From contig JAPPGH010000029.1 of the NCBI GenBank assembly GCA_026914155.1, positions 40,395-104,394 of the forward strand: a DNA stretch of 64,000 nucleotides. Direction: 5' to 3'. Under the pieces are notes generated by a model. That model had not been told where the DNA came from, did no database searches, and saw nothing but the letters and a program-made list of their open reading frames with translations. This DNA is from Candidatus Palauibacter rhopaloidicola. GTDB taxonomy: Bacteria > Gemmatimonadota > Gemmatimonadetes > Palauibacterales > Palauibacteraceae. Each line of letters begins with the position of its first letter. The first letter of the stretch is position 1. Made by a program: the position numbers and the translations under genes. Positions 1 to 64,000 of this stretch are shown piece by piece.

Positions 1-193
1 ACGATCGGGCGAGCGCCTGCGCGTCGCCAAACGCCGACAGCCGGGAGTGCTTCAGCTCCTCCGCAGCGCTTCGCATCCCTTCCAGTATGGACGAGCAGTC
101 GAGCGCCTGCTGCGTCCGGCGAATGCTCTCCATGGCGGTGCTCGCAGCCTCCATCTGACGAAGGAGCCCGTTGGTGTCGTGGAAGCCCTTCAT
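1..193 (-). CDS. Hypothetical protein, truncated by the window edge
   Basis: The reading frame starts at an ATG at 193 and runs off the left edge; 64 codons are visible. Its start overlaps the stop of the PadR gene as ATGA, so the two are probably translationally coupled. The visible part is hydrophilic and mostly helical in composition, rich in Ala, Glu, Gln and Ser, with no membrane segment, consistent with a small cytoplasmic helical protein. PadR genes are often followed by a partner gene whose product acts with or is controlled by the regulator, but no family is recognised here. If the tRNA-Ala fragment at 845-886 is an attachment site, this gene lies inside the integrated element. Confidence 0.55.
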   Translation of the reverse strand, partial: MKGFHDTNGLLRQMEAASTAMESIRRTQQALDCSSILEGMRSAAEELKHSRLSAFGDAQALARS

Positions 194-483
194 ACCGTGC
201 TCCAATTGAGGGCGAGCGATCGCATCCGCTCCCAAAGGCTAAGCACGCGCTTGCCGTGGCCGGTGGCCTGATAGACTCTCCGCGCGACTCCGCCTTCGGG
301 TGCGTCTTCCAGTTTGGACTCGACGTAGCCCTTCTCCGCCATCCTACCCAGAGTCACGTAGACCGTGCCGCGCTTCAATTCATCGCTCGCACGGATCATC
401 TCTAGGCCATACATGCGGCCCTGGTTCACGAGGAGGTCGAGGATGACCGCTTCCTTCTTCGACAACTTCGGAATCTCGTCCAT
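190..483 (-). CDS. PadR-family winged-helix transcriptional regulator
   Basis: This is a small DNA-binding repressor of about 97 residues, the size of the minimal PadR (PF03551) domain. The N-terminal half carries the winged helix, with the stretch around YGLEMIRASDELKRGTVYVT matching the PadR recognition-helix region. The segment EKGYVES and a later RRVYQAT strand fit the wing. PadR proteins usually respond to small molecules or stress and repress their own operon. An upstream ATG at 489 abuts the -10 box and could not be on the transcript, so the ATG at 483 is preferred. A dyad over the promoter suggests autoregulation. The gene is coupled to the truncated gene downstream by ATGA. Confidence 0.85.
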   Translation of the reverse strand: MDEIPKLSKKEAVILDLLVNQGRMYGLEMIRASDELKRGTVYVTLGRMAEKGYVESKLEDAPEGGVARRVYQATGHGKRVLSLWERMRSLALNWSTV

Positions 484-489
484 GAACAT

Positions 490-518
490 ATCTTATGTCG
501 TGTAAGACTTGCCGACAA
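490..518 (-). promoter_or_regulatory. PadR promoter with overlapping dyad (probable autoregulatory operator)
   Basis: Read on the minus strand there is TTGTCG (518-513), a 17-bp spacer, then TAAGAT (495-490). A start point about 7 bp downstream falls on the ATG at 483, so the transcript would be leaderless; no Shine-Dalgarno sequence precedes that ATG. An inverted repeat TCTTA-N7-TAAGA (491-507) overlaps the -10 box and is a good candidate PadR operator. Confidence 0.5.
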
Positions 519-844
519 GATCCTCGTCGGGATAGGTGGAAATGACCCTCTCCACCGACCAGCAACGCGCCTGAATGGCTGCGAAGCTGGGACTGCGAGA
601 CAGTGGCTGGATAGGGTGGATTCGAACATCAAGAACCGCAGACGGGAAGCTACATGGGAATGGACGAGTTCGGGACCGGTTTCTGGACGAAGAGTAATCT
701 CGGACTCCCGCCATTCGACGGCGTTTTCCCGCTGTTTCAGTAAGGCGGACTCCGATTTGGCCTTGTCGGCAAGAACGGCAGATCGTGCAGTCCCAGTTGA
801 CTTTAGGTGGTTTCTTGCCGTGAATCAGAACCCTTGATCGACGT
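519..844. other. Stretch with no supported gene, left of the tRNA fragment
   Basis: About 325 bp of visibly lower GC than the rest of the window. Short open frames on both strands lack a Shine-Dalgarno sequence and resemble no protein family. It may be non-coding or decayed DNA at the end of an integrated element. No integrase, terminator or RNA gene was recognised. Confidence 0.5.
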
Positions 845-886
845 TTTGCAAGCAGGAGGTCGTCGGTTCGAATCCGATCGGCTCCA
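845..886 (+). other. 3' fragment of a tRNA-Ala(TGC) gene; probable attachment-site remnant
   Basis: The 42 bp match the 3' part of tRNA-Ala exactly in layout: anticodon loop TTTGCAA (845-851, anticodon TGC 847-849), 3' anticodon stem GCAGG, variable loop AGGTC, T-arm GTCGG-TTCGAAT-CCGAT (862-878), 3' acceptor strand CGGCTCC (879-885) and discriminator A (886). The acceptor keeps T at the position of U70, the G3-U70 alanine identity element. Sequence before 845 does not match: the 5' anticodon stem, D-arm and 5' acceptor are absent, so no functional tRNA can form. Breaks in the anticodon loop are typical of tyrosine-recombinase integration into tRNA genes, where the outer end of the element is marked by such a 3' copy. 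Confidence 0.75.
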
Positions 887-934
887 TCCCCTCAACAGCC
901 CCACCGCCGGGAGGCGGTCGGATCGTTCAATCGC

Positions 935-2098
935 TCAGCGGGCCTCGATGAAGAGGTCGGCGATCTCGTAGATCGCGTCTCCGAACACGAGTGCGCCGCC
1001 CTGCGGATAGCCGATGTCGGCGATGTTCGCGGCGACGGCGACGGCCACGCCGTCGTCCGGGTAGATGATGAGCAGCGCGTTGCCGCCGATCGCGCCGCCC
1101 GCGTGCCCAACGGCGTGGCGCCCGCCCCCTCTCGAGGGCGGAAAGAGGCGCCAGCCGATCCCGACCCCGATCTCCTCGCCGGAGGCAGTGCGCTGGGATG
1201 TCCATACGAGGTCCAGCGTCTCCTGGCTGAAGAGTCCCGGCTCGAGGTGCGCGTGGGCGAAGCGCAGCAGGTCCTCCGTCGTGGAGAGGAAGCCGCCCCC
1301 GGCCCACTTGTGGGAATTGTCGATGTAGCGGGCGTTGATGAGGCGGCCGTCCGGCGTGCGGTCGTAGGGGCGCGCGCGGTTCACGATCAGGCTGTCGGTG
1401 TGGTCTCCGCCCGTGTGGAGCATCCCGAGCGGCCCGAACACCTCCTCGCCCAGATACTGCAGGAACCCGCGTCCCGAAGCCGCCGCGATCACGGCGCTCA
1501 TGAGGTTGAATCCGTAGCTCGAATAGGACCATTCGGTCCCGGGCGTCGCGACGAGCGGGTCGTCCCGGAAGAGGTCGAGCGCCTCGAACACCGTCTCGTA
1601 GCGCTGCGTGAAGTAGTACTCCGCTTCGATGTCCAGGTAGTGCCGGATTCCCGCGAGATGTCCGGCCAGGAGCCGCGTCGTGATCTCCCCCTCGGGCTTG
1701 CGGGGGAAGGAGGGGACGTACGCCTGCACCGGCGCGTCGAGGTCGAGTTCGCCCCGCTGGTGAAGGAGCGCGGCGCCGGCCGCGGTCAGGATCTTGGAGA
1801 CGCTCCCGATCCGGTAGCGGGTGAGCGGCGTGGCCGGGCTTCGAAGCTCGATGTCCGCGTACCCCATCCCCTCCGACCACACGACGCGCCGATCCACAGA
1901 AACCGAGATGGAGAGGCCGGGGATGGACATCGCCCGCCGCAGCGAGTCGAGCTTCCCTCGCGAGGTCGCAATGACGTCGGCCCACTGCCCCTGGTCCGTC
2001 CGGGCCAGTGGCAACGCCTGAGCCGCGACGTCGGCCACGGTCGCGTGGGCCAGCACAGCGACCGCGCCGACCGCCAGCCCTCCGTACCGTCCTCTCAA
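935..2098 (-). CDS. Exported serine hydrolase, beta-lactamase/LACTB-like (PF00144)
   Basis: This 387-residue enzyme has a hydrophobic N-terminal signal (about 1-27, ending VAAQA), so it is probably periplasmic. The catalytic pattern of the class C beta-lactamase/DD-peptidase fold is visible. S99-V-S-K102 is the SxxK nucleophile motif. YSS around 192-194 sits at the YxN position with Ser instead of Asn. H332-A-G334 is the third-strand motif. The GHLAGIRHY segment (146-154) resembles the LACTB group more than resistance enzymes, so an esterase or peptidase role is likelier than antibiotic hydrolysis. It is the last gene of a minus-strand run following two beta-propeller genes, with a 40-bp gap. 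The substrate is unknown. Confidence 0.85.
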   Translation of the reverse strand: MRGRYGGLAVGAVAVLAHATVADVAAQALPLARTDQGQWADVIATSRGKLDSLRRAMSIPGLSISVSVDRRVVWSEGMGYADIELRSPATPLTRYRIGSVSKILTAAGAALLHQRGELDLDAPVQAYVPSFPRKPEGEITTRLLAGHLAGIRHYLDIEAEYYFTQRYETVFEALDLFRDDPLVATPGTEWSYSSYGFNLMSAVIAAASGRGFLQYLGEEVFGPLGMLHTGGDHTDSLIVNRARPYDRTPDGRLINARYIDNSHKWAGGGFLSTTEDLLRFAHAHLEPGLFSQETLDLVWTSQRTASGEEIGVGIGWRLFPPSRGGGRHAVGHAGGAIGGNALLIIYPDDGVAVAVAANIADIGYPQGGALVFGDAIYEIADLFIEAR

Positions 2099-2138
2099 GG
2101 TGCTTCCCTACGATCCGATATGAGTGCCGCCGGTGACC

Positions 2139-3383
2139 TCAGTTCACGTCCGGCGGCAGACGCTTCACGACCACGCTCTGCACGTCGAGTTCGTCTCGTT
2201 CGATGAAGGCGACCAGGCCCCCGGGGCCGAACGCGTCGGGGAGCGGGGGTGCATCGGTGCGGTAGCTGCCGACGTAGCCGCCATCGACTGTCAGGACGTC
2301 GATCGGTCCATCGTCGAGCGGCGCGTCACCGCGGCGCTGCACCCAGATCCTCCCGTTCCAGGTCGTTCGGAGTCCTCGGACCAGGGGAACCTCGTCAAAG
2401 AACTTCAATGTCTCGATCCGCTCCCGCACACGATCGCTGCCACCGCCCCCCGTGACGGTTATGCCGCCGGCACCGCGGATGACGGACCCCCGTCCTGCTT
2501 CCCGCAGACGGCGATCCCTTTCTGCCCGTTCCATTCTCTCGGTGACCGGCTCGGGCGAGAACGGCCGGGTCAGAATCCGCGAGACGCCGGTCTCACTGCT
2601 TGCGATCTTGATGGCGTAGTCGGAGGAGTCCGAATACGCCAACCACCCGTCGGGAAGCACGTCCACCTCGAGTTCCGGTTCGAAAGCCAGACGCCTGTTT
2701 TCCTCCCCGCGTGGCGGTTCCCATGCCTCCGCGATCGTCTCCCGCTCCACCTCCTCGCCCGCAAAGCTCCATCGCTCGACCCGGCGTGCCGGCGGTCCAA
2801 CGTTCTCGGGCAAGCCCCCCAAGAAAAAGACACCGGCGAGCTGCGAGCCTACAACAACGGACTCGGCATTATGCTCGGGGAACATCCACGGGACGCGGTG
2901 CCCCCTCTCACTGTCCGTGCGGACCTGACGCTCATACTCACCGTGCGTGTCAAAGACCTGATACGCTTGATGTCCAAGGTTGGCTATCACGACCCGACCA
3001 TCGGACATGACCGCCATCGCCGTGGGAGTCCTGAACTCGCCCGGCCCCTCCCCGAGGCGGCCGAACTGGCGGAGCAACTCTCCGCCGGGCGCCACAACGA
3101 CGACCCGACCGGCGAGGGAATCGAGTACGTAGAGATTCCCGGCTGTGTCGAATGCGACCTGGCGGACATGGCCGAACTCCTGCCACGCCTCGCCGACTGC
3201 GGACCCGACGCGGTAGACGTCCTCGAAGTCGGGGTCCAGCCAGCGGTCTTCCCCGGGAAGTTCGATGACCTCCTGGGCACCGGCCCGCTCCGCCGCCGAT
3301 AGCGCGCTGATCGCAGCGACGCACGCGCCGAACGCCCGGGTTCCAAGTCGACTTCTCGCAATCCTCATGGCTCTCGTCCACAT
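2139..3383 (-). CDS. Exported 6-bladed beta-propeller protein (second of a tandem pair)
   Basis: A signal-peptide-bearing protein of about 414 residues, close paralogue of the gene directly upstream. Both share an N-terminal region ([11 protein letters not shown], then VYRVG), the propeller motif GNLYVLD followed by [11 protein letters not shown], and the C-terminal segment [13 protein letters not shown]. These match the bacterial 6-bladed beta-propeller family (PF17170-like, NHL-related), a binding scaffold rather than an enzyme. The chosen ATG at 3383 shares a base with the upstream stop (TGATG), indicating coupling; an internal ATG at 3368 is an alternative. A longer open frame upstream overlaps the paralogue and is not real. 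The ligand is unknown. Confidence 0.85.
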
Positions 3384-4672
3384 CAGTTGACCGTACGCGG
3401 CAGACGCTTCACGACTACGGTCTGCACGTCCAGTTCGTCGCGTTCGATGAAGGCGGCCAGCCCTTCCGGGCCGAACGCGTCGGGGAGCGGCGTGGCTCCG
3501 GTGCGGTAGCTGCCGAGGTAGCGGCCATCCGCGGCAAGGATATCGATGGGGCCGTCGCTTACGGGCTCGTCGCCCCGCCGCAGGACCCAGATGCGGCCGT
3601 TCCAACTCGTGCGCAGGTCTCGCACGATGGGAACCTCTTCGGCGAACTCCAGCGTTTCGATCTGCTCGCGCGCCCGGGCCCCGCCGCGGGTCCCGGATAC
3701 CACCAGTCCGTCAGCGGATCGGGAGACCGAACCCTCGGAACGATCTTCGATATCCCTCAACCTGCGGTCCTTCTCCGCCTGCATCACGCGTTCCGTAACG
3801 GGCTCGGGCGAGAAGGGCCGGGTGAGTATCGTACTGATCCGGCCGCCATCCCGTTCCGCGATCTTTACCGCGTACGCGGAGGAGTCCGAGAACGCGATGC
3901 GTCCGCCGGGGAGCACGCCCGCGAAGAGCTCCGGCTCAAATCCTCTCCGGGGGCCACGGCTCATGATTTTCTGCCGCCCTCCGGGGAGGACGTGCTCCCT
4001 CAGCTTGGTCCAGGCGGGGCCCCAGACGTCGGCTGCGGGCTCCACCGCCGCCTCATCCCCACTGAGGGAGATCCGTTCGATCGTACGTGGGTCGGGGAAG
4101 GCGATCGTGGTTTCGCCCGGCACGGCCTGAAACGCAGAGCCAAGCACTATCGCACCCCGAATGAGAGATTCTCCACCAACCTCGGCGTCCATCTTCCGGA
4201 TCCACGTGACGCGGCCCATTCGTACCATGCGTTCGAGGTCCCCGGTGGGAGCGAAGATGTGGTAGGCGCGATGCCCCATGTCCGCGACGACGACCCTGCC
4301 GTCGCGCATGACCACCATGTCCAGGGCCGACTGGAATTCACCCGGCCCCTCGCCTCTGCGGCCGAATTCGCGAACGAAGTCGCCCTGCGGGTTCACGACG
4401 ACGACCCGCGCAGCCATGCGATCGAACACGTGCAGGTTCCCGGCCTCGTCGAACCCCACGCGGCCGATCGTGCCGAACTCCTGCCACGCCTCGCCGATCG
4501 CGGCCCCGACGCGGTAGACCTCCACGAAGTCGGCCTCAAGCCAGCGGTCCTCGCCCGGAAGCTCCATGACTTCCTGAGCGAGTCCCCCGGTCGCGGCCGC
4601 GAGTGTCCCCAACGCGGTCAGCAACGTGGCAGCGATTCGGATCGGCCTCTCTTTTCCGAGCATGTCGGTCAC
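3383..4672 (-). CDS. Exported 6-bladed beta-propeller protein (first of a tandem pair)
   Basis: This 429-residue protein has a signal peptide of about 33 residues ending GGLAQ, then [11 protein letters not shown] and repeated NHL-like propeller blades, for example GNLHVFD followed by [11 protein letters not shown]. It lacks catalytic motifs; family members are secreted or periplasmic binding scaffolds. It differs from the downstream copy mainly by an insert near residues 150-230 that includes an Arg-rich stretch. It lies 10 bp below the SRPBCC gene and shares a TGATG junction with the next copy, so the run is probably one transcript. A third, more distant paralogue is at 39088-40377. The tandem arrangement indicates local duplication followed by divergence. 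Confidence 0.85.
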
Positions 4673-4682
4673 CTTCTCGCTG

Positions 4683-5129
4683 CTATCCCGCCGTCTCGGC
4701 GTACGCCTTCACGGCATCGAGGTCGGCTTCAATCGCCTTGGCGATCACTCTCTTCATGAGCGGCGTGGCGAGTCTGGCCAGGAGCTTGTGAGGCCGCGCC
4801 TCCATCACCATGACCAGCCGCGTCCCGCGGCCCTCCGGGTCCGGCTCGACGGTGAAGATCGTGTCCCAGACCGTGCCGCCCGCGTCGGACACGAAGCGAA
4901 CCCGCTCGTCCTGGACGTACTCGGTCACCTCCAGCTCCGTGGTCGCCCTTCTGCTCCCCATGAGCCGTGTCTCCCGGAAGCGGGCGCCGACGCCTGTCCT
5001 TGTCTCCGACAGGAACTCCACGTGCTCGATGTGCGGCACGGCCTTCGAAAAGTTGGAGATGTCGGCGACGGTCGAAAAAACCGTTCCGACCGGGGCGTCG
5101 ATGGTCCGGCTGAGTTCGGTGCGCGTCAT
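4683..5129 (-). CDS. SRPBCC (START-like) family protein
   Basis: A 148-residue cytoplasmic protein with the polyketide-cyclase/START helix-grip fold. It opens with the characteristic strand [20 protein letters not shown] and has a later [11 protein letters not shown] strand. A long C-terminal helix (about 112-145) should close the hydrophobic cavity. Such proteins bind lipids, quinones or other hydrophobic molecules, and some act as chaperones or cyclases; no active-site residues identify a reaction. It is the first gene of the minus-strand run that continues into the two beta-propeller genes. The ATG at 5129 gives a full-length domain with no extension. Confidence 0.8.
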
Positions 5130-5260
5130 GGCGGGAGGCTTTCCGGTCGATGGCCTGTCGGGTCGATGGGGGATTCCCCGGCTTGTTTCGTTCGGGCCGA
5201 CGTCCTAGGTATCGGCCCCGCTCATCATACCCGTCTCCCCAGCCGACGAGCCACCGTGCA

Positions 5261-5944
5261 ATGACCGCCTACTTCACGCCCGACACCTTCAGCTTCCTGA
5301 GCGAGTTGGCCGCGAACAACGACCGCGAGTGGTTTCTGGCCAACAAGTCGCGGTACGAGGCGGAGGTCAAGGAGCCGGCGCTCCGCTTCATCTCCGATTT
5401 CTCCACGCCCCTCGAGGAGATCAGTCCCCACTTTCGCGCCGACCCGAGGGCGAACGGCGGCTCGCTCTTCCGTATCTACCGCGACACGCGTTTCTCCCGG
5501 GACAAGAGTCCGTACAAGACCCACACCGGCATCCAGTTCCGGCACGAGGCGGGCAAGGACGCCCACGCTCCCGGCTTCTACCTTCACATCCAGCCCGGGC
5601 ACTGCTTCACGGGTTGCGGCTCCTGGCGCCCCGGCGGGCCGGCGCTCCGCAAGATCCGCGCGTCCATCGACGAGGATCCGCAGGCCTGGAAGCGGGCCTC
5701 GCGCGACCCCGCTTTTCGCGGGACCTTCGAGCTTTCGGGCGACTCCCTCGTCCGCGCCCCGCAGGGCTTCGCCGTGGATCACCCGCTGATCGAGGACCTG
5801 CGGCGCAAGGACTTCATCGCCGTCGTGCAACTGGGCGAAGAAGACCTGATGTCGGGCGACTTCCTGGAGAGATTCACCGCCCTGTGCCGCACCGCCGCCC
5901 CGTTCCAGCGCTGGCTGTGCCGGGCGACCGGCGTGTCGTACTAG
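5261..5944 (+). CDS. DUF2461 family protein (TIGR02453)
   Basis: A 227-residue cytoplasmic protein matching the DUF2461 family. Visible hallmarks are an N-terminal FTPDTFSFLSELAANNDREWF segment, the FRIYRDTRFSRDKSPYKTH motif around residues 66-84, and GFYLHIQPG (about 103-111). The family is widespread and its function is unknown; the conserved basic motif suggests a nucleotide or nucleic-acid ligand, which is inference. The ATG at 5261 starts exactly at the family N-terminus; the longer open frame has no homologous extension. It is a single-gene unit, convergent with the PIN toxin gene. Confidence 0.85.
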   Translation: MTAYFTPDTFSFLSELAANNDREWFLANKSRYEAEVKEPALRFISDFSTPLEEISPHFRADPRANGGSLFRIYRDTRFSRDKSPYKTHTGIQFRHEAGKDAHAPGFYLHIQPGHCFTGCGSWRPGGPALRKIRASIDEDPQAWKRASRDPAFRGTFELSGDSLVRAPQGFAVDHPLIEDLRRKDFIAVVQLGEEDLMSGDFLERFTALCRTAAPFQRWLCRATGVSY

Positions 5945-6007
5945 AGGGGGTTAGCCGGGCAAGTCGCTCCCACGCCTGGATCCTGGAGCTGTTCGAGGCC
6001 GTGGGGC

Positions 6008-6427
6008 TCAATCAGACAGCCGCTTGGCAAACGCCCGCGGCGTGAGAATCGCCACCGGAAAGGCCGGGGCGAGAGCGAGCAGGTCTTCGTCGCCCGTGAC
6101 CAGCGCGTCGGCGTACCCTGCCACCGCCACCTGGAGGAAGATGCGATCGAAGGAGTCGCGGCACTCCGGGACGGGTGGCGGTTCACCGATGTCGACCGAT
6201 TCGCAGTAGGGCAGATAGTCCGCCAGCAGTTCCTCGCGCTCCGCCGCGGCGAGGCGGAACTTCGGATAGCACAGTACGCGGACCAGTTCCGATACGGTGT
6301 CGCGGCTCGCGAGCGGCAGAATCGCTCCCGACCGCCACGCGTCACGCAGCCAGGATACGGTTCCCTTCGGGAAGAGAAGCGCGGATACGAGGACGTTGGT
6401 ATCGAAAACCGTGCGGATCGGCGTCAT
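6008..6427 (-). CDS. PIN-domain toxin of a toxin-antitoxin pair (COG1569 type)
   Basis: A 139-residue PIN-fold ribonuclease, full length for the family. The acidic metal-binding residues are visible: D9 in VFDTNV, E47 in the VSELVRV helix, D94 in the DSFDRIF segment, and D113/D115 in TGDEDLL. PIN toxins cleave RNA using Mg2+ or Mn2+ and are neutralised by a partner. The start codon overlaps the stop of the upstream AbrB-like gene as ATGA, the usual antitoxin-first order. Expression is probably controlled by the antitoxin at the dyad at 6661-6685. The pair looks intact. Confidence 0.88.
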   Translation of the reverse strand: MTPIRTVFDTNVLVSALLFPKGTVSWLRDAWRSGAILPLASRDTVSELVRVLCYPKFRLAAAEREELLADYLPYCESVDIGEPPPVPECRDSFDRIFLQVAVAGYADALVTGDEDLLALAPAFPVAILTPRAFAKRLSD

Positions 6428-6648
6428 TCAGCCCGACGGGCCCACGCGACGGCGTCCGCCACGTCGGCATCGGACAACCTCAGTTCGGCCAGCTTTGCCC
6501 GCACCGCGTCGGCCCGCGTCAGCCGCACCGGCGTCAGCACGATGCGTCCATTCTCCTCGGTGACGTCGAAGTACTCCGTGTTCGGAAAACCCGAGATCAC
6601 GGCCTTGGGAAGCGTCAACTGGTTCTTGGATGTCAGCTTGGCGAGCAT
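6424..6648 (-). CDS. AbrB/SpoVT-type antitoxin
   Basis: A 74-residue protein with a swapped-hairpin AbrB DNA-binding domain at the N-terminus (LAKLTSKNQLTLPKAV, then YFDVTEENGRIVLTPV), followed by a helical C-terminal tail that would wrap the PIN toxin. An AGGAAA-type ribosome site lies about 12 bp upstream of the ATG at 6648, which supports this start over a much longer open frame reaching into the next gene. It is coupled to the toxin gene by ATGA. Antitoxins of this type usually repress their own operon, and an imperfect dyad lies just upstream. Confidence 0.85.
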   Translation of the reverse strand: MLAKLTSKNQLTLPKAVISGFPNTEYFDVTEENGRIVLTPVRLTRADAVRAKLAELRLSDADVADAVAWARRAE

Positions 6649-6660
6649 GGCACGGCCTTT

Positions 6661-6685
6661 TTCCTGTAAGTAAGAATACAAGGAA
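6661..6685 (-). promoter_or_regulatory. Imperfect dyad upstream of the antitoxin gene, candidate operator
   Basis: TTCCTGTA (6661-6668) faces TACAAGGAA (6677-6685) across 8 bp, an inverted repeat with one unpaired base. It lies 13-37 bp upstream of the antitoxin ATG in locally AT-rich sequence, where promoter and autoregulatory operator are expected for an AbrB-type antitoxin. Confidence 0.4.
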
Positions 6686-6752
6686 ACCATACGCGGGCCG
6701 GCTCCACCGTTCAAGCCGCTGTCTTGCTCCGACTCGGGCGCGCCGGCAGCTG

Positions 6753-9056
6753 CTAGCGGGCGGGCATGAAGAAGGCGTCGTTGTCGGTGATGACGGGGCC
6801 GCGCCCGATGTAGCCCGTCAGGTCCGCTTCGGCCATCGCCACGTAGCCGGCGATGGCCTCCGGCGGTCCGAGATCGCGGACGACGATCGGGTTGGCGGCG
6901 GCCCGCGTGAGCACCGACTGCATCACGACGGACGACATCGGCTCCCGCGTGGCGACGACGTAGCTGTGCGTCGATCCGGTGGACCACAACACCATGTTGG
7001 GGAAGATGTCCCAGACGGTCCGCAGGATGTCGCGATAGTCGTCTTCGCGAACGCCGTGGATCGGAATCCACTGCATGAAGATGCCGTCCGGGGCGAGCCG
7101 GCTCTCGATCAACTGATAGAACTCGCTCGTGAACAGCGCCCATGAACTCGCGTTCGCGGGGTGCGTCGCGTCCACCGAGATGATGTCGTACGACTCCTCC
7201 GTCCGGAGGAGGAAGTTCCGCCCGTCCTCCACGTGAAGCCGCAGCCGGTCGCTGTCGAGCACGTCGTAGTTCTCCTCCGAGTAGACCGCGGCCGCCTCCA
7301 TCATCTCGGGAGAGAGGTCCACCGCGTCGATGACGGGGATGTCGTGCGTGTTCATCGTCCCGGTGGCGATCCCGTTGCCGAAGCTCAGCACGAGCGCGTT
7401 GCGGGCGCCGGGCCGGAGCAGCGGCGGAAGGTGTCCCAGCAGCCGGAACGCCGACATGCTCGCGCGGTCCGTCGGCACTTCGTCGCGGCCGTTGACGAAG
7501 GAGATCTTGTAGTTGTCCTCCGGGACCTCGAGCACGGCGACGGTGGTTTCCACGCCCTCCTTGTAGAAGATGAGCCGGTCGACCTCCGTGTAGTAGGAGC
7601 CGAGATAGAAGCCGGTGGGGAGGACCGCGACGGCCAGGATCGTGGCCACGATCGCGCCCGCCGGCGCGAATCGGAGCGCCCGCCGGCCCCCGCGGTCGAA
7701 GCGAAGCGCCGCGGCTCCGAGCGCGAGGTTCAGCACCGCCAGCGCCACCGTCGTGTTGCGGAGCCCGAGGAGCGGCACGAGCACGAACCCCGCGCCGAGC
7801 GAGCCGGCAATGGCTCCCAGCGTATTGAACGCATTCACGCGGCCGATGCGAAGCCCCACGGCCTGCGCCCGCTCGCGGGTGTACAGGCTCCCCACGACGG
7901 GGAACAGTACTCCCAGAAGGACGGAGGGAGGAAAGAGCGTGACGAAGGCGATGAGGAACTCGTAGGCGACGGTGTAGCCGCCGAACCAATCCTCCAGGTG
8001 GAGGCCGGGGAGTCGCGCGAAGGCGTGGAGGATGAGGACGGCCAGCACTCCGATCGCGAGCTGGATCGCCCCGAAGTGCCTCAGCGTGGCCCGTCGCCGC
8101 CGCAGGACCCAGCTCCCGCCGGCGCCCCCGAGCGCGAGCCCGGCAAGGAAAACCGTCAGCATGAGCGAGAACGAGTACGCCGCGTGCGAGGAGTGGATGT
8201 AGAGGATCCTCGCCCACACCACCTCGTAGCCGAGCGCGATGAAGCCGGAGATGGCGTACGCGATCGCCACGTAGCGTAGCGCCCCGGCCGAGATCGGGAG
8301 CGCCCCGGCCGCGGGTCCGGGCGCAGTCGCGGCACCCGTCGCGCCGTCGCCTCGCCCAAGCGCCGCGCCGGCCTCGCTCGCCGCGCCGTCGCCCCCGCTC
8401 GGGCGCCGGGCCGGAGCCAGCCGCACGAGAGCGAGCGCCCCTGCCCCGACGAACAGATTGATCGCCGCACCGAGGAAGACGGTCTCCCGCGCGCCCAGAT
8501 ACCGGAGGAAGACGAGCCCCGTGAGGACGCAGCCCAGGGCGGCGCCCGCCGTGTTCACGAGGTAGAGCCGCCCCACGTCGCTTCCGACGCGCCCGCCGTG
8601 CGTCGCGTAGATCCGGCTCATGACGGGCAGCGTGGCCCCGATGAGGAAGGTCGTCGGCGTGAGCACGGCCAGAGAGAGGACGAGCCGGCCCAGCGTGAGC
8701 CAGAAGCCGCCGGCCGGGAGGGCATTGCTGAGCCCCGGGTAGAGCGCGTGGAGAGCCCCGAGCAGGAAGGGCGACAGTGCGGCGAGCGCCGCGATCCCCA
8801 CTTCAAGTGCAGCGTACGTGCGCAGCGGCCGCGCGTGGGCGTCGATTCGCCTGCCCATCGCGTAGCTGCCCAGTGCGAGCCCGATCATGTACGCCCCGAT
8901 GACCGTGCTGTAAGCGTAGACGCTGACCCCGAACGTGAAAACGGACTGCCGCACCCAGGCGATCTGGTAGATCAGCCCGCTGACCCCCGACAGAAAGAAG
9001 AGGGCCAGCAGCGCGGTCCGCCGTACACGGCTATCGGACGTCATCGATCGGGGCAT
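6753..9056 (-). CDS. Fused MFS-like membrane protein / spermidine synthase domain
   Basis: A 767-residue two-part protein. The first half contains many membrane segments of the MFS-like type, beginning with FFLSGVSGLIYQIAWVR near residue 20, a signature of the fused MFS/spermidine synthase family. The C-terminal part (about 500-740) is a Rossmann-type aminopropyltransferase or methyltransferase domain, with VIDAVDLSPEMMEAA for cofactor binding and VEDGRNFLL and YDIISVDATHP at the expected places. Such fusions are common but their substrates are poorly known; polyamine synthesis is not assured. The segment around 225-255 is an Ala/Gly-rich linker. Transcribed away from the adjoining amidohydrolase. 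Confidence 0.85.
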   Translation of the reverse strand: MPRSMTSDSRVRRTALLALFFLSGVSGLIYQIAWVRQSVFTFGVSVYAYSTVIGAYMIGLALGSYAMGRRIDAHARPLRTYAALEVGIAALAALSPFLLGALHALYPGLSNALPAGGFWLTLGRLVLSLAVLTPTTFLIGATLPVMSRIYATHGGRVGSDVGRLYLVNTAGAALGCVLTGLVFLRYLGARETVFLGAAINLFVGAGALALVRLAPARRPSGGDGAASEAGAALGRGDGATGAATAPGPAAGALPISAGALRYVAIAYAISGFIALGYEVVWARILYIHSSHAAYSFSLMLTVFLAGLALGGAGGSWVLRRRRATLRHFGAIQLAIGVLAVLILHAFARLPGLHLEDWFGGYTVAYEFLIAFVTLFPPSVLLGVLFPVVGSLYTRERAQAVGLRIGRVNAFNTLGAIAGSLGAGFVLVPLLGLRNTTVALAVLNLALGAAALRFDRGGRRALRFAPAGAIVATILAVAVLPTGFYLGSYYTEVDRLIFYKEGVETTVAVLEVPEDNYKISFVNGRDEVPTDRASMSAFRLLGHLPPLLRPGARNALVLSFGNGIATGTMNTHDIPVIDAVDLSPEMMEAAAVYSEENYDVLDSDRLRLHVEDGRNFLLRTEESYDIISVDATHPANASSWALFTSEFYQLIESRLAPDGIFMQWIPIHGVREDDYRDILRTVWDIFPNMVLWSTGSTHSYVVATREPMSSVVMQSVLTRAAANPIVVRDLGPPEAIAGYVAMAEADLTGYIGRGPVITDNDAFFMPAR

Positions 9057-9264
9057 CCAGGTCGGCGGGTTCGTTCTGGACGGAAGATGAGGTGTCGGTC
9101 GGCGGCAACGTAGTCTGCCCGCCGGGGAGTCGATACCCCGACTCCGTTCGCCGCGCCGGCCCCACGCCGGGCGCTTCCGACCGTCTGGCCACGCCCGGAC
9201 ACGGGCAACAGGTTTCGGAGGTGCCGTCTACTTGATGACCACCCGCCGACTCGAGGAGCGTCCG

Positions 9265-10650
9265 ATGCGAACGACAGCGATGACCCTGCGGACCGCGGTG
9301 CTGGCCGCGGTCTTCGTCCCCTCCAGCCCCTCCGCCTCGTACGGCGCCGCCCCCGCGATGGCTGCCGCGCACACCCCGGCGACCCAGGAAGTGACGGCGA
9401 TCCGGGCCGGTCGGCTGATCGACGGCACGGGCCAGCCGGCGCGCCAAGACCAGGTGATCATCGTACGCGGCGAGCGGATCGAAGCCGTGGGCGACGCGGC
9501 GGCCATCGCGATCCCGGACCACGCTCGGGTCGTCGACCTGAGCGGGTACACCGTGATGCCCGGCATCGTCGACGCGCACGCGCACCTCTCGATCCGGCCC
9601 GACATTCGCACGCTCCGGGGCCAGCTGGAAGGCATGGAGCAACACGACGCGATGCAGATGGCGCGCATCATTCGAAACATCCGGGTTCAGCTCATGTCGG
9701 GCGTCACCAGCGTCTACGTCGTCGGCGAGGTCCACTACAACGACATACAGGCCTCGCAGGCCGTGGAGGAGGGGATCATCCCGGGCCCCCGGATCTATCC
9801 CAGCGGGAACTTCATCTCGACGACCGCCGGCCACGGCCCGGCGGAGTACCGGACCACCAACGGACCGTGGGAGATGCGCACGTTCGTCCGGCAGAACTAC
9901 GAGATGGGGGCGCACCACATGAAGCTGACGATCACCGACCGCGCGCGGGTGGGGCCGAACAACGGCACCCCGTACGCGCCGGGCGAGAGCAACTACACGA
10001 AGGAGGAGATCGACGCGGCGGTGAACGAACTGCACCGGCTCGGGATCGAAGCCACCGCGCACGCGAACGGGGAGTCCATCCGTCTGGCCGTCGAGGCGGG
10101 TGTCAACTCGATCCAGCATGGCGGGAACCTCAACGATGAGCTGATGGACCTCATGGCGAGTCGCGATGTGGGGTTCGTGAACACGTACACCATCGGCTTC
10201 CAGAGCGTCTTCAACGAGTGGGGCTTCCTCGACAACGAGGCGGGCGACATCCGCGACTGGCTCGAGCGCGGACGCCAGGTACACGGGCGGGCCCTCGACG
10301 AGAACCCGGGACGGGCGCAGCGGCGGTTGGACCGCCTCGGACAGCTCCGCCGTTCGAAGGATAAGGGCGTCAAGGTCGGCATCGGGACGGACAGCATGCA
10401 CGGGTACATGCTGCTGGAGATGGAGAACCTCGTCGCCGCGGGGTTCACGCCGCTCGAAGCGATCGCCGCGGCCACGGGGCTGAACGCCGAGATCGTGGGC
10501 ATCGAGGATGAAGTGGGGACGGTCGAGGTGGGCCGCTTCGCGGACATCATCGCGATCGACGGCCGGCCCGACGAGAACATCCGCGACATGGGAAACGTGG
10601 CGTTCATCATGGTCGGCGGCCGCGACCAGTCCGCCCTCAGTTTCCGGTAG
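9265..10650 (+). CDS. Exported amidohydrolase-family metalloenzyme
   Basis: A 461-residue amidohydrolase with a signal-like N-terminus (about 1-35) and a complete metal site. H105-A-H107 is in VDAHAHL, a Lys is in HHMKLTITD, single His residues are in ATAHANG and IQHGG, and an Asp is in GIGTDSMHG. The beta-sandwich segments flank it (IRAGRLIDGTGQ at the start, RFADIIAIDG near the end). This matches exported imidazolonepropionase-like or prolidase-like amidohydrolases. GAGGAG lies about 7 bp before the ATG at 9265, which decides the start over an upstream ATG at 9232. It resembles the two paralogues at 28821 and 34485 only distantly, and unlike them keeps the canonical HxH. Confidence 0.85.
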   Translation: MRTTAMTLRTAVLAAVFVPSSPSASYGAAPAMAAAHTPATQEVTAIRAGRLIDGTGQPARQDQVIIVRGERIEAVGDAAAIAIPDHARVVDLSGYTVMPGIVDAHAHLSIRPDIRTLRGQLEGMEQHDAMQMARIIRNIRVQLMSGVTSVYVVGEVHYNDIQASQAVEEGIIPGPRIYPSGNFISTTAGHGPAEYRTTNGPWEMRTFVRQNYEMGAHHMKLTITDRARVGPNNGTPYAPGESNYTKEEIDAAVNELHRLGIEATAHANGESIRLAVEAGVNSIQHGGNLNDELMDLMASRDVGFVNTYTIGFQSVFNEWGFLDNEAGDIRDWLERGRQVHGRALDENPGRAQRRLDRLGQLRRSKDKGVKVGIGTDSMHGYMLLEMENLVAAGFTPLEAIAAATGLNAEIVGIEDEVGTVEVGRFADIIAIDGRPDENIRDMGNVAFIMVGGRDQSALSFR

Positions 10651-10669
10651 CTGCTTCCGGTAACGGCGC

Positions 10670-11845
10670 CTACCAGGGCCTTGACGCTTCGTCGTGGAGC
10701 GTGGTGGGCAAGCTGTAGGACTGCTCGAAGTCTCCCACGTTGGAGATGTCGAGCATCTCCATGTAGTCGTACCCGGAATCGAGTCTGTGGAATCCCGGAA
10801 TCCGCTCGAGCGCCACCCTCCTCAGCCGGTGCTTCAACCACAGCAGCGGGACCTGCGGGATCCTTCGGGATGGGGGAAAGAGGAACTGATCGGCCAGCTC
10901 GTCTCCGACCAGTTCGCGGCACACCTGGTAGATGAACGTCGCGAAGGGCCGGCGTTCCTTGGGATCCTTCACGCCCAGCAGGAGCGGAGCGCTGTTGACG
11001 ATGCTGTTCGCCATGATGATGGCATCGTCGTCCGGCGGGGGCTCGCACAACATCCCGATCTCGAATCTGCGGCGCGCGTCGGCGTAGTCCTCGAAGAGAA
11101 TCGCCTCCGGGACGCCCATGATCCACGCGGTATACCTCCACACGTGGACGTAGCCCTCCCACTCCATGTCGCCGAACTTGGCGCCGAGGCGCCTGGCGTG
11201 CTGGAGGAGACGTGCGGAGAAAGTGGTTGACGCGAGCAGGATATTGGCAGCGCTGATAGGCATGCCGTGCGCCGCCGCGTCCCATTCGTCGGAACCCTTG
11301 AGCAGCATCCTCGACTGCGCATGCACCAATCGGATTCGAAGCGTCAGTCGCCACCCGTCGCCGCCCGGTTCCATCCCGCCGGGGAGGTACTGGTCGGCGA
11401 GGTGCAGCAGGTTCTGGCGGAGGCGGCGAACCCCGTTCTGGGTGATGCGGCCCCGAATCCGGAAAGACTTGCTGATCAGCGTCGAGAAGCCTTCCACGAT
11501 CGCGGCTCCGGCGAGGGCTGCCGGAATGATGTTTGAATTGCGGATGAAGCCGCGCGTGGCCGCCTGCGCCAACTTCGGATCGTACCAGTCCGGAATGGCG
11601 GATACCTCGCTCACCAACTCCCGGAGCGAGTCGGGGAGGCCATCGGGCAGCTCGAACGGATCCCGCAGGGCCGAAGAGATGAGCGGATGCACCTCGTCGG
11701 GGGAACACGTGGCCGCGAGATCCTCGACGACACGATCGGCAAGGGGGTCGCCGATGGTCGTATGGCGGATAAAATCGTCCGCCAATCGGGCGTCGACACC
11801 CCGCGCCGCCTCGTACCCGTCAGCGTAGCTGGACGGAATCCTCAT
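10670..11845 (-). CDS. MpaB/rubber-oxygenase-like protein (DUF2236)
   Basis: A 391-residue protein of the oxygenase MpaB family, which includes latex-clearing protein Lcp and fungal MpaB and binds heme b. The core motif RLTLRIRLVHAQSRMLL (166-182) contains the conserved Arg-rich helix and H175. Other family-like segments are GMPISAANILLA and WRYTAWIMGVPEAI. No signal peptide is visible, so a cytoplasmic location is likely. Natural substrates of bacterial DUF2236 proteins are mostly unknown. It is a single gene, divergent from the RND permease gene across 266 bp that hold phased TGTCA repeats. Confidence 0.8.
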   Translation of the reverse strand: MRIPSSYADGYEAARGVDARLADDFIRHTTIGDPLADRVVEDLAATCSPDEVHPLISSALRDPFELPDGLPDSLRELVSEVSAIPDWYDPKLAQAATRGFIRNSNIIPAALAGAAIVEGFSTLISKSFRIRGRITQNGVRRLRQNLLHLADQYLPGGMEPGGDGWRLTLRIRLVHAQSRMLLKGSDEWDAAAHGMPISAANILLASTTFSARLLQHARRLGAKFGDMEWEGYVHVWRYTAWIMGVPEAILFEDYADARRRFEIGMLCEPPPDDDAIIMANSIVNSAPLLLGVKDPKERRPFATFIYQVCRELVGDELADQFLFPPSRRIPQVPLLWLKHRLRRVALERIPGFHRLDSGYDYMEMLDISNVGDFEQSYSLPTTLHDEASRPW

Positions 11846-11850
11846 ATGAG

Positions 11851-11896
11851 TGTCAGTCTCAGCCTCTCCATGTCAGCCGAAGATAATACCATGTCA
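11851..11896 (-). promoter_or_regulatory. Three phased TGACA direct repeats upstream of the MpaB-like gene
   Basis: TGTCA (TGACA on the minus strand) occurs at 11851-11855, 11871-11875 and 11892-11896, with periods of 20 and 21 bp. The outer two are extended to TGACATGG. They begin 6 bp upstream of the ATG at 11845, and a TATTAT -10-like box (11888-11883) lies between two of them. Repeats on one helix face near a promoter suggest cooperative binding of a regulator. Confidence 0.4.
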
Positions 11897-12111
11897 ACCG
11901 TAGAGAATACTTCCGGACAGGGATTGGCAAAAGTTTCGGAGCGTAACTCCCCGGAGCCCGTTCGCCCGGCGCTCTGGCGAATCGACCGCGCGCCGCGTAA
12001 ACCGTTAGATGCAGCGCCGCTTGACTCAGCCGCGTTTTCCCACGGGCTGCTGGACCTGCGGAGTCCGATGAGCCGATGAGGGGGGTGGGACACATCACGG
12101 AGGAGCACCGT

Positions 12112-15100
12112 GTGAGTGACGAGGGTCAGGTCGACCGAAGGAGTACTCGGGGCCCCATCGGCTTCATGGCGAAGAACGGCATCGCCGCGAACGTGGTCAT
12201 GTTGTTTCTCGTCCTCGCCGGGCTGGCCTCGGCCCGGAACCTGGTCCAGGAAGTCCTGCCCGATTTCTCCCTGGACCGCGTCCAGATCGTCGTCCCCTAT
12301 CCCGGCGCGGCTCCGGAGGAGGTCGAGGAGTCCATCGTCCGCCGGATCGAGGAGCAGATCCGCGCGGTGGACGGCCTGAGCCGGGTCGAATCCACCGCCT
12401 CCGAGGGGCTCGCGTCGGTCATCGCGGAGTTCGATTCGGGAACGGACGTTAACCGCGCCCTCAACGAAGTGAAGGCCGAAGTCGACCGCATTCCGACCTT
12501 CCCGGCCGCCGCCGAACGGCCCGAGGTACGGGAAATCACGAGTCGGCAGAGCGTCATTCGTCTCCTCGTGTACGGCGATGTCCCGGAGCGTACGCTCAAG
12601 GAACTGGCATACGGAATCGAGGAAGGCCTCTCCGCTCTTCCCGAGGTGTCGCTGGCCGAAATCAGCGGGGCCCGTCCGTACGAGATCTCGATCGAGGTGC
12701 CCCTGAGACGGCTTCGCGCCCTCGGCCTGACCCTGGACGACATCGCCTTCGCGGTGCGGCAGAGTTCGCTCGAGTTGTCCGCCGGCAGGGTGTCCACCAG
12801 CGGCGAGGACATTCTCGTGCGCACGCTGGGACAGAACTACGAACAGGTGGATTTCGAGGAGATCATCCTCCTCGGCCGGCCGGATGGCACGTCGGTTCGC
12901 CTCGGCGAGATCGCGACGGTACGGGACGGGTTTGCGGACACCGATCTGAGCGTGCGCTACAACGGGCAGACCGCGGTCCGGGTCGACGTGTACCGGACCT
13001 CCGGCGAGCAGGTGCTCGACATCGCCGAAGCCGTAAAGCGGTATCTCGACGCCGAAGTCGTGCCGACCCTTCCCGAAGGCGTCTCGGTGGACCTGTGGAA
13101 GGACGATTCGGAGGAGGTGAGCGGGCGTCTCGGTCTCATGACGGAGAACGCCCTGATCGGATTCGCGCTCGTCTTCCTGGCGTTGGCGCTCTTCCTGGAG
13201 ATCCGGCTCGCGATGTGGGTGGCCGTGGGTCTGGCGGTCTCGTTCATGGGCGCCTTCCTCGTGATGGGCTTCCTCGGCATCTCGATCAACATGTTCTCGC
13301 TGATGGCGCTCGTGCTGGCGCTGGGCATCGTCGTGGACGACGCGATCGTCGTGGGAGAGAGCATCTTCGCGGAGCGAGAGCGCGGCCACAGGGGGCTCGC
13401 GGCCGCCATCCGCGGCACGCGTCGCGTCAGCGCTCCCGTCATATTTTCCGTTCTCACGACGATCACGGCTTTCGCGGCGCTCCTGAACGCGCCCGGACCG
13501 CAGGGAGAACTCGGGCGCGGGATTCCGCTCGTGGTGATCGCGGTGCTCGTGATCTCGCTGCTGGAATCGCTGCTCATTCTCCCGAACCACCTGTCCCATC
13601 TGGCCGCTCCCGGCGTGCGGAGATCCGGCGCCGCCCAGCGCATGCTGCACCGGGCGCAGGAGGGCGTGGACCGGATCATGAAGCGCCTTGCGGACGGCCT
13701 CCTCGACCGAGGACTTCGCCTGGCGACGGAGCAGCCCTCCATCATCCTCGCCGCGGCGGCCGGCCTGCTCGTGATCTCGCTGGGGGCCGTGGCGTCGGGG
13801 CTCGTGCCCAACCAGTTCATCACGCCGATCGAGGGCGATGTCGTGTCGGCGAACCTGGAGATGCCGACGGGTACCCCGGCCGAACGCACGGCCCGGATCG
13901 TCGCGGAGATCGAAGCCGCGGGACACCGGGCCGTGGCCCGTCTCTCGGACGGGGGCGACGAAGGCGAGGATCCGCTGGAGTTCGACGTCGCCGTCACGGT
14001 GGGCGAGTTGGCGGCGCTGTACGATCCTCTCGGCGGCGACGCGGTGGAGGCGGCTCGCGGCCACCTCGGCACGGTGCAGTTCAAGCTCCATGACTGGGAC
14101 CGCCGGGGCATCGCCGCTTCCACCTTCGAGCGTGTGTGGCGAGAGGAGGTCGGGATTCCCGCCGAAGCGAAGTCGCTCTCGATCTCATCGAACCTCCTGG
14201 GTCTCGGGCTACCCGTTCACTACGAACTGTCCCACCCGGATCCCGCTCGCCTGGAAGAAGTTGCGGGGGAATTCACGGCCGAACTGACCGACGTGGAGGG
14301 CACCTTCGACGTCCGGAGCAATCTCGATGAGGGATTCCGGGAACTGCAGTTGGAGTTGAATCCGGAGGGCCGCTCCCTGAACCTGACGCTCGACCGCTTC
14401 GCGACGCAGGTGCGCTCGGCTTTCTTCGGGGCGGAAGCGCTCAGAGTGCCCAGGGGCCGCGAAGACATGCGCGTGTGGGTGCGGCTTCCCGAGGAAGAGC
14501 GCAACTCCGCGACCGATGTGGAGAACTACCTCGTGCGCACGCCGGGCGGCGAAGTGCCGCTGGGCCAGATCGCGTCCGCCGGGTTCTCCCGCTCGTCAGC
14601 CGCCATTCACCGGGTCGACGGGCGCCGCGCCGTCACGATCACCGCGGACGTGGACCCTCGCGTCGCCACCGGCCAGCAGGTGAACGCCAGGCTGGACAAC
14701 GAGGTTCTCCCGCGACTGACGAGCGAGAACCCGGATCTCACCTACACGTACGGAGGCCAGCGAAAGGAGCAGGATCACGCGATCTCCGTGCTGGGCCGCT
14801 CACTCATCCTCGCCCTCCTCATCATGTACAGCCTGATGGCGATCCCGTTCGGCTCGTACACGCAGCCCCTCATCATCATGGCCGCCGTTCCGCTGGGCGC
14901 GATCGGCGCGCTGGCCGGCCACATGCTCCTCGGTCTGAGTTGGGGACTGTGGTCGCTGTACGGACTGGTCGGCGTCTTCGGCGTCGTCGTGAACGACTCG
15001 CTCATGATGATCCGGTTCATCAACGACCTCCGGGACTCCGGCCTGGAGCCCGCGGAGGCGATCATCGGCGGGGCGAAGGAGAGGTTCCGGGCGATCATGC

Positions 15101-15306
15101 TCACGTCGATCACCACCTTCCTGGGTGTGGCCCCGCTCGTCTTCGAGACCAGCACCTACGCTCAGCACCTCGTGCCGCTGGCGACCTCCGTCGGCTTCGG
15201 CGTGTTCATCGCCACGATCCTTCTCATGGTCGTCGTGCCGGCGCTGGTGATGACGCAGTACAACCTCGAGGCGCGGCGCGAACGCTGGCGGCAGGCGCGC
15301 GCCTGA
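12112..15306 (+). CDS. RND-family efflux transporter permease (AcrB/HAE1-like)
   Basis: A 1064-residue inner-membrane proton-driven pump subunit, full length for the family. TM1 is near residues 20-40. The porter domains follow, with PGAAPEEVEESI typical of the PN1 subdomain. The TM4 proton-relay pair D409-D410 is in LGIVVDDAIVV, and TM10 contains GVVVNDS. AcrB has a Lys in TM10 that is not present here. No membrane-fusion adaptor or outer-membrane channel gene is nearby, so partners must be encoded elsewhere. A GGAGGAG site 6 bp upstream fixes the GTG start at 12112. The export substrate cannot be told from sequence. Confidence 0.9.
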   Translation: MSDEGQVDRRSTRGPIGFMAKNGIAANVVMLFLVLAGLASARNLVQEVLPDFSLDRVQIVVPYPGAAPEEVEESIVRRIEEQIRAVDGLSRVESTASEGLASVIAEFDSGTDVNRALNEVKAEVDRIPTFPAAAERPEVREITSRQSVIRLLVYGDVPERTLKELAYGIEEGLSALPEVSLAEISGARPYEISIEVPLRRLRALGLTLDDIAFAVRQSSLELSAGRVSTSGEDILVRTLGQNYEQVDFEEIILLGRPDGTSVRLGEIATVRDGFADTDLSVRYNGQTAVRVDVYRTSGEQVLDIAEAVKRYLDAEVVPTLPEGVSVDLWKDDSEEVSGRLGLMTENALIGFALVFLALALFLEIRLAMWVAVGLAVSFMGAFLVMGFLGISINMFSLMALVLALGIVVDDAIVVGESIFAERERGHRGLAAAIRGTRRVSAPVIFSVLTTITAFAALLNAPGPQGELGRGIPLVVIAVLVISLLESLLILPNHLSHLAAPGVRRSGAAQRMLHRAQEGVDRIMKRLADGLLDRGLRLATEQPSIILAAAAGLLVISLGAVASGLVPNQFITPIEGDVVSANLEMPTGTPAERTARIVAEIEAAGHRAVARLSDGGDEGEDPLEFDVAVTVGELAALYDPLGGDAVEAARGHLGTVQFKLHDWDRRGIAASTFERVWREEVGIPAEAKSLSISSNLLGLGLPVHYELSHPDPARLEEVAGEFTAELTDVEGTFDVRSNLDEGFRELQLELNPEGRSLNLTLDRFATQVRSAFFGAEALRVPRGREDMRVWVRLPEEERNSATDVENYLVRTPGGEVPLGQIASAGFSRSSAAIHRVDGRRAVTITADVDPRVATGQQVNARLDNEVLPRLTSENPDLTYTYGGQRKEQDHAISVLGRSLILALLIMYSLMAIPFGSYTQPLIIMAAVPLGAIGALAGHMLLGLSWGLWSLYGLVGVFGVVVNDSLMMIRFINDLRDSGLEPAEAIIGGAKERFRAIMLTSITTFLGVAPLVFETSTYAQHLVPLATSVGFGVFIATILLMVVVPALVMTQYNLEARRERWRQARA

Positions 15307-15307
15307 T

Positions 15308-15326
15308 CGCCGGCTGCCGGCCGGCG
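15308..15326. terminator. Hairpin between convergent genes, possible bidirectional terminator
   Basis: CGCCGGC (15308-15314), loop TGCCG and GCCGGCG (15320-15326) form a perfect 7-bp GC stem immediately after the RND stop and before the end of the opposing gene. There is no T-tract, so strong intrinsic termination is uncertain. Confidence 0.4.
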
Positions 15327-15334
15327 GCGGTTCG

Positions 15335-16306
15335 TCAGGCGCCTCGTGCGGCCAGCCGACGGCAGTACCGCGCGATCCAGCGATTGGAGAAGCCGAAGAG
15401 CTTCGCGCGGCGCGTGATCGAGAGGACCTCCCGGCGGGACATCTTCGTCTCCCGGTCCAGCACCTCCGGATTCGTGCGACTGATGGCCAGGGTCCGCACC
15501 GCGAAGAGAAGCGGGAGCAGGCAGAAGAGGCGCACCCGGTGGTACCGTCTCGGGATCATCCGCATGTAGCTCCGGGCCGCCGCCAGGTGTCGGTCCGCCT
15601 TCTCCACGAGCCGCTCGAGCACCGTCATCGCCGCCGCATGGTTCGCGGGCTCGAACAGCTCGCCCGGATCCAGGCCGGCGGGGAGGAAGGACGCGGGCAC
15701 GTACACCCAGCCGCGATGCCGGTCCTCGTGCAGCCCTCTGATCACGTTTACCGTCTGCAGCGCGAGGCCGAACTCTCTCCCCAGAGCCATCATTCGCGTA
15801 AGGTCCCTTCCGACGCCCGGCAGCCGATGGGCGAACAGTTCCGTCAGCAGGTGGCCCACCCGTCCGGCGACTTCGTGCATGTAGTCGTCCAGATCCTCCT
15901 CGGTCTCGAATTCCGGGCCCCGCTCCGTCCACCGCGCCATCCCGGCGCTGGATTCCCTCACACGGCGCACGATGATCTCCCGCGCCTCGGGCGCCAGACG
16001 GTCGAGGCCCTCGAGAACGCTCGCCGCGTGTCGAGCCACCGATGCGTCCGGGGTGTCTTCCGCGGCCTCTCCCAGACGATCGATGAGGGCTGTGCGTCCC
16101 GAACCCCCGCCGAGCACGCGCCGCCACGCTTCGAGCAGGCGGACCTTCTCGTCCCCCGCGATCTCCTGATTGTCCTCCAGGTAGTCGGAGACGCGCAGCA
16201 GCAGGTAGGCCACGGTGATCTCGTCCCGCAGCGGGCGCGGGAGGATCTCGATGCCGACGGCGAACGTGCGACTCGCGCGCACGAGAAGCCCGTGAAGCGG
16301 GGCCAT
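15335..16306 (-). CDS. Squalene/phytoene synthase-family protein
   Basis: A 323-residue all-alpha isoprenoid synthase-like protein. The first Asp-rich motif is D41-Y-L-E-D45, expected to bind the diphosphate through Mg2+. The second lies in QTVNVIRGLHEDRHRGWVYVP (about 184-204), where the usual IIRDxxED has G191 in place of the first Asp while E194-D195 remain. Family members condense two prenyl diphosphates head to head, making squalene, phytoene or related intermediates. The altered motif may change the reaction. The chosen ATG lies 17 bp after the upstream M24 stop; a TTG overlapping that stop (TTGA) is an alternative. No carotenoid or hopanoid genes are adjacent. Confidence 0.8.
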   Translation of the reverse strand: MAPLHGLLVRASRTFAVGIEILPRPLRDEITVAYLLLRVSDYLEDNQEIAGDEKVRLLEAWRRVLGGGSGRTALIDRLGEAAEDTPDASVARHAASVLEGLDRLAPEAREIIVRRVRESSAGMARWTERGPEFETEEDLDDYMHEVAGRVGHLLTELFAHRLPGVGRDLTRMMALGREFGLALQTVNVIRGLHEDRHRGWVYVPASFLPAGLDPGELFEPANHAAAMTVLERLVEKADRHLAAARSYMRMIPRRYHRVRLFCLLPLLFAVRTLAISRTNPEVLDRETKMSRREVLSITRRAKLFGFSNRWIARYCRRLAARGA

Positions 16307-16323
16307 CCCGGGAGAGTTCCCGG

Positions 16324-17688
16324 TCAAGAGACCGTTCGCCTCGCCGCGGGATCGGACTTGATCAGGAGGAGGCGGCTGTTCGCGGGGTAGAGCCACTCGG
16401 CCCCCCGTTCGGTGACCACCGCATCGTCCTCCAGTGGCACGCGCAACTTCGCGCCCCCCCACTCGGGAACCGCCGTGTACGCGAACATTTCGATCGCGAG
16501 GAGATTCGTCGGCACGACCTCGAAGGTGAGGCGGCGCGGGTTCCACGTCGCGATCGAGGGGCCGATCCCGTGTCCGAGGTTGCCGACCGAGTGGTGTCCT
16601 TCCCAGGTCACGTCCGTCAGCGGCCCATCGGTGGGCTGGTTGAAGGGAATGGGATTGAATCCCGCCGCCGTGAGCGCGGCCCCGATCCGGTCCATGTTCT
16701 CGCGCGCCGTGATGCCGGGGCGGATCGCGCGGCGCGACACCTCGCGCGCTTCGATCGCCCGGTCGAACGCGTTCTGCACTCCCGGCATCGCCTCGGTCTC
16801 CTCCGGCCGCAGCACGTAGGCGACGCGCTTCATGTCCGTGCAGAAGTTCAGGTGGCAGACGCCCCAGTCGATCATCATCACGTCGCCGCCCTGGATGATC
16901 CGGTCGCTGGACGTCGCCTCGATGCCGTCGGGCCCCGTGATATAGATGGACGGGAAACCGAAGGAAGAGCCGAGCCCGCGCTCGAGCAGCCGGTCCATGA
17001 GCCACCACGCCACATCCCGGAGCGTCGTGACGCCGGGTGTGACGACTTCGTTCGAGAGGGCCCGTTCCGCGAGTTCGCGCGAGATCTCGCCCGCCTCGGC
17101 GAAGCCCGCGATCTCCGATGCGACGCGGCGCGACCTGAAGTCGGACACGAGCTTCTCCGCGGAGACGAAACGCGACGCCCACGGTTCGCCCAGCGTCTCC
17201 TCCAGGTGCTGGTAGCCGGTATGGGACAGTCCGTCCGCCGCTCCGATGTTCGATCCCATGTTGAGGCCGATCCGCTCCGGATCCCGCTCGGCGACGAACT
17301 CCCGAAGATCGAAGTTGCCGGTGACGATGTCGTAGGCGCCGTTCCCGGCCAGCAGGTAGCCGCCGATTCCCAGGGCGGCGCGCTCGATCCGCTCTCCGCC
17401 GCGGTCCGTGAACACGTAGTAGCCGATGGGATTCACGTACCCGGGCCCGAAGTCGGGCGTGAGCGGATCGTCGAGTCCCTCCCGGCGCATCGTGATCCAC
17501 ATGTCGATCCCGTTCTCGCGCATGACCTCGGGCAGCACGACATCGAACTTCTCGCGCCGCATCTGGTTCATCCGCTCCCAGCGCCGCCGCGCCTCCTGCG
17601 CGTCAGCGGGGACGGGAAGCAGCGGAAGCAGCAGCACCGCCCAGATTCCGGCCCTCGCGATCCGACCCGTCAGGGCGTTTCGATACAT
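16324..17688 (-). CDS. Exported M24-family metallopeptidase (Xaa-Pro aminopeptidase-like)
   Basis: A 454-residue protein with a signal peptide of about 30 residues ending PADAQ, so probably periplasmic. It has the creatinase/aminopeptidase P layout: a variable N-terminal domain (about 35-185) and a C-terminal pita-bread domain. All five metal ligands are visible: D274 in MMIDWGV, D285 in CTDMKR, H373 in LGHGIGP, E400 in AIEMFAY and E420 in PLEDDAV. Enzymes of this class release N-terminal residues before proline. It heads a minus-strand pair with the squalene-synthase-like gene, which is more likely co-transcription than a shared pathway. Confidence 0.9.
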   Translation of the reverse strand: MYRNALTGRIARAGIWAVLLLPLLPVPADAQEARRRWERMNQMRREKFDVVLPEVMRENGIDMWITMRREGLDDPLTPDFGPGYVNPIGYYVFTDRGGERIERAALGIGGYLLAGNGAYDIVTGNFDLREFVAERDPERIGLNMGSNIGAADGLSHTGYQHLEETLGEPWASRFVSAEKLVSDFRSRRVASEIAGFAEAGEISRELAERALSNEVVTPGVTTLRDVAWWLMDRLLERGLGSSFGFPSIYITGPDGIEATSSDRIIQGGDVMMIDWGVCHLNFCTDMKRVAYVLRPEETEAMPGVQNAFDRAIEAREVSRRAIRPGITARENMDRIGAALTAAGFNPIPFNQPTDGPLTDVTWEGHHSVGNLGHGIGPSIATWNPRRLTFEVVPTNLLAIEMFAYTAVPEWGGAKLRVPLEDDAVVTERGAEWLYPANSRLLLIKSDPAARRTVS

Positions 17689-17834
17689 GGATCCTCCTCT
17701 GTGTCCTGAATTCCGCGCCGATGCGGCTCAGGCAACGCCGACAGGGAGGCATCGTATCGGGCGGCGTATGAAGCATCAAACGGACCGACAGCCGATCCAC
17801 TGGCACCCGGGAAGCGGCAGGGACATTATCGGGC

Positions 17835-19133
17835 ATGTCGATTTTAGCGCGGCGTCTGGCCGATCTGGGGACCGAGAACGCCTTCAAGGTCAACGACGAC
17901 ATCCAGGTGTGTCTCGACCGCGGGATGGACGTCATCCGCTTCAACATCGGGGCACCGGATTTCCGCAGCGCCCCCCACCTCAATCGGGTCGCCGTAGCCG
18001 AACTCGAGGCCGGGAACTCCGGGTACTGCGATGCGGCGGGACTCCCGTCCTTCCGCGAGGCGATCGCGCGCCACGTTTCGGCCACGCGGGGAATCGACGC
18101 GGGGGCGGATCGGGTCGTCGTCACGCCCGGGGCCAAGCCGCCGATCGGGTACACCTTCCAGACGTACGTGGACCGGGGCGACGAGGTCGTCTACCCGAGT
18201 CCGGGATTCCCGATCTATGAATCCTGGGCCACGTTCGTGGGCGCGCGCCCCGTGCCCCTGCACCTCTCGGAGGAGAAGGGCTTCGCGTTCACGGCGGATG
18301 ACCTCGGGGTGCTCCTCACCGAGCGCACCCGGCTCATCATCCTCTGTTCGCCGTCGAATCCGACCGGAGGCGTGCTGTCGGCGGAAGATCTGGCGGGCAT
18401 CGCGGCGGTGATCCGCGAACGCTGCCACCCGGACGCCCGGATCTACTCGGACGAAATTTACGAGCACATCCTCTTCGACGGTTTGGAGCACCAGAGCATC
18501 GCGTCGCAGGCGGGCATGGCGGAGAGGACGGTCATCGCGAGCGGCCATTCGAAGGGGTTCGCCATGACGGGGTGGCGGCTGGGCTGGGCCGTTCTGCCGA
18601 CGCCGGAAGAGGCCGACGTCTTCAAGAATCTGAACATCAACATCATGTCCTGCGTGCCGCCTTTCCTGCAGGAAGGGGGACGGGCGGCGTACGAGGACCC
18701 GGCCACGGCCGGCGTCGTGGCGCACATGGTGGGGGAGTTCGAACGGCGGCGGGACTTCATCGTGCCCGCGCTCAACGCGGTCGAGGGCCTGAGTTGCCAA
18801 GTGCCGAAGGGAGCGTTCTACGTCTTCCCGAACGTCTCCGGCGTGTGCGGGCGGCTGGGCGTGTTCGAGGCGTACGACGCCATGCCCCCGGAATCCCGCG
18901 CGCGGACGACGCCGTCCGGCATGCTGCAGATGTTCCTCCTCTACCGGTACGGCGTGGCCACGATGGACCGCGCCTCCTTCTGCCGCATCGGCTCCGGTGG
19001 CCAGCACTTCCTCCGCATCTCGATCGCCAACAGCATGGAGGACATCGAGCGCGGCGTGGCCCGCATCGAGCGCGCCGCCGACGATCCGGACGGGTTCCGG
19101 GAATTCCTGGAGACGGAGCGCCTGTGGGCCTGA
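17835..19133 (+). CDS. Class I/II PLP-dependent aminotransferase
   Basis: A 432-residue cytoplasmic fold-type I aminotransferase of the aspartate/aromatic group. The usual landmarks are in order: NIGAPDFR near 44, PSNPTGG (substrate/PLP Asn), YSDEIYEH (PLP Asp and Tyr), the Schiff-base lysine K240 in GHSKGFAMTGWRLGW, and the carboxylate-binding Arg in FLRISIANS. The insert between about 330 and 375 is longer than typical. The amino donor cannot be named. It is the first gene of a four-gene plus-strand operon; the PorV-like gene begins inside its 3' end. Confidence 0.88.
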   Translation: MSILARRLADLGTENAFKVNDDIQVCLDRGMDVIRFNIGAPDFRSAPHLNRVAVAELEAGNSGYCDAAGLPSFREAIARHVSATRGIDAGADRVVVTPGAKPPIGYTFQTYVDRGDEVVYPSPGFPIYESWATFVGARPVPLHLSEEKGFAFTADDLGVLLTERTRLIILCSPSNPTGGVLSAEDLAGIAAVIRERCHPDARIYSDEIYEHILFDGLEHQSIASQAGMAERTVIASGHSKGFAMTGWRLGWAVLPTPEEADVFKNLNINIMSCVPPFLQEGGRAAYEDPATAGVVAHMVGEFERRRDFIVPALNAVEGLSCQVPKGAFYVFPNVSGVCGRLGVFEAYDAMPPESRARTTPSGMLQMFLLYRYGVATMDRASFCRIGSGGQHFLRISIANSMEDIERGVARIERAADDPDGFREFLETERLWA

Positions 19134-20074
19134 GACGCGCGGTCTCCCTGCCGCTTGCCCTCCTGGCCATCGGCGCCACCGCGGGCGGGAGCAGGGCGCA
19201 AATCGTCCTTTCGGAGCGGGAAGCATACCGCGCCCTCGTGCTCCAGGCCCCGGCCAGCGTGGAAGCGGCGGCGTACGGGAACGCACCTTACCTGCGCGGT
19301 GGCGGGGCGGACCTCCTCTTCTACGCACCTGCGCTCATAGGGCGCGCGGGCGGCATGGCGGCGAGTCTGCACCGATACGGCTCGAAGGGCACCCTCGCGA
19401 CACTCGCCTCGAAGGGCAGCGTCGGCTTGGGCGACTTCGCGGTGGGTCTCCAGTACATGCGCTACGGCGGCTCCGGTACCGCCTCCCTTCCAGACCTCCA
19501 GTACGCGGCGTTCGGGGACGGCGAACCCGCAACCGAGTTCGCGGCCTCGCTCGGCTACGCACGCACGCTATTCGGCGTGGTCGATGCCGGTGTCGTGGCC
19601 AAGTACGTCGAACTTCACTTCCTGCGCGCGCTGCGGGATCGTGCGCTCGCGGTGGACCTTGGAGTGGCGCGCGAGTTCGGACCGGCGATGGTCAGCCTCA
19701 CGGCCCGCAACCTGGGATCGGACCGGGAGACGCGGGGGAGGCCGGACTTCACGGACAGAATCCCCACGCAGCTGGCCCTGGGCATCTCGACGGAGAGCTT
19801 CGAGGTCGGGGAACTCGACATGTTCCTCACCAGCCAGGTCGCGCGGCGCCGGGACGGCGAAATCATCCCGGCCGGCGGCGTCGAGGTCTCCTACTGGCCG
19901 ATTCAGGGCTACACGTTCCGCCTCCGCGCCGGACTCCAGCGCGTGGTGGAGGACAAGAGGAGCCCGTTCACCTTCGGGCTCGCGTTCACGGGTGACGCCC
20001 TGACCCTCGAGTACGCGTTCCAGGCCTTCGACGTGGAGGGAAACGCACACCGCTTCGGCCTCAGCTTCCGCTGA
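19124..20074 (+). CDS. PorV/PorQ-like outer-membrane protein
   Basis: A 316-residue protein with a signal peptide (about 1-23, ending GGSRA) and alternating polar/aromatic strands typical of a FadL-type outer-membrane barrel, as in the PorV/PorQ family. Segments such as DFAVGLQYMRYGGSG and the C-terminal NAHRFGLSFR, ending in an aromatic-X pattern, fit a beta-barrel. In Bacteroidota PorV serves type IX secretion, but no other T9SS component is nearby, so that role is not claimed. The GTG at 19124 overlaps the aminotransferase end by 10 bp and has a GGAG site upstream; longer open frames are shadows. Confidence 0.65.
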   Translation: MGLRRAVSLPLALLAIGATAGGSRAQIVLSEREAYRALVLQAPASVEAAAYGNAPYLRGGGADLLFYAPALIGRAGGMAASLHRYGSKGTLATLASKGSVGLGDFAVGLQYMRYGGSGTASLPDLQYAAFGDGEPATEFAASLGYARTLFGVVDAGVVAKYVELHFLRALRDRALAVDLGVAREFGPAMVSLTARNLGSDRETRGRPDFTDRIPTQLALGISTESFEVGELDMFLTSQVARRRDGEIIPAGGVEVSYWPIQGYTFRLRAGLQRVVEDKRSPFTFGLAFTGDALTLEYAFQAFDVEGNAHRFGLSFR

Positions 20075-20076
20075 CG

Positions 20077-20886
20077 GTGATCGAAACCCGCGGTCTGACC
20101 CGACATTTCGGCGCCACCAAGGCGGTCCAGGATCTCGATCTCTGCGTCGAGCCCGGCGAGATCCTGGGTCTGCTGGGGCCGAACGGAGCCGGCAAGACGA
20201 CGACCGTGAAGATCCTCACGTGCATGATCAAGCCGACGGGCGGTTCCGCATCCATCGCCGGCTTCGATGTCGAGGAGGATCCGCTGGAGGTCAAGCGCCG
20301 GATCGGCTACGTCCCGGAGGCCGGGGCGTTGTACGAGACGCTGACCGCCGGCGAATACCTGAACATGGTCGCGAACCTGCGGGGTATCGACGGGGAGCGC
20401 GCGGACCGGAAGATCAACGAGCTGCTGGATCTCTTCGACGTTCTCGATGCGCGGGACCGGCGCCTGGTCGGGCACTCGAAGGGGATGCGGCAGAAGGTCC
20501 TGATCAGCGCGGCGTTGCTGGGCAACCCGGAGGTGCTGTTCCTCGACGAGCCGCTGAGCGGAATCGACGCGAACGCCGCCCTCGTCGTCAAGCAGCTCCT
20601 GCGCGAACTCGCCGCAAAGGGACGGACGATCCTCTTCTGTTCGCATATCCTCGAAGTCGTGGAGCGGATCTGCACGCGCATCGTGATCGTCGACGGGGGC
20701 CGAAAGATCATCGAGGGCGTGCCGGATCGCATCGCCGCCGAGGCCGGCGCCGCGAGCCTCGAGGAGGCGTTCGCCCGGCTCACGGGTGTGAGAGACGCCG
20801 GCGATGTCACGCGGGATCTCCTTCGCGCGCTCGATGATTCCGTTCCGGCCGCCGACGGTCCGGAGGCCGCCGAGCGTCGGGCATGA
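20077..20886 (+). CDS. ABC transporter ATP-binding protein
   Basis: A 269-residue ABC ATPase of the ABC-2 exporter type. Walker A is GPNGAGKT (34-41). The signature is HSKGMRQKV in place of the strict LSGGQ, as is common in this subfamily. Walker B is VLFLDEP, with a switch His in CSHILEVVERI. The C-terminal 40 residues are an extra helical tail. It begins with GTG 2 bp after the PorV-like stop and its stop overlaps the permease start as ATGA, so ATPase and permease are made together. The cargo is unknown. Confidence 0.92.
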   Translation: MIETRGLTRHFGATKAVQDLDLCVEPGEILGLLGPNGAGKTTTVKILTCMIKPTGGSASIAGFDVEEDPLEVKRRIGYVPEAGALYETLTAGEYLNMVANLRGIDGERADRKINELLDLFDVLDARDRRLVGHSKGMRQKVLISAALLGNPEVLFLDEPLSGIDANAALVVKQLLRELAAKGRTILFCSHILEVVERICTRIVIVDGGRKIIEGVPDRIAAEAGAASLEEAFARLTGVRDAGDVTRDLLRALDDSVPAADGPEAAERRA

Positions 20887-22520
20887 AAGCCGCGGCATGG
20901 CTCGTGGAGTGGTGCGTCGAGAGGCTCGGCGCGGACTACGCCCAGTGGCTGGTGCTCACGCGCGTGATGCTGAAGACGGATTTCCGTTCCGCCTCGGCCC
21001 TGCAGATGGGGAATTCTCCCATGCGCGAGGGTGCCGGCACACAGTGGATGACGCTACTCCTGTACGGCGCGTTCGGCCTCTACGGCGTGGCTGTGGCCGT
21101 CGTGCTCCCGGATCTCTTTCTGTCTGCCGTGTGGTCATTGAGCATGACGGGACTCGTGGTGGCGATGGTCATTCTCATCGACTACGGATCTGTCGTCATC
21201 TCGCCGACCGACTACGAGATTCTCGCCCATCAACCCGTCTCATCGCGCACCTACTTTCTCGTCAAGCTTACAAACGTCCTCCTCTACGCGGGGATGATCG
21301 GCGCCCTCGTCACGGGCCCCACGTGGATATTCCTCGGCGTCCGGCACGGCCTCATCACCGCGATCGTCTTCCCCATGGCAGCGGCCGCCGCCGTCGCCTG
21401 GACGGCCCTCGCCATCGTGTCCGTGTACGCGTGGCTCATTCGTGTCGTTCGACCGGCCCGATTCGACCGCATCCTCTCGTACTTCCAGGTGTTGCTCGTG
21501 ACCGGCGTCGTGGCCGCGCCGCTGCTCCTGGGCGAATTGGAGGATCGGTTGGAAGCGGTGGAGATCGGCACGTCTCCCGCCCTGTTTGCCCTTCCCGCCG
21601 CCTGGTTCGCCAGCGCCCTGCCGCTGGTCAACGGGGAGTGGAGCCTTACCGGAATGCTCGCCGTCCTCACCGCGGCGGGGAGCACCGCAGGTCTCTTCCA
21701 CATTGTGGGCCGGCGTCTTTCGCTCTCCTACGCCGAGCGGATGGGTGCCCTGCTCACCGTCTCGGCCTCCGACCGCAGCAAGGTCTCGCCAATGCGGTCC
21801 GCGAGGCGCCGATTTCCCGTGGAAGTCCGGGCCGTGGCCACGTTGATGAGGGGCAACTTCAGACACGACAGGAACTTCCGGATGGCGGTGCTGAGCGTCC
21901 TGCCCATGACGCTGCTCTACGTCTATCTGTCATTGCGCGGGGGGTCGCTGCCCGATCCGTTCGTCAATCTGGGGTTCGAAGCAAGTCGTCTCTGGATGAT
22001 CCATTTCGTGGCGATCGGGGGACCGCAGATGCTGCTGGAGAGCCTCTTCCGCAGCGAGTCCTTTCGCGCCGGCTGGATCTTCTTCGCGTCCCCGGTGGAC
22101 CGCGCGAAACTCGTCACCGGTGCGGGGCACTGCATCGCGCTCTTCGTACTCGTTCCGTACCTGACGGTCCTGGGCGGGGTCTTCGTGTGGGCCTTCGGGA
22201 ACATCCCGCACGCCGCGGCGCACGCCGCAGTTCTGGGGCTGATCTCCAACCTGGCCGTTCAGGTGAGGTTGCTGCTGGCGCCGCGCCTGCCCTTCTCCGA
22301 GCCTCCGGCCAAGGGCGGCTTCAGCGTCGGCGTATTCGGGGCGGTGGTCATATCCGGGGTCCTGATCGGGCTGCTGCCCCTGGCCCTCGGCGCCGCGTAC
22401 GCAAGCACCGCCGCGACGATCTCGACCATCGCGGCGCTGGTTCTCGCAAACGCGGTGGCGCCCCGGCTCGTAGCACGCCGGATCTCTCCCCGTCTGCGAC
22501 GCCTGGAGTTCGCCGGCTGA
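20883..22520 (+). CDS. ABC transporter permease protein
   Basis: A 545-residue polytopic membrane protein with about ten or more hydrophobic segments, spread from about residue 60 to 535. It is coupled by ATGA to the ATPase gene before it, which identifies it as the membrane partner. Sequence features fit large ABC-2-like permeases: two membrane blocks separated by a soluble stretch around 270-320. No substrate-binding protein accompanies the pair, consistent with an exporter. It ends at a convergent junction carrying a GCCGGC hairpin. Confidence 0.8.
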   Translation: MKAAAWLVEWCVERLGADYAQWLVLTRVMLKTDFRSASALQMGNSPMREGAGTQWMTLLLYGAFGLYGVAVAVVLPDLFLSAVWSLSMTGLVVAMVILIDYGSVVISPTDYEILAHQPVSSRTYFLVKLTNVLLYAGMIGALVTGPTWIFLGVRHGLITAIVFPMAAAAAVAWTALAIVSVYAWLIRVVRPARFDRILSYFQVLLVTGVVAAPLLLGELEDRLEAVEIGTSPALFALPAAWFASALPLVNGEWSLTGMLAVLTAAGSTAGLFHIVGRRLSLSYAERMGALLTVSASDRSKVSPMRSARRRFPVEVRAVATLMRGNFRHDRNFRMAVLSVLPMTLLYVYLSLRGGSLPDPFVNLGFEASRLWMIHFVAIGGPQMLLESLFRSESFRAGWIFFASPVDRAKLVTGAGHCIALFVLVPYLTVLGGVFVWAFGNIPHAAAHAAVLGLISNLAVQVRLLLAPRLPFSEPPAKGGFSVGVFGAVVISGVLIGLLPLALGAAYASTAATISTIAALVLANAVAPRLVARRISPRLRRLEFAG

Positions 22521-22528
22521 CGGCCGGC
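22512..22528. terminator. GCCGGC hairpin between convergent genes
   Basis: GCCGGC (22512-22517), loop TGACG, GCCGGC (22523-22528). The hairpin spans the stop of the ABC permease and faces the end of the opposing lipoprotein gene. It closely resembles the hairpin at 15308-15326, also at a convergent junction. It has no T-tract. Confidence 0.35.
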
Positions 22529-22538
22529 TCGGCATCCC

Positions 22539-24458
22539 TCAGCTTCCGGAAAAGCCGATGTCGTCCACGACGACCGTGCCGGCCGGCGTGCGGTCGAAAA
22601 GCAGGCGGATCTCGTCGAGTCGGGCCGGATCGAACGAGGGATTGGCATCGACGAAATCCGCCAGCGGGATGGAAAACGACTGGAGCACCAGTTCCCACTG
22701 GTTGTCGAACGATTCGGCGTCGTTCCGGCGCCGGACGACGGTCTCGAGAGGTTGCCGGATGGGCCCGTAGTCCGACAGCCGCACGCCTGCCGACTCGCCC
22801 CCGGCGTCCGTGACGACAACGGAAAGATCCACGGGTTCGTCGTCGCCGTTCCGCCCGGCCTCGTCTCCGTCCCGCCCGGCCTCGCCTCCGCGGGCCCCTT
22901 CCTCGTCCTGTCCCCCGCCGCTCTCAGAGTCGTCGTCGCCTTCCGGCCTTCTCGGCGAGGGACGACCCTCCACGGCTCCGAGCTGCAGATTCAGCCGCGA
23001 GGCGGCGCTCAGACCCCGATCCCCAGCCAGCCCGTCCGGCAAGGAGATGGCGTAGCTGGCGGGCTTCCCCACCGCATCCCCGTCGCCGGCGACGCGGTTG
23101 TTCCAGCCCAGCCAGAGCGCGTTGTTGTCCTGCGAACTCGACGTTGTGGGCCGGTTCCGCGAGCGGAGGTCGAGGAGGTTCTCCCGCCACGTTCCGAGCG
23201 AATCTCCCTCCAGCTTCACGCCCGGCGCCGTGCCGGTGGTGAGGTCGATGTCCTCCTCGAACGACGCGAGCGCCCGGAAGCCGCTCGACTCGAACTGCGT
23301 GATGTACATCGTCTCGGGGAGCCAGCCGCCGATCGTGCGATGGTCCCGGAACATGGGCATATAGTCGGGACGGTCGCGCAGCGTGGTCTCGAGAAAGGCG
23401 GAGATGTAGATCTTCCCGAACTCCCGCTGCGCTTCGCCGTCTATGAGACCCCGCAAGTCGAGGCGCCGCGCGCTCCGCGGGCCATTGTCCTTGTTCCCCC
23501 AGACCGTATTCCACTGTCCGTGATTGGCCCGGTACATGTAGATGGCCGTCTTGAAGTAGTCGCCACCGTCCGTGAAGGACAGGCGATTATAGAGGCGCAA
23601 GCCGTGAAAGCTCGTCACGTCACCGTCGTGAGAGCCGTGGAATACCATGTAATTGATATTCTCGACCGGCACGAAGCGTCCCGTGGGAAGGTACTGTCCG
23701 TCGACGGGCGCGATGGCGATGATCGCGCGGATCCCGTGGTTGAAATCGAACTCCAGGGAGGCGTCGTCCGGATACCGGGACAGCCGGTTGAACGCCGCCG
23801 CATGCCCGACCGCTTCGCCCCCGCGGGAATGACCGATGAGGGCGATGCGGTCGAAGTCGATCTTCCCGTGGAACGGGGTGGATTCGTCCGCCGCGAATTC
23901 CTTGAAGGCGTCGATGTGCTTGAGGAGGAACCACCCCCGCCCGTCGTTCTCGTTGCGGATGCCGCCGTTGATGAAATTCATGTCGACGGAAGCGAACACG
24001 TAGCCCCGGCTGGCGAGCAGCTCGCCGAGATAGCCGTACCCGGGGTCGGAGAAGTCCCTCATGTCGTGGTTCCCGTGAACGATGAGGACCAGCGGGAAGG
24101 GACCCTCGCCCTCGGGATACCATGCGCGTCCGTTGATCGGGAATTCCTTCGGCGTGAAACCCCAGTAGCCGTTCCGCTCGCTCGCGGATCCGCCGAGAGA
24201 GACGAGCTTCGAGGCGTCGACCGTCTCGGTCACGATCGACACGGAGTCCCGGTACTCGGGCCGGCGCTGGTCCGTGCCGCTCCCGTAGTAGAGGCGCGAG
24301 ACGCGGTATGGCCCGGGGAGGGCGGGGTGGTCGGCGTCCAGCGACTGCTCGGCAAGGACCGTGGCGTGATCCGACGGCGTGAGTTGCAGCGGACCGTAGC
24401 AGCCCGCGACCGCGGCGGCTATCGAGACAAAGACCGCCGTCGACAGAAACCGGCGCAC
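22539..24458 (-). CDS. Alpha/beta-hydrolase lipoprotein (esterase-like)
   Basis: A 639-residue protein with a lipoprotein signal, lipobox AVAGC with C20, so probably membrane-anchored and periplasmic. The catalytic domain (about 110-400) is an alpha/beta hydrolase of the chlorophyllase/PET-hydrolase-like type: an oxyanion motif VLIVHGNHD, the nucleophile elbow GHSRGGE, and a later segment MVFHGSHDGD that could supply the acid. The C-terminal 200 residues are a beta-rich domain interrupted by a low-complexity Gly/Asp/Glu/Arg linker (about 520-550). The GTG at 24458 follows the flavoprotein stop by 2 bp; a TTG overlapping that stop is an alternative. The substrate is unknown. Confidence 0.8.
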   Translation of the reverse strand: MRRFLSTAVFVSIAAAVAGCYGPLQLTPSDHATVLAEQSLDADHPALPGPYRVSRLYYGSGTDQRRPEYRDSVSIVTETVDASKLVSLGGSASERNGYWGFTPKEFPINGRAWYPEGEGPFPLVLIVHGNHDMRDFSDPGYGYLGELLASRGYVFASVDMNFINGGIRNENDGRGWFLLKHIDAFKEFAADESTPFHGKIDFDRIALIGHSRGGEAVGHAAAFNRLSRYPDDASLEFDFNHGIRAIIAIAPVDGQYLPTGRFVPVENINYMVFHGSHDGDVTSFHGLRLYNRLSFTDGGDYFKTAIYMYRANHGQWNTVWGNKDNGPRSARRLDLRGLIDGEAQREFGKIYISAFLETTLRDRPDYMPMFRDHRTIGGWLPETMYITQFESSGFRALASFEEDIDLTTGTAPGVKLEGDSLGTWRENLLDLRSRNRPTTSSSQDNNALWLGWNNRVAGDGDAVGKPASYAISLPDGLAGDRGLSAASRLNLQLGAVEGRPSPRRPEGDDDSESGGGQDEEGARGGEAGRDGDEAGRNGDDEPVDLSVVVTDAGGESAGVRLSDYGPIRQPLETVVRRRNDAESFDNQWELVLQSFSIPLADFVDANPSFDPARLDEIRLLFDRTPAGTVVVDDIGFSGS

Positions 24459-24460
24459 GC

Positions 24461-25786
24461 TCAACCGCCCAGATCCTCCGGGTCTGGCCCCGGCTCCCGG
24501 CCTTCGGGCGCCTCGAGCGAGAACCTGAACTGTTCGGCCAGTTCCGGGTCGTCCTCGATCTCCAGGACGCGCTTGGCGATGTATTCGCCGAGCACCGGCC
24601 CCTGCTTGAAGGATTCGGCCGTCCCCAGTCCCGCGAGCCACACGTTGTCGAAGTCGGGATGCTTGTCGATGAGGAAGTTGCGGCTGGGACCGAAGCAGTA
24701 GTGGCAGGCGCGCGTCTCGTTGACCGCCGCGCCCACCAGGTCCGGAAAGTAGCGCTCGAGGATCTCGCGCGGCCGCTCGTGGGCCTCCGGCGGCACCCAG
24801 CGGTCACTGGTGTCGGGGTCGTCGCCGGCCTGGCCACCGACCCGCACACGGAAGCCGCGGTGGTCCGGGCCCAGAGCCGGCCAGCCCGTACAGCCCGGGA
24901 CGCCGTAGCTCGGCATGTTCGGGAACATGAAACGCCGGTCCGGCACCGCGAAGTAGAAGACGTTGCCCACGGGGATGCGTATCCGGTCCCCGAACAGTTC
25001 CGGAAACGTCTTCCCCATCCAGGGCCCCACCGCGAACACGAACGTCGAGGCCGCCAGCGATTCGTCGCCGCCGAGGGTGACGTCGTTCAGCCGGCGACCG
25101 TCCGATCCGCCGAGAGCCGCGCGCGCGATCCGGATCTCGCCTCCCTCCATCTCGAACCGCTTTGCCACGGATTCGATGGCCCGCCGCGCCCGCACGACCC
25201 CCGCGTTCGGTTCATGGAGCCCCAGGGAGACGCCCTCCTCCGTCCGGATCCAGGGCCAGCGGTAGTGGATCTCGTCCACATCGAGCAGTTCGTAGTCGAC
25301 CCCGAGCCGGTCCCACTGGGCCATCGTGTCTTCCAGATAGGGGACCATCTCCTCGCGCAGGATGAGATCGCCGGTCTGGTAGAAGACGCGCGGCAGGAGG
25401 AGTTCCTGTCCCTCTTCATCCCACTGGATCCAGCGGCGGATGGCCTCGTTGGCCCAGCGATTCCAGACGAAGCCCTCCGGGCGCCCGCCGTAGGAGGACC
25501 GGACGCCGCGCGTTTCTCCGCCCGAGGTGGAACGCGAGTTGCCGGGGCCGTAGGCGTCGAGCACGGTCACTGTGGCCCCGAGCCGGACGAGGTTGAGCGC
25601 GGTCCAGATCCCGAAGTTTCCGGCTCCGACCACGACGATGTCCGGTGGCTGGCCGGCGCGGCGTCGCACGGGAGTGGAGCGTGGGGGCGGCGGGGCGCCC
25701 ATGAGGGGGGATGAACCGCCGAGCGACAGCCCGGCAGCGGCCGCTCCGGCCGTCGCGCTCTTCAGGAACTCCCGTCGATCGATCAC
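24461..25786 (-). CDS. TAT-exported FAD-dependent oxidoreductase (sarcosine-oxidase-like)
   Basis: A 441-residue flavoprotein of the D-amino-acid/sarcosine oxidase family (DAO, PF01266). A twin-arginine signal, DRREFLKSA followed by an Ala-rich stretch, implies export after folding with cofactor. The dinucleotide-binding motif is G54-A-G-N-F-G59. C361 in RACHYCF aligns with the cysteine that covalently binds FAD in monomeric sarcosine oxidase, and IDKHP follows as in that family. The reaction is probably oxidation of an N-methyl or primary amine to aldehyde with H2O2 release. It is coupled to the esterase lipoprotein gene downstream. Confidence 0.85.
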   Translation of the reverse strand: MIDRREFLKSATAGAAAAGLSLGGSSPLMGAPPPPRSTPVRRRAGQPPDIVVVGAGNFGIWTALNLVRLGATVTVLDAYGPGNSRSTSGGETRGVRSSYGGRPEGFVWNRWANEAIRRWIQWDEEGQELLLPRVFYQTGDLILREEMVPYLEDTMAQWDRLGVDYELLDVDEIHYRWPWIRTEEGVSLGLHEPNAGVVRARRAIESVAKRFEMEGGEIRIARAALGGSDGRRLNDVTLGGDESLAASTFVFAVGPWMGKTFPELFGDRIRIPVGNVFYFAVPDRRFMFPNMPSYGVPGCTGWPALGPDHRGFRVRVGGQAGDDPDTSDRWVPPEAHERPREILERYFPDLVGAAVNETRACHYCFGPSRNFLIDKHPDFDNVWLAGLGTAESFKQGPVLGEYIAKRVLEIEDDPELAEQFRFSLEAPEGREPGPDPEDLGG

Positions 25787-25819
25787 CAGGTGGAGCGTCC
25801 CCTTCCGCAGCGAGTCAAT

Positions 25820-25845
25820 GCGGCGTCAAAGCGCGGCGTCAAAGC
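25820..25845. repeat. Perfect 13-bp tandem duplication
   Basis: GCGGCGTCAAAGC occurs twice in direct succession (25820-25832 and 25833-25845) in the 142-bp gap between the M1 peptidase and flavoprotein genes. This is probably a replication-slippage duplication; no function is evident. Confidence 0.7.
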
Positions 25846-25928
25846 TGTCCCGGGCATCGAACTCCGGGCAAGCGAGGCGCCGCGACCACGCACCTCGTAA
25901 CAACAGGGCGACCGTCCGTCGCGCTGCG

Positions 25929-27674
25929 CTAACGCCGCTCGAACGCCGCATCCATGAGCAGCCACGTGTTCGGGTCGAAGACGACGTCGAGCGGCTCCGC
26001 GGGAACGGGGATCGTGAACCGACGCTGCCGCCCATCGACATCGATCACCTCAACTCGAGGCGCTCGAACCCCCCCGTGCACGCCGCCCTCGATCGGGCCA
26101 TCCGGAGGAAGGTGGATCGCGATCTCCGCCGGCATGCGGAAGGTGTAGCGTTCGTCCTGCGTCTGCCGGAGGTCGATGTGAATCGCCCCCGCCGCCGCGT
26201 CGTAGCTCCAGCCGCCCTCGAACTTCAGCCATCCGCCGCCGTAGAGCCACTGGTCGAAGAACGTCCGCAGATCGAGGCCCGACGCCTCCTCCATCGCGCG
26301 CCGAAAATCCGCCGTCGTCGCGTTCAGGTTCCGGAACTCCCGGTAGTAGTCCTGGATCCCGGCCCAGAACGCGTCCTCCCCGACGACCCCGCGCAGCATG
26401 TGCAGCACCCACGAGCCCTTCTGGTAGGTCCCCGGCCCGCTCGTGACCAGGCCCATGTCCGAGAGATTGTCGTGGACGATCCGGTAGTCCGGGTTCACCA
26501 GCATGAAGTCCCGGATCCGGTCGCGGCTCACCTTCAACCGCTCGATGAACTCGTCGCGCCCGTACTGGTGTTCGATGAAGAGCAGCGTGAAGTATGTCGC
26601 GAAGCCTTCGCTGAGCCAGACGTCGTCCCAGTCGTATTCGGTGACGGAATTCCCGAACCACTGATGCGCCACCTCGTGGATGATCACGTTCCGCCAGCGC
26701 ACGTCCCGCTCGCCGGTGACCGAGGCGTCGCCGTAGAAGATGGCGGTGGCCGCCTCCATCCCGCCTCCCACGCTGTTCGACTGCACGTTCGCCAGCTTCT
26801 CGTACGAGTAGGGGCCGACCATGTCCGCGTAGAACTCCATCGCCTGCTTCGTCGGCACCGCGAAGTCATGGAAGCCGGCGTCGCGATCCTGCGGGTAGAC
26901 CCACGTCTGGATCGGCACCCCGTTGTAGTAGTCCACCGTCTGCACGGCGAAGCGCGCCGCGCCAAGCGCGTACAGCCACGTCGCGATCGGGACGGACTGC
27001 TTCCAGTGCGAGCGGCGCGTGCCGTCCAGGAGATCGCTCTCCTCGATGAGGAGGCCGTTGGAGATGACCTGGTAGTGGGTCGGCGCGGTGACGATGAGTT
27101 CGCTCGTCGCCTTGTCGTACGGGTGATCGATCGTCGGCAGCCAGTTCCGGGCCTTGTTGGGCCAGTTGTCGCTGAAGAAGGTCCGGTCGCCGTGCTTGTT
27201 CGGCCCGATGATGAGACCGGTGGCCGGAACGCCCTCGTAACGGACGATGACCTGCCGCCGCTCGCCCGCCTCCGTGGGACTGTCGAGCGCGATGAAGAGC
27301 GCGTCGTCCCGGTGCTCGAACTCCAGCGCCCCGTCGGCCCCGGTGACGGCCAGAACCCGCATGCCGTTGCCATCGGCCTTCAGCTCGATCAAGTCCAGCC
27401 GCACCTCGTCGATGCCCGCTTCCAGGAAACGGAGATCGATCGTCGCCTCGCCCGAGATCATGTCCGTCTCGTCGCTCAGCGCGAGCGCAAACGCGTAGTT
27501 GAGCGCATCGATGGCCGGATTCTTCGGATACGTGTCCATCGCCGCCCGTTCCGAAGACGGCCCCCGGGACCGCTCGGGCCCGACCCCGCCCGGTTCCGGA
27601 GTTTGGCGAAACCCGTCGTGGAACGAACCCAACGCGAGCGATGAGACCAGCAGCAGCGACAGGGCGTATTTCAT
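25929..27674 (-). CDS. Exported M1-family zinc metallopeptidase
   Basis: A 581-residue aminopeptidase of the M1 (gluzincin) family with an N-terminal signal (about 1-18). The zinc site is intact: H333-E-V-A-H337 and E356 in WLSEGFATY. The substrate-exopeptidase loop reads GGGMEAATA where many members have GAMEN-type sequences. The beta-saddle precedes the active site and a Tyr/Trp-rich domain follows. It should trim N-terminal residues from peptides in the periplasm. The ATG at 27674 has GAGG 5 bp upstream; a GTG two codons earlier is an alternative. It is divergent from the HNH endonuclease gene and 142 bp above the flavoprotein gene. Confidence 0.9.
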   Translation of the reverse strand: MKYALSLLLVSSLALGSFHDGFRQTPEPGGVGPERSRGPSSERAAMDTYPKNPAIDALNYAFALALSDETDMISGEATIDLRFLEAGIDEVRLDLIELKADGNGMRVLAVTGADGALEFEHRDDALFIALDSPTEAGERRQVIVRYEGVPATGLIIGPNKHGDRTFFSDNWPNKARNWLPTIDHPYDKATSELIVTAPTHYQVISNGLLIEESDLLDGTRRSHWKQSVPIATWLYALGAARFAVQTVDYYNGVPIQTWVYPQDRDAGFHDFAVPTKQAMEFYADMVGPYSYEKLANVQSNSVGGGMEAATAIFYGDASVTGERDVRWRNVIIHEVAHQWFGNSVTEYDWDDVWLSEGFATYFTLLFIEHQYGRDEFIERLKVSRDRIRDFMLVNPDYRIVHDNLSDMGLVTSGPGTYQKGSWVLHMLRGVVGEDAFWAGIQDYYREFRNLNATTADFRRAMEEASGLDLRTFFDQWLYGGGWLKFEGGWSYDAAAGAIHIDLRQTQDERYTFRMPAEIAIHLPPDGPIEGGVHGGVRAPRVEVIDVDGRQRRFTIPVPAEPLDVVFDPNTWLLMDAAFERR

Positions 27675-27781
27675 CGACACCTCGTAGAAGCAGTTCCGCG
27701 TCCGCCCTCAACCTGCACCCGAGCGTCGCCTCCCCGCACCTCCCGTGCGTGTGCGCCACTTGCTCGATGGGTCACCGGGGT

Positions 27782-27809
27782 TTGACGCGTTCCAAGAAAC
27801 GTCTCTAAT
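27782..27809 (+). promoter_or_regulatory. Sigma-70-like promoter of the HNH gene, leaderless transcript predicted
   Basis: TTGACG (27782-27787), a 16-bp spacer and TCTAAT (27804-27809). The ATG at 27817 lies 8 bp after the -10 box, at the expected start point. No Shine-Dalgarno sequence is present, so translation is probably leaderless. Confidence 0.5.
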
Positions 27810-27816
27810 CTGCCGC

Positions 27817-28806
27817 ATGAACTATGGGGACCCCTCGACGCTAGCTGGCGCTGCGGGATTCGACCGCGAATTCGACCGGCGCGTGCGGACAGCAGCCTTC
27901 GACTGGCTTGCAAGCCAATGCTCGATTCACGGGGAGGTGCTGCCTCTGGCTCTGCTGCGCGAAGGGTTCACCGTTGGTGGGCGTCAAGTGCATGTGATCG
28001 GCCCAAAGGGCATCTTCAAGCCCGCAGTGATGGATGTGCCACTCTCAATTACAACAGCTCCCAAGGGGCCGTATCACGACGTCTTCGGTTCGGACAACCT
28101 TCTCCGATACCAGTACCGCCGAGACGGTCCCGAGCATCCCGACAACGTCGGTCTGCGATCAGTCATGTCGCACCGTCTGCCCTTGGTGTATTTCCATGGT
28201 CTGATTCCCGGAAAGTACATGCCCGTATGGCCCGTATTCGTGGTGCACGACGAGCGTGAGTCCAGCACGTTCTCAGTGGCCGTAGATGATGTGGTCCACA
28301 CGAATCTCGTCGGGTCACCGGAGCGTGTCCGAGAAGACCCCGCTTTGCGCCGCGAGTATGTGACCGTGCTCACGCGGCGCCGTCTGCACCAGCGCGCGTT
28401 TCGTGAGCGAGTGCTCGCGGCTTACCGCCATCAGTGCGCCCTGTGCCGCCTCCGGCGCGACGAGTTGCTCGACGCCGCACACATCGATCCTGACGCTGAA
28501 GGCGGCGAGCCGACGGTGAACAACGGGTTGGCCCTGTGCCGCCTCCACCATGCCGCGTTTGACCGGTTTTTCCTCGGCGTGCGCCCAGACACCCGCCAAC
28601 AGTCGGGAGTTCGCGCGCAACCGCTCCACATCATCGAGGTCCGACCAGACGTTCTCGACGAGCGCGATGGCCCGACGTTGAGGTATGCAATTCAGGAACT
28701 ACACGGTCGACCGATCATTCTCCCGCCCAAATCCTCAGACTACCCCGATCTCAGTTCTCTTGCGAAGAGGTATGATCGCTTCCTGGAGAAGGCAGTCGCC
28801 TCATAA
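27817..28806 (+). CDS. HNH endonuclease, COG3440-like predicted restriction enzyme
   Basis: A 329-residue protein with two parts. The N-terminal half (about 15-165) has segments such as HPDNVGLRSVM and LVYFHGLIPGKYMPVWPV, typical of the putative DNA-recognition domain in COG3440 enzymes. The C-terminal HNH domain has C207-x2-C210, the AAHID motif with H222, N236, C241-x2-H244-H245 and D249, so the beta-beta-alpha metal nuclease looks intact. Such solitary proteins usually act as type IV enzymes that cut modified foreign DNA; no methyltransferase gene is adjacent, which fits. An upstream in-frame ATG lies above the promoter and is rejected. Moderately lower GC suggests acquisition by transfer. 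Confidence 0.82.
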   Translation: MNYGDPSTLAGAAGFDREFDRRVRTAAFDWLASQCSIHGEVLPLALLREGFTVGGRQVHVIGPKGIFKPAVMDVPLSITTAPKGPYHDVFGSDNLLRYQYRRDGPEHPDNVGLRSVMSHRLPLVYFHGLIPGKYMPVWPVFVVHDERESSTFSVAVDDVVHTNLVGSPERVREDPALRREYVTVLTRRRLHQRAFRERVLAAYRHQCALCRLRRDELLDAAHIDPDAEGGEPTVNNGLALCRLHHAAFDRFFLGVRPDTRQQSGVRAQPLHIIEVRPDVLDERDGPTLRYAIQELHGRPIILPPKSSDYPDLSSLAKRYDRFLEKAVAS

Positions 28807-28820
28807 CGGAGGATGTTCCC

Positions 28821-30341
28821 ATGTTGCCTCGACACGCTCTGGCCCTGGTCGTCGCAGCTGCCACAGCGACGTGGCTGGTTCCACCGAGTCTCTCCGCTCA
28901 AGAAACGATTGCCATCGTCGGGGCTACGGTCATCGACGGGAACGGGGGCGAACCCCTGCCGGATGCCACCGTTGTGGTAGAGGGCGCCCGAATCGCCGCC
29001 ATCGGGCCGAGTGCTTCGACCGCGGTGCCCGATGGGGCGCGGGTCATCGACGGGGCGGGGAAGTTCCTCACCCCCGGCTTCGTTGACACCAACGTCCACA
29101 CGAGCCTCTACGGCGCCGGTTTCGGGAAGCACCGGAAGGAGAACGCGGTCTTCTACTGGGAGCGCGGGGCGGAGATCGCCCTCGAGGCCGCGCAGATGCA
29201 CCTCAAGCACGGCGTGACGCACGTCCGGGACAGCTACGGCCAGCTCCCGCAACTCATCGAGGTGCGCGACGCCATCGCCGAGGGACGCGAAGTCGGCCCG
29301 CGGATGCAGGTCGCCGGCAACATCGTCGGCTGGGGCGGCGCTTTCTCCGTCACCTTCTCCCTGATCGCCGATTCGGATCTGTCGCTGTGGGAGGAACAGT
29401 TCTCCGACCACCTCGCGCAGGGGGCCGGCGAGAACCTCATGGACATGTACCCCGAGGAACTCCGCGTCGCGATCAACGACTACCTCGACAAGGGCGTGGA
29501 CTTCGTGAAGTACGGGGGAAGCAGCCACTGGTCCTATCCGACCATGATCGGCTTCTCTCCCGAGGCGCAGCGCGTGATCGTGGAGGAGACCCACAGGCGC
29601 GGACTCGCCGCCGAGACGCACGCGACCAACCCGGAAAGCCTGCGGCTCGCCGTCGAAGCCGGCATCGACCTCATCCAGCACCCGGAAGTCCTGGCCGGCC
29701 GTCCCTACTCGGAGGCGTTGCTGACGCAGATCCGCGAGCGCGGCGTGATCTGCTCGATGCTCGTGAACACGATCACGGGAGCGGCGTGGGAGCAGCACCT
29801 GACGGATGTCGCGGCCGCCGAGCAACGCCTCGCCAACGAGGGGCAGTCCGCCGAATGGGGGCGTCTGCGCCGGCCCGTCGAACGGGAGAAGACGTCGTTC
29901 GAACTGCGCCGGGAGCGCAACGCCCTCGGACACGGGAACGCCATGCGCCGCCAGAACGCGAAGAGCCTCATCGACGCCGGCTGCATCGTCACGCTCGGCA
30001 CGGACAACTTCCCCGCCGCCGACATCCAGTTCCTGCGCGAGCCCAAGCCGATCTGGCAGGAACCCGGCATCGGCACGCTGATGGCCATCGAAGGCCTCGT
30101 TGAACTCGGCATGACCCCGTCGGAAGCCATCGTCGCCGGCACCCGCAACGGCGCCCTCGCCGCCCGCAGCCTCGAAGACTTCGGCACGATCGAGGTCGGC
30201 AAGTTCGCGGATCTCGTCCTCCTGGACGCCAACCCCCTGGACGACATCCGCAACATCCGCCGGCAATCGATGGTGATGAAGGAAGGAAAGGTGGTCGACG
30301 TCGATGCCCTCCCGACGCGCCCGGTCATGTTCGTGCGTTAG
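28821..30341 (+). CDS. Exported amidohydrolase-family protein with Asn in the HxH metal motif (copy 1)
   Basis: A 506-residue amidohydrolase with a signal peptide ending PSLSA (about 1-26). The fold is clear: IVGATVIDGNGG at the start, VDFVKYGG with the central Lys, AETHATN and IQHPEV with single His residues, TLGTDNF with the catalytic Asp, and KFADLVLLDANPL near the end. The first metal motif reads DTN91-V-H93 instead of DxHxH, so one zinc ligand is replaced by Asn. The copy at 34485 has the same change. GGAGG precedes the ATG 14 bp after the HNH stop, so read-through from that promoter is possible. It probably acts on peptide or amide substrates in the periplasm, with unknown metal content. 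Confidence 0.85.
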   Translation: MLPRHALALVVAAATATWLVPPSLSAQETIAIVGATVIDGNGGEPLPDATVVVEGARIAAIGPSASTAVPDGARVIDGAGKFLTPGFVDTNVHTSLYGAGFGKHRKENAVFYWERGAEIALEAAQMHLKHGVTHVRDSYGQLPQLIEVRDAIAEGREVGPRMQVAGNIVGWGGAFSVTFSLIADSDLSLWEEQFSDHLAQGAGENLMDMYPEELRVAINDYLDKGVDFVKYGGSSHWSYPTMIGFSPEAQRVIVEETHRRGLAAETHATNPESLRLAVEAGIDLIQHPEVLAGRPYSEALLTQIRERGVICSMLVNTITGAAWEQHLTDVAAAEQRLANEGQSAEWGRLRRPVEREKTSFELRRERNALGHGNAMRRQNAKSLIDAGCIVTLGTDNFPAADIQFLREPKPIWQEPGIGTLMAIEGLVELGMTPSEAIVAGTRNGALAARSLEDFGTIEVGKFADLVLLDANPLDDIRNIRRQSMVMKEGKVVDVDALPTRPVMFVR

Positions 30342-30463
30342 CGCGAGGACAGGCTCCGGCGGTCGGGATGGAAGATCGGGGATACGCATGGTGCTCCCCA
30401 CCGACATCGCCATGGAATCAGACAGGCTGGCGGAGGGACGGGACGCCCGGTAGAGTCTCGCGC

Positions 30464-31243
30464 ATGGATCTGAAACTGAAGGGGAAAGTTGCGGTCGTGA
30501 CCGGCGGGAGCCGGGGGATCGGTCTCTACATCGCACGGGCGCTCGGGGCGGAGGGCGCGCGGCTGGCGCTGTGCGCGCGCAACCGCGATCCACTCGAAGC
30601 AGCGGCCGAGTCGCTGCGCGCCGATGGTGTGGCCGACGTTCTTACCGTGGCCTGCGATATCGCCGAGGAGGGTGGAGCGGCGCAGCTCGTCGAGGCGGCG
30701 GTCGACCGTTACGGGGCGCTGGACGTGCTCGTGAATAACGTCGGGGGCAACCGGCGCGGGAAGTTCGAGGAGACGAGCGACCAGGACTGGCTGGACATCC
30801 TCCAGCTCAACGTTCTGTCGGGCTTCCGGGCCAGCCGGCTGGCGATCCCCCACATGCGGGCGGCGGATGGGGGGTCGATCGTCTTCGTGTCGTCGGTCTT
30901 CGGGCGCGAGAAGGGCGGCCCGGGGCTGTCGATCTACAACACGACGAAGACGGCGCTGATCTCGGCCGCCGGGATCATGGCGCTCGAACTCGCCAAGGAC
31001 GGCATCCGCGTGAACTGCGTCGCGCCCGGCTCCATCCAGTTCCCCGGCGGGAGCTGGGACAAGCGCGTGAAGTCGGACCCGGAAGGGATGCGGAAGTTCG
31101 TCGAGGCGAACCTCCCGCTGGGACGGTTCGGGCGGGCCGACGAGGTGGCCGACGTCGTGACGTTCCTGGCCTCCGAGCGCGCCAGCCTGATCACCGGCGC
31201 CTGCATCGCCGTAGACGGCTCACAAGGGCGATCCCTCGTCTGA
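30464..31243 (+). CDS. Short-chain dehydrogenase/reductase (SDR)
   Basis: A 259-residue classical SDR, probably NADP-dependent. The cofactor motif TGGSRGIG (13-20), NNVGG (91-95) and the catalytic S143/S144, Y158-N-T-T-K162 are all present. A PG motif in VAPGSIQFPGGS is followed by the ITGACIAVDG segment common to FabG-like and beta-keto-reductase members. The substrate cannot be assigned; FabG-like annotation alone would be overreach. The ATG at 30464 begins the domain directly. It stands alone between an amidohydrolase and a hairpin at 31263-31294. Confidence 0.88.
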   Translation: MDLKLKGKVAVVTGGSRGIGLYIARALGAEGARLALCARNRDPLEAAAESLRADGVADVLTVACDIAEEGGAAQLVEAAVDRYGALDVLVNNVGGNRRGKFEETSDQDWLDILQLNVLSGFRASRLAIPHMRAADGGSIVFVSSVFGREKGGPGLSIYNTTKTALISAAGIMALELAKDGIRVNCVAPGSIQFPGGSWDKRVKSDPEGMRKFVEANLPLGRFGRADEVADVVTFLASERASLITGACIAVDGSQGRSLV

Positions 31244-31262
31244 TCGCCGTCGCCTGAACCCC

Positions 31263-31294
31263 GGCGTCGCACACTTTCCGGTTGAGGCGACGCC
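31263..31294 (+). terminator. Hairpin downstream of the SDR gene
   Basis: GGCGTCGC (31263-31270) pairs perfectly with GCGACGCC (31287-31294) across a 16-nt loop, 19 bp after the SDR stop. No T-tract follows, so it could be a weak terminator or an RNA 3'-end stabiliser. Confidence 0.4.
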
Positions 31295-31393
31295 CGCTTG
31301 ATCCCACATTGATCGCTGCCCGGAGGTTGGTGCTGAAACGGCACGCGACCGTCGCGTCGCCGCCGCACGGAAACCTCGACGGGAGCCCTGAAG

Positions 31394-31939
31394 ATGGGAT
31401 TGGACGTGGCCGGAATCATCACCCTGATGCTGACCATCATCAGCGTGGGCGCAGCGGTCGGCGCTTTCGCCCACGCCGCCATCCGCAAGCTCAGCGGCGA
31501 GATGAAGGAAATGCGCGGCGAGATGAAGGGCCTCGAGGAGGGGCTGCGCGGCGAGATGAAGGAACTCGGGGAAGGGCTGCGCGGCGAGATGAAGGGCCTT
31601 GAGGAACGGCTTCGGGGTGAGATGCACGGCGTGCGCGACGAACTCCGAGCTGAGATAGCCAGCGTACGCGACGAACTCCGAGCTGAGATAGCCAGCGTGC
31701 GCGACGGACTTCGAAGCGAGATACACAGCGTCCGCGACGAGCTTCGGGGCGAGATACGCGGTGTGCGCGACGAGCTTCGGGGCGAAATCGCGGAAGTGCG
31801 CGACGAGCTTCGGGGCGAAATCGCGGGGGTGCGCACCGAACTCCGCGCGGTAGAGGGCCGACAGACCGATCGCGTGGCACGCCTCGAGGGCAAGGTGTTC
31901 GGAATCCCCCTTCAGGACCCCGCCGCTGGCCCGGCCTGA
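31394..31939 (+). CDS. Membrane-anchored hendecad-repeat coiled-coil protein
   Basis: A 181-residue protein with one N-terminal membrane segment (about 5-29) and a long charged helix. Residues 42-151 consist of ten successive 11-residue units. The first four are of the type GEMKGLEEGLR and the rest of the type AEIASVRDELR. Eleven-residue (hendecad) periodicity predicts a right-handed or straight coiled coil rather than a canonical heptad coil. The short tail (152-181) is not repetitive. No enzyme motif is visible; a structural or scaffolding role at the inner membrane is inference. GGGAG lies about 9 bp before the ATG. Flanked by the SDR gene and, convergently, the YjbQ-like gene. Confidence 0.7.
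   Translation: MGLDVAGIITLMLTIISVGAAVGAFAHAAIRKLSGEMKEMRGEMKGLEEGLRGEMKELGEGLRGEMKGLEERLRGEMHGVRDELRAEIASVRDELRAEIASVRDGLRSEIHSVRDELRGEIRGVRDELRGEIAEVRDELRGEIAGVRTELRAVEGRQTDRVARLEGKVFGIPLQDPAAGPA
31517..31846 (+). repeat. Ten tandem 33-bp coding repeats (hendecads)
   Basis: The ten 11-residue units of the coiled-coil protein correspond to ten 33-bp DNA repeats. Adjacent units in the 3' half are nearly identical at DNA level (for example CGACGAGCTTCGGGGCGA recurs), pointing to recent expansion by unequal exchange or slippage. Confidence 0.8.
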
Positions 31940-31999
31940 TACGGTCGCCGGGGTTCCGGGGTTGTGGCCCGGGATTTTGCCGCAGGCTGCCGCGGGCTG

Positions 32000-33178
32000 C
32001 TAGGCGAAGCGGACGAGCTTCACGTCGAGGTCTCGGGTCGTTTCCGCCGGGGCTCGCCACTGGATCAGGATGGGGCTCTGGTAGGTTCCCCACGGGATCT
32101 CGCCGTTTCCGTCCCCGTCACGGTCGATCACGGGCAGGCTGATCTCCCGCCTGAGGCCCTGGAAGCGGCGCACCGGGAGCGCCAGCGCCCGGTTCAGCAC
32201 GCGCGCGATCACGGACTCGTCCACGCCGATCCTCTCCAGGACCCGATTCATGATGTGAACGGCCTCCACCGTGGCGGTGTCGATGACAGGTCCGGGAGAG
32301 GTTCGCAGCACGGTCGTGCCCATCCTGGCGACGTTGAGCGCTCTCCCCGACAGCCGCAGCGCCTTCCCCGGCAACCGTAGCGCCTTTCCCGGAATCGACA
32401 ACGGCGTTCGCAGGATCTCCCGGCCCTGATCGGCCATGAATCGCAGGGGGCTGAGGAGCGCGCCGCGAAGGTCGCGCGTCATCAACAGGGGCTCGAACTC
32501 GTTGACCGTCAGGCTGGCGTTGGTTTCCCGCGGCGCGAGCGAGACATCGAGCCGCCCGAACGAGACCCCGTGCTCCTCGACCAAGTCCTGAAGCCGATCC
32601 ACGAAACCGGCCCCCGGCTCCCGGAGGTCGATGGCATCGACGGCTCGCGGCGACGCTTCGACGCTCAACTGCGTCTGGGCCACGACTTCCTCCGAGTCGT
32701 ATCCCACGACCGTCGTCCTTCGATTGCGTGTCCCGCCCCTGTGGACGCCATCGAGATCGACGAACCAGACGGGTCGATCCTCTTCGTTGTCGTACGAGGT
32801 GGCGCTCTGGAGCCCGGCACCGATGAACGTCAGGTGCGAGTCCGCGTTCTCCGGCTCCGTCGCCTTCTGTTCCTCGGACAGTTCGGTCCGCAACTCGAGT
32901 TCATCGTGCTCGTATCCCGCGTTGGGCGGGAAGATCTCGTGGAAGACCTTGATGTACTCCCGCAGCCGTTTCCGGTCGTAGTCGAGCCGCTGCGCCAGCC
33001 GCTGATCCAGGTATCCCGCCGTCGTATGGTGGGAGACGTAGAGCGCCTTCGGATACCGGGCGAACTCGGCTCCGAACTCCTCGGCCAGCCTCGCGCGCAC
33101 GTCGATGAAGTCCGTGCGGGACGCGGGTCTGATCCCGAGGGTGGTCTTGAACGGGGGATCCGAAGACACGCTTACCAC
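32000..33178 (-). CDS. YjbQ-like (UPF0047) domain with long C-terminal extension
   Basis: A 392-residue protein. Residues about 12-160 resemble the YjbQ/UPF0047 family: H50-H-T-T-A at the start of the conserved pocket, H91 in AGYEHDE, N111-A-D-S-H115-L and VWFVDLDG followed by a basic strand. YjbQ proteins are about 140 residues and have been linked to thiamine-phosphate synthase activity, so this one carries about 230 extra residues. The extension includes basic and amphipathic stretches (about 255-300) and ends in GDGNGEIPWGTYQSP; it matches nothing recognised. It begins 7 bp after the branched-chain aminotransferase stop, so they form an operon. Confidence 0.6.
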   Translation of the reverse strand: MVSVSSDPPFKTTLGIRPASRTDFIDVRARLAEEFGAEFARYPKALYVSHHTTAGYLDQRLAQRLDYDRKRLREYIKVFHEIFPPNAGYEHDELELRTELSEEQKATEPENADSHLTFIGAGLQSATSYDNEEDRPVWFVDLDGVHRGGTRNRRTTVVGYDSEEVVAQTQLSVEASPRAVDAIDLREPGAGFVDRLQDLVEEHGVSFGRLDVSLAPRETNASLTVNEFEPLLMTRDLRGALLSPLRFMADQGREILRTPLSIPGKALRLPGKALRLSGRALNVARMGTTVLRTSPGPVIDTATVEAVHIMNRVLERIGVDESVIARVLNRALALPVRRFQGLRREISLPVIDRDGDGNGEIPWGTYQSPILIQWRAPAETTRDLDVKLVRFA

Positions 33179-33185
33179 ACCTTCG

Positions 33186-34256
33186 CTAGGGTCGCCACAG
33201 CCAACCGTGGCGATCTTCGATCCGCCCGGTCTGTATGCCGTGGAGTTCCGCCTTGAGCCGCGACGCGAGGGAGTCGGGCCGCTGCGGAAGCAGAACGTCC
33301 GTCCCGTCGAGGCCGAGGCGGTCGATGGGCTGGACCGTGGCGGCCGTGCCCGAGCCGAACGCTTCGTTCAGCGTGCCGGCGACGTGTGCTTCCAGGAGTT
33401 CGTCCACGGAGATGCGGCGCTCCTCGCACGGGATGCCGAAGTCCGCGCACAGCCGGATCAGGGAGTCGCGCGTGACGCCCGGCAGGATCGTCCCCTCGAG
33501 CGGAGGCGTGATCGCGGTCCCGTCGATGACGAACCACATGTTCATGACCCCGCACTCCTCGACGTACCGGCCCTCGTGGCCGTCGAGCCAGATCACGTTG
33601 TCGTACCCCTGCGCCTGCGCCTGCTGGGAGGCGAGCATCGTGGGTCCGTAGTTGGCGGCGGGCTTGTGGCCGCCGGTGCCGCCCTTGAACGCCCGCACGA
33701 ACTTGCGCGTGGCCACGAGGCTGACCGTTTCCGATCCGGTGAAGTAGAGCCCGACGGGCGCCGTCATCAGGACGTACCGGAAGGAGCGCCCCGACACCAC
33801 GCTGAGCGTCGGGTCCGTGCTGAAGTAGCTGGGGCGGATGTAGAGCGCGCCCTGATCGGCCCGGGGCAGCCAGCCGCGGTCCACGTCGAGCAGTTCCCGC
33901 ATCGCGTCGAAGAACAGGTCCCTCGGGAGTTCCGGCATCACGAACCGGGCCGCCGTGCGGTTGAACCGCTTCTGGTTCATGTCCGGCCGGAAGACCGCAA
34001 GGTCGCCCTCCGGGGTCATGTGCGCCTTGAACCCCTCGAACATCGAGACGGCGTACTGGAGTCCCTTCGAGCTCGGGTAGATCGGCATCGGGCCGTAGGG
34101 CCGGATCTCCGCGTCCGTCCATTCGCCGTCGATGTTGTCGGCCACGAACATGTGGTCCGACCAGATCGAGCCGAACGGAAGGTTATCGAAGTCGACGGAT
34201 TCGAGCCGTGAACGCTCGACGTGTCTGAGGGGGAATCTCGTGGTGATCGTCGCCAT
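33186..34256 (-). CDS. ilvE: Branched-chain amino acid aminotransferase
   Basis: A 356-residue fold-type IV PLP enzyme, full length for the long bacterial/eukaryotic-type BCAT group. Visible signatures are MFEGFKAHMT near the substrate pocket, RPSYFSTDP, the PLP lysine K198 in GGHKPAANYGP, EECGVMNMWFV (PLP-contacting Glu), and FGSGTAATVQPI near the C-terminus. It interconverts Leu, Ile and Val with their 2-oxo acids using glutamate/2-oxoglutarate. It is first in an operon with the YjbQ-like gene. A 50-bp nested inverted repeat begins 45 bp upstream of its ATG and might form a leader RNA structure or operator. Confidence 0.9.
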   Translation of the reverse strand: MATITTRFPLRHVERSRLESVDFDNLPFGSIWSDHMFVADNIDGEWTDAEIRPYGPMPIYPSSKGLQYAVSMFEGFKAHMTPEGDLAVFRPDMNQKRFNRTAARFVMPELPRDLFFDAMRELLDVDRGWLPRADQGALYIRPSYFSTDPTLSVVSGRSFRYVLMTAPVGLYFTGSETVSLVATRKFVRAFKGGTGGHKPAANYGPTMLASQQAQAQGYDNVIWLDGHEGRYVEECGVMNMWFVIDGTAITPPLEGTILPGVTRDSLIRLCADFGIPCEERRISVDELLEAHVAGTLNEAFGSGTAATVQPIDRLGLDGTDVLLPQRPDSLASRLKAELHGIQTGRIEDRHGWLWRP

Positions 34257-34300
34257 TATCTCTCGCCTGTAGTCAGTCGTGTGTCATCGTTCGTCGTCAG

Positions 34301-34350
34301 CCTGCCCATCGACGCCGCGCCATTCCCTGGCGGAGTCCGGGATGGGCAGG
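34301..34350. promoter_or_regulatory. Nested inverted repeat between ilvE and a divergent amidohydrolase gene
   Basis: An outer perfect 10-bp inverted repeat, CCTGCCCATC (34301-34310) with GATGGGCAGG (34341-34350), encloses an inner hairpin CGCCA-TTCCC-TGGCG (34318-34332). It is 45 bp from the ilvE ATG and 135 bp from the ATG at 34485. It could be a structured leader of the ilvE transcript or an operator. No leader peptide rich in Leu, Ile or Val was found. Confidence 0.45.
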
Positions 34351-34484
34351 ATGCGACAGCCTAACGCGGACTGTCCCGCCCTGCCAACCGATGCCGACCC
34401 CCCCGGAGCGGGCGGCTACTCGCGAGCCGAGCAAGCTGTTAGTCTCAACTTACCCAAGCTCTGCTGAAACGAGGAGGTTCCCGC

Positions 34485-36020
34485 ATGTTCCGCGCCCCCC
34501 GCCGCGTCCTCTCCGTCGCCGCCGCGCTGGCCTCCCTCGCCGTCCTCGTCCCGGGCGGCGGGCCGCTCCTGGGTCAGGCCACCGCGATCGTCGGCGCAAC
34601 CCTCATCGACGGGAACGGCGGCCCGCCTCTCACCGATGCGACCGTTGTCGTGGAAGGGGACCGCATCGCCGCCGCCGGTCCGCGCGCGGAGGTCGACGTG
34701 CCGGACGGCGCTCGCGTCATCGACGGCGCCGGCAAGTTCGTCACGCCCGGCTTCGTCGACACGAACGTACACATCTCTCTGTACGGCGGGGGCAACAAGG
34801 ACCGGAAGGAAAGTTCCGTCTTCTACCGGTTGATGGGGCCCGAACTCACGCTCGAGGCCGCGCAGATGCACCTGAAGTTCGGCGTGACCCACCTCCGCGA
34901 CAGCTACGGCGCGCTCCCCGAACTCCAGCAGGTGCAGGACGCCATCGCCTCGGGCAAGGCCATCGGGCCGCGGCTCCAGGTCGCCGGCAACATCGTCGGC
35001 TGGGGCGGGCCCTATTCGATCACCTTCGCCCTCATTCCGGAGGACGACCTCTCGCTCTACGAGGAACAGTTCTCCGACCACATCGCCCAGGACGCGGGCG
35101 AAGATTTGATGGATCTGTATCCCGAGGAACTGCGCGTGAGGATCCGCGAGTACCTCGACAAGGGGGTGGACTTCCTCAAGTACGGGGGGACGAGTCACTG
35201 GGCGTTCCCCACGCTGATCGGGTTCTCGCCGGAGGCCCAGCGCGTGATCGTCGAGGAGACGCACGCGCGGGGCCTGCTCGCGGAGACTCACTCCACGAAT
35301 CCGGAGGGGCTGCGGCTCTCCGTCGAGGCGGGGATCGATCTCATCCAGCACCCCGAGGTGCTCGCGAACCGCGAGATGTCGGACGCGCTCGTCCAGCAGA
35401 TCGTGGACCGCGGCATCGTGTGCTCGATGCTCGTGAACACGATCACCGGTCCCGCCTGGGAGCACCACCTGGCGAACCGGGCGGCGGCCGAGGAACGCCT
35501 GGCCCGCGAAGCGGAGGGAGCCCAGGCGCGCGAGTGGGGGCGGCTGCGGCGTCCCGTGGAGCGGGAGAAGACGAGCTACCAGATTCGCCGCGAGCAGCGG
35601 GCGTTGGGGTACGGGACGGAGATGCGCCGCCTGAACGCCCGGAAGCTGATCGACGGCGGGTGCATCACCACGCTCGGCACGGACAACTATGCGGGCGTGG
35701 CGCCGGAGTACGGACGCACGCCCAAGCCCATCTGGCAGGAGCCCGGCATCGGGACGATCCTCGCCATCGAGGGTCTCGTGGAACTCGGGATGACGCCGGG
35801 CGAGGCGATCGTCGCCGCCACCCGCAACGGCGCCATCGCGGCGGGGGCGCTCGACGAGTTCGGCACGATCGAAGCCGGCAAGCTCGCCGACCTCCTCGTG
35901 CTCGACGCCGATCCGCTCGCCGATATCGCGAACATCCGGAAACAGTCGGTCGTCATGGCCGCCGGCAGGATCGTCGACGTCGACGCACTGCCGACCGAAC
36001 CGGTCTACTTCAAGCGTTGA
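34485..36020 (+). CDS. Exported amidohydrolase-family protein with Asn in the HxH metal motif (copy 2)
   Basis: A 511-residue close paralogue of the protein at 28821, collinear over its whole length. A signal peptide (about 1-31) is followed by IVGATLIDGNGG, VDFLKYGG, AETHSTN, IQHPEV, TLGTDNY and KLADLLVLDADPL. The metal motif again reads DTN94-V-H96 rather than DxHxH, so the change predates the duplication. The substrate loop near 110 (GNKDRKESSVFY) differs from copy 1, suggesting diverged specificity. GAGGAGG precedes the ATG at 34485. It leads a plus-strand run with the S9 peptidase (50-bp gap) and a beta-propeller gene, pointing to a role in peptide processing outside the cytoplasm. Confidence 0.85.
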   Translation: MFRAPRRVLSVAAALASLAVLVPGGGPLLGQATAIVGATLIDGNGGPPLTDATVVVEGDRIAAAGPRAEVDVPDGARVIDGAGKFVTPGFVDTNVHISLYGGGNKDRKESSVFYRLMGPELTLEAAQMHLKFGVTHLRDSYGALPELQQVQDAIASGKAIGPRLQVAGNIVGWGGPYSITFALIPEDDLSLYEEQFSDHIAQDAGEDLMDLYPEELRVRIREYLDKGVDFLKYGGTSHWAFPTLIGFSPEAQRVIVEETHARGLLAETHSTNPEGLRLSVEAGIDLIQHPEVLANREMSDALVQQIVDRGIVCSMLVNTITGPAWEHHLANRAAAEERLAREAEGAQAREWGRLRRPVEREKTSYQIRREQRALGYGTEMRRLNARKLIDGGCITTLGTDNYAGVAPEYGRTPKPIWQEPGIGTILAIEGLVELGMTPGEAIVAATRNGAIAAGALDEFGTIEAGKLADLLVLDADPLADIANIRKQSVVMAAGRIVDVDALPTEPVYFKR

Positions 36021-36070
36021 ACTCATGAAAGCCCCGATAACTCACGCAACTTCCGAAACAGGAGCGTCGG

Positions 36071-39000
36071 ATGCATGCGGTCTCTGATTCATCCCGTCCC
36101 CACGTCCGTCTCCGCCGCCGGTTCGTACTCGCGGCCGCCTTTCTCCTCGCGCCCGCCGCGCTGGCCGCCCAACAGGTCAAGCCGGGGCTGGATCACGAGG
36201 ACACGTACCGCTGGAACTCCATCGGTGGCCGCACGATCTCGGCGGACGGCGCCTGGCTCGCCTACATCCTGACGCCCTGGGACGGCGACCCCACGCTCGT
36301 GATCACGCGCAGCGACGGCTCGGCGGAGCGCCGCTTCCGGGGTCGCTCGCCCTCCTTCACGCGCGACTCCCGGCACCTCGCCTTCCGCGTGCCGCCGGTG
36401 AAGGCCGTGGTCGACTCGCTTCGCCTCGAGGGAACGCGGGGGAACGATCTGCCCGGCGACTCGCTCGCCGTCGTGAACTTGGCCGAAGCGTTCGCGGACG
36501 GCGCCGGAGATGACGGCGGAGTCCGGCGCGCCGGCCCCATCGATTCCTTCCGGGTCCCGGAGGACGGGGGCGCCTTCGTCGCCTATCTCCTGTCCGAGAA
36601 TGCGGAGGACGAAGAGGAGGAAGAAGAGGCCGAGGCTGAGGAGGAGGCCGAGGAAGCCGCCGAGGAGGAGGAAGAAGGCGAAGAAGAGGAAGAGGAGGAG
36701 CGCTCCGCCGAGTACGAGAAGCGGCACGAGAAGGAAGACGGGACACCGCTCGTCCTCCTGAATCTCGACACGGGTGAGGAGCACAGCTTCGCCGATGTCG
36801 TCTCCTACACGGTCGCGGACGCGGGGAACGGGCTCGCGTACGTAGCCTCGACCGAGGACGAGGGCGGGGACGGGATCCATCTGGTGAATCCGGCGAGCGG
36901 CGAGAGCGTGGAGGTGCTGGCCGGAGAGGGCCACTACGAGCAGGTCGCCTTCGACGAATCGGGGGAGCGCCTCGCCTTCCTCAGCAACGCGGACGAATGG
37001 GAGATGGATCAGCCGTCCTTCGCGCTCTACCGGTCCGATGGCGTGGCGGCGGAGAAGGTCGCGGACCACGAGACGGCCGGCGTGCCCGCCGGCTGGTGGA
37101 TCAGCGAGAACGGGTCCGTCTCCTTCAGCGAGGACGGGGATCGTCTCTTCTTCGGCACGGCGCCGCGTCCCGAGCCTGAGCCCGACGAGGAGATCCTCGA
37201 CGCGGACCGCGTGACGCTCGACATCTGGAACTGGCGCGACCCGTACCTGCAGCCGATGCAGCTCGTGCAGGCGAACCGCGAGCGCAACCGGTCGTACCTG
37301 GCGGTGGCGCACGAGGGCCGGGACGCCGTCGTGCAGTTGGGCACCGCGAGCATCCCCGACGTGTCGCGCCCCGAGACCGGCATGAGCGACTACGTCCTCG
37401 CCACGACCGACGTGCCCCACCGCCAGAAGATCTCTTGGGACGGGCGCTACGAAGATGCCTACGCGGTGGATGTGCTGACCGGCGAACGCCGCACGATCGT
37501 GGAGGCGGTGCGCGGCTTCGGGGGCGCCAGCCTCTCACCGGATGGGACGTACGCGTACTGGTGGGATGAGACGGACCGGGACTGGAAGGCCGCGCCGATG
37601 GACGGCTCCGGGCCTGCGCGCAGCCTGACCGGGAGTCTTCCGGTCGCCTTCTACAACGAACTCGACGATCACCCGCAGGGACCGCCCCCCTACGGCGGCG
37701 CGACGTGGGTCGAAGAAGACGCCGCCATGCTCGTGTACGACCGCAACGACGTGTGGCGCGTCGACCCGAGCGGCGACGAGGCCGCCGTGCGTCTCACGCA
37801 GGGAAGGGAGACCGACCTCCGCTACCGGGTGCAGCGCGTGGCCGAGGGCGGAGGCGGCAACTTCTTCGGGTTCGGCTTCGGCGGCGGCGGCGCGGGCGAG
37901 GGCATCGAGGAGGGCGAGGTCCTCTTCTCCGTGTTCGACATGGGCACGAAGGCGTCCGGATTCGCGCGCGGCCGGACGGACGAGGCGGGCCGGGTGGAGG
38001 AACTGGTCATGGACGACGTGCGCTACGCGGCGCCGACGAAGGCGGAGGACGCCGAGCGCTACGTGTGGACGCGCCAGACGTTCGTCGAGTTCCCCGACCT
38101 GTGGGTCGGCGACGCCGACTTCGGGAACGCGCGCAAGGTGAGCGACGCGAACCCGCAGCAGGCGGAGTACCGCTGGGGGAGCGCCGAACTCGTCCACTGG
38201 ATGTCGAACGACCGCACGCCGCTCGACGGCATCCTGATCAAGCCGGACGGCTTCGACGCCTCGCAGCAGTATCCGCTCATGGTCTACTTCTACGAGCGCA
38301 TGTCCGACGGGCTGCACAGCTACCAGCCGCCGCTGCCGAACCGGGCGTCGGTCCGCTTCTCCTTCTACGCGAGCCGCGGCTACGTCGTGTTCGTCCCCGA
38401 CATCCCGTACGAGATCGGCTATCCGGGCGAGAGCGCGCTCGACGCCGTCGTGCCCGGCGTGCAGGCGCTCATCGCGCAGGGGTTCATCGATCCGGACCGC
38501 GTCGGCGTGCAGGGCCACTCGTGGGGCGGATACCAGATCGCCTACATGATCACGAAGACGAACGTCTTCGCCGCGGCCGAGGCGGGGGCGCCCGTGTCGA
38601 ACATGACGAGCGCATACGGCGGCATCCGCTGGCAGAGCGGGATGAGCCGCATGTTCCAGTACGAGCGCACGCAGAGCCGGATCGGCGGGACGCTGTGGGA
38701 CGAGCGCGACCGCTACATCCACAACTCGCCCGTCTTCTTCGCCGACAAGATCCGGACGCCGCTCCTCATGCTCCACAACGACGAGGACGGCGCGGTGCCG
38801 TGGTACCAGGGGATCGAGATGTTCGTCGCCATGCGCCGGCTGGAACTGCCGGTGTTCATGCTGAACTACAACGGCGAGGGACACGGGCTCGGGCGTCAGG
38901 CGAACCAGGAGGACTGGGCGATCCGCATGCAGCAGTTCTTCGATTACTACCTGATCGACGCCCCGGCCCCGCGCTGGATGGAGGAGGGCGTCCCGGCCGT

Positions 39001-39091
39001 CGTGAAGGGACGCGACCTTGGCCTCGAACTCATCGGCAAGCCGGTCTCCGAACAGGGCGGCGTCTCCAGCGAGCGCGGCTCGAGAGGGTGA
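36071..39091 (+). CDS. Exported S9-family prolyl-oligopeptidase-like serine peptidase with acidic insert
   Basis: A 1006-residue S9 peptidase with a signal peptide (about 1-34, ending AALAAQ). An N-terminal beta-propeller is followed by an alpha/beta-hydrolase domain with the triad S817 (GHSWGGY), D906 (HNDEDGAVPW) and H938 (GEGHGLG). It is longer than typical DPP-IV-like members. Residues 178-210 are almost all Glu and Asp in a propeller loop, an unusual polyanionic insert. It probably cleaves peptides in the periplasm or at the surface. AGGAG lies about 8 bp before the ATG. Its stop overlaps a GTG of the beta-propeller gene (GTGA), and the upstream neighbour is an amidohydrolase. Confidence 0.9.
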   Translation: MHAVSDSSRPHVRLRRRFVLAAAFLLAPAALAAQQVKPGLDHEDTYRWNSIGGRTISADGAWLAYILTPWDGDPTLVITRSDGSAERRFRGRSPSFTRDSRHLAFRVPPVKAVVDSLRLEGTRGNDLPGDSLAVVNLAEAFADGAGDDGGVRRAGPIDSFRVPEDGGAFVAYLLSENAEDEEEEEEAEAEEEAEEAAEEEEEGEEEEEEERSAEYEKRHEKEDGTPLVLLNLDTGEEHSFADVVSYTVADAGNGLAYVASTEDEGGDGIHLVNPASGESVEVLAGEGHYEQVAFDESGERLAFLSNADEWEMDQPSFALYRSDGVAAEKVADHETAGVPAGWWISENGSVSFSEDGDRLFFGTAPRPEPEPDEEILDADRVTLDIWNWRDPYLQPMQLVQANRERNRSYLAVAHEGRDAVVQLGTASIPDVSRPETGMSDYVLATTDVPHRQKISWDGRYEDAYAVDVLTGERRTIVEAVRGFGGASLSPDGTYAYWWDETDRDWKAAPMDGSGPARSLTGSLPVAFYNELDDHPQGPPPYGGATWVEEDAAMLVYDRNDVWRVDPSGDEAAVRLTQGRETDLRYRVQRVAEGGGGNFFGFGFGGGGAGEGIEEGEVLFSVFDMGTKASGFARGRTDEAGRVEELVMDDVRYAAPTKAEDAERYVWTRQTFVEFPDLWVGDADFGNARKVSDANPQQAEYRWGSAELVHWMSNDRTPLDGILIKPDGFDASQQYPLMVYFYERMSDGLHSYQPPLPNRASVRFSFYASRGYVVFVPDIPYEIGYPGESALDAVVPGVQALIAQGFIDPDRVGVQGHSWGGYQIAYMITKTNVFAAAEAGAPVSNMTSAYGGIRWQSGMSRMFQYERTQSRIGGTLWDERDRYIHNSPVFFADKIRTPLLMLHNDEDGAVPWYQGIEMFVAMRRLELPVFMLNYNGEGHGLGRQANQEDWAIRMQQFFDYYLIDAPAPRWMEEGVPAVVKGRDLGLELIGKPVSEQGGVSSERGSRG

Positions 39092-40377
39092 GGAGCCGGC
39101 CGGGAGTCCGCCGGGTGACGCGAGCCACGGCGGCGATCCTGCTGACGGCAGCGGGCCCCGCGCCCGCTCTCGGCATGGAGGCGCCACGCGCCCCGCAGGA
39201 GGTGACGGTCGAGACCCTCGAGGGGGGTCGCATCCTCGTGCGCAACTCCGCCCCGCCGCGGGGAGGGGGGCCCGAGGAATGGCGCCTGGTCGAGGAACTC
39301 CGGCTCGGCCAGGCCGATGGCACCGGACCCGAGGTCTTCGGCGATGTGCACGATGTCGCCGTGGACGAGCCAGGCAACATCTACGTCCTGGATGTCGGCT
39401 CGAAAGAGGTTCGCGTCTTCGACCGCGACGGCCGGCATCTGCGAAACATGGCCCGCGGAGGCGAGGGGCCCGGCGAGGTGCGCTACCGGGACTGGGCCTC
39501 CGGCCAGGCGCTTGTGTTCCAGCCGCCGAACCGGCTCTGGATCGGCGATGGCCGACAACAGCTGAGTTTCGATTCCCTCGGGAACGAACTCAGCCGCGCC
39601 GGAGGTTTCCTCGTAGGCGGCCAACTCCCGCCCCGGAGCAAGATCGTCGCCGCGGACGACCAGGGCTTCGTCTACCAGGAGGTACGCGTCAGCGACCGGA
39701 CGCGGTCGGGGGACGAGACCACCTCCCACAGCCGAACCTACGGCGTGCGCCTCCCGGTGTACCCGGAGCATCCGAGCCCCTTCGTGCCCCGGGACTCCGT
39801 GCTGCTCGACAGCCGCATCACCACCAACACGATGCAAAGCAGAAGCGAGAGCGGGGGCAACATCACGTTTGGCGGCATCGTGAGGGTCTCGATTCCGCGG
39901 CGCGCGTGGGCGTTCGCGGGCGGTGAAACGGTGTGGGCGGCGAACAGAGCGGCATACCGCTTTCACGAGATTACATTCGTCGGCGACACCGTTCGTACGA
40001 TCGAACTGGGCAACGCGCCCCAGCCTCCGCCCGACGACTCGGACGAGTCCGAGTTCGAGCCCCTGATTGCGGGTCTGAGCGTGTCGCCGGAGGGCTGGCT
40101 CTGGGTGCTGCGTTTTCCGGACGACCCCGATAACCCGGGCGACCATCGCGTATGGGATCTGTTCGACAATTGCGGCCGGTACCGCGGCGAGGTTTCCTCG
40201 TCAGAGGGAATCGCAACCGTCCGGTTTGGAGGCGAAGCGGTGGATCCCATCGATTTCGGCGCGGGAGGCGTGATCCACGGAATCGCCCGCGACGCGCTGG
40301 GCTTGAGCTACGTGCTCCGCCTCCGCCTTGAGAGCGCGGCCGGTATGCGGCCGACCCGGGAGGTCTGTCCCTTCTGA
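39088..40377 (+). CDS. Exported 6-bladed beta-propeller protein (third paralogue)
   Basis: A protein of about 429 residues in the same family as the tandem pair at 2139-4672, but more diverged. It has a signal peptide ending PALG, then VHDVAVDEPGNIYVLDVGSK and the motif RGGEGPGEV that mirrors the GEGPGEF blades of the others. It is a probable ligand-binding scaffold outside the cytoplasm, with no catalytic motif. The GTG at 39088 overlaps the S9 peptidase stop as GTGA, giving an Arg-rich signal n-region; a GTG at 39115 with GGGAG 8 bp upstream is an equally good alternative. It ends the amidohydrolase - S9 peptidase - propeller run. Confidence 0.78.
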   Translation: MRSRPGVRRVTRATAAILLTAAGPAPALGMEAPRAPQEVTVETLEGGRILVRNSAPPRGGGPEEWRLVEELRLGQADGTGPEVFGDVHDVAVDEPGNIYVLDVGSKEVRVFDRDGRHLRNMARGGEGPGEVRYRDWASGQALVFQPPNRLWIGDGRQQLSFDSLGNELSRAGGFLVGGQLPPRSKIVAADDQGFVYQEVRVSDRTRSGDETTSHSRTYGVRLPVYPEHPSPFVPRDSVLLDSRITTNTMQSRSESGGNITFGGIVRVSIPRRAWAFAGGETVWAANRAAYRFHEITFVGDTVRTIELGNAPQPPPDDSDESEFEPLIAGLSVSPEGWLWVLRFPDDPDNPGDHRVWDLFDNCGRYRGEVSSSEGIATVRFGGEAVDPIDFGAGGVIHGIARDALGLSYVLRLRLESAAGMRPTREVCPF

Positions 40378-40575
40378 TCGACGGCTCGCGCGTCCCGAGC
40401 TGTACGCGTTCGCACTGAGGGCAGGGACGCAGGGGACCGGCAACCTCGTTCCCCCAAAACCAGGGCGTGCCGGATCGTCCCCGCTGCGAGCCGGAACAGC
40501 GCCGCGTGCGAAACCGGACGCCGACCAGTACCTCGGACTGTCAGATCGGGAGGGTAGCAGGCACCTTCAGCATTC

Positions 40576-41973
40576 ATGGCCACATCACGGACGTTTCGCG
40601 AGCGCCTGAGGCAACGGGTGCGAAGGCTGCGGTTTCCGCATCCGCTGACGCTGCTCACGGTCGCCATCCTGGCGGCTGCGGCGCTGTCGTACGTGCTGCC
40701 GGCGGGGGAGTACGACCGGCGGGACGATCCGGTGACGGGGCGCAGCGTGGTGGTGCCCGGAACCTTCCACGAGGTGGAAGCCAACCGGATCGGCGCCTTC
40801 GAGGCGATCGTTGCGATCCCGCGGGGGATGGCGGACCGCGCCGATGTCGTGTTCCTCATCTTTCTCATCGGCGGGGCGTTCGCCGTGTTCGATGCGACGG
40901 GGGCGCTCCGGCGCGGCGTGACCTGGCTCGTCCGGGGGCTCGAGGGCCGCGAGATCCTCGCGATCCCGGTCGTCTGTCTCGCCTTTGCGGCGGGCGGCGT
41001 GACGGAGAACATGCAGGAGGAGATCATCCCCCTCGTGCCCGCGCTCATGCTGCTCACCAAGCGGCTCGGCTACTCTCCGATGGTGGGGGTGGCCGTCAGC
41101 GCGGGCTCCGCCTTCGTGGGGTCGGCCTTCAGCCCCATCAACCCGTTCCAGGTCCAGATCGCCCAGAAGGTGTCCGACGTGGCGCTGCTCTCCGGCTGGG
41201 CGTTCCGTCTCGCGTTCCTGGCCATCGCCCTCGGTCTCTGGATCTGGTGGACGATGCGGTATGCCGCGCGTACCCGTGCGGGGCCCGAGGCAGAGGAGAC
41301 GACGGACGTCTCGGAGCCGGATGGGGCACTCGGCTGGAGGGACGTAACCATCTTCGCGATCGTCGCCTCGACCTTCGTCGTCCTCGTGTGGGGACTGCTC
41401 CGGTGGGAGTGGGAGTTCGACCACATGTCGGCCCTCTTCTTCATCATGGGCGTCGTGGTGGGGATCATAGGCCGGCTCGGCGTGACCGGGACGGCCCATG
41501 CCTACGCCGAAGGCTTCCGGTCGATGGGATACGCCGCGCTGCTTATCGGCTTCGCCAACGCGATCTACGTGGTCATGGATGACGCGCGGATCATCGACAC
41601 CATCGTGCGCGGACTGTTCGTCCCGCTCGCGGATCTGCCGCTCGCGCTCTCGGCCATCGGCATGTCGGCCGCGCAGGGCGTGCTGCACTTCGCCGTGCCC
41701 AGCGTGAGCGGCCAGGCCGTGCTGACGCTGCCCGTCCTCGTACCGCTCTCGGACCTGCTCGGGCTCTCGCGGCAGATCACGATCCTCGCCTACCAGTACG
41801 GGGCGGGGCTGTGCGAATTGATCACGCCCACCAACGGCGCCCTGATGGCGATCCTGGCCGCGAGCGGCGTCCGCTACGAGTCGTGGCTGCGCTTCGTGAT
41901 CCCGCGCTACCTCATGCTGATGGCGCTCGGAGCGGTCGCCCTCGTGATCGCCCTCGCCATCGGCTACAGCTGA
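40576..41973 (+). CDS. YfcC/DcuC-family membrane transporter
   Basis: A 465-residue inner-membrane carrier with about 12 hydrophobic segments, of the YfcC type (PF03606). Typical segments are ALSYVLPAGEYDR after TM1, GGVTENMQEEIIPLVP, SAFSPINPFQVQIAQ and the C-terminal CELITPTNGALMAIL. Related proteins carry C4-dicarboxylates, amino acids such as arginine/ornithine, or remain uncharacterised; the presence of many peptidases nearby favours an amino-acid-like substrate, which is inference. A 198-bp gap separates it from the propeller gene, so it probably has its own promoter. The ATG at 40576 gives a basic N-terminus before TM1. Confidence 0.85.
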   Translation: MATSRTFRERLRQRVRRLRFPHPLTLLTVAILAAAALSYVLPAGEYDRRDDPVTGRSVVVPGTFHEVEANRIGAFEAIVAIPRGMADRADVVFLIFLIGGAFAVFDATGALRRGVTWLVRGLEGREILAIPVVCLAFAAGGVTENMQEEIIPLVPALMLLTKRLGYSPMVGVAVSAGSAFVGSAFSPINPFQVQIAQKVSDVALLSGWAFRLAFLAIALGLWIWWTMRYAARTRAGPEAEETTDVSEPDGALGWRDVTIFAIVASTFVVLVWGLLRWEWEFDHMSALFFIMGVVVGIIGRLGVTGTAHAYAEGFRSMGYAALLIGFANAIYVVMDDARIIDTIVRGLFVPLADLPLALSAIGMSAAQGVLHFAVPSVSGQAVLTLPVLVPLSDLLGLSRQITILAYQYGAGLCELITPTNGALMAILAASGVRYESWLRFVIPRYLMLMALGAVALVIALAIGYS

Positions 41974-42004
41974 GCCTCACCACGTTCCCGCGGGAATGTC
42001 CGAG

Positions 42005-44584
42005 TCAGAAGTTCTGGCGATCAGCCGAACAGGCCGGCGAAGTCCCGAGCCACCCCGTCGCCCAGCCGGCGGGGCCGGCGGCGGTCCAGGCGTCGCGCGC
42101 CAGCCAGTCCATCGCCGGTTCCCCGATCGGCGCGCCCGGCGGCGCGTTCGGCGTCCCCGGCATCTCGTAGGGCGCCGAGGGCTTCTCGAGGAAGCGCTCG
42201 ATGTCGCGGGCGACCATCGCGGCGAAGGCGGCGTCCCGCTCCGGCGGCGGGTTCGCGACCATCTCGGCCCGCATGTCCGTCAGGCTTCGCGTCGCGATGG
42301 CGCGCACGTGCGGCATGGACGCCTGGTCCGCGAGGGCCATGATCCGATCCACGACCACGCGGAACGCGGCCAGGCGGAGTTCGGTGCGGTACGGCGTCTC
42401 GTTCGGCTCCGGGCGCACGGCGTCGACCAGCGTTGTCAGCACTTCCTTCAGGCCGGGCAGGCTCGGGTCGAGCGCGTGCTGCTGCACGAGCCGCGCCGCC
42501 CGCGACGGTTCGAGGACGCGTGACACGGTGTGGTCCGTCGCCACCACCGCCGGCGTGACGGCATCGAAGGCCGGCCCGGTGTAGCGCGGAAACGTCTCGC
42601 GCGAGCGCCCGAAGCCCGGCGGCCGAGGCGGCAGCAATTCAAGCACACCGGCAGGGATCTCCAACTCCGCCGGCCGCATCGTCCGGGCCAGCGCGCCCAG
42701 CGCCGCCCGCTGCGCCTCGCCGGCGACGCGCTTCACCGGCGTCCGCCCATCCCCGCGGAAGGCGTAGACGTACTCCAGCCCTCCGAGCAGCGAGGCGGCC
42801 GCGTCCACCTGGTAGCGGTGGTGCATGTACAGCGGGACCAGCGCCTCCTCGACCGTCACGATCGGCCGCCCGGCGCGGATCGCGCCCTCGCCGAAGCGGT
42901 CCAGCGAGTGCCGCCGCACGTCCATCATCCGCTCGAGTTCCGCCGCCGCGTCCACCCCGTTCGACCACTGGTCGGCGCGCGCGTGGATGTTGATGTCCTG
43001 GTTCGTGAACAGGATGACGTCCTCGTCCCAGGCTTCGTCGAGGATCCGCTGCAGCTCGGCGGCTTCGTCCGCTCCCTCCGGGAATTCGGAGTACCCGTAC
43101 ACGATCGCGACCTTGTCCCACTCTCCAATGTCCACGTCATAGACCTCGGAATAGTCGAGCTGTCCGGCGTCGCCCAGCGTCACGAGCGGATGGGGATAGT
43201 CCATGACCGAGATCCGGCCGAGCCGGCTGTCGTAGTAGTTGTGGACGAGGCCGAGCGTGTGTCCCACTTCGTGCGCCGAGAGCTGCCGGATCCTCGCCAG
43301 CGCCCACTCCGCCAGGTCCGCCGGCGCTTCGTCCCCGTTGGCATAGGGCGAGAGGAGACCCTCGGCGATCAGGTAGTCCTGCCGCCACCGGAGCGAGCCC
43401 AGCGTCACCACCCCCTTGAGGATCTCGCCCGTGCGGGGGTCGGTGACGGAGCCGCCCGTGCTCCAGCCCCGCGTCGAGCGGTGCACCCAGTTGATCACGT
43501 TGTACCGCACGTCGTGCGAACTCACGCCGTCCGGGAGCATCTCCACCCGGTACGCGTCCCGGAAGCCCGCCGCCTCGAACGCCTGGTTCCACCACCGCGC
43601 CCCCTCGAGCAGCGCCGTCCGGATCGGCTCCGGCGCCCCCGGGTCCAGGTAGTAGACGATGGGCTCGACCGGCTCGCTCATGGCCGCCGACGGGTCCCGC
43701 TTCTCGAGCCGGTGGCGCCGGATGAACCGCTGCTGCATATCCTCTCCCAGCGGCGCCGAGTAGTCCGCGAAGCTCATGGCTCCGTAGCCGGACCGGGGAT
43801 CGAAGGCCCTGGGCGTGTACTCCCCCAACTCCGGCAGTTGCACGAAGGAGTGATGGAGGCGGATCGTGGCCGCCTCGCCGGTCGAGGCCACGTTCGCGAC
43901 GCCTTCGAACGCCCCGCCGCCGCCTCCGAATCCGCCGAAGCCGCCGCCCCCGCCGCCCGGCTGGCGGACGAAGGTGAGGGATGCCTCGATCTCGGTGTTC
44001 TCCGGGAACCCCATCGTCATCGGCAGGTGCACGGCGCTCCGGCCCGCGTCGAACCGGTATGTCCCCGGCCGCAGCCGCTGCGCCCAGTTGATCATGTCCC
44101 GGACGACGAAGTCCGTCGCGTCGACGAGCACGCGCCCGTCCGTCTCCGCCGCCGCCGTGAAGCCCCACAGCGTGGAGGGGGCGAAGGCGTCCGTCACCGC
44201 CTGCACCTCGCTCGGGTTCGTGCTGCTCGCCCGGAAGTCGAGGTTCGGCTGGATCATCAGCACCTTCGGCCCCACCCGGTGGAAGCGCACGAGGCGGGAG
44301 CCCGAGAGCGCGCCGCGGTCGAGACCGATGTCGTTCGACCCCAGCCCCGAGGCGAGCCCCGTCATGTGAAGGATGTCCGTGTCCCAGCGCGAGATCTCGA
44401 GCCACAGCTTGCCGCTCGAGGCCTCCCAGTACATGGGGATGAAGCCGTCGATGGCCCGCATCGAGGCCGTCCTGTCCTCGATCGAGGGGAGTGAATCCCC
44501 GGAGTCCTGTGCCACGGCGAAGGCAGGACCGAGAAAAAGGAGAACGACGGGAAGGAGCTTTCGGAAACGGGTCAAGGAGTACAC
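42005..44584 (-). CDS. Exported zinc-dependent metalloprotease (DUF5117/DUF4953 met-zincin type)
   Basis: An 859-residue protein with a signal peptide of about 26 residues ending FAVAQ. The N-terminal half corresponds to DUF5118/DUF5117 (VDATDFVVRDM and FVRQPGGG stand out). The catalytic domain has H438-E-V-G-H442-T-L-G-L-V-H448, a complete HExxHxxGxxH met-zincin site, followed by SVMDYPHP, which supplies the Met-turn. A Gly-rich loop occupies about 225-245. It should be a secreted or periplasmic endopeptidase. An AGGAGG site 5 bp upstream fixes the GTG at 44584; the longer open frame upstream lacks any signal. It is divergent from the interrupted gene at 44830. Confidence 0.9.
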   Translation of the reverse strand: MYSLTRFRKLLPVVLLFLGPAFAVAQDSGDSLPSIEDRTASMRAIDGFIPMYWEASSGKLWLEISRWDTDILHMTGLASGLGSNDIGLDRGALSGSRLVRFHRVGPKVLMIQPNLDFRASSTNPSEVQAVTDAFAPSTLWGFTAAAETDGRVLVDATDFVVRDMINWAQRLRPGTYRFDAGRSAVHLPMTMGFPENTEIEASLTFVRQPGGGGGGFGGFGGGGGAFEGVANVASTGEAATIRLHHSFVQLPELGEYTPRAFDPRSGYGAMSFADYSAPLGEDMQQRFIRRHRLEKRDPSAAMSEPVEPIVYYLDPGAPEPIRTALLEGARWWNQAFEAAGFRDAYRVEMLPDGVSSHDVRYNVINWVHRSTRGWSTGGSVTDPRTGEILKGVVTLGSLRWRQDYLIAEGLLSPYANGDEAPADLAEWALARIRQLSAHEVGHTLGLVHNYYDSRLGRISVMDYPHPLVTLGDAGQLDYSEVYDVDIGEWDKVAIVYGYSEFPEGADEAAELQRILDEAWDEDVILFTNQDINIHARADQWSNGVDAAAELERMMDVRRHSLDRFGEGAIRAGRPIVTVEEALVPLYMHHRYQVDAAASLLGGLEYVYAFRGDGRTPVKRVAGEAQRAALGALARTMRPAELEIPAGVLELLPPRPPGFGRSRETFPRYTGPAFDAVTPAVVATDHTVSRVLEPSRAARLVQQHALDPSLPGLKEVLTTLVDAVRPEPNETPYRTELRLAAFRVVVDRIMALADQASMPHVRAIATRSLTDMRAEMVANPPPERDAAFAAMVARDIERFLEKPSAPYEMPGTPNAPPGAPIGEPAMDWLARDAWTAAGPAGWATGWLGTSPACSADRQNF

Positions 44585-44829
44585 GGACGCCTCCTGGCGA
44601 CAGGAACTGAATGACTCCCCGCAGATTTCGCGGGAACGGACCTGCACACTACGATGGCGAAAGTCGGCGGGCTGCACGATACCTCTTTCGAGCCCTCGCG
44701 AACGGGCGGATCGGGGCCTCCCCAAAACAGGTGATGTTCAACGGGGTCGCTCCGCACATACTATGAACGGTCGCCGGCAAGGTCCCGACGGTTCGTGCCG
44801 GACAACGCCAGTCCCGAAGGACCGAAACA

Positions 44830-45414
44830 ATGGTATGCATGACGCGATGCAGGGCGATACTCCTCGTGACCATCGGGCTCCTGGTCGGTATGCAGCCTCT
44901 GTTCGCCCAGGAGGCCGGTGACCGCGTTCGCGTGACGACCGATGCCAGCCAGGTGGTCGGCCAGATCGTGGCGGTGAGAAGCGATGGTTTCGACCTCAGC
45001 ATGGCTGGAGGCGGATCCGGCTCCTTCGCCCACGCCGACATCCTCCGGCTGGAACGCAGCCTCGGTGCCACGTCGCGCTGGAAGGAGGGCCTCCTGTACG
45101 GGGGCGGAGGCACGTTTGTGACGGTCACGCTGGGATGAGGCCTGGCTATCGTTGCGACCTGCGACGCTATTACGGGGGGCACAGATACGGGCGGATGCGC
45201 GAGAACACCTCTCCGTCTCCTGGTGGCCTATGGCGCGGTGTTGGGCACCGCCGAAGGGCTGCTGGGCATGGCCGTCGGATCGTTGCTGAGAGGGCCCGAG
45301 CGATGGGAAGATGTCCGGGTCGGCGGCGCGGCCGCGGGGGTCAGCCCGATCCTCGACCTGAAGCTGGACAGAGGCCGCCCCGCAGCGGTCTTCGGCATCC
45401 GTCTCCGCCTTTGA
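44830..45414 (+). pseudogene. Small exported protein gene interrupted by one in-frame TGA
   Basis: The frame opening at 44830 encodes a signal peptide (about 1-27, ending LFAQ) and a soluble segment with VVGQIVAVRSDGFDLSMAGG and FAHADILRLERSLGATSRW. It stops at TGA 45136-45138, codon 103. The same frame then stays open for 91 codons with coherent sequence (VAYGAVLGTAEGLLGMAVGS, a Gly-rich membrane-like stretch, then GGAAAGVSPILDLKL) to a stop at 45412-45414. Continuation in one frame after a single stop indicates a nonsense mutation, or a sequencing error, in a 194-codon gene. The family is unnamed; its layout suggests a periplasmic domain followed by a glycine-rich membrane-embedded region. 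Confidence 0.65.
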
Positions 45415-45489
45415 GGGCGAGCTATAGCCGCGGGTAGATCGGTGGCGCGCGGCGAGGAAGGGGGCGTGCCCGCGCCGACCCGCACGATC

Positions 45490-48400
45490 ATGCGCGGCCG
45501 AAGCTCCCGCCGGCGTTCCGCCTGGGGCGCGGCCGCGCTTCTCGTGGTGTGGGCCGCGGCCTGCGGCGACGGCGGCGGTGGGGGTAGTGGCCCGCTGGAC
45601 CCGGTACCACTCCCGGCGCCCAACCGGGCACCCGAGCCCGTCGGATCGATCCCGCCGGTGGGGCTGGCGGCCGGAGCCGACGTCGCGTTTGAGTTGTCGT
45701 CGTATTTCAGCGATCCGGACGGCGACCCGCTGAGTTACACGGCCGAAAGTTCCGACGCCTCGGTAGCTACGGCGTTGGTGTCGGGTTCGAGGCTGACGAT
45801 CGCGGGCATCGCTCTGGGCAGCGCGACCGTCACCGTGACGGCGCGCGATCCGGCGGGTCTGACCGCCGTCCAGAACGTCGGCGTCGCGGTGGAGCGGGGG
45901 AACCGGGCTCCAGAGGCGGTTCGCTCGATCCCGCCGGTGGGGTTGGCGGCCGGAAGCGACGTGACGTTCGACATATCGTCGTCCTTCGCCGATCCGGACG
46001 GGGACGCGCTCTCCTACGCGGCGGAAAGTTCGGACGTCTCGGTGGCGACGGCATCGATATCGGGCTCGACGTTGACCATCACGGGTGTCGCCGCAGGGAG
46101 CGCGACGGTGACGGTGGCGGCGCGCGACCCGGCAGGACTGACCGCCTCGCAGAACGTCGATGTCACGATCTCGGAGGGGTCGAACCGGCCGCCCGAAGGG
46201 ACGCTGCCGTTTGCCGACGTGACGCTGCCCGCAGGCGTGACGATCACCTTCAACGTGTTGTCCTACTTCTACGATCCGGACGGCGACCGGCTCATCTACT
46301 CGGGCCGCACCTCCCACCCGGACGTGACCGCCGTCTCCGTGTCCGGCAGCGTCCTCTCGGTCACGGGCGTGTCCGAGGGTCGCGCCACGGTGGATCTGAC
46401 GGCGCGAGATCCCGGGGACCTCCCCGCGACGCTTTCGTTCGGCGTCAACGTCGCGAACGGTCCTCCCGCCGCCGTCGGCGAGATCCCGGAAGACACCCTC
46501 GACGTGGGGGAGACGGGCACGGTGGAACTCTCCGCGTACTTCTCCGATCCGGATGGGGACGCGCTGACCTATGCGGCGACCGCCTTCTACGACCGTGTGG
46601 CCCGAGTCTCCGTGACCGGGAGCGCGATGACGGTGGAAGCGGTGGCGGAGGGGAGCACTTCCATCACGGTCACCGCGAGCGATCCGGGCGGGAGCGAGGC
46701 GACGCAGCGGACCCGCCTGACGGTTCGCCTGCCCAATCGGGCGCCCGAGCCGCGGGGCACGATTCCCGATCTGACCGTCGCCGCCGCCGGGACAAGAAGC
46801 GTGTATCTGGGGGCCTATTTTGACGATCGGGATCCGCTGACGTACGCGGCGACGACCTCGGACGCGGACGTCGCGACGGTCACGGTCGACGGCAGCCGCG
46901 CGACGGTGGCGGGCGTCGCCCGCGGCACGGCGGAGGTCGTGGTGACGGCGCGGGATCCGCAGGGTCTCGAAGCCAACCAGCGCTTCAACGTAACCGTGCC
47001 GAACAACGCGCCCCGGGAGACGGCCACCGTTCCGGGAGATACGCTCGATGTCGGCGACACGGCCACGGTGGATCTGTCGCAGTACTTCGAGGATCCGGAC
47101 GGCGACGCGCTCGTATACACGGCCGAGCCGTTCTTCGAGCCCGTGGCCGCGACCGCCGTGTCGGGCAGCGTCCTCACGATCGAGGGGCTGAGCGAGGGGA
47201 CGACCTCCGTGACGATCACGGCGCGCGATCCGGAAGGCCTCGAAGCGTCGCAGCGGCCGCGCATCAGGGTGCGCCAGCCCAACCGTCCCCCCGAGATCGC
47301 CGACGCCATCCCCGACGTGACGGTGGCCGCGGGGCGCACGTCTCGCGTGTCCATGTTCTTCCATTTCGAGGATCCCGACCGCGACCGGCTGACCTACACC
47401 GCGGTGACGTCGGCTGAAGCGGTCGCCACCGCGACGGCTTCGGGCAGCAGCGTGAGGGTCGAGGGCGTCGCGAGGGGGACCGCGGAGATCACTGTGACGG
47501 CACGGGATCCCGGAGGACTGGAGGCCCGGCAGTCCTTCACGGTCACGGTTCCCAACAGCGCTCCCGTGGCGGTCGCCGACATCCCGCGGGACACGGTGGA
47601 TGTCGGGGAGACGACGAACGTGGAACTCTCCGACTACTTCTCGGACCCGGACGGAGATCCGCTGTCCTATGCGGCCGAACCGTTCTGGAAGGATCGGGTT
47701 CGCGTCACGGTGTCGGGCAGCCTCATGACGCTGGAGGGGCTCGAGGGCGGACGCACCTCCATCACCGTCACGGCGCGCGATCCCGACGGCCTGGAGGAGA
47801 GCCAGCGGACGTCTCTGACCGTCATCCAGCCGAACCGGCCCCCGGAGGCCACGAGGGCGATCGGGGACGAAACCGTGGAGGTGGGCGACACCGAGACCGT
47901 CTTCCTGGGGTTCCATTTCGACGACCCGGACCGGGATGCGCTGATCTACCTGGCCGAGACGTCGAATCCGGCGGTGGCCACGGTCTCGATCTCGGACCGG
48001 AGGGCAGTGATCACCGGGGTCGCCCGGGGCACGGCGCGCATCACGGTCGTGGCCCGCGATCCCGGCGGGCTGGAGGCGCGGCAGTCGTTCGGCGTGACCG
48101 TACCCAACAGCGGCCCCGACGACACCGATACGATTCCGGACCGGACGCTGAACGTCGGCGAGACGTTCTCCGTCGATCTCCACCCCTACTTCACGGACGC
48201 GGACGGGGACCCGCTGACCTACACGGCGGAGGTGTTCTTCGACCGCGTGGCGTCCGCGACCGTATCGGGCACGGTCATGACGGTGGAGGGACTGGAGGAC
48301 GGGAGCACGTTCATCACGGTCACGGCCCGCGATCCCGCGGGGGAGGAAGCCACGCAGCGCACCCGCGTCGAGGTCATCCAGCCGAATCGGCCGCCGGAAT

Positions 48401-51400
48401 CGACGGCTGCGATTCCCGATCAGACGCTCGAACCGGGCGAGAACTACTGGTTCCTGACGTTCAGCTACTTCAGCGACCCGGACCGGGATCGGCTGACCTA
48501 CGCGGCGGCGACTTCGGACGCGAGCGTGGCCACCGTGACCGTCTCCGGCAGCAGGGTCACCATCGAGGCGGTCGCGGAGGGCTCGGCGACCGTTACGGTG
48601 ACGGCAAGCGACCCGGACGGCCTCACCGCCGAGCAGGAAGTCGGCGTGACGGTCCAGTCGCGGCAGGGCAACCGGGCCCCGACCGCCGTGGGGGCGATCG
48701 ACGCGCAGACGGTCGACGGCGGAAGTTCGGTGACAGTGGATGTTTCGACCCACTTCAGCGACCCCGATGGCGACGCGCTGACCTATGCAGCTACCAGTTC
48801 CAATGCGTCCGTGGCCACCGCCATCATGTCGGGCAGCCGCGTGACGATCAGGGGCATCGCGGGCGGGACGGCCACGATCACCGTCACCGCGCGGGATCCC
48901 GGCGGCCTGTCCGCCAGGCAGCGGATCCGCGTGACCGTGCCCAACCGGGCGCCCACGGGTCGTGCCATTCCGGCGCAGGTCGTCGCGGCGGACGGGACGG
49001 CGAACCTTGACCTGTCATCGTACTTCACGGATCCCGATGGAGACCGGCTGACCTACCGCGGTTCTTCGAACGATACCCACGTCGCGACCGCGAGCGTGGT
49101 CGGCAGTTCGTTGACGATTCGGCCCGTGGCCTCGGGTGCGACCACCGTCACGGTGACCGCCCGCGACCAGGGCGGTCTGACCGCTTCGCAGGATGTCGCG
49201 GTCACGGTGCAGGCCCGCGCCAACCGTCCGCCGTCCGCGAGCGCGGTTCCGGCGCAGCGGCTGACGGTTGGGGGGACGTCGACGCTGGATCTCTCGTCCC
49301 ATTTCACGGACCCGGACGGCGATGTCCTCAGGTTCGCGGGATCATCGAACAACACCGCCGTCGCGACCGCCGGCGTGATCGGCAACACGTTGACGATCCG
49401 GGCCGTGGCCTCCGGAAACGCGACGGTGACCGCGACGGCCACCGATCCGGGCGGCCTGACCGCCTCGGAGACCGTTTCCGTCACCGTCGCACGGCCCGAC
49501 AACCAGCCCCCGGTGGCGGAGGGCACGATCTCGGACCAGACGCTGAACGCCGACGAGTCCGCCACCATACAGCTGTCCTCGTACTTCAACGATCCGGACG
49601 CCGATGCGCTGACCTACGCGGCCGCCGTGTCACGGACGGGCGTGGCCACGGCGGCCGTCTCCGGCAGCCGCGTGACGGTGACGGGCGCGGCGCGCGGGAC
49701 TGCCACCGTCACGATCACGGCCCGCGATCTCGGCGGGCTCGAAGCCACGCAGGCGTTCGACGTGACGGTGCGCAACAGCGCGCCGGAGGCGACGGGGACG
49801 ATTCCGGCCACGACCATCGTCGCCAATTCGTCGACGATGATCGACGCCTCCTCCCGGTTCCGGGACCGGGACGAAGATGCGCTGTCGTACACCGTGGCGA
49901 CATCGGACGCCGCAGTGGCGAGCGTCGCCGTATCGGGCAGCACGGTGACGATTACCGGCGTGGCGGCCGGGACCGCGGTCGTGACGATCACGGCTCGCGA
50001 TCCCGGCGGCCTCGAAGCTCGGCAGCGCGCCGACGTGACCGTGAGGGCGACCAACCGGGCGCCGGAGGCCGTCGGCGGAATCCCGGCGCAGAACCTCGAA
50101 ACCGGCAACTCGGCCCCTGTCGACGTGACGTCCTACTTCCGCGACGCCGACGACGATCCGTTGACGTACGCGGCGGCGACCTCGGACGCGTCGGTCGCCA
50201 CGGCTTCCGTCTCCGGTCGCGTGGTCACGATCGCAGCGGCGAGCCCGGGCACGGCGACCGTGACCGTAACGGCGAGCGATCCGCACGGCGCGTCCGTGAA
50301 CCAGGGAGTCAGCGTCCAGGTGACGCAGGGCAACCGGTCCCCGCAAGCGAGCGGCACGATCCCGGCGCAGACGGTCGCGGCCGGCGAAGCCATCACGCTC
50401 GATGTTTCGCCGTACTTCACCGACCCGGACGGCGATGCGCTGACCTACGCGGTGACGAGTTCGGCCACCGCCGTGGCCACGGCGTCCAGGCTGGGCAGCC
50501 AGGTGACCATCTCCGGGCAGAGCGCCGGAACGACGAGCGTGCGCGTCACCGCGAGCGACGCCGACGGGGCCTCGGCCCGGCAGGATATCGCGGTGACCGT
50601 GACGGCTCGGCAGGACAACCGGCCTCCGGCGCTTGAGGGCAGCATCCCGGTGCAGTTCCTGTCCGCCGGCGAGTCCGCCACGATCGACGTGTCTTCGTAC
50701 TTCAGCGACCCGGACGGGGACGCCATCGCCTACACCGGAGCGACCTCGTCGGCCGGCGTCGTCACCACGTCTGCGTCGGGCAGCATGCTGACGATCACCG
50801 CCGGGGCGCGGGGAACGGCGACCCTGACCGTGACCGCCAGCGACCCGGACGGCCTCGAGGCCGAGTCGTCCTTCACCGTGGCCGTCATGAACTCGGACAC
50901 GGGCTCGTACAACATCGACCTGATCTCCATCACGCCGATGTCCGAAACCAACGCGGCCGCGTTTCGGGATGCGGCCGAAAAATGGATGGCGGTCCTCGCG
51001 GATACCGAACTTCCGGACATGCCGGTCTCATCCACCACGCCCACAGGCTGCTGGGACCTCACGTCGGATCGCCGCGTCGACAGCGTGGACGACCTGCTTC
51101 TCGTCGTGTCCGTGAAGGCAATCGACGGGCGCGGGAGGACACTGGGTTCCGCAGGGTATTGTCGGGTGCACAGCGAGTCCGGGCTGCCCTGGATGGGGGC
51201 CATGCAGTTCGACGAAGCGGACCTCGCATGGGTCGAGGAGGAAGGCGACCTGGACGAACTCATACTTCACGAAATCGGGCACACGCTCGGCATCGGTACG
51301 GCCTGGAGACGACACGATCTGCTGAAGAACCCCACCCTCACCTGGGTCCTGTTCGGCTGGTCGCACGAGCCGGGCAAGGACGCGCACTTCACGGGCCCGC

Positions 51401-51819
51401 TGGCCACCGCGGCCTTCAACGAAGCGGGCGGCGACGCGTACACGGACGGCGGGAAGGTCCCCGTCGAAAACTGCTTGGGACGGGGATCGGCCGATGGCCA
51501 CTGGAGAGAGTCCTACTGGACCGAGGATCTGCCGGAAAGCGACTGCCGGGATGGCGAAGCCCTGCTGGGGGGAGAACTCATGTCGCCTCTGAACACGCTG
51601 GGCGTGGACGAGCCCCTGAGCAAGATCACCATCCAGTCGCTGGCCGATCTCGGCTATACCGTGGACGTTGACGAGGCGGCGCCGTACACCCTTCCCGCGC
51701 CCGACGCGGCGCGCAGATACGATCCGCGGCGAGTGTTCGAGTACGGCGACGACATCCTCAGGGGACCGATCACCGTGCACGACCGCAACGGGCGTATCGT
51801 GCGGCTGATTCCCAACTAG
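45490..51819 (+). CDS. Giant surface lipoprotein: 19 cadherin/Ig-like repeats plus leishmanolysin-like metalloprotease
   Basis: About 2109 residues. A lipoprotein signal ends WAAAC with C25, followed by a Gly/Pro-rich spacer. Residues about 45-1800 hold 19 repeats of roughly 85-95 residues, each with a DPDGD-type calcium-binding-like loop before an aromatic strand and ending ITVTARDPGGL, as in bacterial cadherin/He_PIG-type domains. The C-terminal 300 residues carry H1927-E-I-G-H1931-T-L-G and a later H2004 in GHWRESYW followed by ELMSP, matching leishmanolysin-type (M8) spacing. It is probably a surface-displayed or secreted protease on a long stalk, needing Ca2+ and Zn2+. The start at 45490 gives a clean signal; a GTG at 45442 is an alternative. 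Neither has a good ribosome site. Confidence 0.82.
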   Translation: MRGRSSRRRSAWGAAALLVVWAAACGDGGGGGSGPLDPVPLPAPNRAPEPVGSIPPVGLAAGADVAFELSSYFSDPDGDPLSYTAESSDASVATALVSGSRLTIAGIALGSATVTVTARDPAGLTAVQNVGVAVERGNRAPEAVRSIPPVGLAAGSDVTFDISSSFADPDGDALSYAAESSDVSVATASISGSTLTITGVAAGSATVTVAARDPAGLTASQNVDVTISEGSNRPPEGTLPFADVTLPAGVTITFNVLSYFYDPDGDRLIYSGRTSHPDVTAVSVSGSVLSVTGVSEGRATVDLTARDPGDLPATLSFGVNVANGPPAAVGEIPEDTLDVGETGTVELSAYFSDPDGDALTYAATAFYDRVARVSVTGSAMTVEAVAEGSTSITVTASDPGGSEATQRTRLTVRLPNRAPEPRGTIPDLTVAAAGTRSVYLGAYFDDRDPLTYAATTSDADVATVTVDGSRATVAGVARGTAEVVVTARDPQGLEANQRFNVTVPNNAPRETATVPGDTLDVGDTATVDLSQYFEDPDGDALVYTAEPFFEPVAATAVSGSVLTIEGLSEGTTSVTITARDPEGLEASQRPRIRVRQPNRPPEIADAIPDVTVAAGRTSRVSMFFHFEDPDRDRLTYTAVTSAEAVATATASGSSVRVEGVARGTAEITVTARDPGGLEARQSFTVTVPNSAPVAVADIPRDTVDVGETTNVELSDYFSDPDGDPLSYAAEPFWKDRVRVTVSGSLMTLEGLEGGRTSITVTARDPDGLEESQRTSLTVIQPNRPPEATRAIGDETVEVGDTETVFLGFHFDDPDRDALIYLAETSNPAVATVSISDRRAVITGVARGTARITVVARDPGGLEARQSFGVTVPNSGPDDTDTIPDRTLNVGETFSVDLHPYFTDADGDPLTYTAEVFFDRVASATVSGTVMTVEGLEDGSTFITVTARDPAGEEATQRTRVEVIQPNRPPESTAAIPDQTLEPGENYWFLTFSYFSDPDRDRLTYAAATSDASVATVTVSGSRVTIEAVAEGSATVTVTASDPDGLTAEQEVGVTVQSRQGNRAPTAVGAIDAQTVDGGSSVTVDVSTHFSDPDGDALTYAATSSNASVATAIMSGSRVTIRGIAGGTATITVTARDPGGLSARQRIRVTVPNRAPTGRAIPAQVVAADGTANLDLSSYFTDPDGDRLTYRGSSNDTHVATASVVGSSLTIRPVASGATTVTVTARDQGGLTASQDVAVTVQARANRPPSASAVPAQRLTVGGTSTLDLSSHFTDPDGDVLRFAGSSNNTAVATAGVIGNTLTIRAVASGNATVTATATDPGGLTASETVSVTVARPDNQPPVAEGTISDQTLNADESATIQLSSYFNDPDADALTYAAAVSRTGVATAAVSGSRVTVTGAARGTATVTITARDLGGLEATQAFDVTVRNSAPEATGTIPATTIVANSSTMIDASSRFRDRDEDALSYTVATSDAAVASVAVSGSTVTITGVAAGTAVVTITARDPGGLEARQRADVTVRATNRAPEAVGGIPAQNLETGNSAPVDVTSYFRDADDDPLTYAAATSDASVATASVSGRVVTIAAASPGTATVTVTASDPHGASVNQGVSVQVTQGNRSPQASGTIPAQTVAAGEAITLDVSPYFTDPDGDALTYAVTSSATAVATASRLGSQVTISGQSAGTTSVRVTASDADGASARQDIAVTVTARQDNRPPALEGSIPVQFLSAGESATIDVSSYFSDPDGDAIAYTGATSSAGVVTTSASGSMLTITAGARGTATLTVTASDPDGLEAESSFTVAVMNSDTGSYNIDLISITPMSETNAAAFRDAAEKWMAVLADTELPDMPVSSTTPTGCWDLTSDRRVDSVDDLLLVVSVKAIDGRGRTLGSAGYCRVHSESGLPWMGAMQFDEADLAWVEEEGDLDELILHEIGHTLGIGTAWRRHDLLKNPTLTWVLFGWSHEPGKDAHFTGPLATAAFNEAGGDAYTDGGKVPVENCLGRGSADGHWRESYWTEDLPESDCRDGEALLGGELMSPLNTLGVDEPLSKITIQSLADLGYTVDVDEAAPYTLPAPDAARRYDPRRVFEYGDDILRGPITVHDRNGRIVRLIPN
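45622..50890 (+). repeat. Nineteen tandem domain repeats, about 260-290 bp each
   Basis: The DPDGD-type loop recurs 19 times in frame. Unit 5 lost three residues in this loop (FDDRDPLTY). Units 4 to 11 alternate between two subtypes, making a two-domain super-repeat (about 46460-48650). Later units (12-19) are of one more uniform type. Confidence 0.8.
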
Positions 51820-51829
51820 CGGACGCGGG

Positions 51830-53302
51830 CTATCGGTCGATCGCCGCGATCACCTGGCCCATGATGTCGGACATGTACGCGCTGTAGTCGCCGGGGCTCG
51901 GTCCCAGCCGGACGATCACCAGATCCCGCGACGGGATGATGGCGGTGTACTGTCCCATGGCCCCGAGCGCCCAGTACGCGTCCTCCGGGGCGCCCGGATG
52001 CGACCCGCCGAGATTGACCCAGAACAGTCCCCCGTAGTTGAGGAGTTCCGCGCCGGGAGCGGGCGTGCTCACGAAGTCCACCCACCCCTCCGGGAGGATG
52101 CGGTCGGACCCGCCATCCGGCGTCGGCCACACGCCGTCCCACAGGTGGAGGAGACCGAACCTCGCCCAGTCCCACGCGCTTCCGTAGTCGTAGCCGGTGA
52201 TGATGAAGTTCCCCCACGCATCCGTCTCAAGGACGTAGTCCCTCGCCCCGATGCGGTCGAACAGGATGCGCTGGGGATAGGTCAGCCAGTCGTCCCCGCG
52301 CGCCTCGACGGCCTGCCGCACGATGCGCGCCACGGTGAGGGGATCCGAGTTCCGGTAGCGGAAGATGGCGCCCGGCAGGGTGTCCATCGGCTGGTCGATG
52401 GCGTGCTCGAACACATCGATGCCCTCGAAGTAGATTCGGCCGTGCTCGTTGGCGTGCGTCCTGGAGCGCTCGTCATCGGAGCCCAGGTTCAGGAAGTCGA
52501 GCCCCGAACTCATGTTCAGGAGGTCGCGGATGCGGATCTCCCGGCGCGGATCGTCCTCTCCCTGCCATTCCGGTACGGGCGCCGGATCGTCCAGCTCCAC
52601 ATCGAGATGGCCGGCCTGCATCGCCGCGCCCATGAGAGCGGCCGCAATGCTCTTGCCCTGGGACCAGGAGATCTGCGGCGTGTTGCGCCCGAAGCCGCCG
52701 GCGTAGCGCTCGCCGAGAATCTTCCCGGCATAGACGACCACCAGCGCGCGTGTATGGTGCTCGCGCTGGGCCATCGCCCAATCGAGCGCGGCATCGAGCG
52801 CGACCATGTCGACCTCCGCGGGAGGCAGGTCGTGGTGCGCGTCCGCATTGCCGGTGGGCCAGGCGGTCATCTCGGGCTCCGCCGTCCGCCGCTCGACGAC
52901 CGTCGGCTCGAAGACCACGTCCTCGAATCCGATGGGCAGGATCGTGCAGCCCTGGTCTCCGTTGTATTCGGCGGAGCGCGTGCCGAACCCGTCTCCCGTG
53001 ACGGAAGCCGTGCGCGTCTCGAAGTCCACGCCGTACCGGAAATCGTCCCGCCACTCATCGAAGGGCTCGAGATCCTGCGCCACGACCTCCTCCACCGTCC
53101 GCTCGTAGTCGCGGCCCACGACGAAGACGCCGGCACAGAGGTGGTGCGCCACCCGCCCGGCGACGTGCCCGCGGATGTGGGCCTCGTCTTCCACCGCTTC
53201 CCCGGATCCCACCGACTCCGGCGCACAGCCCGCCGCCAGCAGGGCGACGCCCGTGGCCACCCAAAGCCCGGCAGGGCGACGACTCTCAGTGCGAGCGCTC
53301 AT
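51830..53302 (-). CDS. Serine hydrolase lipoprotein, beta-lactamase fold (tandem copy 2)
   Basis: A 490-residue protein with lipobox AAGC (C26), so probably anchored in a membrane facing the periplasm. The catalytic domain (about 165-485) shows S214-Q-G-K217 (SxxK) in NTPQISWSQGKSIA and Y316-R-N318 (YxN). A third-motif region is less clear near 430-460. About 130 residues before it (about 45-160) form a conserved N-terminal region containing FVVGRDYERTVEEVVAQD, also present in the paralogue. It resembles 6-aminohexanoate-dimer hydrolase or esterase-type members more than resistance enzymes. GGAGG about 6 bp upstream decides ATG 53302 over an in-frame ATG at 53314. It lies 31 bp below its paralogue. 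Confidence 0.85.
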   Translation of the reverse strand: MSARTESRRPAGLWVATGVALLAAGCAPESVGSGEAVEDEAHIRGHVAGRVAHHLCAGVFVVGRDYERTVEEVVAQDLEPFDEWRDDFRYGVDFETRTASVTGDGFGTRSAEYNGDQGCTILPIGFEDVVFEPTVVERRTAEPEMTAWPTGNADAHHDLPPAEVDMVALDAALDWAMAQREHHTRALVVVYAGKILGERYAGGFGRNTPQISWSQGKSIAAALMGAAMQAGHLDVELDDPAPVPEWQGEDDPRREIRIRDLLNMSSGLDFLNLGSDDERSRTHANEHGRIYFEGIDVFEHAIDQPMDTLPGAIFRYRNSDPLTVARIVRQAVEARGDDWLTYPQRILFDRIGARDYVLETDAWGNFIITGYDYGSAWDWARFGLLHLWDGVWPTPDGGSDRILPEGWVDFVSTPAPGAELLNYGGLFWVNLGGSHPGAPEDAYWALGAMGQYTAIIPSRDLVIVRLGPSPGDYSAYMSDIMGQVIAAIDR

Positions 53303-53333
53303 GCGACCCTCCATTAGACGACGCGGGCTCAGG

Positions 53334-54818
53334 CTAGCGGTCGATCGCCGCCGTCACCTCTCCGATGATGTCGGACAGGTATGCACCGGTGTTTCCGGGG
53401 CTCGGCCCGAGCCGAACGATCACGAGGTCGTAGGACGGGATGATGGCCGTGTACTGTCCCATGAATCCTGCCGCCCAGTAGGCGTCCTCCGGCGCGCGCG
53501 GAAGAGAGCCGCCGCGATTGAGCCAGAACAGCCCGCCGTATTCCAGCGCCTCATCGCCAGGTGCGGGGGTGCTGACGAACTCCACCCAACCCTCCGGGAG
53601 GATGCGGTCGGGCCCGCCCTCGGGCGTCGGCCACACACCGTCCCACAGGTGGAGGAGGCCGAACCTCGCCCAGTCCCACGCGCTCCCGTAGTCGTATCCG
53701 GAGATGATGAAGTTGCCCCAGGCGTCGGTCTCGAGGACGTAGTTCCGAGCCCCGATCCGGTCGAACAGGATGCGCTGGGGGTAGGTGAGCCAGTCCTCGC
53801 CGCGCGCCTCGATTGCCTCCCGCACGATGTGGTTGGCCGTCAGCGGGTCGGAGTTCCGGTAGCGGAAGACGGCGCCCGGAAGCGTGTCCATCGGCTGGTC
53901 GATCGCGTGCTCGAACACGTCGATCCCCTCGAAGTAGATCCGGAAGTGTTCGTTCGTATGCGTCCACGACAGCGAGTCCGTCAGGCCGAGGTTCAGGAAA
54001 TCGAGCCCCGAACTCATGTTCAGAATGTCCCGGACGCGGATCTCCCGGCGCGGATCGCCCTCCCCGTGCCATTCGGGCACGGGCACCGGGTCGTCGAGTC
54101 CGGCGTCGAGGTGACCGGCCTGGATCGCCGCGCCGACGAGAGCGCTCGCGATGCTCTTCCCCTGGGACCACGAAATCTGTGGCGTGTTGCGCGTGAAGCC
54201 GGGCGCGTAGCGCTCCCCGAGGATCTTCCCCGCGTAGATGACGACGAGCGCGCGCGTGTTGTGCTCGGTCTGGGCCATCGTCCAGTCGAGAGCCGCCTCG
54301 AGCGCCGCCATGTCGACCTCCGGAGGCGCTGGGTCGTGGTACGCGCCGACATCGCCGGTCGGCCATGCAGTCGCCGCCGGGTCCGGGCTGAGCCGCTCGA
54401 CCACCTGCGGTTCGAAAATCACATCGTCGAGGTCGACCGGCAGGATCGTGCATCCCTGGTCCCCGTTGTACTCGGCGGAACGGGTACCGAAGTCCGCGCC
54501 CGATACGGAGGCGGTGCGCGTCTCGAAATTCATGTCGTACTCGAAATCGTCCTGCCAGTTGAAAAGTTCGAAGCGCCGGATGTCCTGCGCCACGACCTCC
54601 TCGACGGAACGCTCGTAGTCCCGGCCCACGACGAAGACGCCCGAGCAGATGTGGTGCGCGGCCATGCCCGCGATGTGCGAGCGTTCGTGAGCCGCCTCGT
54701 CGTCCTCGGCCACGGGGCGTAGTTCCCCGCACCCGGCAACGTACGCGGAGACCAGCAGGATGCCGCCCGCCGCCGCACGGATCCGGAATCGATGACGAAT
54801 CCCCGACAGAACCTTCAT
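53334..54818 (-). CDS. Serine hydrolase lipoprotein, beta-lactamase fold (tandem copy 1)
   Basis: A 494-residue close paralogue of the following gene, with lipobox VAGC (C30). It shares the N-terminal conserved region (FVVGRDYERSVEEVVAQD, AEYNGDQGCTILP) and the catalytic S218-Q-G-K221 and YRN motifs. Both copies keep three identical long blocks around the active site (NTPQISWSQGKSIA, MSSGLDFLNLG, DYGSAWDWARFGLLHLW), so both are probably active. Differences cluster in the 140-160 and 275-290 loops, suggesting altered substrates. The leader GGGGGT before ATG 54818 parallels that of copy 2, so the duplication included the ribosome site. It is transcribed divergently from the Spy-like gene. Confidence 0.85.
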   Translation of the reverse strand: MKVLSGIRHRFRIRAAAGGILLVSAYVAGCGELRPVAEDDEAAHERSHIAGMAAHHICSGVFVVGRDYERSVEEVVAQDIRRFELFNWQDDFEYDMNFETRTASVSGADFGTRSAEYNGDQGCTILPVDLDDVIFEPQVVERLSPDPAATAWPTGDVGAYHDPAPPEVDMAALEAALDWTMAQTEHNTRALVVIYAGKILGERYAPGFTRNTPQISWSQGKSIASALVGAAIQAGHLDAGLDDPVPVPEWHGEGDPRREIRVRDILNMSSGLDFLNLGLTDSLSWTHTNEHFRIYFEGIDVFEHAIDQPMDTLPGAVFRYRNSDPLTANHIVREAIEARGEDWLTYPQRILFDRIGARNYVLETDAWGNFIISGYDYGSAWDWARFGLLHLWDGVWPTPEGGPDRILPEGWVEFVSTPAPGDEALEYGGLFWLNRGGSLPRAPEDAYWAAGFMGQYTAIIPSYDLVIVRLGPSPGNTGAYLSDIIGEVTAAIDR

Positions 54819-55012
54819 GCGAACCCCCATTGCCTTGCTGCGGCGGTCGATTGTCTCGTCGCGACTTCGTAGCTGAGCGCATCCGAAGCGTCCGGCGCAA
54901 GGGCCATAACGTTTCCCACGGGCTCCGTGTCGTTCCCAATGAGGAACCCGCGCCTGAAGCAGGGGGAAGTGGGCAGGGGAGCACGGCAGGGGAACAGGCC
55001 GCGGAGCGGGCC

Positions 55013-55045
55013 GGGAACGGGCTGGGAACGGGCAAGGAACAGGCA
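55013..55045. repeat. Three 11-bp tandem repeats upstream of the Spy-like gene
   Basis: GGGAACGGGCT, GGGAACGGGCA and AGGAACAGGCA follow each other in a purine-rich leader, 30 bp before the ATG at 55075. The near-helical period could present a protein-binding face; replication slippage is the simpler explanation. Confidence 0.6.
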
Positions 55046-55074
55046 GAATGGAACGCGGGAAACGGAGGATATCG

Positions 55075-55461
55075 ATGAGAAAAATGATCGGGGCATTCGC
55101 TCTTGTAATGGTCACACTCGCCGCCGCGGCGCCGCTGGAGGCACAGGCTCAGCGGGGAGCGCGCGGCTTCGGCATGAGCCTCGACGACCAGATGACGGCC
55201 CTTACGGAGCGGCTCACCCTGGACGAGGAACAGGTCGTGATGGTCCGCGAGATCCTCGAGACCCAGGCGGAGAGCCGCCGCGAGCGTCTCCAGGGCATGC
55301 GGGGCTCAGGGGACCGGAGCGCGATGATGCAGGCCATGCAGGAACTCCAGCAGGAGACGGAAACCCTGCTGACCGAAGTGTTGAGCGACGAGCAGATGGA
55401 GAAGTACCGGGAATACCTGGCCGAACTTCAGCAGCGGCGCCGGCCTCCGCTCTCCCTCTGA
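55075..55461 (+). CDS. Spy/CpxP-like periplasmic protein
   Basis: A 128-residue protein with a signal peptide ending LEAQAQ (about 1-25), followed by a helical, Gln/Glu/Met/Arg-rich domain. Two LTxxQ-type motifs are present in relaxed form, LTLDEEQVVMVREIL and LSDEQMEKYREYL, as in Spy and CpxP-type stress proteins, which act as periplasmic chaperones or sensors. GGAGG lies 7 bp upstream of the ATG at 55075, which is preferred over an ATG at 55048. No CpxRA-type two-component genes are adjacent. It is a single-gene unit, convergent with the EamA transporter. Confidence 0.75.
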   Translation: MRKMIGAFALVMVTLAAAAPLEAQAQRGARGFGMSLDDQMTALTERLTLDEEQVVMVREILETQAESRRERLQGMRGSGDRSAMMQAMQELQQETETLLTEVLSDEQMEKYREYLAELQQRRRPPLSL

Positions 55462-55474
55462 CCGCGCGGGGCGG

Positions 55475-56473
55475 CTACCTCGAGGCCGGCGCCCGCACGG
55501 TCGCCGGCCTCGGGCCGCCCTTCGGCGCCCGCCCACGCTGCACCAGCACGACGCCCGCCACGATGATCACCGTGCCCGCCAGCATCGGCAGCGTGAACGC
55601 CTCATCCGCCAGCCACCAGCCCAGAAACAGCGCCACGACCGGATTGACGTACGCGTACGTCCCCGCCGCCGCGGGCCGGACGTTGCGCAGGAGCCACATG
55701 TAGGCCGAGAAGGCCACGATCGACCCCATGGCGGCCAGGTAGATCAGCGACAGCCACGACCGCAGCGACACGTCGCCGAGCGACAGGCGGCCAAACTCTC
55801 CCGTCACCAGTCCGATCAGCACGAGGATCAGGCCCCCGGCGGCCATCGTCAGCGCCGTGCCGTAAAGCGGCGGCTGCGGCAGCGCGGCCCGCCGGTTGTA
55901 CATGGAGCCGATGGCCCAGCTGATCGACGCCCCCACGACGACGAGGGCCCCCGCCACCACCTGGTTCGCGCTCGCCCCGCGGATCCCGATGTCCGCCCCG
56001 GAGCTGCTCACGAGGAGCACGACGCCGCCCAGGCCCAGGACGAGCCCGGCGACCTCCAGAGGGCTCGTCGCCTCGCGGTTCGGTCCCAGGCGCGCGATCG
56101 CGACCAGCCACAGCGGCACGGTGGCCACGAGCAGGGCCGTGAGCCCCGAAGGCACGTACTGCGCCGCCCAGCACACGAGTCCGTTGCCGCCCACGACCAT
56201 GAACACGCCCGAGATGGTGGCGGCCCTCCATTCGGAAGGCTTCGGCATCGGCGCGCCCCGACGGCGGGACACGACGGCGAGAACCACACCGGCCGCGAAG
56301 AAACGCATGCCCCCGAGGAAGAACGGCGGGATCGTCTCGACGCCGAAGCGAATCGCCAGGTAGGTCGACCCCCACACCAGGTACACCGCGGCGAACGCCA
56401 GCAGCAGATCTCTGGTGGAAGCGGTGGACCCGGCGGAGCCGGTGGACACGTCGGAAGCGGCGCGCGCGGTCAA
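55475..56473 (-). CDS. EamA-family (DMT) transporter
   Basis: A 332-residue inner-membrane protein with about ten hydrophobic segments in two EamA halves (about 20-155 and 175-310). Typical sequences are VYLVWGSTYLAIRFG in TM1, VPSGLTALLVATVPLWLVA and MGSIVAFSAYMWLL in the second half. EamA proteins export or import metabolites and amino acids; the substrate here is not known. The start is a TTG overlapping the APC stop as TTGA, with no other good initiation site near the family N-terminus. It is the last gene of a minus-strand run M20 peptidase - APC permease - EamA, consistent with peptide breakdown and amino-acid traffic. Confidence 0.85.
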   Translation of the reverse strand: MTARAASDVSTGSAGSTASTRDLLLAFAAVYLVWGSTYLAIRFGVETIPPFFLGGMRFFAAGVVLAVVSRRRGAPMPKPSEWRAATISGVFMVVGGNGLVCWAAQYVPSGLTALLVATVPLWLVAIARLGPNREATSPLEVAGLVLGLGGVVLLVSSSGADIGIRGASANQVVAGALVVVGASISWAIGSMYNRRAALPQPPLYGTALTMAAGGLILVLIGLVTGEFGRLSLGDVSLRSWLSLIYLAAMGSIVAFSAYMWLLRNVRPAAAGTYAYVNPVVALFLGWWLADEAFTLPMLAGTVIIVAGVVLVQRGRAPKGGPRPATVRAPASR

Positions 56474-57861
56474 GCGCGGGTCCGTCGATCACGCGCCCGC
56501 GTGACGGCGTAGATGGCGAGGCCGACCGCGATGAGCCCCAGTCCCAGCCCCGCTTCGAGCGGTCGGTCGCGCAGGATGTAGGCGAGCGTCCAGCCCGTCA
56601 CCGCGAGGAAGACGAGGGGCGTCACCGGATAGCCCCAGGCCCGGTACGGCGCGTCCGCCTCGGATCCGCCGTCCCCGTCCCCGTCCCCGTCGACTTCGTG
56701 TCCCCGCCCGTCCGCGCTCCGGTCCGAGTCCCGGTCCGACGCCTGCCGCCGGCGCAGGAGGAAGACGCCGCCCGCCGCCAGGAACGTGTTGAGGCCCATC
56801 GTGAAGCCCGAGAAGACGAGGATCGTCTCGAACGATTCCGTGAGGATGAAGAGGAGGCTGATCGCGGCCTGGGTGAAGATGGCCACGCCCGGCGTCCCGC
56901 GCGCGTTGATCGAACTCAGGAACCGAAACGTGGGGTAGTCCTCGCCGATCGCGTGGAGGACGCGCGGACCCGCAAGCACCATGGCGCTCACGGTGGAGAC
57001 GAGGAGGAGCGCGAGCGTGATCCCCATCAGGTCGGCCCCGACCGGCCCGAAGATGTACCCTGCCGCGATGTAACCCACCTCGAGCCGTCCCACCATTTCC
57101 TCGATGGGAGCGGCGCGCAGGAAGACGTAGTTGAGTCCGACGTAGAGCAGCATCACGAGCAGTGTTCCGGTCGCCAGCGCGCGGGGGAGCGTCCGCCGCG
57201 GGTCGCGGAGTTCGCCCGTCACGTACGTCGCCGCGTTCCAGCCCGAATACGAGTACGACACGAAGATGAGCGACACGGCGAACCCGGCGGAGAACACACT
57301 CGAGACGCCCTCCGCCGAGGGGCGCACGCCGACGTCCCGGGGGTTCGCGACGAGGGACAGCCCGGCCGCGACGAAGGCGAGGATCAATGCCACCTTGGCC
57401 GTCGTCGACCAGCGCTGAAAGCCGCCCGAGGTGCGGTGCGTGCGGCCATGGACGATCGAGAGCAGCAGGACGAGCCCGACCGCGAGCCACCGGGCGGGCA
57501 GCGCCGGAAAGACGGACGAGAGGTAGGTCCCGAACGTGATCGCGGCCAGCGCCGTGGGGGCGGCGAACCCGATCGTGGCCGAGATCCAGCCCGATACGAA
57601 GCCGGCGGCGGGATGGTAGATGTGCGAGAGGAAGGTGTATTCGCCGCCCGAGCGCCGGATCGTCGATCCCAGTTCGGCGTAGGTGAGGGCGCCGCACACG
57701 GCCGCGACCCCGCCCACGACCCACAGCATCAGCAGCGCGAAGCCGGATCTCAGAGACTCGAGCTGAAACCCGAGGCTCGTGAAGACGCCGGTCCCGATCA
57801 TGTTGGCGACGACGACCGCCGCCGCCGTATGGAGGCCGAACCCGGCCCTTGGAGTCTTCAG
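56470..57861 (-). CDS. APC-family amino acid permease, probable CTG start
   Basis: About 463 residues with 12 predicted membrane segments, including NMIGTGVF in TM1, GGEYTFL, TGELRDPRRTLPRA and PYRAWGYPVTP. The first ATG (57801) would cut off half of TM1. Coding-like sequence continues upstream in frame (FGLHTAAAVVVANMIGTGVF), and family members have this region. The only initiator-like codon upstream is CTG at 57861, beginning LKTPRAGFG. A 17-bp partial duplication with a shared CTGAAGACTC core places a second copy of that sequence on the M20 stop. An acidic Asp/Gly loop lies around 390-415. It probably imports amino acids or polyamines, with M20 peptidase upstream. Confidence 0.78.
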   Translation of the reverse strand: MKTPRAGFGLHTAAAVVVANMIGTGVFTSLGFQLESLRSGFALLMLWVVGGVAAVCGALTYAELGSTIRRSGGEYTFLSHIYHPAAGFVSGWISATIGFAAPTALAAITFGTYLSSVFPALPARWLAVGLVLLLSIVHGRTHRTSGGFQRWSTTAKVALILAFVAAGLSLVANPRDVGVRPSAEGVSSVFSAGFAVSLIFVSYSYSGWNAATYVTGELRDPRRTLPRALATGTLLVMLLYVGLNYVFLRAAPIEEMVGRLEVGYIAAGYIFGPVGADLMGITLALLLVSTVSAMVLAGPRVLHAIGEDYPTFRFLSSINARGTPGVAIFTQAAISLLFILTESFETILVFSGFTMGLNTFLAAGGVFLLRRRQASDRDSDRSADGRGHEVDGDGDGDGGSEADAPYRAWGYPVTPLVFLAVTGWTLAYILRDRPLEAGLGLGLIAVGLAIYAVTRARDRRTRA

Positions 57862-57885
57862 CGGAGTAGAGTCTTCAGGGGATGG
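57852..57885. repeat. Partial 17-bp tandem duplication at the M20/APC junction
   Basis: GAGTCTTCAG recurs at 57852-57861 and 57869-57878 with a 17-bp period. Each copy contains CTGAAGACTC on the minus strand; one copy covers the M20 stop and the other the proposed APC start. Confidence 0.65.
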
Positions 57886-59215
57886 GCTCGGCCAGGCCCG
57901 CCTCGCTCACCAGCAGGAGGAGGTTCGCCTGGATCCCGAGGTGGCCGTCACGGTTGATCCACCATTCGCCGGGCGAGTGGGCCCCGCTCCCGATTCCCCC
58001 GCTCCCGATCGTCACCGCGGGGACGCCGAGGGAGATCGGGATGTTCGAGTCCGTCGACGAACGGGTCAGCGCGGGCACCGCCCCGAACAGGGGCATGACC
58101 GCGATCGCCCGCTCGACAAGGGGATGGTCGTCGGCGACCTCTCCGGAGGGACGGTCTCCGATCTGGTCCAGTTCGAGTTCGATCTCGGGCCCCGCCCGGC
58201 GCAGGGCGTTCTCCTCCGCCAGCGCCCGGCGCATCGCATCCCGGAAGGCGGCGTCGATGCGCGCGAGGCTCTCCTCGCTCTCCGAGCGCATGTCCACTTC
58301 CATCCAGGCCTCGAACGGAATCGCGTTGACCGAGGTGCCGCCACCGAGCCGCCCCACGTTGTAGCTCGTGCGCGGGCCCGATCGCGTGAGGGTGTCGGCC
58401 ACATCCTGGAAATGACGGATCCCGCGGCCCAGCGCATGGGCGGGGCTGGCCAGCCCGAAAGCGCCCCAGGAGTGCCCGCCGGGGCCCCGGAACGTCACGC
58501 GGAAACGATGGGAGCCGAGCCCCTTGTTCACGATCCGGCCCAGTCCCGTGCCGTCGATGTCGATCCAGGTGTGGATGGGGTCCGCGCCCTCGCGAAACAG
58601 GTACTTCATCCCGCGCAGGTCGCCGAGCCCTTCCTCTCCGACCGTCCCGATGAACTGAACGTCCGCCTCGGTCTCGATGCCGGCGGCCTCGAGCGCCCGC
58701 AGCACGGTGAGGACCGCGATGAGGCCGCGCGTGTCGTCGCCGATGCCGGGGGCGAAGAGCGTGTCCCCGCGCTGCGTGACCGTCACGTCGACGTCCGCCG
58801 GGAATACCGTGTCCAGGTGTCCCGACAGCGCCACCGTCCGCCGTTCCCCCTCCGGCGTCCTTCCCCGCGCGCCGCCCCGGCCGTAACGGATCCCGATTGC
58901 GTTGCCCTCCTCGTCGATGAACACGGAGTCGGCCCCGGCCTCACGGAGCCACTCCGCGTAGACCCGCCCGCGCTCGTCTTCCATGAAGGGGGGCGCCGGA
59001 ACTTCCGTGAGTTCGATGAGTTCGCGGATCGTCCTCGGTTCGAGTTCCTCGATGATCCTGAAGGCGCTCCGCACCGCGGGGTGTTCGGCGAGGCGCCGCA
59101 CGTCGTCACCCGGCGCCTGGGCCGCCGCCCCAGCCGGGGCACCCCCGACGATGGCCATGAGAAAGAGGATGGAGACGATGAGTCCGGTGATAGTGCGGGC
59201 ATATGGTGCATACAT
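57875..59215 (-). CDS. Exported M20-family metallopeptidase
   Basis: A 446-residue di-zinc peptidase with a signal-like N-terminus (about 1-33). The metal and catalytic residues are visible: H133-L-D135 in SGHLDTV, the bridging Asp in GIGDDTRG (about 160), E194-E195 in GTVGEEGLGD (general base and ligand), Asp near 219-221 in WIDIDGTG, and a late His in GAHSPGEWW. A dimerisation or lid domain lies between about 230 and 345 (GGHSWGAFG). It resembles peptidase T or ArgE/DapE-type exopeptidases. It is the first gene of a run with an APC permease and an EamA transporter, suggesting coupled peptide hydrolysis and uptake. Confidence 0.9.
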   Translation of the reverse strand: MYAPYARTITGLIVSILFLMAIVGGAPAGAAAQAPGDDVRRLAEHPAVRSAFRIIEELEPRTIRELIELTEVPAPPFMEDERGRVYAEWLREAGADSVFIDEEGNAIGIRYGRGGARGRTPEGERRTVALSGHLDTVFPADVDVTVTQRGDTLFAPGIGDDTRGLIAVLTVLRALEAAGIETEADVQFIGTVGEEGLGDLRGMKYLFREGADPIHTWIDIDGTGLGRIVNKGLGSHRFRVTFRGPGGHSWGAFGLASPAHALGRGIRHFQDVADTLTRSGPRTSYNVGRLGGGTSVNAIPFEAWMEVDMRSESEESLARIDAAFRDAMRRALAEENALRRAGPEIELELDQIGDRPSGEVADDHPLVERAIAVMPLFGAVPALTRSSTDSNIPISLGVPAVTIGSGGIGSGAHSPGEWWINRDGHLGIQANLLLLVSEAGLAEPIP

Positions 59216-59384
59216 GGCGGCTGAGTCTCCTCGAATCGGACCTCTCCGGCGCTCGTCGTCGTCGGCCGCCAGGGGTACGGGATGTCGGTCTCTGGCGGGA
59301 GCCTGCTCTCGAAGAATACCCTCTTCGAACGCATGTCGAAAACGCGGTCTCGCCGAAGGCCCGAGCGCTGGGAGGCGTATTCAG

Positions 59385-60422
59385 GTGAAGTTCAAGGCGA
59401 CGGTGCCAATAGCGAAGCGGCCGCTTCTGGCCGGGCTCGCTCTCGCCGGTGCGGGCTGCGGGGACACCGTGGAGCCGCAGCCGTCGGCGGCGTGCGGCGA
59501 CGCTCCGCTCACGGTGGCGTTCTACGCCTTCTATCCGCCCGTCAGCTACAGCGCGGACGAGGACCCGAACTCTCCCGGGTTCAGTCTGCACATGGGATAC
59601 GAGGCCGACCTCCTCAGCGCGCTCGAAGCCATGCCCGGCACGGGGCTCTCATTCGTACGCCGCCCGATTGCCGACTGGCCCGGAATCTGGCTCCTGCCCG
59701 CGACGTCCGATTTCGACATGGCCGGCGGCGGCATCACGATTCTCGAGTCGCGGACGGTCGACGATGCCGGCACGCCGGCGGTGGCGTTCACGTCCGGCCA
59801 CATCACGTTCCGCCAGTCGCTGCTCGTACGAAGCGAGGACGCCGCGCGGCTCTCTTCCTACGACGCGCTCACGAGCGCGGTGCGCGTGGGCGTTCTTCCG
59901 GGGACGACGGGAGAGGCGCGGCTGCTCCGGATCACGGGAATCGTGGACGGTTCCGGCGTGCTTCGAGCGGGGACGCGCGTGGAGACGCCCGCCGGCACCG
60001 TCGTGGCGGACGGTACGGGCACGTATACGATCACGCCCGCCATGGCATCGCCCGTCCTGCAGGGCCGGACCCGCATTCACCCCCCATCCGACGACATGCC
60101 CGAGGTGGTGTACCTCGGCCGGGAGTCGGGCGAGACGGAATTGTTCGACGCCCTGCGCGACGGACGCATCGACGCCGTGGCCAGCGGGGAGATCCGTGGC
60201 GGCGAGGCCGCGCACACCTCAGGCGGAGCGTTCGTCGTGGCCGCCCGGGACTCTCTCGTCGAGTTCGGAGGGTTCACGCTGGATGCGGAGGACCGCGATC
60301 TGTTGGCCTGCATCGATGCCCGAATCGACTGGCTGACCGACGAACGCCGCACAGGCTTCGCGGATTGGCTCGCCAACCCGTCCGTCTTCCGGCAGCGGGC
60401 CGCCCTTTGGCCCGGCGGGTGA
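59385..60422 (+). CDS. Solute-binding lipoprotein (SBP_bac_3-like)
   Basis: A 345-residue lipoprotein with lipobox AGAGC (C25). The mature part resembles family 3 extracellular solute-binding proteins: LTVAFYAFYPPVSY, GYEADLLSALEAM, FDMAGGGITILESR (the conserved glycine-rich ligand segment) and LFDALRDGRIDAVA. An insert of about 70 residues (about 185-250) interrupts the usual two-lobe order. Such proteins bind amino acids or related compounds. No ABC permease lies beside it, so it may serve a transporter elsewhere or act as a sensor. The GTG at 59385 has GGAGG 9 bp upstream, which excludes the much longer open frame overlapping the M20 gene. Confidence 0.75.
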   Translation: MKFKATVPIAKRPLLAGLALAGAGCGDTVEPQPSAACGDAPLTVAFYAFYPPVSYSADEDPNSPGFSLHMGYEADLLSALEAMPGTGLSFVRRPIADWPGIWLLPATSDFDMAGGGITILESRTVDDAGTPAVAFTSGHITFRQSLLVRSEDAARLSSYDALTSAVRVGVLPGTTGEARLLRITGIVDGSGVLRAGTRVETPAGTVVADGTGTYTITPAMASPVLQGRTRIHPPSDDMPEVVYLGRESGETELFDALRDGRIDAVASGEIRGGEAAHTSGGAFVVAARDSLVEFGGFTLDAEDRDLLACIDARIDWLTDERRTGFADWLANPSVFRQRAALWPGG

Positions 60423-60452
60423 ACGGGTTGCGACAGCAGTAACTCCGAACCG

Positions 60453-61883
60453 TCAGCCGCCGAAGCGGGCGAGGATCCAGTCGGAGATCGTGTCGAGGAA
60501 GCCGTCGACGAAACGCTTCTCGAGCAGCGCGTACTCGGCCGGGGATCCCGTCGTCGCGGCCTGGAAGAGGTGATTGGCGCGCGGGAGCACCTCGACCGTC
60601 ACGTCCGGGTTCCCGGCCAGCGCCTCCTCCAGCGGCGGGCGGTTCTGGTCGGGGAGCACCTGCAGGTCGAGCCCGCCGAAGAGTGCGAGCACCGGCACCC
60701 GCGCGCCCCGCAGACCTTCGGTCGGATCGTACGTGAGAAAGTAGCGGAACCAGGGCGTCTCGACGCGGTCGATCTGCGCGTCGATCTGGCCCTGCACGTA
60801 GGCGTCCACGTCGGAGATCGCCGCGCGCTGCGCTTCGGGCAGGGTCTCGATGCCCTCGCGGATGGCGGCCCCCAGCTCCTCCCGATACGCCTCGAGGCCT
60901 TCACCCGCCTCAAGGGCCGCGAACAGACGGCGCTGGAAGTCGGTATTCCACTCGATGCGGTCCTCGGGCACGCCGCTCGCGCGCTGAATGGCGGCGGACT
61001 GCTCGTACAGGATCTCGGTGCCGGGCACGGTCGAACCGGCCAGCAGCACGGTGAAGCGGACGGCGTCCGAGCGCGAGGCCGCGATCGGCGCCACGATGGC
61101 TCCCTCGCTGTGTCCCACGAGTCCGACGCGCGCGGGATCGACGTCGGGGTGCTCCGAGAGCCGCGCGAGCCCCGCCAGCGCGTCCCCCGCGAAGTCGGAC
61201 GAGGTGGAGCCGGAGACGCTGCCCGTCGAGCCGCCGACCCCGCGGTCGTCGTAGCGCAGGACGGCAATGCCCTGCCGGGTGAGGTGATCGGAGAGGAGGC
61301 GGAAGACGGCGAACCCGGCCACGACCTCATCCCGGTCCTGGGGCCCCGACCCCGTGATCAGGACGACGCCCGGGAACGGTCCCGGCCCCTCCGGCAGCGT
61401 CAGCGTGCCCTCGAGGTGTACGTCGCCGTTCTCGAACGAGACCTCTTCCTCCCGGTACGGGGGCGGCTCTTCCGCCTCCGCTTCCGGAAGATCGTCCCGC
61501 GACACGGAGAACGTGGCGGTCACGACGCCCTGGGTGAATTCGCCCTCGATGGTGTCACCGTCGATGGTGTCACCCGTGAGGGCTCCGTCCCACGCGGCGA
61601 GACCGATCGGGGTTTCGAGTTCGAAGTGCACGCGGTCGTTCTCGTGGGACACGGCGGTGAGAGGAAGATCCATCGCTCCCTGGATGTCCATCGTGGCGGA
61701 GAGCACGCCATCCGCGCGCTCGAAGGTGACCGAGAAGGGCAACTCACCCGTGGGGAGCACGACGGATCCCACCCACCTTCCTTCGACACCGCCGGCTCGG
61801 CCCTCAGTGTCCGCATCCGGCTCCTGCGCCAGCGCCGGAGAGGCCAGCACGCACCCGGCCGCGACGAGCATTCCCGGGACCAC
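60453..61883 (-). CDS. Exported alpha/beta hydrolase with N-terminal beta domain
   Basis: A 476-residue protein with a signal peptide ending PALAQ (about 1-20). Residues about 30-135 form a small beta domain, and the rest is an alpha/beta hydrolase of the dienelactone-hydrolase/dipeptidyl-like type. VVLITGSGPQDRDE is at the oxyanion loop, LVGHSEGAIVAP holds the nucleophile Ser, ALFGGLDLQV follows, and PRANHLF carries the His. It is likely an esterase or peptidase in the periplasm. GAGGAGG lies 7 bp before the GTG at 61883, which begins 2 bp after the YbjQ stop. It is last in an operon of sigma factor, anti-sigma factor and YbjQ, suggesting envelope-stress control. Confidence 0.82.
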   Translation of the reverse strand: MVPGMLVAAGCVLASPALAQEPDADTEGRAGGVEGRWVGSVVLPTGELPFSVTFERADGVLSATMDIQGAMDLPLTAVSHENDRVHFELETPIGLAAWDGALTGDTIDGDTIEGEFTQGVVTATFSVSRDDLPEAEAEEPPPYREEEVSFENGDVHLEGTLTLPEGPGPFPGVVLITGSGPQDRDEVVAGFAVFRLLSDHLTRQGIAVLRYDDRGVGGSTGSVSGSTSSDFAGDALAGLARLSEHPDVDPARVGLVGHSEGAIVAPIAASRSDAVRFTVLLAGSTVPGTEILYEQSAAIQRASGVPEDRIEWNTDFQRRLFAALEAGEGLEAYREELGAAIREGIETLPEAQRAAISDVDAYVQGQIDAQIDRVETPWFRYFLTYDPTEGLRGARVPVLALFGGLDLQVLPDQNRPPLEEALAGNPDVTVEVLPRANHLFQAATTGSPAEYALLEKRFVDGFLDTISDWILARFGG

Positions 61884-61885
61884 GG

Positions 61886-62206
61886 TCAGGCCTCCTCGAC
61901 CTCGACGGCGGAGCCGTAGACCACGATTTCGGCGGTCCCTCCCAGGATGTAGGAGGTGGAGAAGCGGACGCAGAGGATCGCGTTCGCGCCGGCCGCCGCC
62001 GCCTCGGCCTCCATCCGATCGACCGCCTGTTCCCGCGCTTCGGCCATCATCTTCGTGTACTCCTGGATCTCGCCGCCCACGATGGTCTTCAGGCCGGCGA
62101 GAATGTCGCGGCCCAGGTGGCGCGCCCGGATCGTGCTGCCGCGGACGAGGCCGAATTCCTCGACGATCCGGTATCCGGCGAGGTCGTTTCGGGAGGTGAT
62201 GATCAT
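61886..62206 (-). CDS. YbjQ-family (UPF0145) heavy-metal-binding-domain-like protein
   Basis: A 106-residue protein matching the YbjQ/UPF0145 family: an N-terminal GYRIVEEFGLVRGSTIRA, the central helix with YTKMMAEAREQAVDRMEAEA, and C-terminal strands ANAILCVRFSTSYI and EIVVYGSAV. Family proteins form pentameric rings and are sometimes called heavy-metal-binding domains, but their function is unsettled. The ATG at 62206 overlaps the anti-sigma stop as ATGA; a long open frame upstream belongs to another reading frame. Its place between an anti-sigma gene and a hydrolase gene is notable and points to a shared regulon. Confidence 0.85.
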   Translation of the reverse strand: MIITSRNDLAGYRIVEEFGLVRGSTIRARHLGRDILAGLKTIVGGEIQEYTKMMAEAREQAVDRMEAEAAAAGANAILCVRFSTSYILGGTAEIVVYGSAVEVEEA

Positions 62207-62673
62207 CGGACCACGTCCTTGTAGGGGTCTTTCTTCTGCATGAACAGGCGCTCGCGCGCCACGGAGACGAACAGGATCACGAAGCCCGCGACCAGCGCGA
62301 GCATGCTCCAGCGAATGTACGCGGGCAGCGTCGTGTCCCGAATCACCTCGCTGACGGCGGTCCACAGCGCCCACGTCCCCACGATGATCGTTCCCAGCGA
62401 AACCAGGACCCAGCCGATGCCGCGTTCGAGCCGGCGATAGACGTGTTCCCAGTAGCTGTCCCAGGTTTCCTCCGGCGGCTTCAGCGGAGTCATGGTGTCG
62501 GTGACCTCCTTCAGGCGCTGGTACGACGCCAGTTCGTCGCGAAGACCCGGGTTCTCTTCGAGCGCGGACTCGAGTTCGCGCCGTCCCTCTCCCGAAATCT
62601 CCCGGTCCAGTTCGGCCATCATCAACTGCCGCACCCGCTCGTCGCCGGGCGGGTGCACGTTTCTCTCATTCAT
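62203..62673 (-). CDS. Probable membrane-bound anti-sigma factor
   Basis: A 156-residue protein. Residues 1-60 form a helical cytoplasmic region (VRQLMMAELDREISGEGRRE, then NPGLRDELASYQRLKE) like the sigma-binding domain of anti-sigma factors, without the Cys/His zinc motif of the zinc-finger type. Two membrane segments follow at about 86-107 and 120-139, with a short charged tail. Its gene overlaps the end of the sigma factor gene by 8 bp, the usual arrangement for a sigma and its inhibitor. GGAGG lies 8 bp before the ATG at 62673. It presumably holds the sigma factor at the membrane until an envelope signal releases it. Confidence 0.75.
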   Translation of the reverse strand: MNERNVHPPGDERVRQLMMAELDREISGEGRRELESALEENPGLRDELASYQRLKEVTDTMTPLKPPEETWDSYWEHVYRRLERGIGWVLVSLGTIIVGTWALWTAVSEVIRDTTLPAYIRWSMLALVAGFVILFVSVARERLFMQKKDPYKDVVR

Positions 62674-63268
62674 CGCCCGCACCTCCCCCCTGGTCGGGGC
62701 GCGTTCCCGCCGTCTCCATCTCGCGCGCGAGAGACCGCCGCGCCCGATAGAGGCGCGACATCACCGTGCCGATGGGGATTCCCAGCAGCTCGGCGATCTC
62801 CCGGTAACGCAGTTCCTCAAACTCGCGCAGGACGAGCGTCTCCCGTTCCCGCTCGGGCAGGCGTTCGATGGCCGCGCCGACCTGTTCGCGCAGTTCGGAT
62901 CGCATCACCGCCTGGTCCGGGCTGAGCGGGCGCCGCCCCATCGTCGTGTCCGAAAGCCAGCTGCCCGCCGTCTCGAGTTTCAGGCGGTGCAGCCGCTGAT
63001 CCCGCGTATGGTTGAAACAGAGTCGTCGGATGATCTGGTACAGCCAGGGGAAGAAGGGACGTTCGGGGTCGATCCTGGCGCGCGCGCGGAACGCCCTGGC
63101 GAAGGCCTCCTGAGAGAGGTCCAGGGCATCGTCGTGGTTCCCGACGAGGCCGAGCGCGGTATAGTAGGCACGTTGCATGTATCGTGTGACGAGTTCGCCG
63201 AAGGCCGCACGCTCGCCGCGCTGCGCGCGAAGAACGAGCATCCGGTCGGTTGCCTCCGAGCTGTTCAA
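62666..63268 (-). CDS. ECF-type RNA polymerase sigma factor (sigma-70 family)
   Basis: A 200-residue extracytoplasmic-function sigma factor. Region 2 spans about 15-80 and includes AFGELVTRYMQRAYYTALGL, DLSQEAFARAF and RPFFPWLYQIIRRLCFN. Region 4 spans about 130-182 with RLPERERETLVLREFEEL and the helix-turn-helix YREIAELLGIPIGTVMSRLYRARRSL. The family directs transcription of envelope-stress and metabolic regulons. It heads a compact operon with the membrane anti-sigma, YbjQ and hydrolase genes. A low-confidence ECF-like promoter lies about 45-65 bp upstream, which would allow self-activation. The ATG at 63268 begins at the family N-terminus. Confidence 0.9.
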   Translation of the reverse strand: MNSSEATDRMLVLRAQRGERAAFGELVTRYMQRAYYTALGLVGNHDDALDLSQEAFARAFRARARIDPERPFFPWLYQIIRRLCFNHTRDQRLHRLKLETAGSWLSDTTMGRRPLSPDQAVMRSELREQVGAAIERLPERERETLVLREFEELRYREIAELLGIPIGTVMSRLYRARRSLAREMETAGTRPDQGGGAGDE

Positions 63269-63310
63269 TGATGGCTCCCATGGTCGCGGGCACCTGCGTG
63301 AACCTGTGGT

Positions 63311-63333
63311 GACTGTTTGCCTCGCGAGGGTTA
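63311..63333 (-). promoter_or_regulatory. Candidate ECF-type promoter upstream of the sigma gene
   Basis: On the minus strand TAACC (63333-63329) is followed after 15 bp by GTC (63313-63311), near the spacing of ECF -35 (AAC-type) and -10 (GTC-type) elements. A palindrome CCTCGCGAGG (63320-63329) sits in the spacer. This would fit autoregulation, but the elements are short and the call is weak. Confidence 0.25.
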
Positions 63334-63369
63334 CCCGAAGCCGCGGCGTTTATTTCGCAGATCGAGGAA

Positions 63370-63405
63370 ATCGAGAGACGGATCGAGAGACGGATCGAGA
63401 GACAC
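63370..63405. repeat. Three 12-bp tandem repeats immediately before an ORF
   Basis: ATCGAGAGACGG occurs at 63370-63381 and 63382-63393, and a third unit ending AC instead of GG occupies 63394-63405, one base before the ATG at 63407. The purine-rich unit may also serve as the ribosome site, so repeat number could alter initiation. Confidence 0.65.
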
Positions 63406-63406
63406 G

Positions 63407-63856
63407 ATGAACGAGTTCCCGGCCAGAGCAACCCTGCATCCCGAAATCGTTCCCTCGCGCTGGACGCTCATGCGCGACGTGGCCGTCTTTCAGCTGAAGC
63501 TGGTCCTCGATGGACTGAGGGACGCCTTGCTGCTGCCGATTTCGCTCTTCGTCGCCCTGCTCGACGTGCTCGGAGTCGGGCCCCGGGCGGGCCGGCAGTT
63601 CTACGCGCTGCTGGAGTGGGGACGCCGGACGGAGTACTGGATCAACCTGTTCGGCGCCACGGACCACGTCCGCGCCCTGACGTCGTCCCCGCGGCCCGGC
63701 GTCGATGCGCTCGTCGACCGTCTGGAGCGGCTGGCCGTGCAGGAGTACGAGAGGGGTGGGATCACGGCCTCGACGAAGGACGCCGTGGACCGTGCCCTCG
63801 ACCACCTCACGAGGCGCGGACCCTCCGACCGGGACCCTCCCGCGCCGCTGCCGTAA
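63407..63856 (+). CDS. Small protein with a central hydrophobic segment, function unknown
   Basis: A 149-residue protein with no recognised family. Residues about 28-58 are hydrophobic (LKLVLDGLRDALLLPISLFVALLDVLGVG), suggesting one membrane segment or an amphipathic membrane-associated helix. A charged C-terminal half follows with a helix around 95-130 rich in Arg, Asp and Leu. The start at 63407 follows a purine-rich tandem repeat with no canonical Shine-Dalgarno. It is divergent from the sigma-factor gene and so might belong to the same regulon, which is inference. Its 3' end overlaps the opposing partial gene by 50 bp. Confidence 0.6.
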   Translation: MNEFPARATLHPEIVPSRWTLMRDVAVFQLKLVLDGLRDALLLPISLFVALLDVLGVGPRAGRQFYALLEWGRRTEYWINLFGATDHVRALTSSPRPGVDALVDRLERLAVQEYERGGITASTKDAVDRALDHLTRRGPSDRDPPAPLP

Positions 63857-64000
63857 GCCGGAGTTCCGCCGAAAGCGCGTGCGCTTCCAGTCCCTCCAGT
63901 CGGGCGAGCGCGGCGGTGTCGCGCATCAGGTCCTCGTAGGCGTCATCTTCGGCCGACAGCGACAGCCACGTCGGTCGCCGCAGGAACGAGAACACCGAGA
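63807..64000 (-). CDS. 3' end of an unidentified gene entering from the right edge
   Basis: An open frame enters from the window edge and stops at 63807, with 64 codons visible. The protein end is acidic then Ala/Leu/Arg-rich (AEDDAYEDLMRDTAALARLEG), consistent with helices; no motif is diagnostic. A GTG at 63995 could be a start but the frame stays open beyond it, so a C-terminal fragment is more likely. It overlaps the 3' end of the opposing gene by 50 bp, so one of the two may be misjudged. Confidence 0.4.
   Translation of the reverse strand, partial: SVFSFLRRPTWLSLSAEDDAYEDLMRDTAALARLEGLEAHALSAELRLTAAAREGPGRRVRAS

Follow-up and report, generated by a model that had tools for sequence, protein, structure and literature searches.

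A tRNA-Ala(TGC) 3' fragment at the right end of a likely integrative and conjugative element of Gemmatimonadota, and a possible circle-sensing switch at the integrase start codon

In phage lambda, the sib site lies beyond int, across the attachment site, and brings about retroregulation of int. RNA-OUT of IS10 is an antisense RNA that inhibits by pairing near the transposase start codon, and engineered toehold switches combine a free 5' toehold with a stem that holds the start codon and that a complementary RNA opens. Retroregulation by sib is mentioned in the accessible portions of PMC2951348 and PMC6379469. The available part of the Islander paper (PMC4383910) places the crossover in the anticodon loop for 2083 of 3919 islands. 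In the sections of PMC2951348 that concern KplE1, int genes whose promoter overlaps attL are self-regulated, while two converging genes that were tested were not. For ICEKp1, the excerpt of PMC13023037 describes int expression altered by integration state, and stem-loops in the int 5' UTR. The locus presented here resembles the tRNA-targeted islands and ICEs of Islander, as the available part of that paper (PMC4383910) describes them, in that an intact tRNA gene and a displaced 3' fragment mark the ends. The tRNA fragment by itself is routine, such tRNA-targeted insertions being well known.

The window, meaning the whole 64,000-nucleotide stretch of DNA that was analysed, corresponds to positions 40395-104394 of contig C28 from a genome (G000) of 63 contigs and 4.1 Mb. 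The contig extends 40 kb to the left beyond it. Five features of the window, in its own coordinates, enter the account.

190-489, reverse strand: PadR-family regulator gene (PF03551, E 1e-10), element cargo.
726-732, forward strand: TTCCCGC repeat that recurs in right ends, a candidate integrase arm site.
767-820, forward strand: right-end hairpin of the element, a recurrent repeat with arms at 767-775 and 811-820 (reverse-strand fold -16.4 kcal/mol).
778-793, forward strand: the 16-mer GCAGATCGTGCAGTCC, found letter for letter in the integrase leader at C28:453-468 (reverse strand); its opposite strand would be the proposed trigger.
845-886, forward strand: displaced 3' half of tRNA-Ala(TGC), bases 32-73, comprising the attR core and remainder; assigned from 43-bp identity and empty sites.

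An initial annotation had described the 42 bp at 845-886 as positions 32-73 of a tRNA-Ala, U70 included, with the break at the anticodon loop. Both statements are confirmed. The same genome has an intact tRNA-Ala(TGC) gene (G000:C62:11079-11151, reverse strand), whose 3' part matches window 845-887 without a difference over 43 bp. In our numbering of this tRNA, the fragment spans bases 32-73; base 32 opens the anticodon loop, and T70 of the G3-U70 pair is included. A pattern search of the genome allowing up to 3 mismatches found two places only, the fragment and the intact gene, while the reversed-pattern control found none. ARAGORN called no tRNA gene at 845-886. The lower GC content remarked upon in 490-844 is likewise borne out, at 0.549 against 0.682 for 900-64000.

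The hydrolase encoded beside the fragment (window 935-2098) was matched at E 1e-60 or better in 22 of 60 genomes, its own included, and is 88-97% identical in eight other genomes of the same genus. Four same-genus genomes (G008, G009, G010 and G015) have an intact tRNA-Ala directly before the hydrolase gene and the left flank of C62 on the other side of the tRNA; the two flanks have only 43 bp in common, and in G015 the match to the C62 left flank spans just 146 bp. No tRNA was found at the hydrolase within the 1.5 kb examined in G002, G004, G007 and G014. Because the empty sites join both flanks with 43 bp shared, the insertion is regarded as shown, and the comparison with relatives that had been proposed initially came out in favour of an inserted element. 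Window 1-844 is almost certainly the right end of an element whose insertion site is the anticodon loop of tRNA-Ala(TGC), with the fragment as its attR. The host chromosome picks up again after 886. Unbroken sequence joins the PadR gene to attR and so places the gene inside the insertion, which supports its earlier assignment to the cargo.

Two side observations concern the borders of this region. Window 1-34 (C28:40395-40428) exactly repeats the 34 bases that precede a 100-N gap at C28:40295; with the same bases on both sides, the gap may be a scaffolding artefact. On the chromosomal side, window 2139-4672 holds two adjacent, related beta-propeller-type genes, and cargo ORFs at loci L154 and L225 resemble them by eye.

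An intact tRNA-Ala with an integrase gene next to it had been expected to the left. Both were found, and the 3' 43 bp are identical, but they stand on contig C62 and not on the contig of the window, and the gene there, 56 bp from the tRNA, encodes only the C-terminal half of a tyrosine integrase (C62:10226-11023, 265 aa, PF00589, E 2e-18). The 56 bp separate its stop codon from the 3' end of the tRNA, on which the gene converges. An N-terminal part of a tyrosine integrase lies at C28:43-429 (reverse strand), 40 kb left of the window. It is 71% identical to residues 1-129 of an intact integrase on contig C31, and the C62 piece is 70% identical to residues 127-386 of the same protein. At the breaks, the two pieces have the short stretch CGCTGTCCCAGC in common; on C62 the break comes just after a right-end hairpin of the family described below. 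We infer, for two contigs that are joined by no sequence at hand, that the pieces are one integrase gene split by a second element, and that C62:1-10225, with its giant protein, would belong to this second element.

The element body had been predicted to lie leftwards, and there C28 carries, besides the integrase N-terminal part, conjugation genes at about 2.1-15.4 kb. These encode relatives of VirB11, TraG/VirD4, VirB8, TrbL, TrbI, CagX, VirB4, VirB3 and TrbC, the VirB4-like match being below the NCBIfam cut-off. The scanned proteins included no recognisable relaxase; the sequence at hand does not cover the whole element. An ArdC-like protein is encoded next to the integrase N-terminal part, and other cargo on C28 includes an S24-type repressor-like protein, a histidine-kinase hybrid, a P450 and others, as well as proteins with bacterial Ig domains and leucine-rich repeats (C28:18894-26871). 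C62:42-10088 encodes a repeat protein of 3348 residues. Ig/leucine-rich-repeat proteins and giant repeat proteins are kinds often tied to symbiosis. The integrase beside the tRNA, taken with the conjugation genes, makes it likely that the element is an integrative and conjugative element (ICE), which is probably disabled now, as its integrase gene appears to be split by a second insertion. Given additional right ends at C28:21787 and C28:36493, the 41 kb left region probably consists of several insertions stacked on one another. Neither this nor the split integrase gene had been anticipated in the initial annotation. At its opposite end, too, the contig of the window breaks inside an integrase gene of the same family (C28:146895-147401, reverse strand), and several contigs of this genome end in such genes.

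The hairpin at 767-820 recurs at 12 places in G000 with E below 1e-3 (22 places are listed at E up to 10). A search for the 16-mer within it, with letter 14 given as Y, hit 29 of 100 genomes including this one, at up to 58 copies per genome; the reversed pattern gave none. Right ends were also retrieved by their other half alone (n=30, 4 of them too near a contig end); in the 26 that were usable, the 16-mer had no mismatch in 16, one in 7, two in 1 and four in 2. The distance from the 16-mer to the core at 845 is 51 bp in the window and 48-51 bp in other elements. Of 139 right ends, 90 have TTCCCGC at the same place, compared with 1.2% of random 55-mers, and GCGGGAA copies follow the integrase stop at the other end of the element.

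Sixteen units running from leader to right end could be delimited, 3-18 kb in length; units and pairs were sought in one expected orientation only, with int pointing away from the interior of the right end. A core repeat of 9-13 bp was found at constant spacing in 6 of the 16 (48-51 bp after the 16-mer and 110-118 bp from the end of int); another 5 lacked a complete left end in the available sequence, and the last 5 had no repeat at the expected spacing. The integrase is the gene common to the delimited units. No ORF cluster is shared by all 16, the widest being present in 9; several clusters stem from similar DNA and not from a probable gene. A simple pattern test, which misses some tRNAs, assigned the distinct targets of 138 right ends to tRNA 3' halves (6), reversed tRNA 5' halves (10), integrase genes (6) and places elsewhere (116); 2 further right ends were too short. 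Right ends within same-family integrase genes were seen at C62:10164-11023, L141:1501, L144:2366, L148:2484, L152:3040 and L161:1318; a few sites in these genes seem to serve as targets for other members of the family. The right ends that stand before a reversed tRNA 5' half are those of L040, L163, L199, L200, L205, L214, L239, L247, L262 and L268; these ten elements would restore the tRNA 5' half, which is the rarer kind. Directly upstream of the integrase leader, sequence is conserved within two groups (L257, L306, L157 and L181; L160 and L225). This stretch contains no convincing gene and is possibly a transfer origin or an RNA.

Integron-like attC cassettes were considered, as the hairpins recur in one orientation, and were dropped in view of the complete units with int, the core repeats and the empty site. 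Rfam gave no match at gathering score for 10 loci totalling 122,542 bases, and no hairpin match was found in viral contigs. Paper searches, confined to open-access literature, met no description of the element family. The 16-mer can serve as a practical end marker for this amplified family.

Hairpin matches in genome contigs amount to at least 117 stretches, and most of the named ones are titled Gemmatimonadetes or Gemmatimonadota. Among the matches listed, some are titled Gammaproteobacteria, Deltaproteobacteria, Bryobacterales, Chloroflexi or Nitrospira. The Gammaproteobacteria label of bins G102, G103 and G105 looks wrong, their rplB being 100% identical to that of G058, a genome of the window's class. 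In public MAGs, titles that look wrong on these grounds are those of JAPPJO01, JAPPHB01 and VYDD01, named Gammaproteobacteria, whose rplB is the same as in a genome belonging to the window's class. A Deltaproteobacteria contig, G104:C134, is nearer in tetranucleotides to element-bearing genomes than to its own rplB contig, which suggests misbinning, composition being weak evidence; its hairpin context stands also in a second contig. The Bryobacterales and Chloroflexi matches that were checked sit on contigs under 10 kb. A spread beyond Gemmatimonadota is thus not supported, with SB0662_bin_11, RHO3_bin_37 and the Nitrospira bin outside the comparison. Marine sponges were the source of many of the sample sets concerned.

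The 16-mer of the right end also stands 20-24 nt upstream of the integrase start codon. When the stretch from the 16-mer to about codon 6 was folded, each of the 79 distinct leaders was predicted to have its start codon paired with the leader arm, at a mean z of -3.8 against dinucleotide shuffles. Letters 1-5 of the 16-mer are free in this fold and letters 6-16 form the arm, with letter 12 bulged. Leaders that differ from the 16-mer at no more than 2 letters (n=67) have standard pairs in 654 of 670 pair cells, compared with 141-342 of 670 when the 3' side is slid by 1 or 2 bases as a control. The strongest sign for the stem is a synonymous choice. Of the 67 leaders, 62 have alanine at codon 2, and in 62 of 62 the codon is GCA, with the letter that is predicted to pair with U14. 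Among 213 alanine codons from three ORFs of the window, by comparison, the share of GCA is 2.3%, and none of the 38 in the body of an integrase is GCA.

As the 67 leaders had partly been retrieved through the 16-mer itself, a retrieval based on integrase proteins was added. It yielded 23 alignments with usable upstream DNA after 9 were dropped, 3 for short upstream sequence and 6 for lack of an aligned N-terminus. The 16-mer was exact in 9 of the 23 and had one mismatch in 10, two in 2, five in 1 and six in 1; the cases with five and six mismatches, and one of those with two, belong to distant integrases. Random 90-base windows, drawn from loci that hold true sites, contained a match with at most 1 mismatch in 7 of 2000. 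The first impression of an invariant 16-mer did not survive this retrieval, as GCGG for GCAG accounts for 9 of the 10 single mismatches, a variant that retrieval by exact letters had hidden. Minimum-energy folds, computed without a shuffle control, place the start codon of distant integrases from other families in a stem as well, built from other letters. The start-codon stem is very probably real.

A switch that reads the state of the element could be built from these parts. In the inserted state, the integrase message would run into host DNA and the start codon would stay shut. Once the element is excised or has entered a new cell, its two ends would be joined, and the message would continue across the junction. 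Its tail would then carry the complement of the leader toehold and stem arm (window 820-767, read leftwards); by pairing with the leader it would free the start codon, so that integrase would be made and the circle would re-insert. The int message does point at the attachment core, and the RNA copied from the right end in the circle would be the exact complement of the 16-mer. In 11 of 11 elements, the 140 nt that follow int contain no run of 5 or more T, which counts for such a switch. In a two-strand model, the mean probability of an unpaired start codon was 0.001 for the leader by itself and 0.27 when the 16-nt trigger was present, while a scrambled trigger gave 0.003 (26 units); the window's own element gave 0.0005 alone and 0.25 with trigger. 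That the modelled opening averages only 0.27 counts against the switch, as does the right-end loop, which is partly paired in its own fold.

Differences between leaders and right ends bear on the predicted pairing. In a hand count from a small sample, partly retrieved by the 16-mer, 9 kinds of transition keep the pairing through G-U and 1 does not, and 3 transversions break a pair. Element L433 has G at letter 3 in leader and right end alike. Strict letter-by-letter covariation was tried and rejected, as it fails at letter 12, which is A or G in the leader and always A in the right end (20 A/A and 6 G/A among 26 pairs); many sites were retrieved via the 16-mer itself. Seven distant elements were followed for a right end, and one was found in two. 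In these (G092 and G096, integrases 45-46% identical to the C31 integrase), a tRNA-Ile fragment is preceded at 50-51 nt by a leader-like stretch whose orientation is the predicted one. No right end was seen over about 60 kb in G057 and G066, nor over the short stretches available in G094, G118 and G139.

The explanation as a whole, uniting tRNA insertion, ICE and leader/right-end switch, is in our estimate evenly balanced on sequence and modelling. Its most specific part, that integrase translation would be opened solely in the circle by the joined-end trigger, a natural and toehold-like sensor of topology, is a tentative proposal that falls slightly short of an even chance, taken jointly with the proposal that the switch, if real, is common to a large, highly amplified element family of Gemmatimonadota. 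If true, the element would sense its integration from its own DNA topology, by base pairing, without a regulator protein. Searches of the open-access literature returned no match for control by leader-trigger pairing.

The main rival to the switch takes the 16-mer as a DNA site for one protein, the integrase or an unrecognised excision factor, which would aid recombination at the right end and repress int at the leader. Identical letters in both places suit such a site, the integrase is the common gene where no ORF cluster is found in all 16 units, and self-regulation of int is documented for KplE1 in the available part of PMC2951348. A protein site, however, leaves unexplained why 11 of the 16 letters lie in the start-codon stem and why a rare codon is kept; the TTCCCGC/GCGGGAA repeats at both ends are better candidates for arm sites, and the same part of PMC2951348 describes two int genes that converge on a tRNA, the arrangement found here, without self-regulation. 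We consider this rival rather unlikely. Less probable still, and improbable overall, is an effect of the sign known for lambda sib, in which the leader-tail duplex of the circle would be cut by RNase III or would block the ribosome and so lower integrase. The geometry is the same, with the site beyond int across the attachment site, and a 16-bp duplex of about -31 kcal/mol is predicted; yet the leader is already shut in the model when alone, pairing opens it, and low integrase in an incoming circle would hinder insertion. That the fragment is a chance or duplicated piece of tRNA, with no element end here, could draw on the position of the intact tRNA on another contig and on the 100-N gaps just outside the window, but is extremely improbable given that the empty sites of four genomes join exactly both flanks with 43 bp shared and that an integrase adjoins the intact tRNA.

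Set beside the islands treated in the available part of the Islander paper, the element of the window differs in that its integrase appears interrupted and its right end bears a hairpin matching the leader. It is sib-like in that a site lies 48-51 bp beyond the core with int pointing at it, so that any effect would depend on integration state; unlike sib, the right-end site is complementary to the int leader, and the predicted sign is opposite. As with intS of KplE1, so far as the accessible text of PMC2951348 goes, the attachment region and the int control region have sequence in common, whereas the int promoter of KplE1 overlaps attL and here int converges on the tRNA, with its leader more than 1 kb from attL. 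Transcription of int from the tRNA promoter, of the ICEKp1 type, does not apply to an int that is convergent with the tRNA, as judged from gene orientation and not from promoter mapping. ICEKp1 combines promoter switching with attenuation in the excerpt of PMC13023037, while the control proposed here is translational and would act by RNA pairing. Pairing near the start codon of a recombinase gene is shared with RNA-OUT of IS10, except that here it is predicted to open the start codon. Compared with engineered toehold switches, the switch proposed here would be a natural one, its trigger made available by DNA topology.
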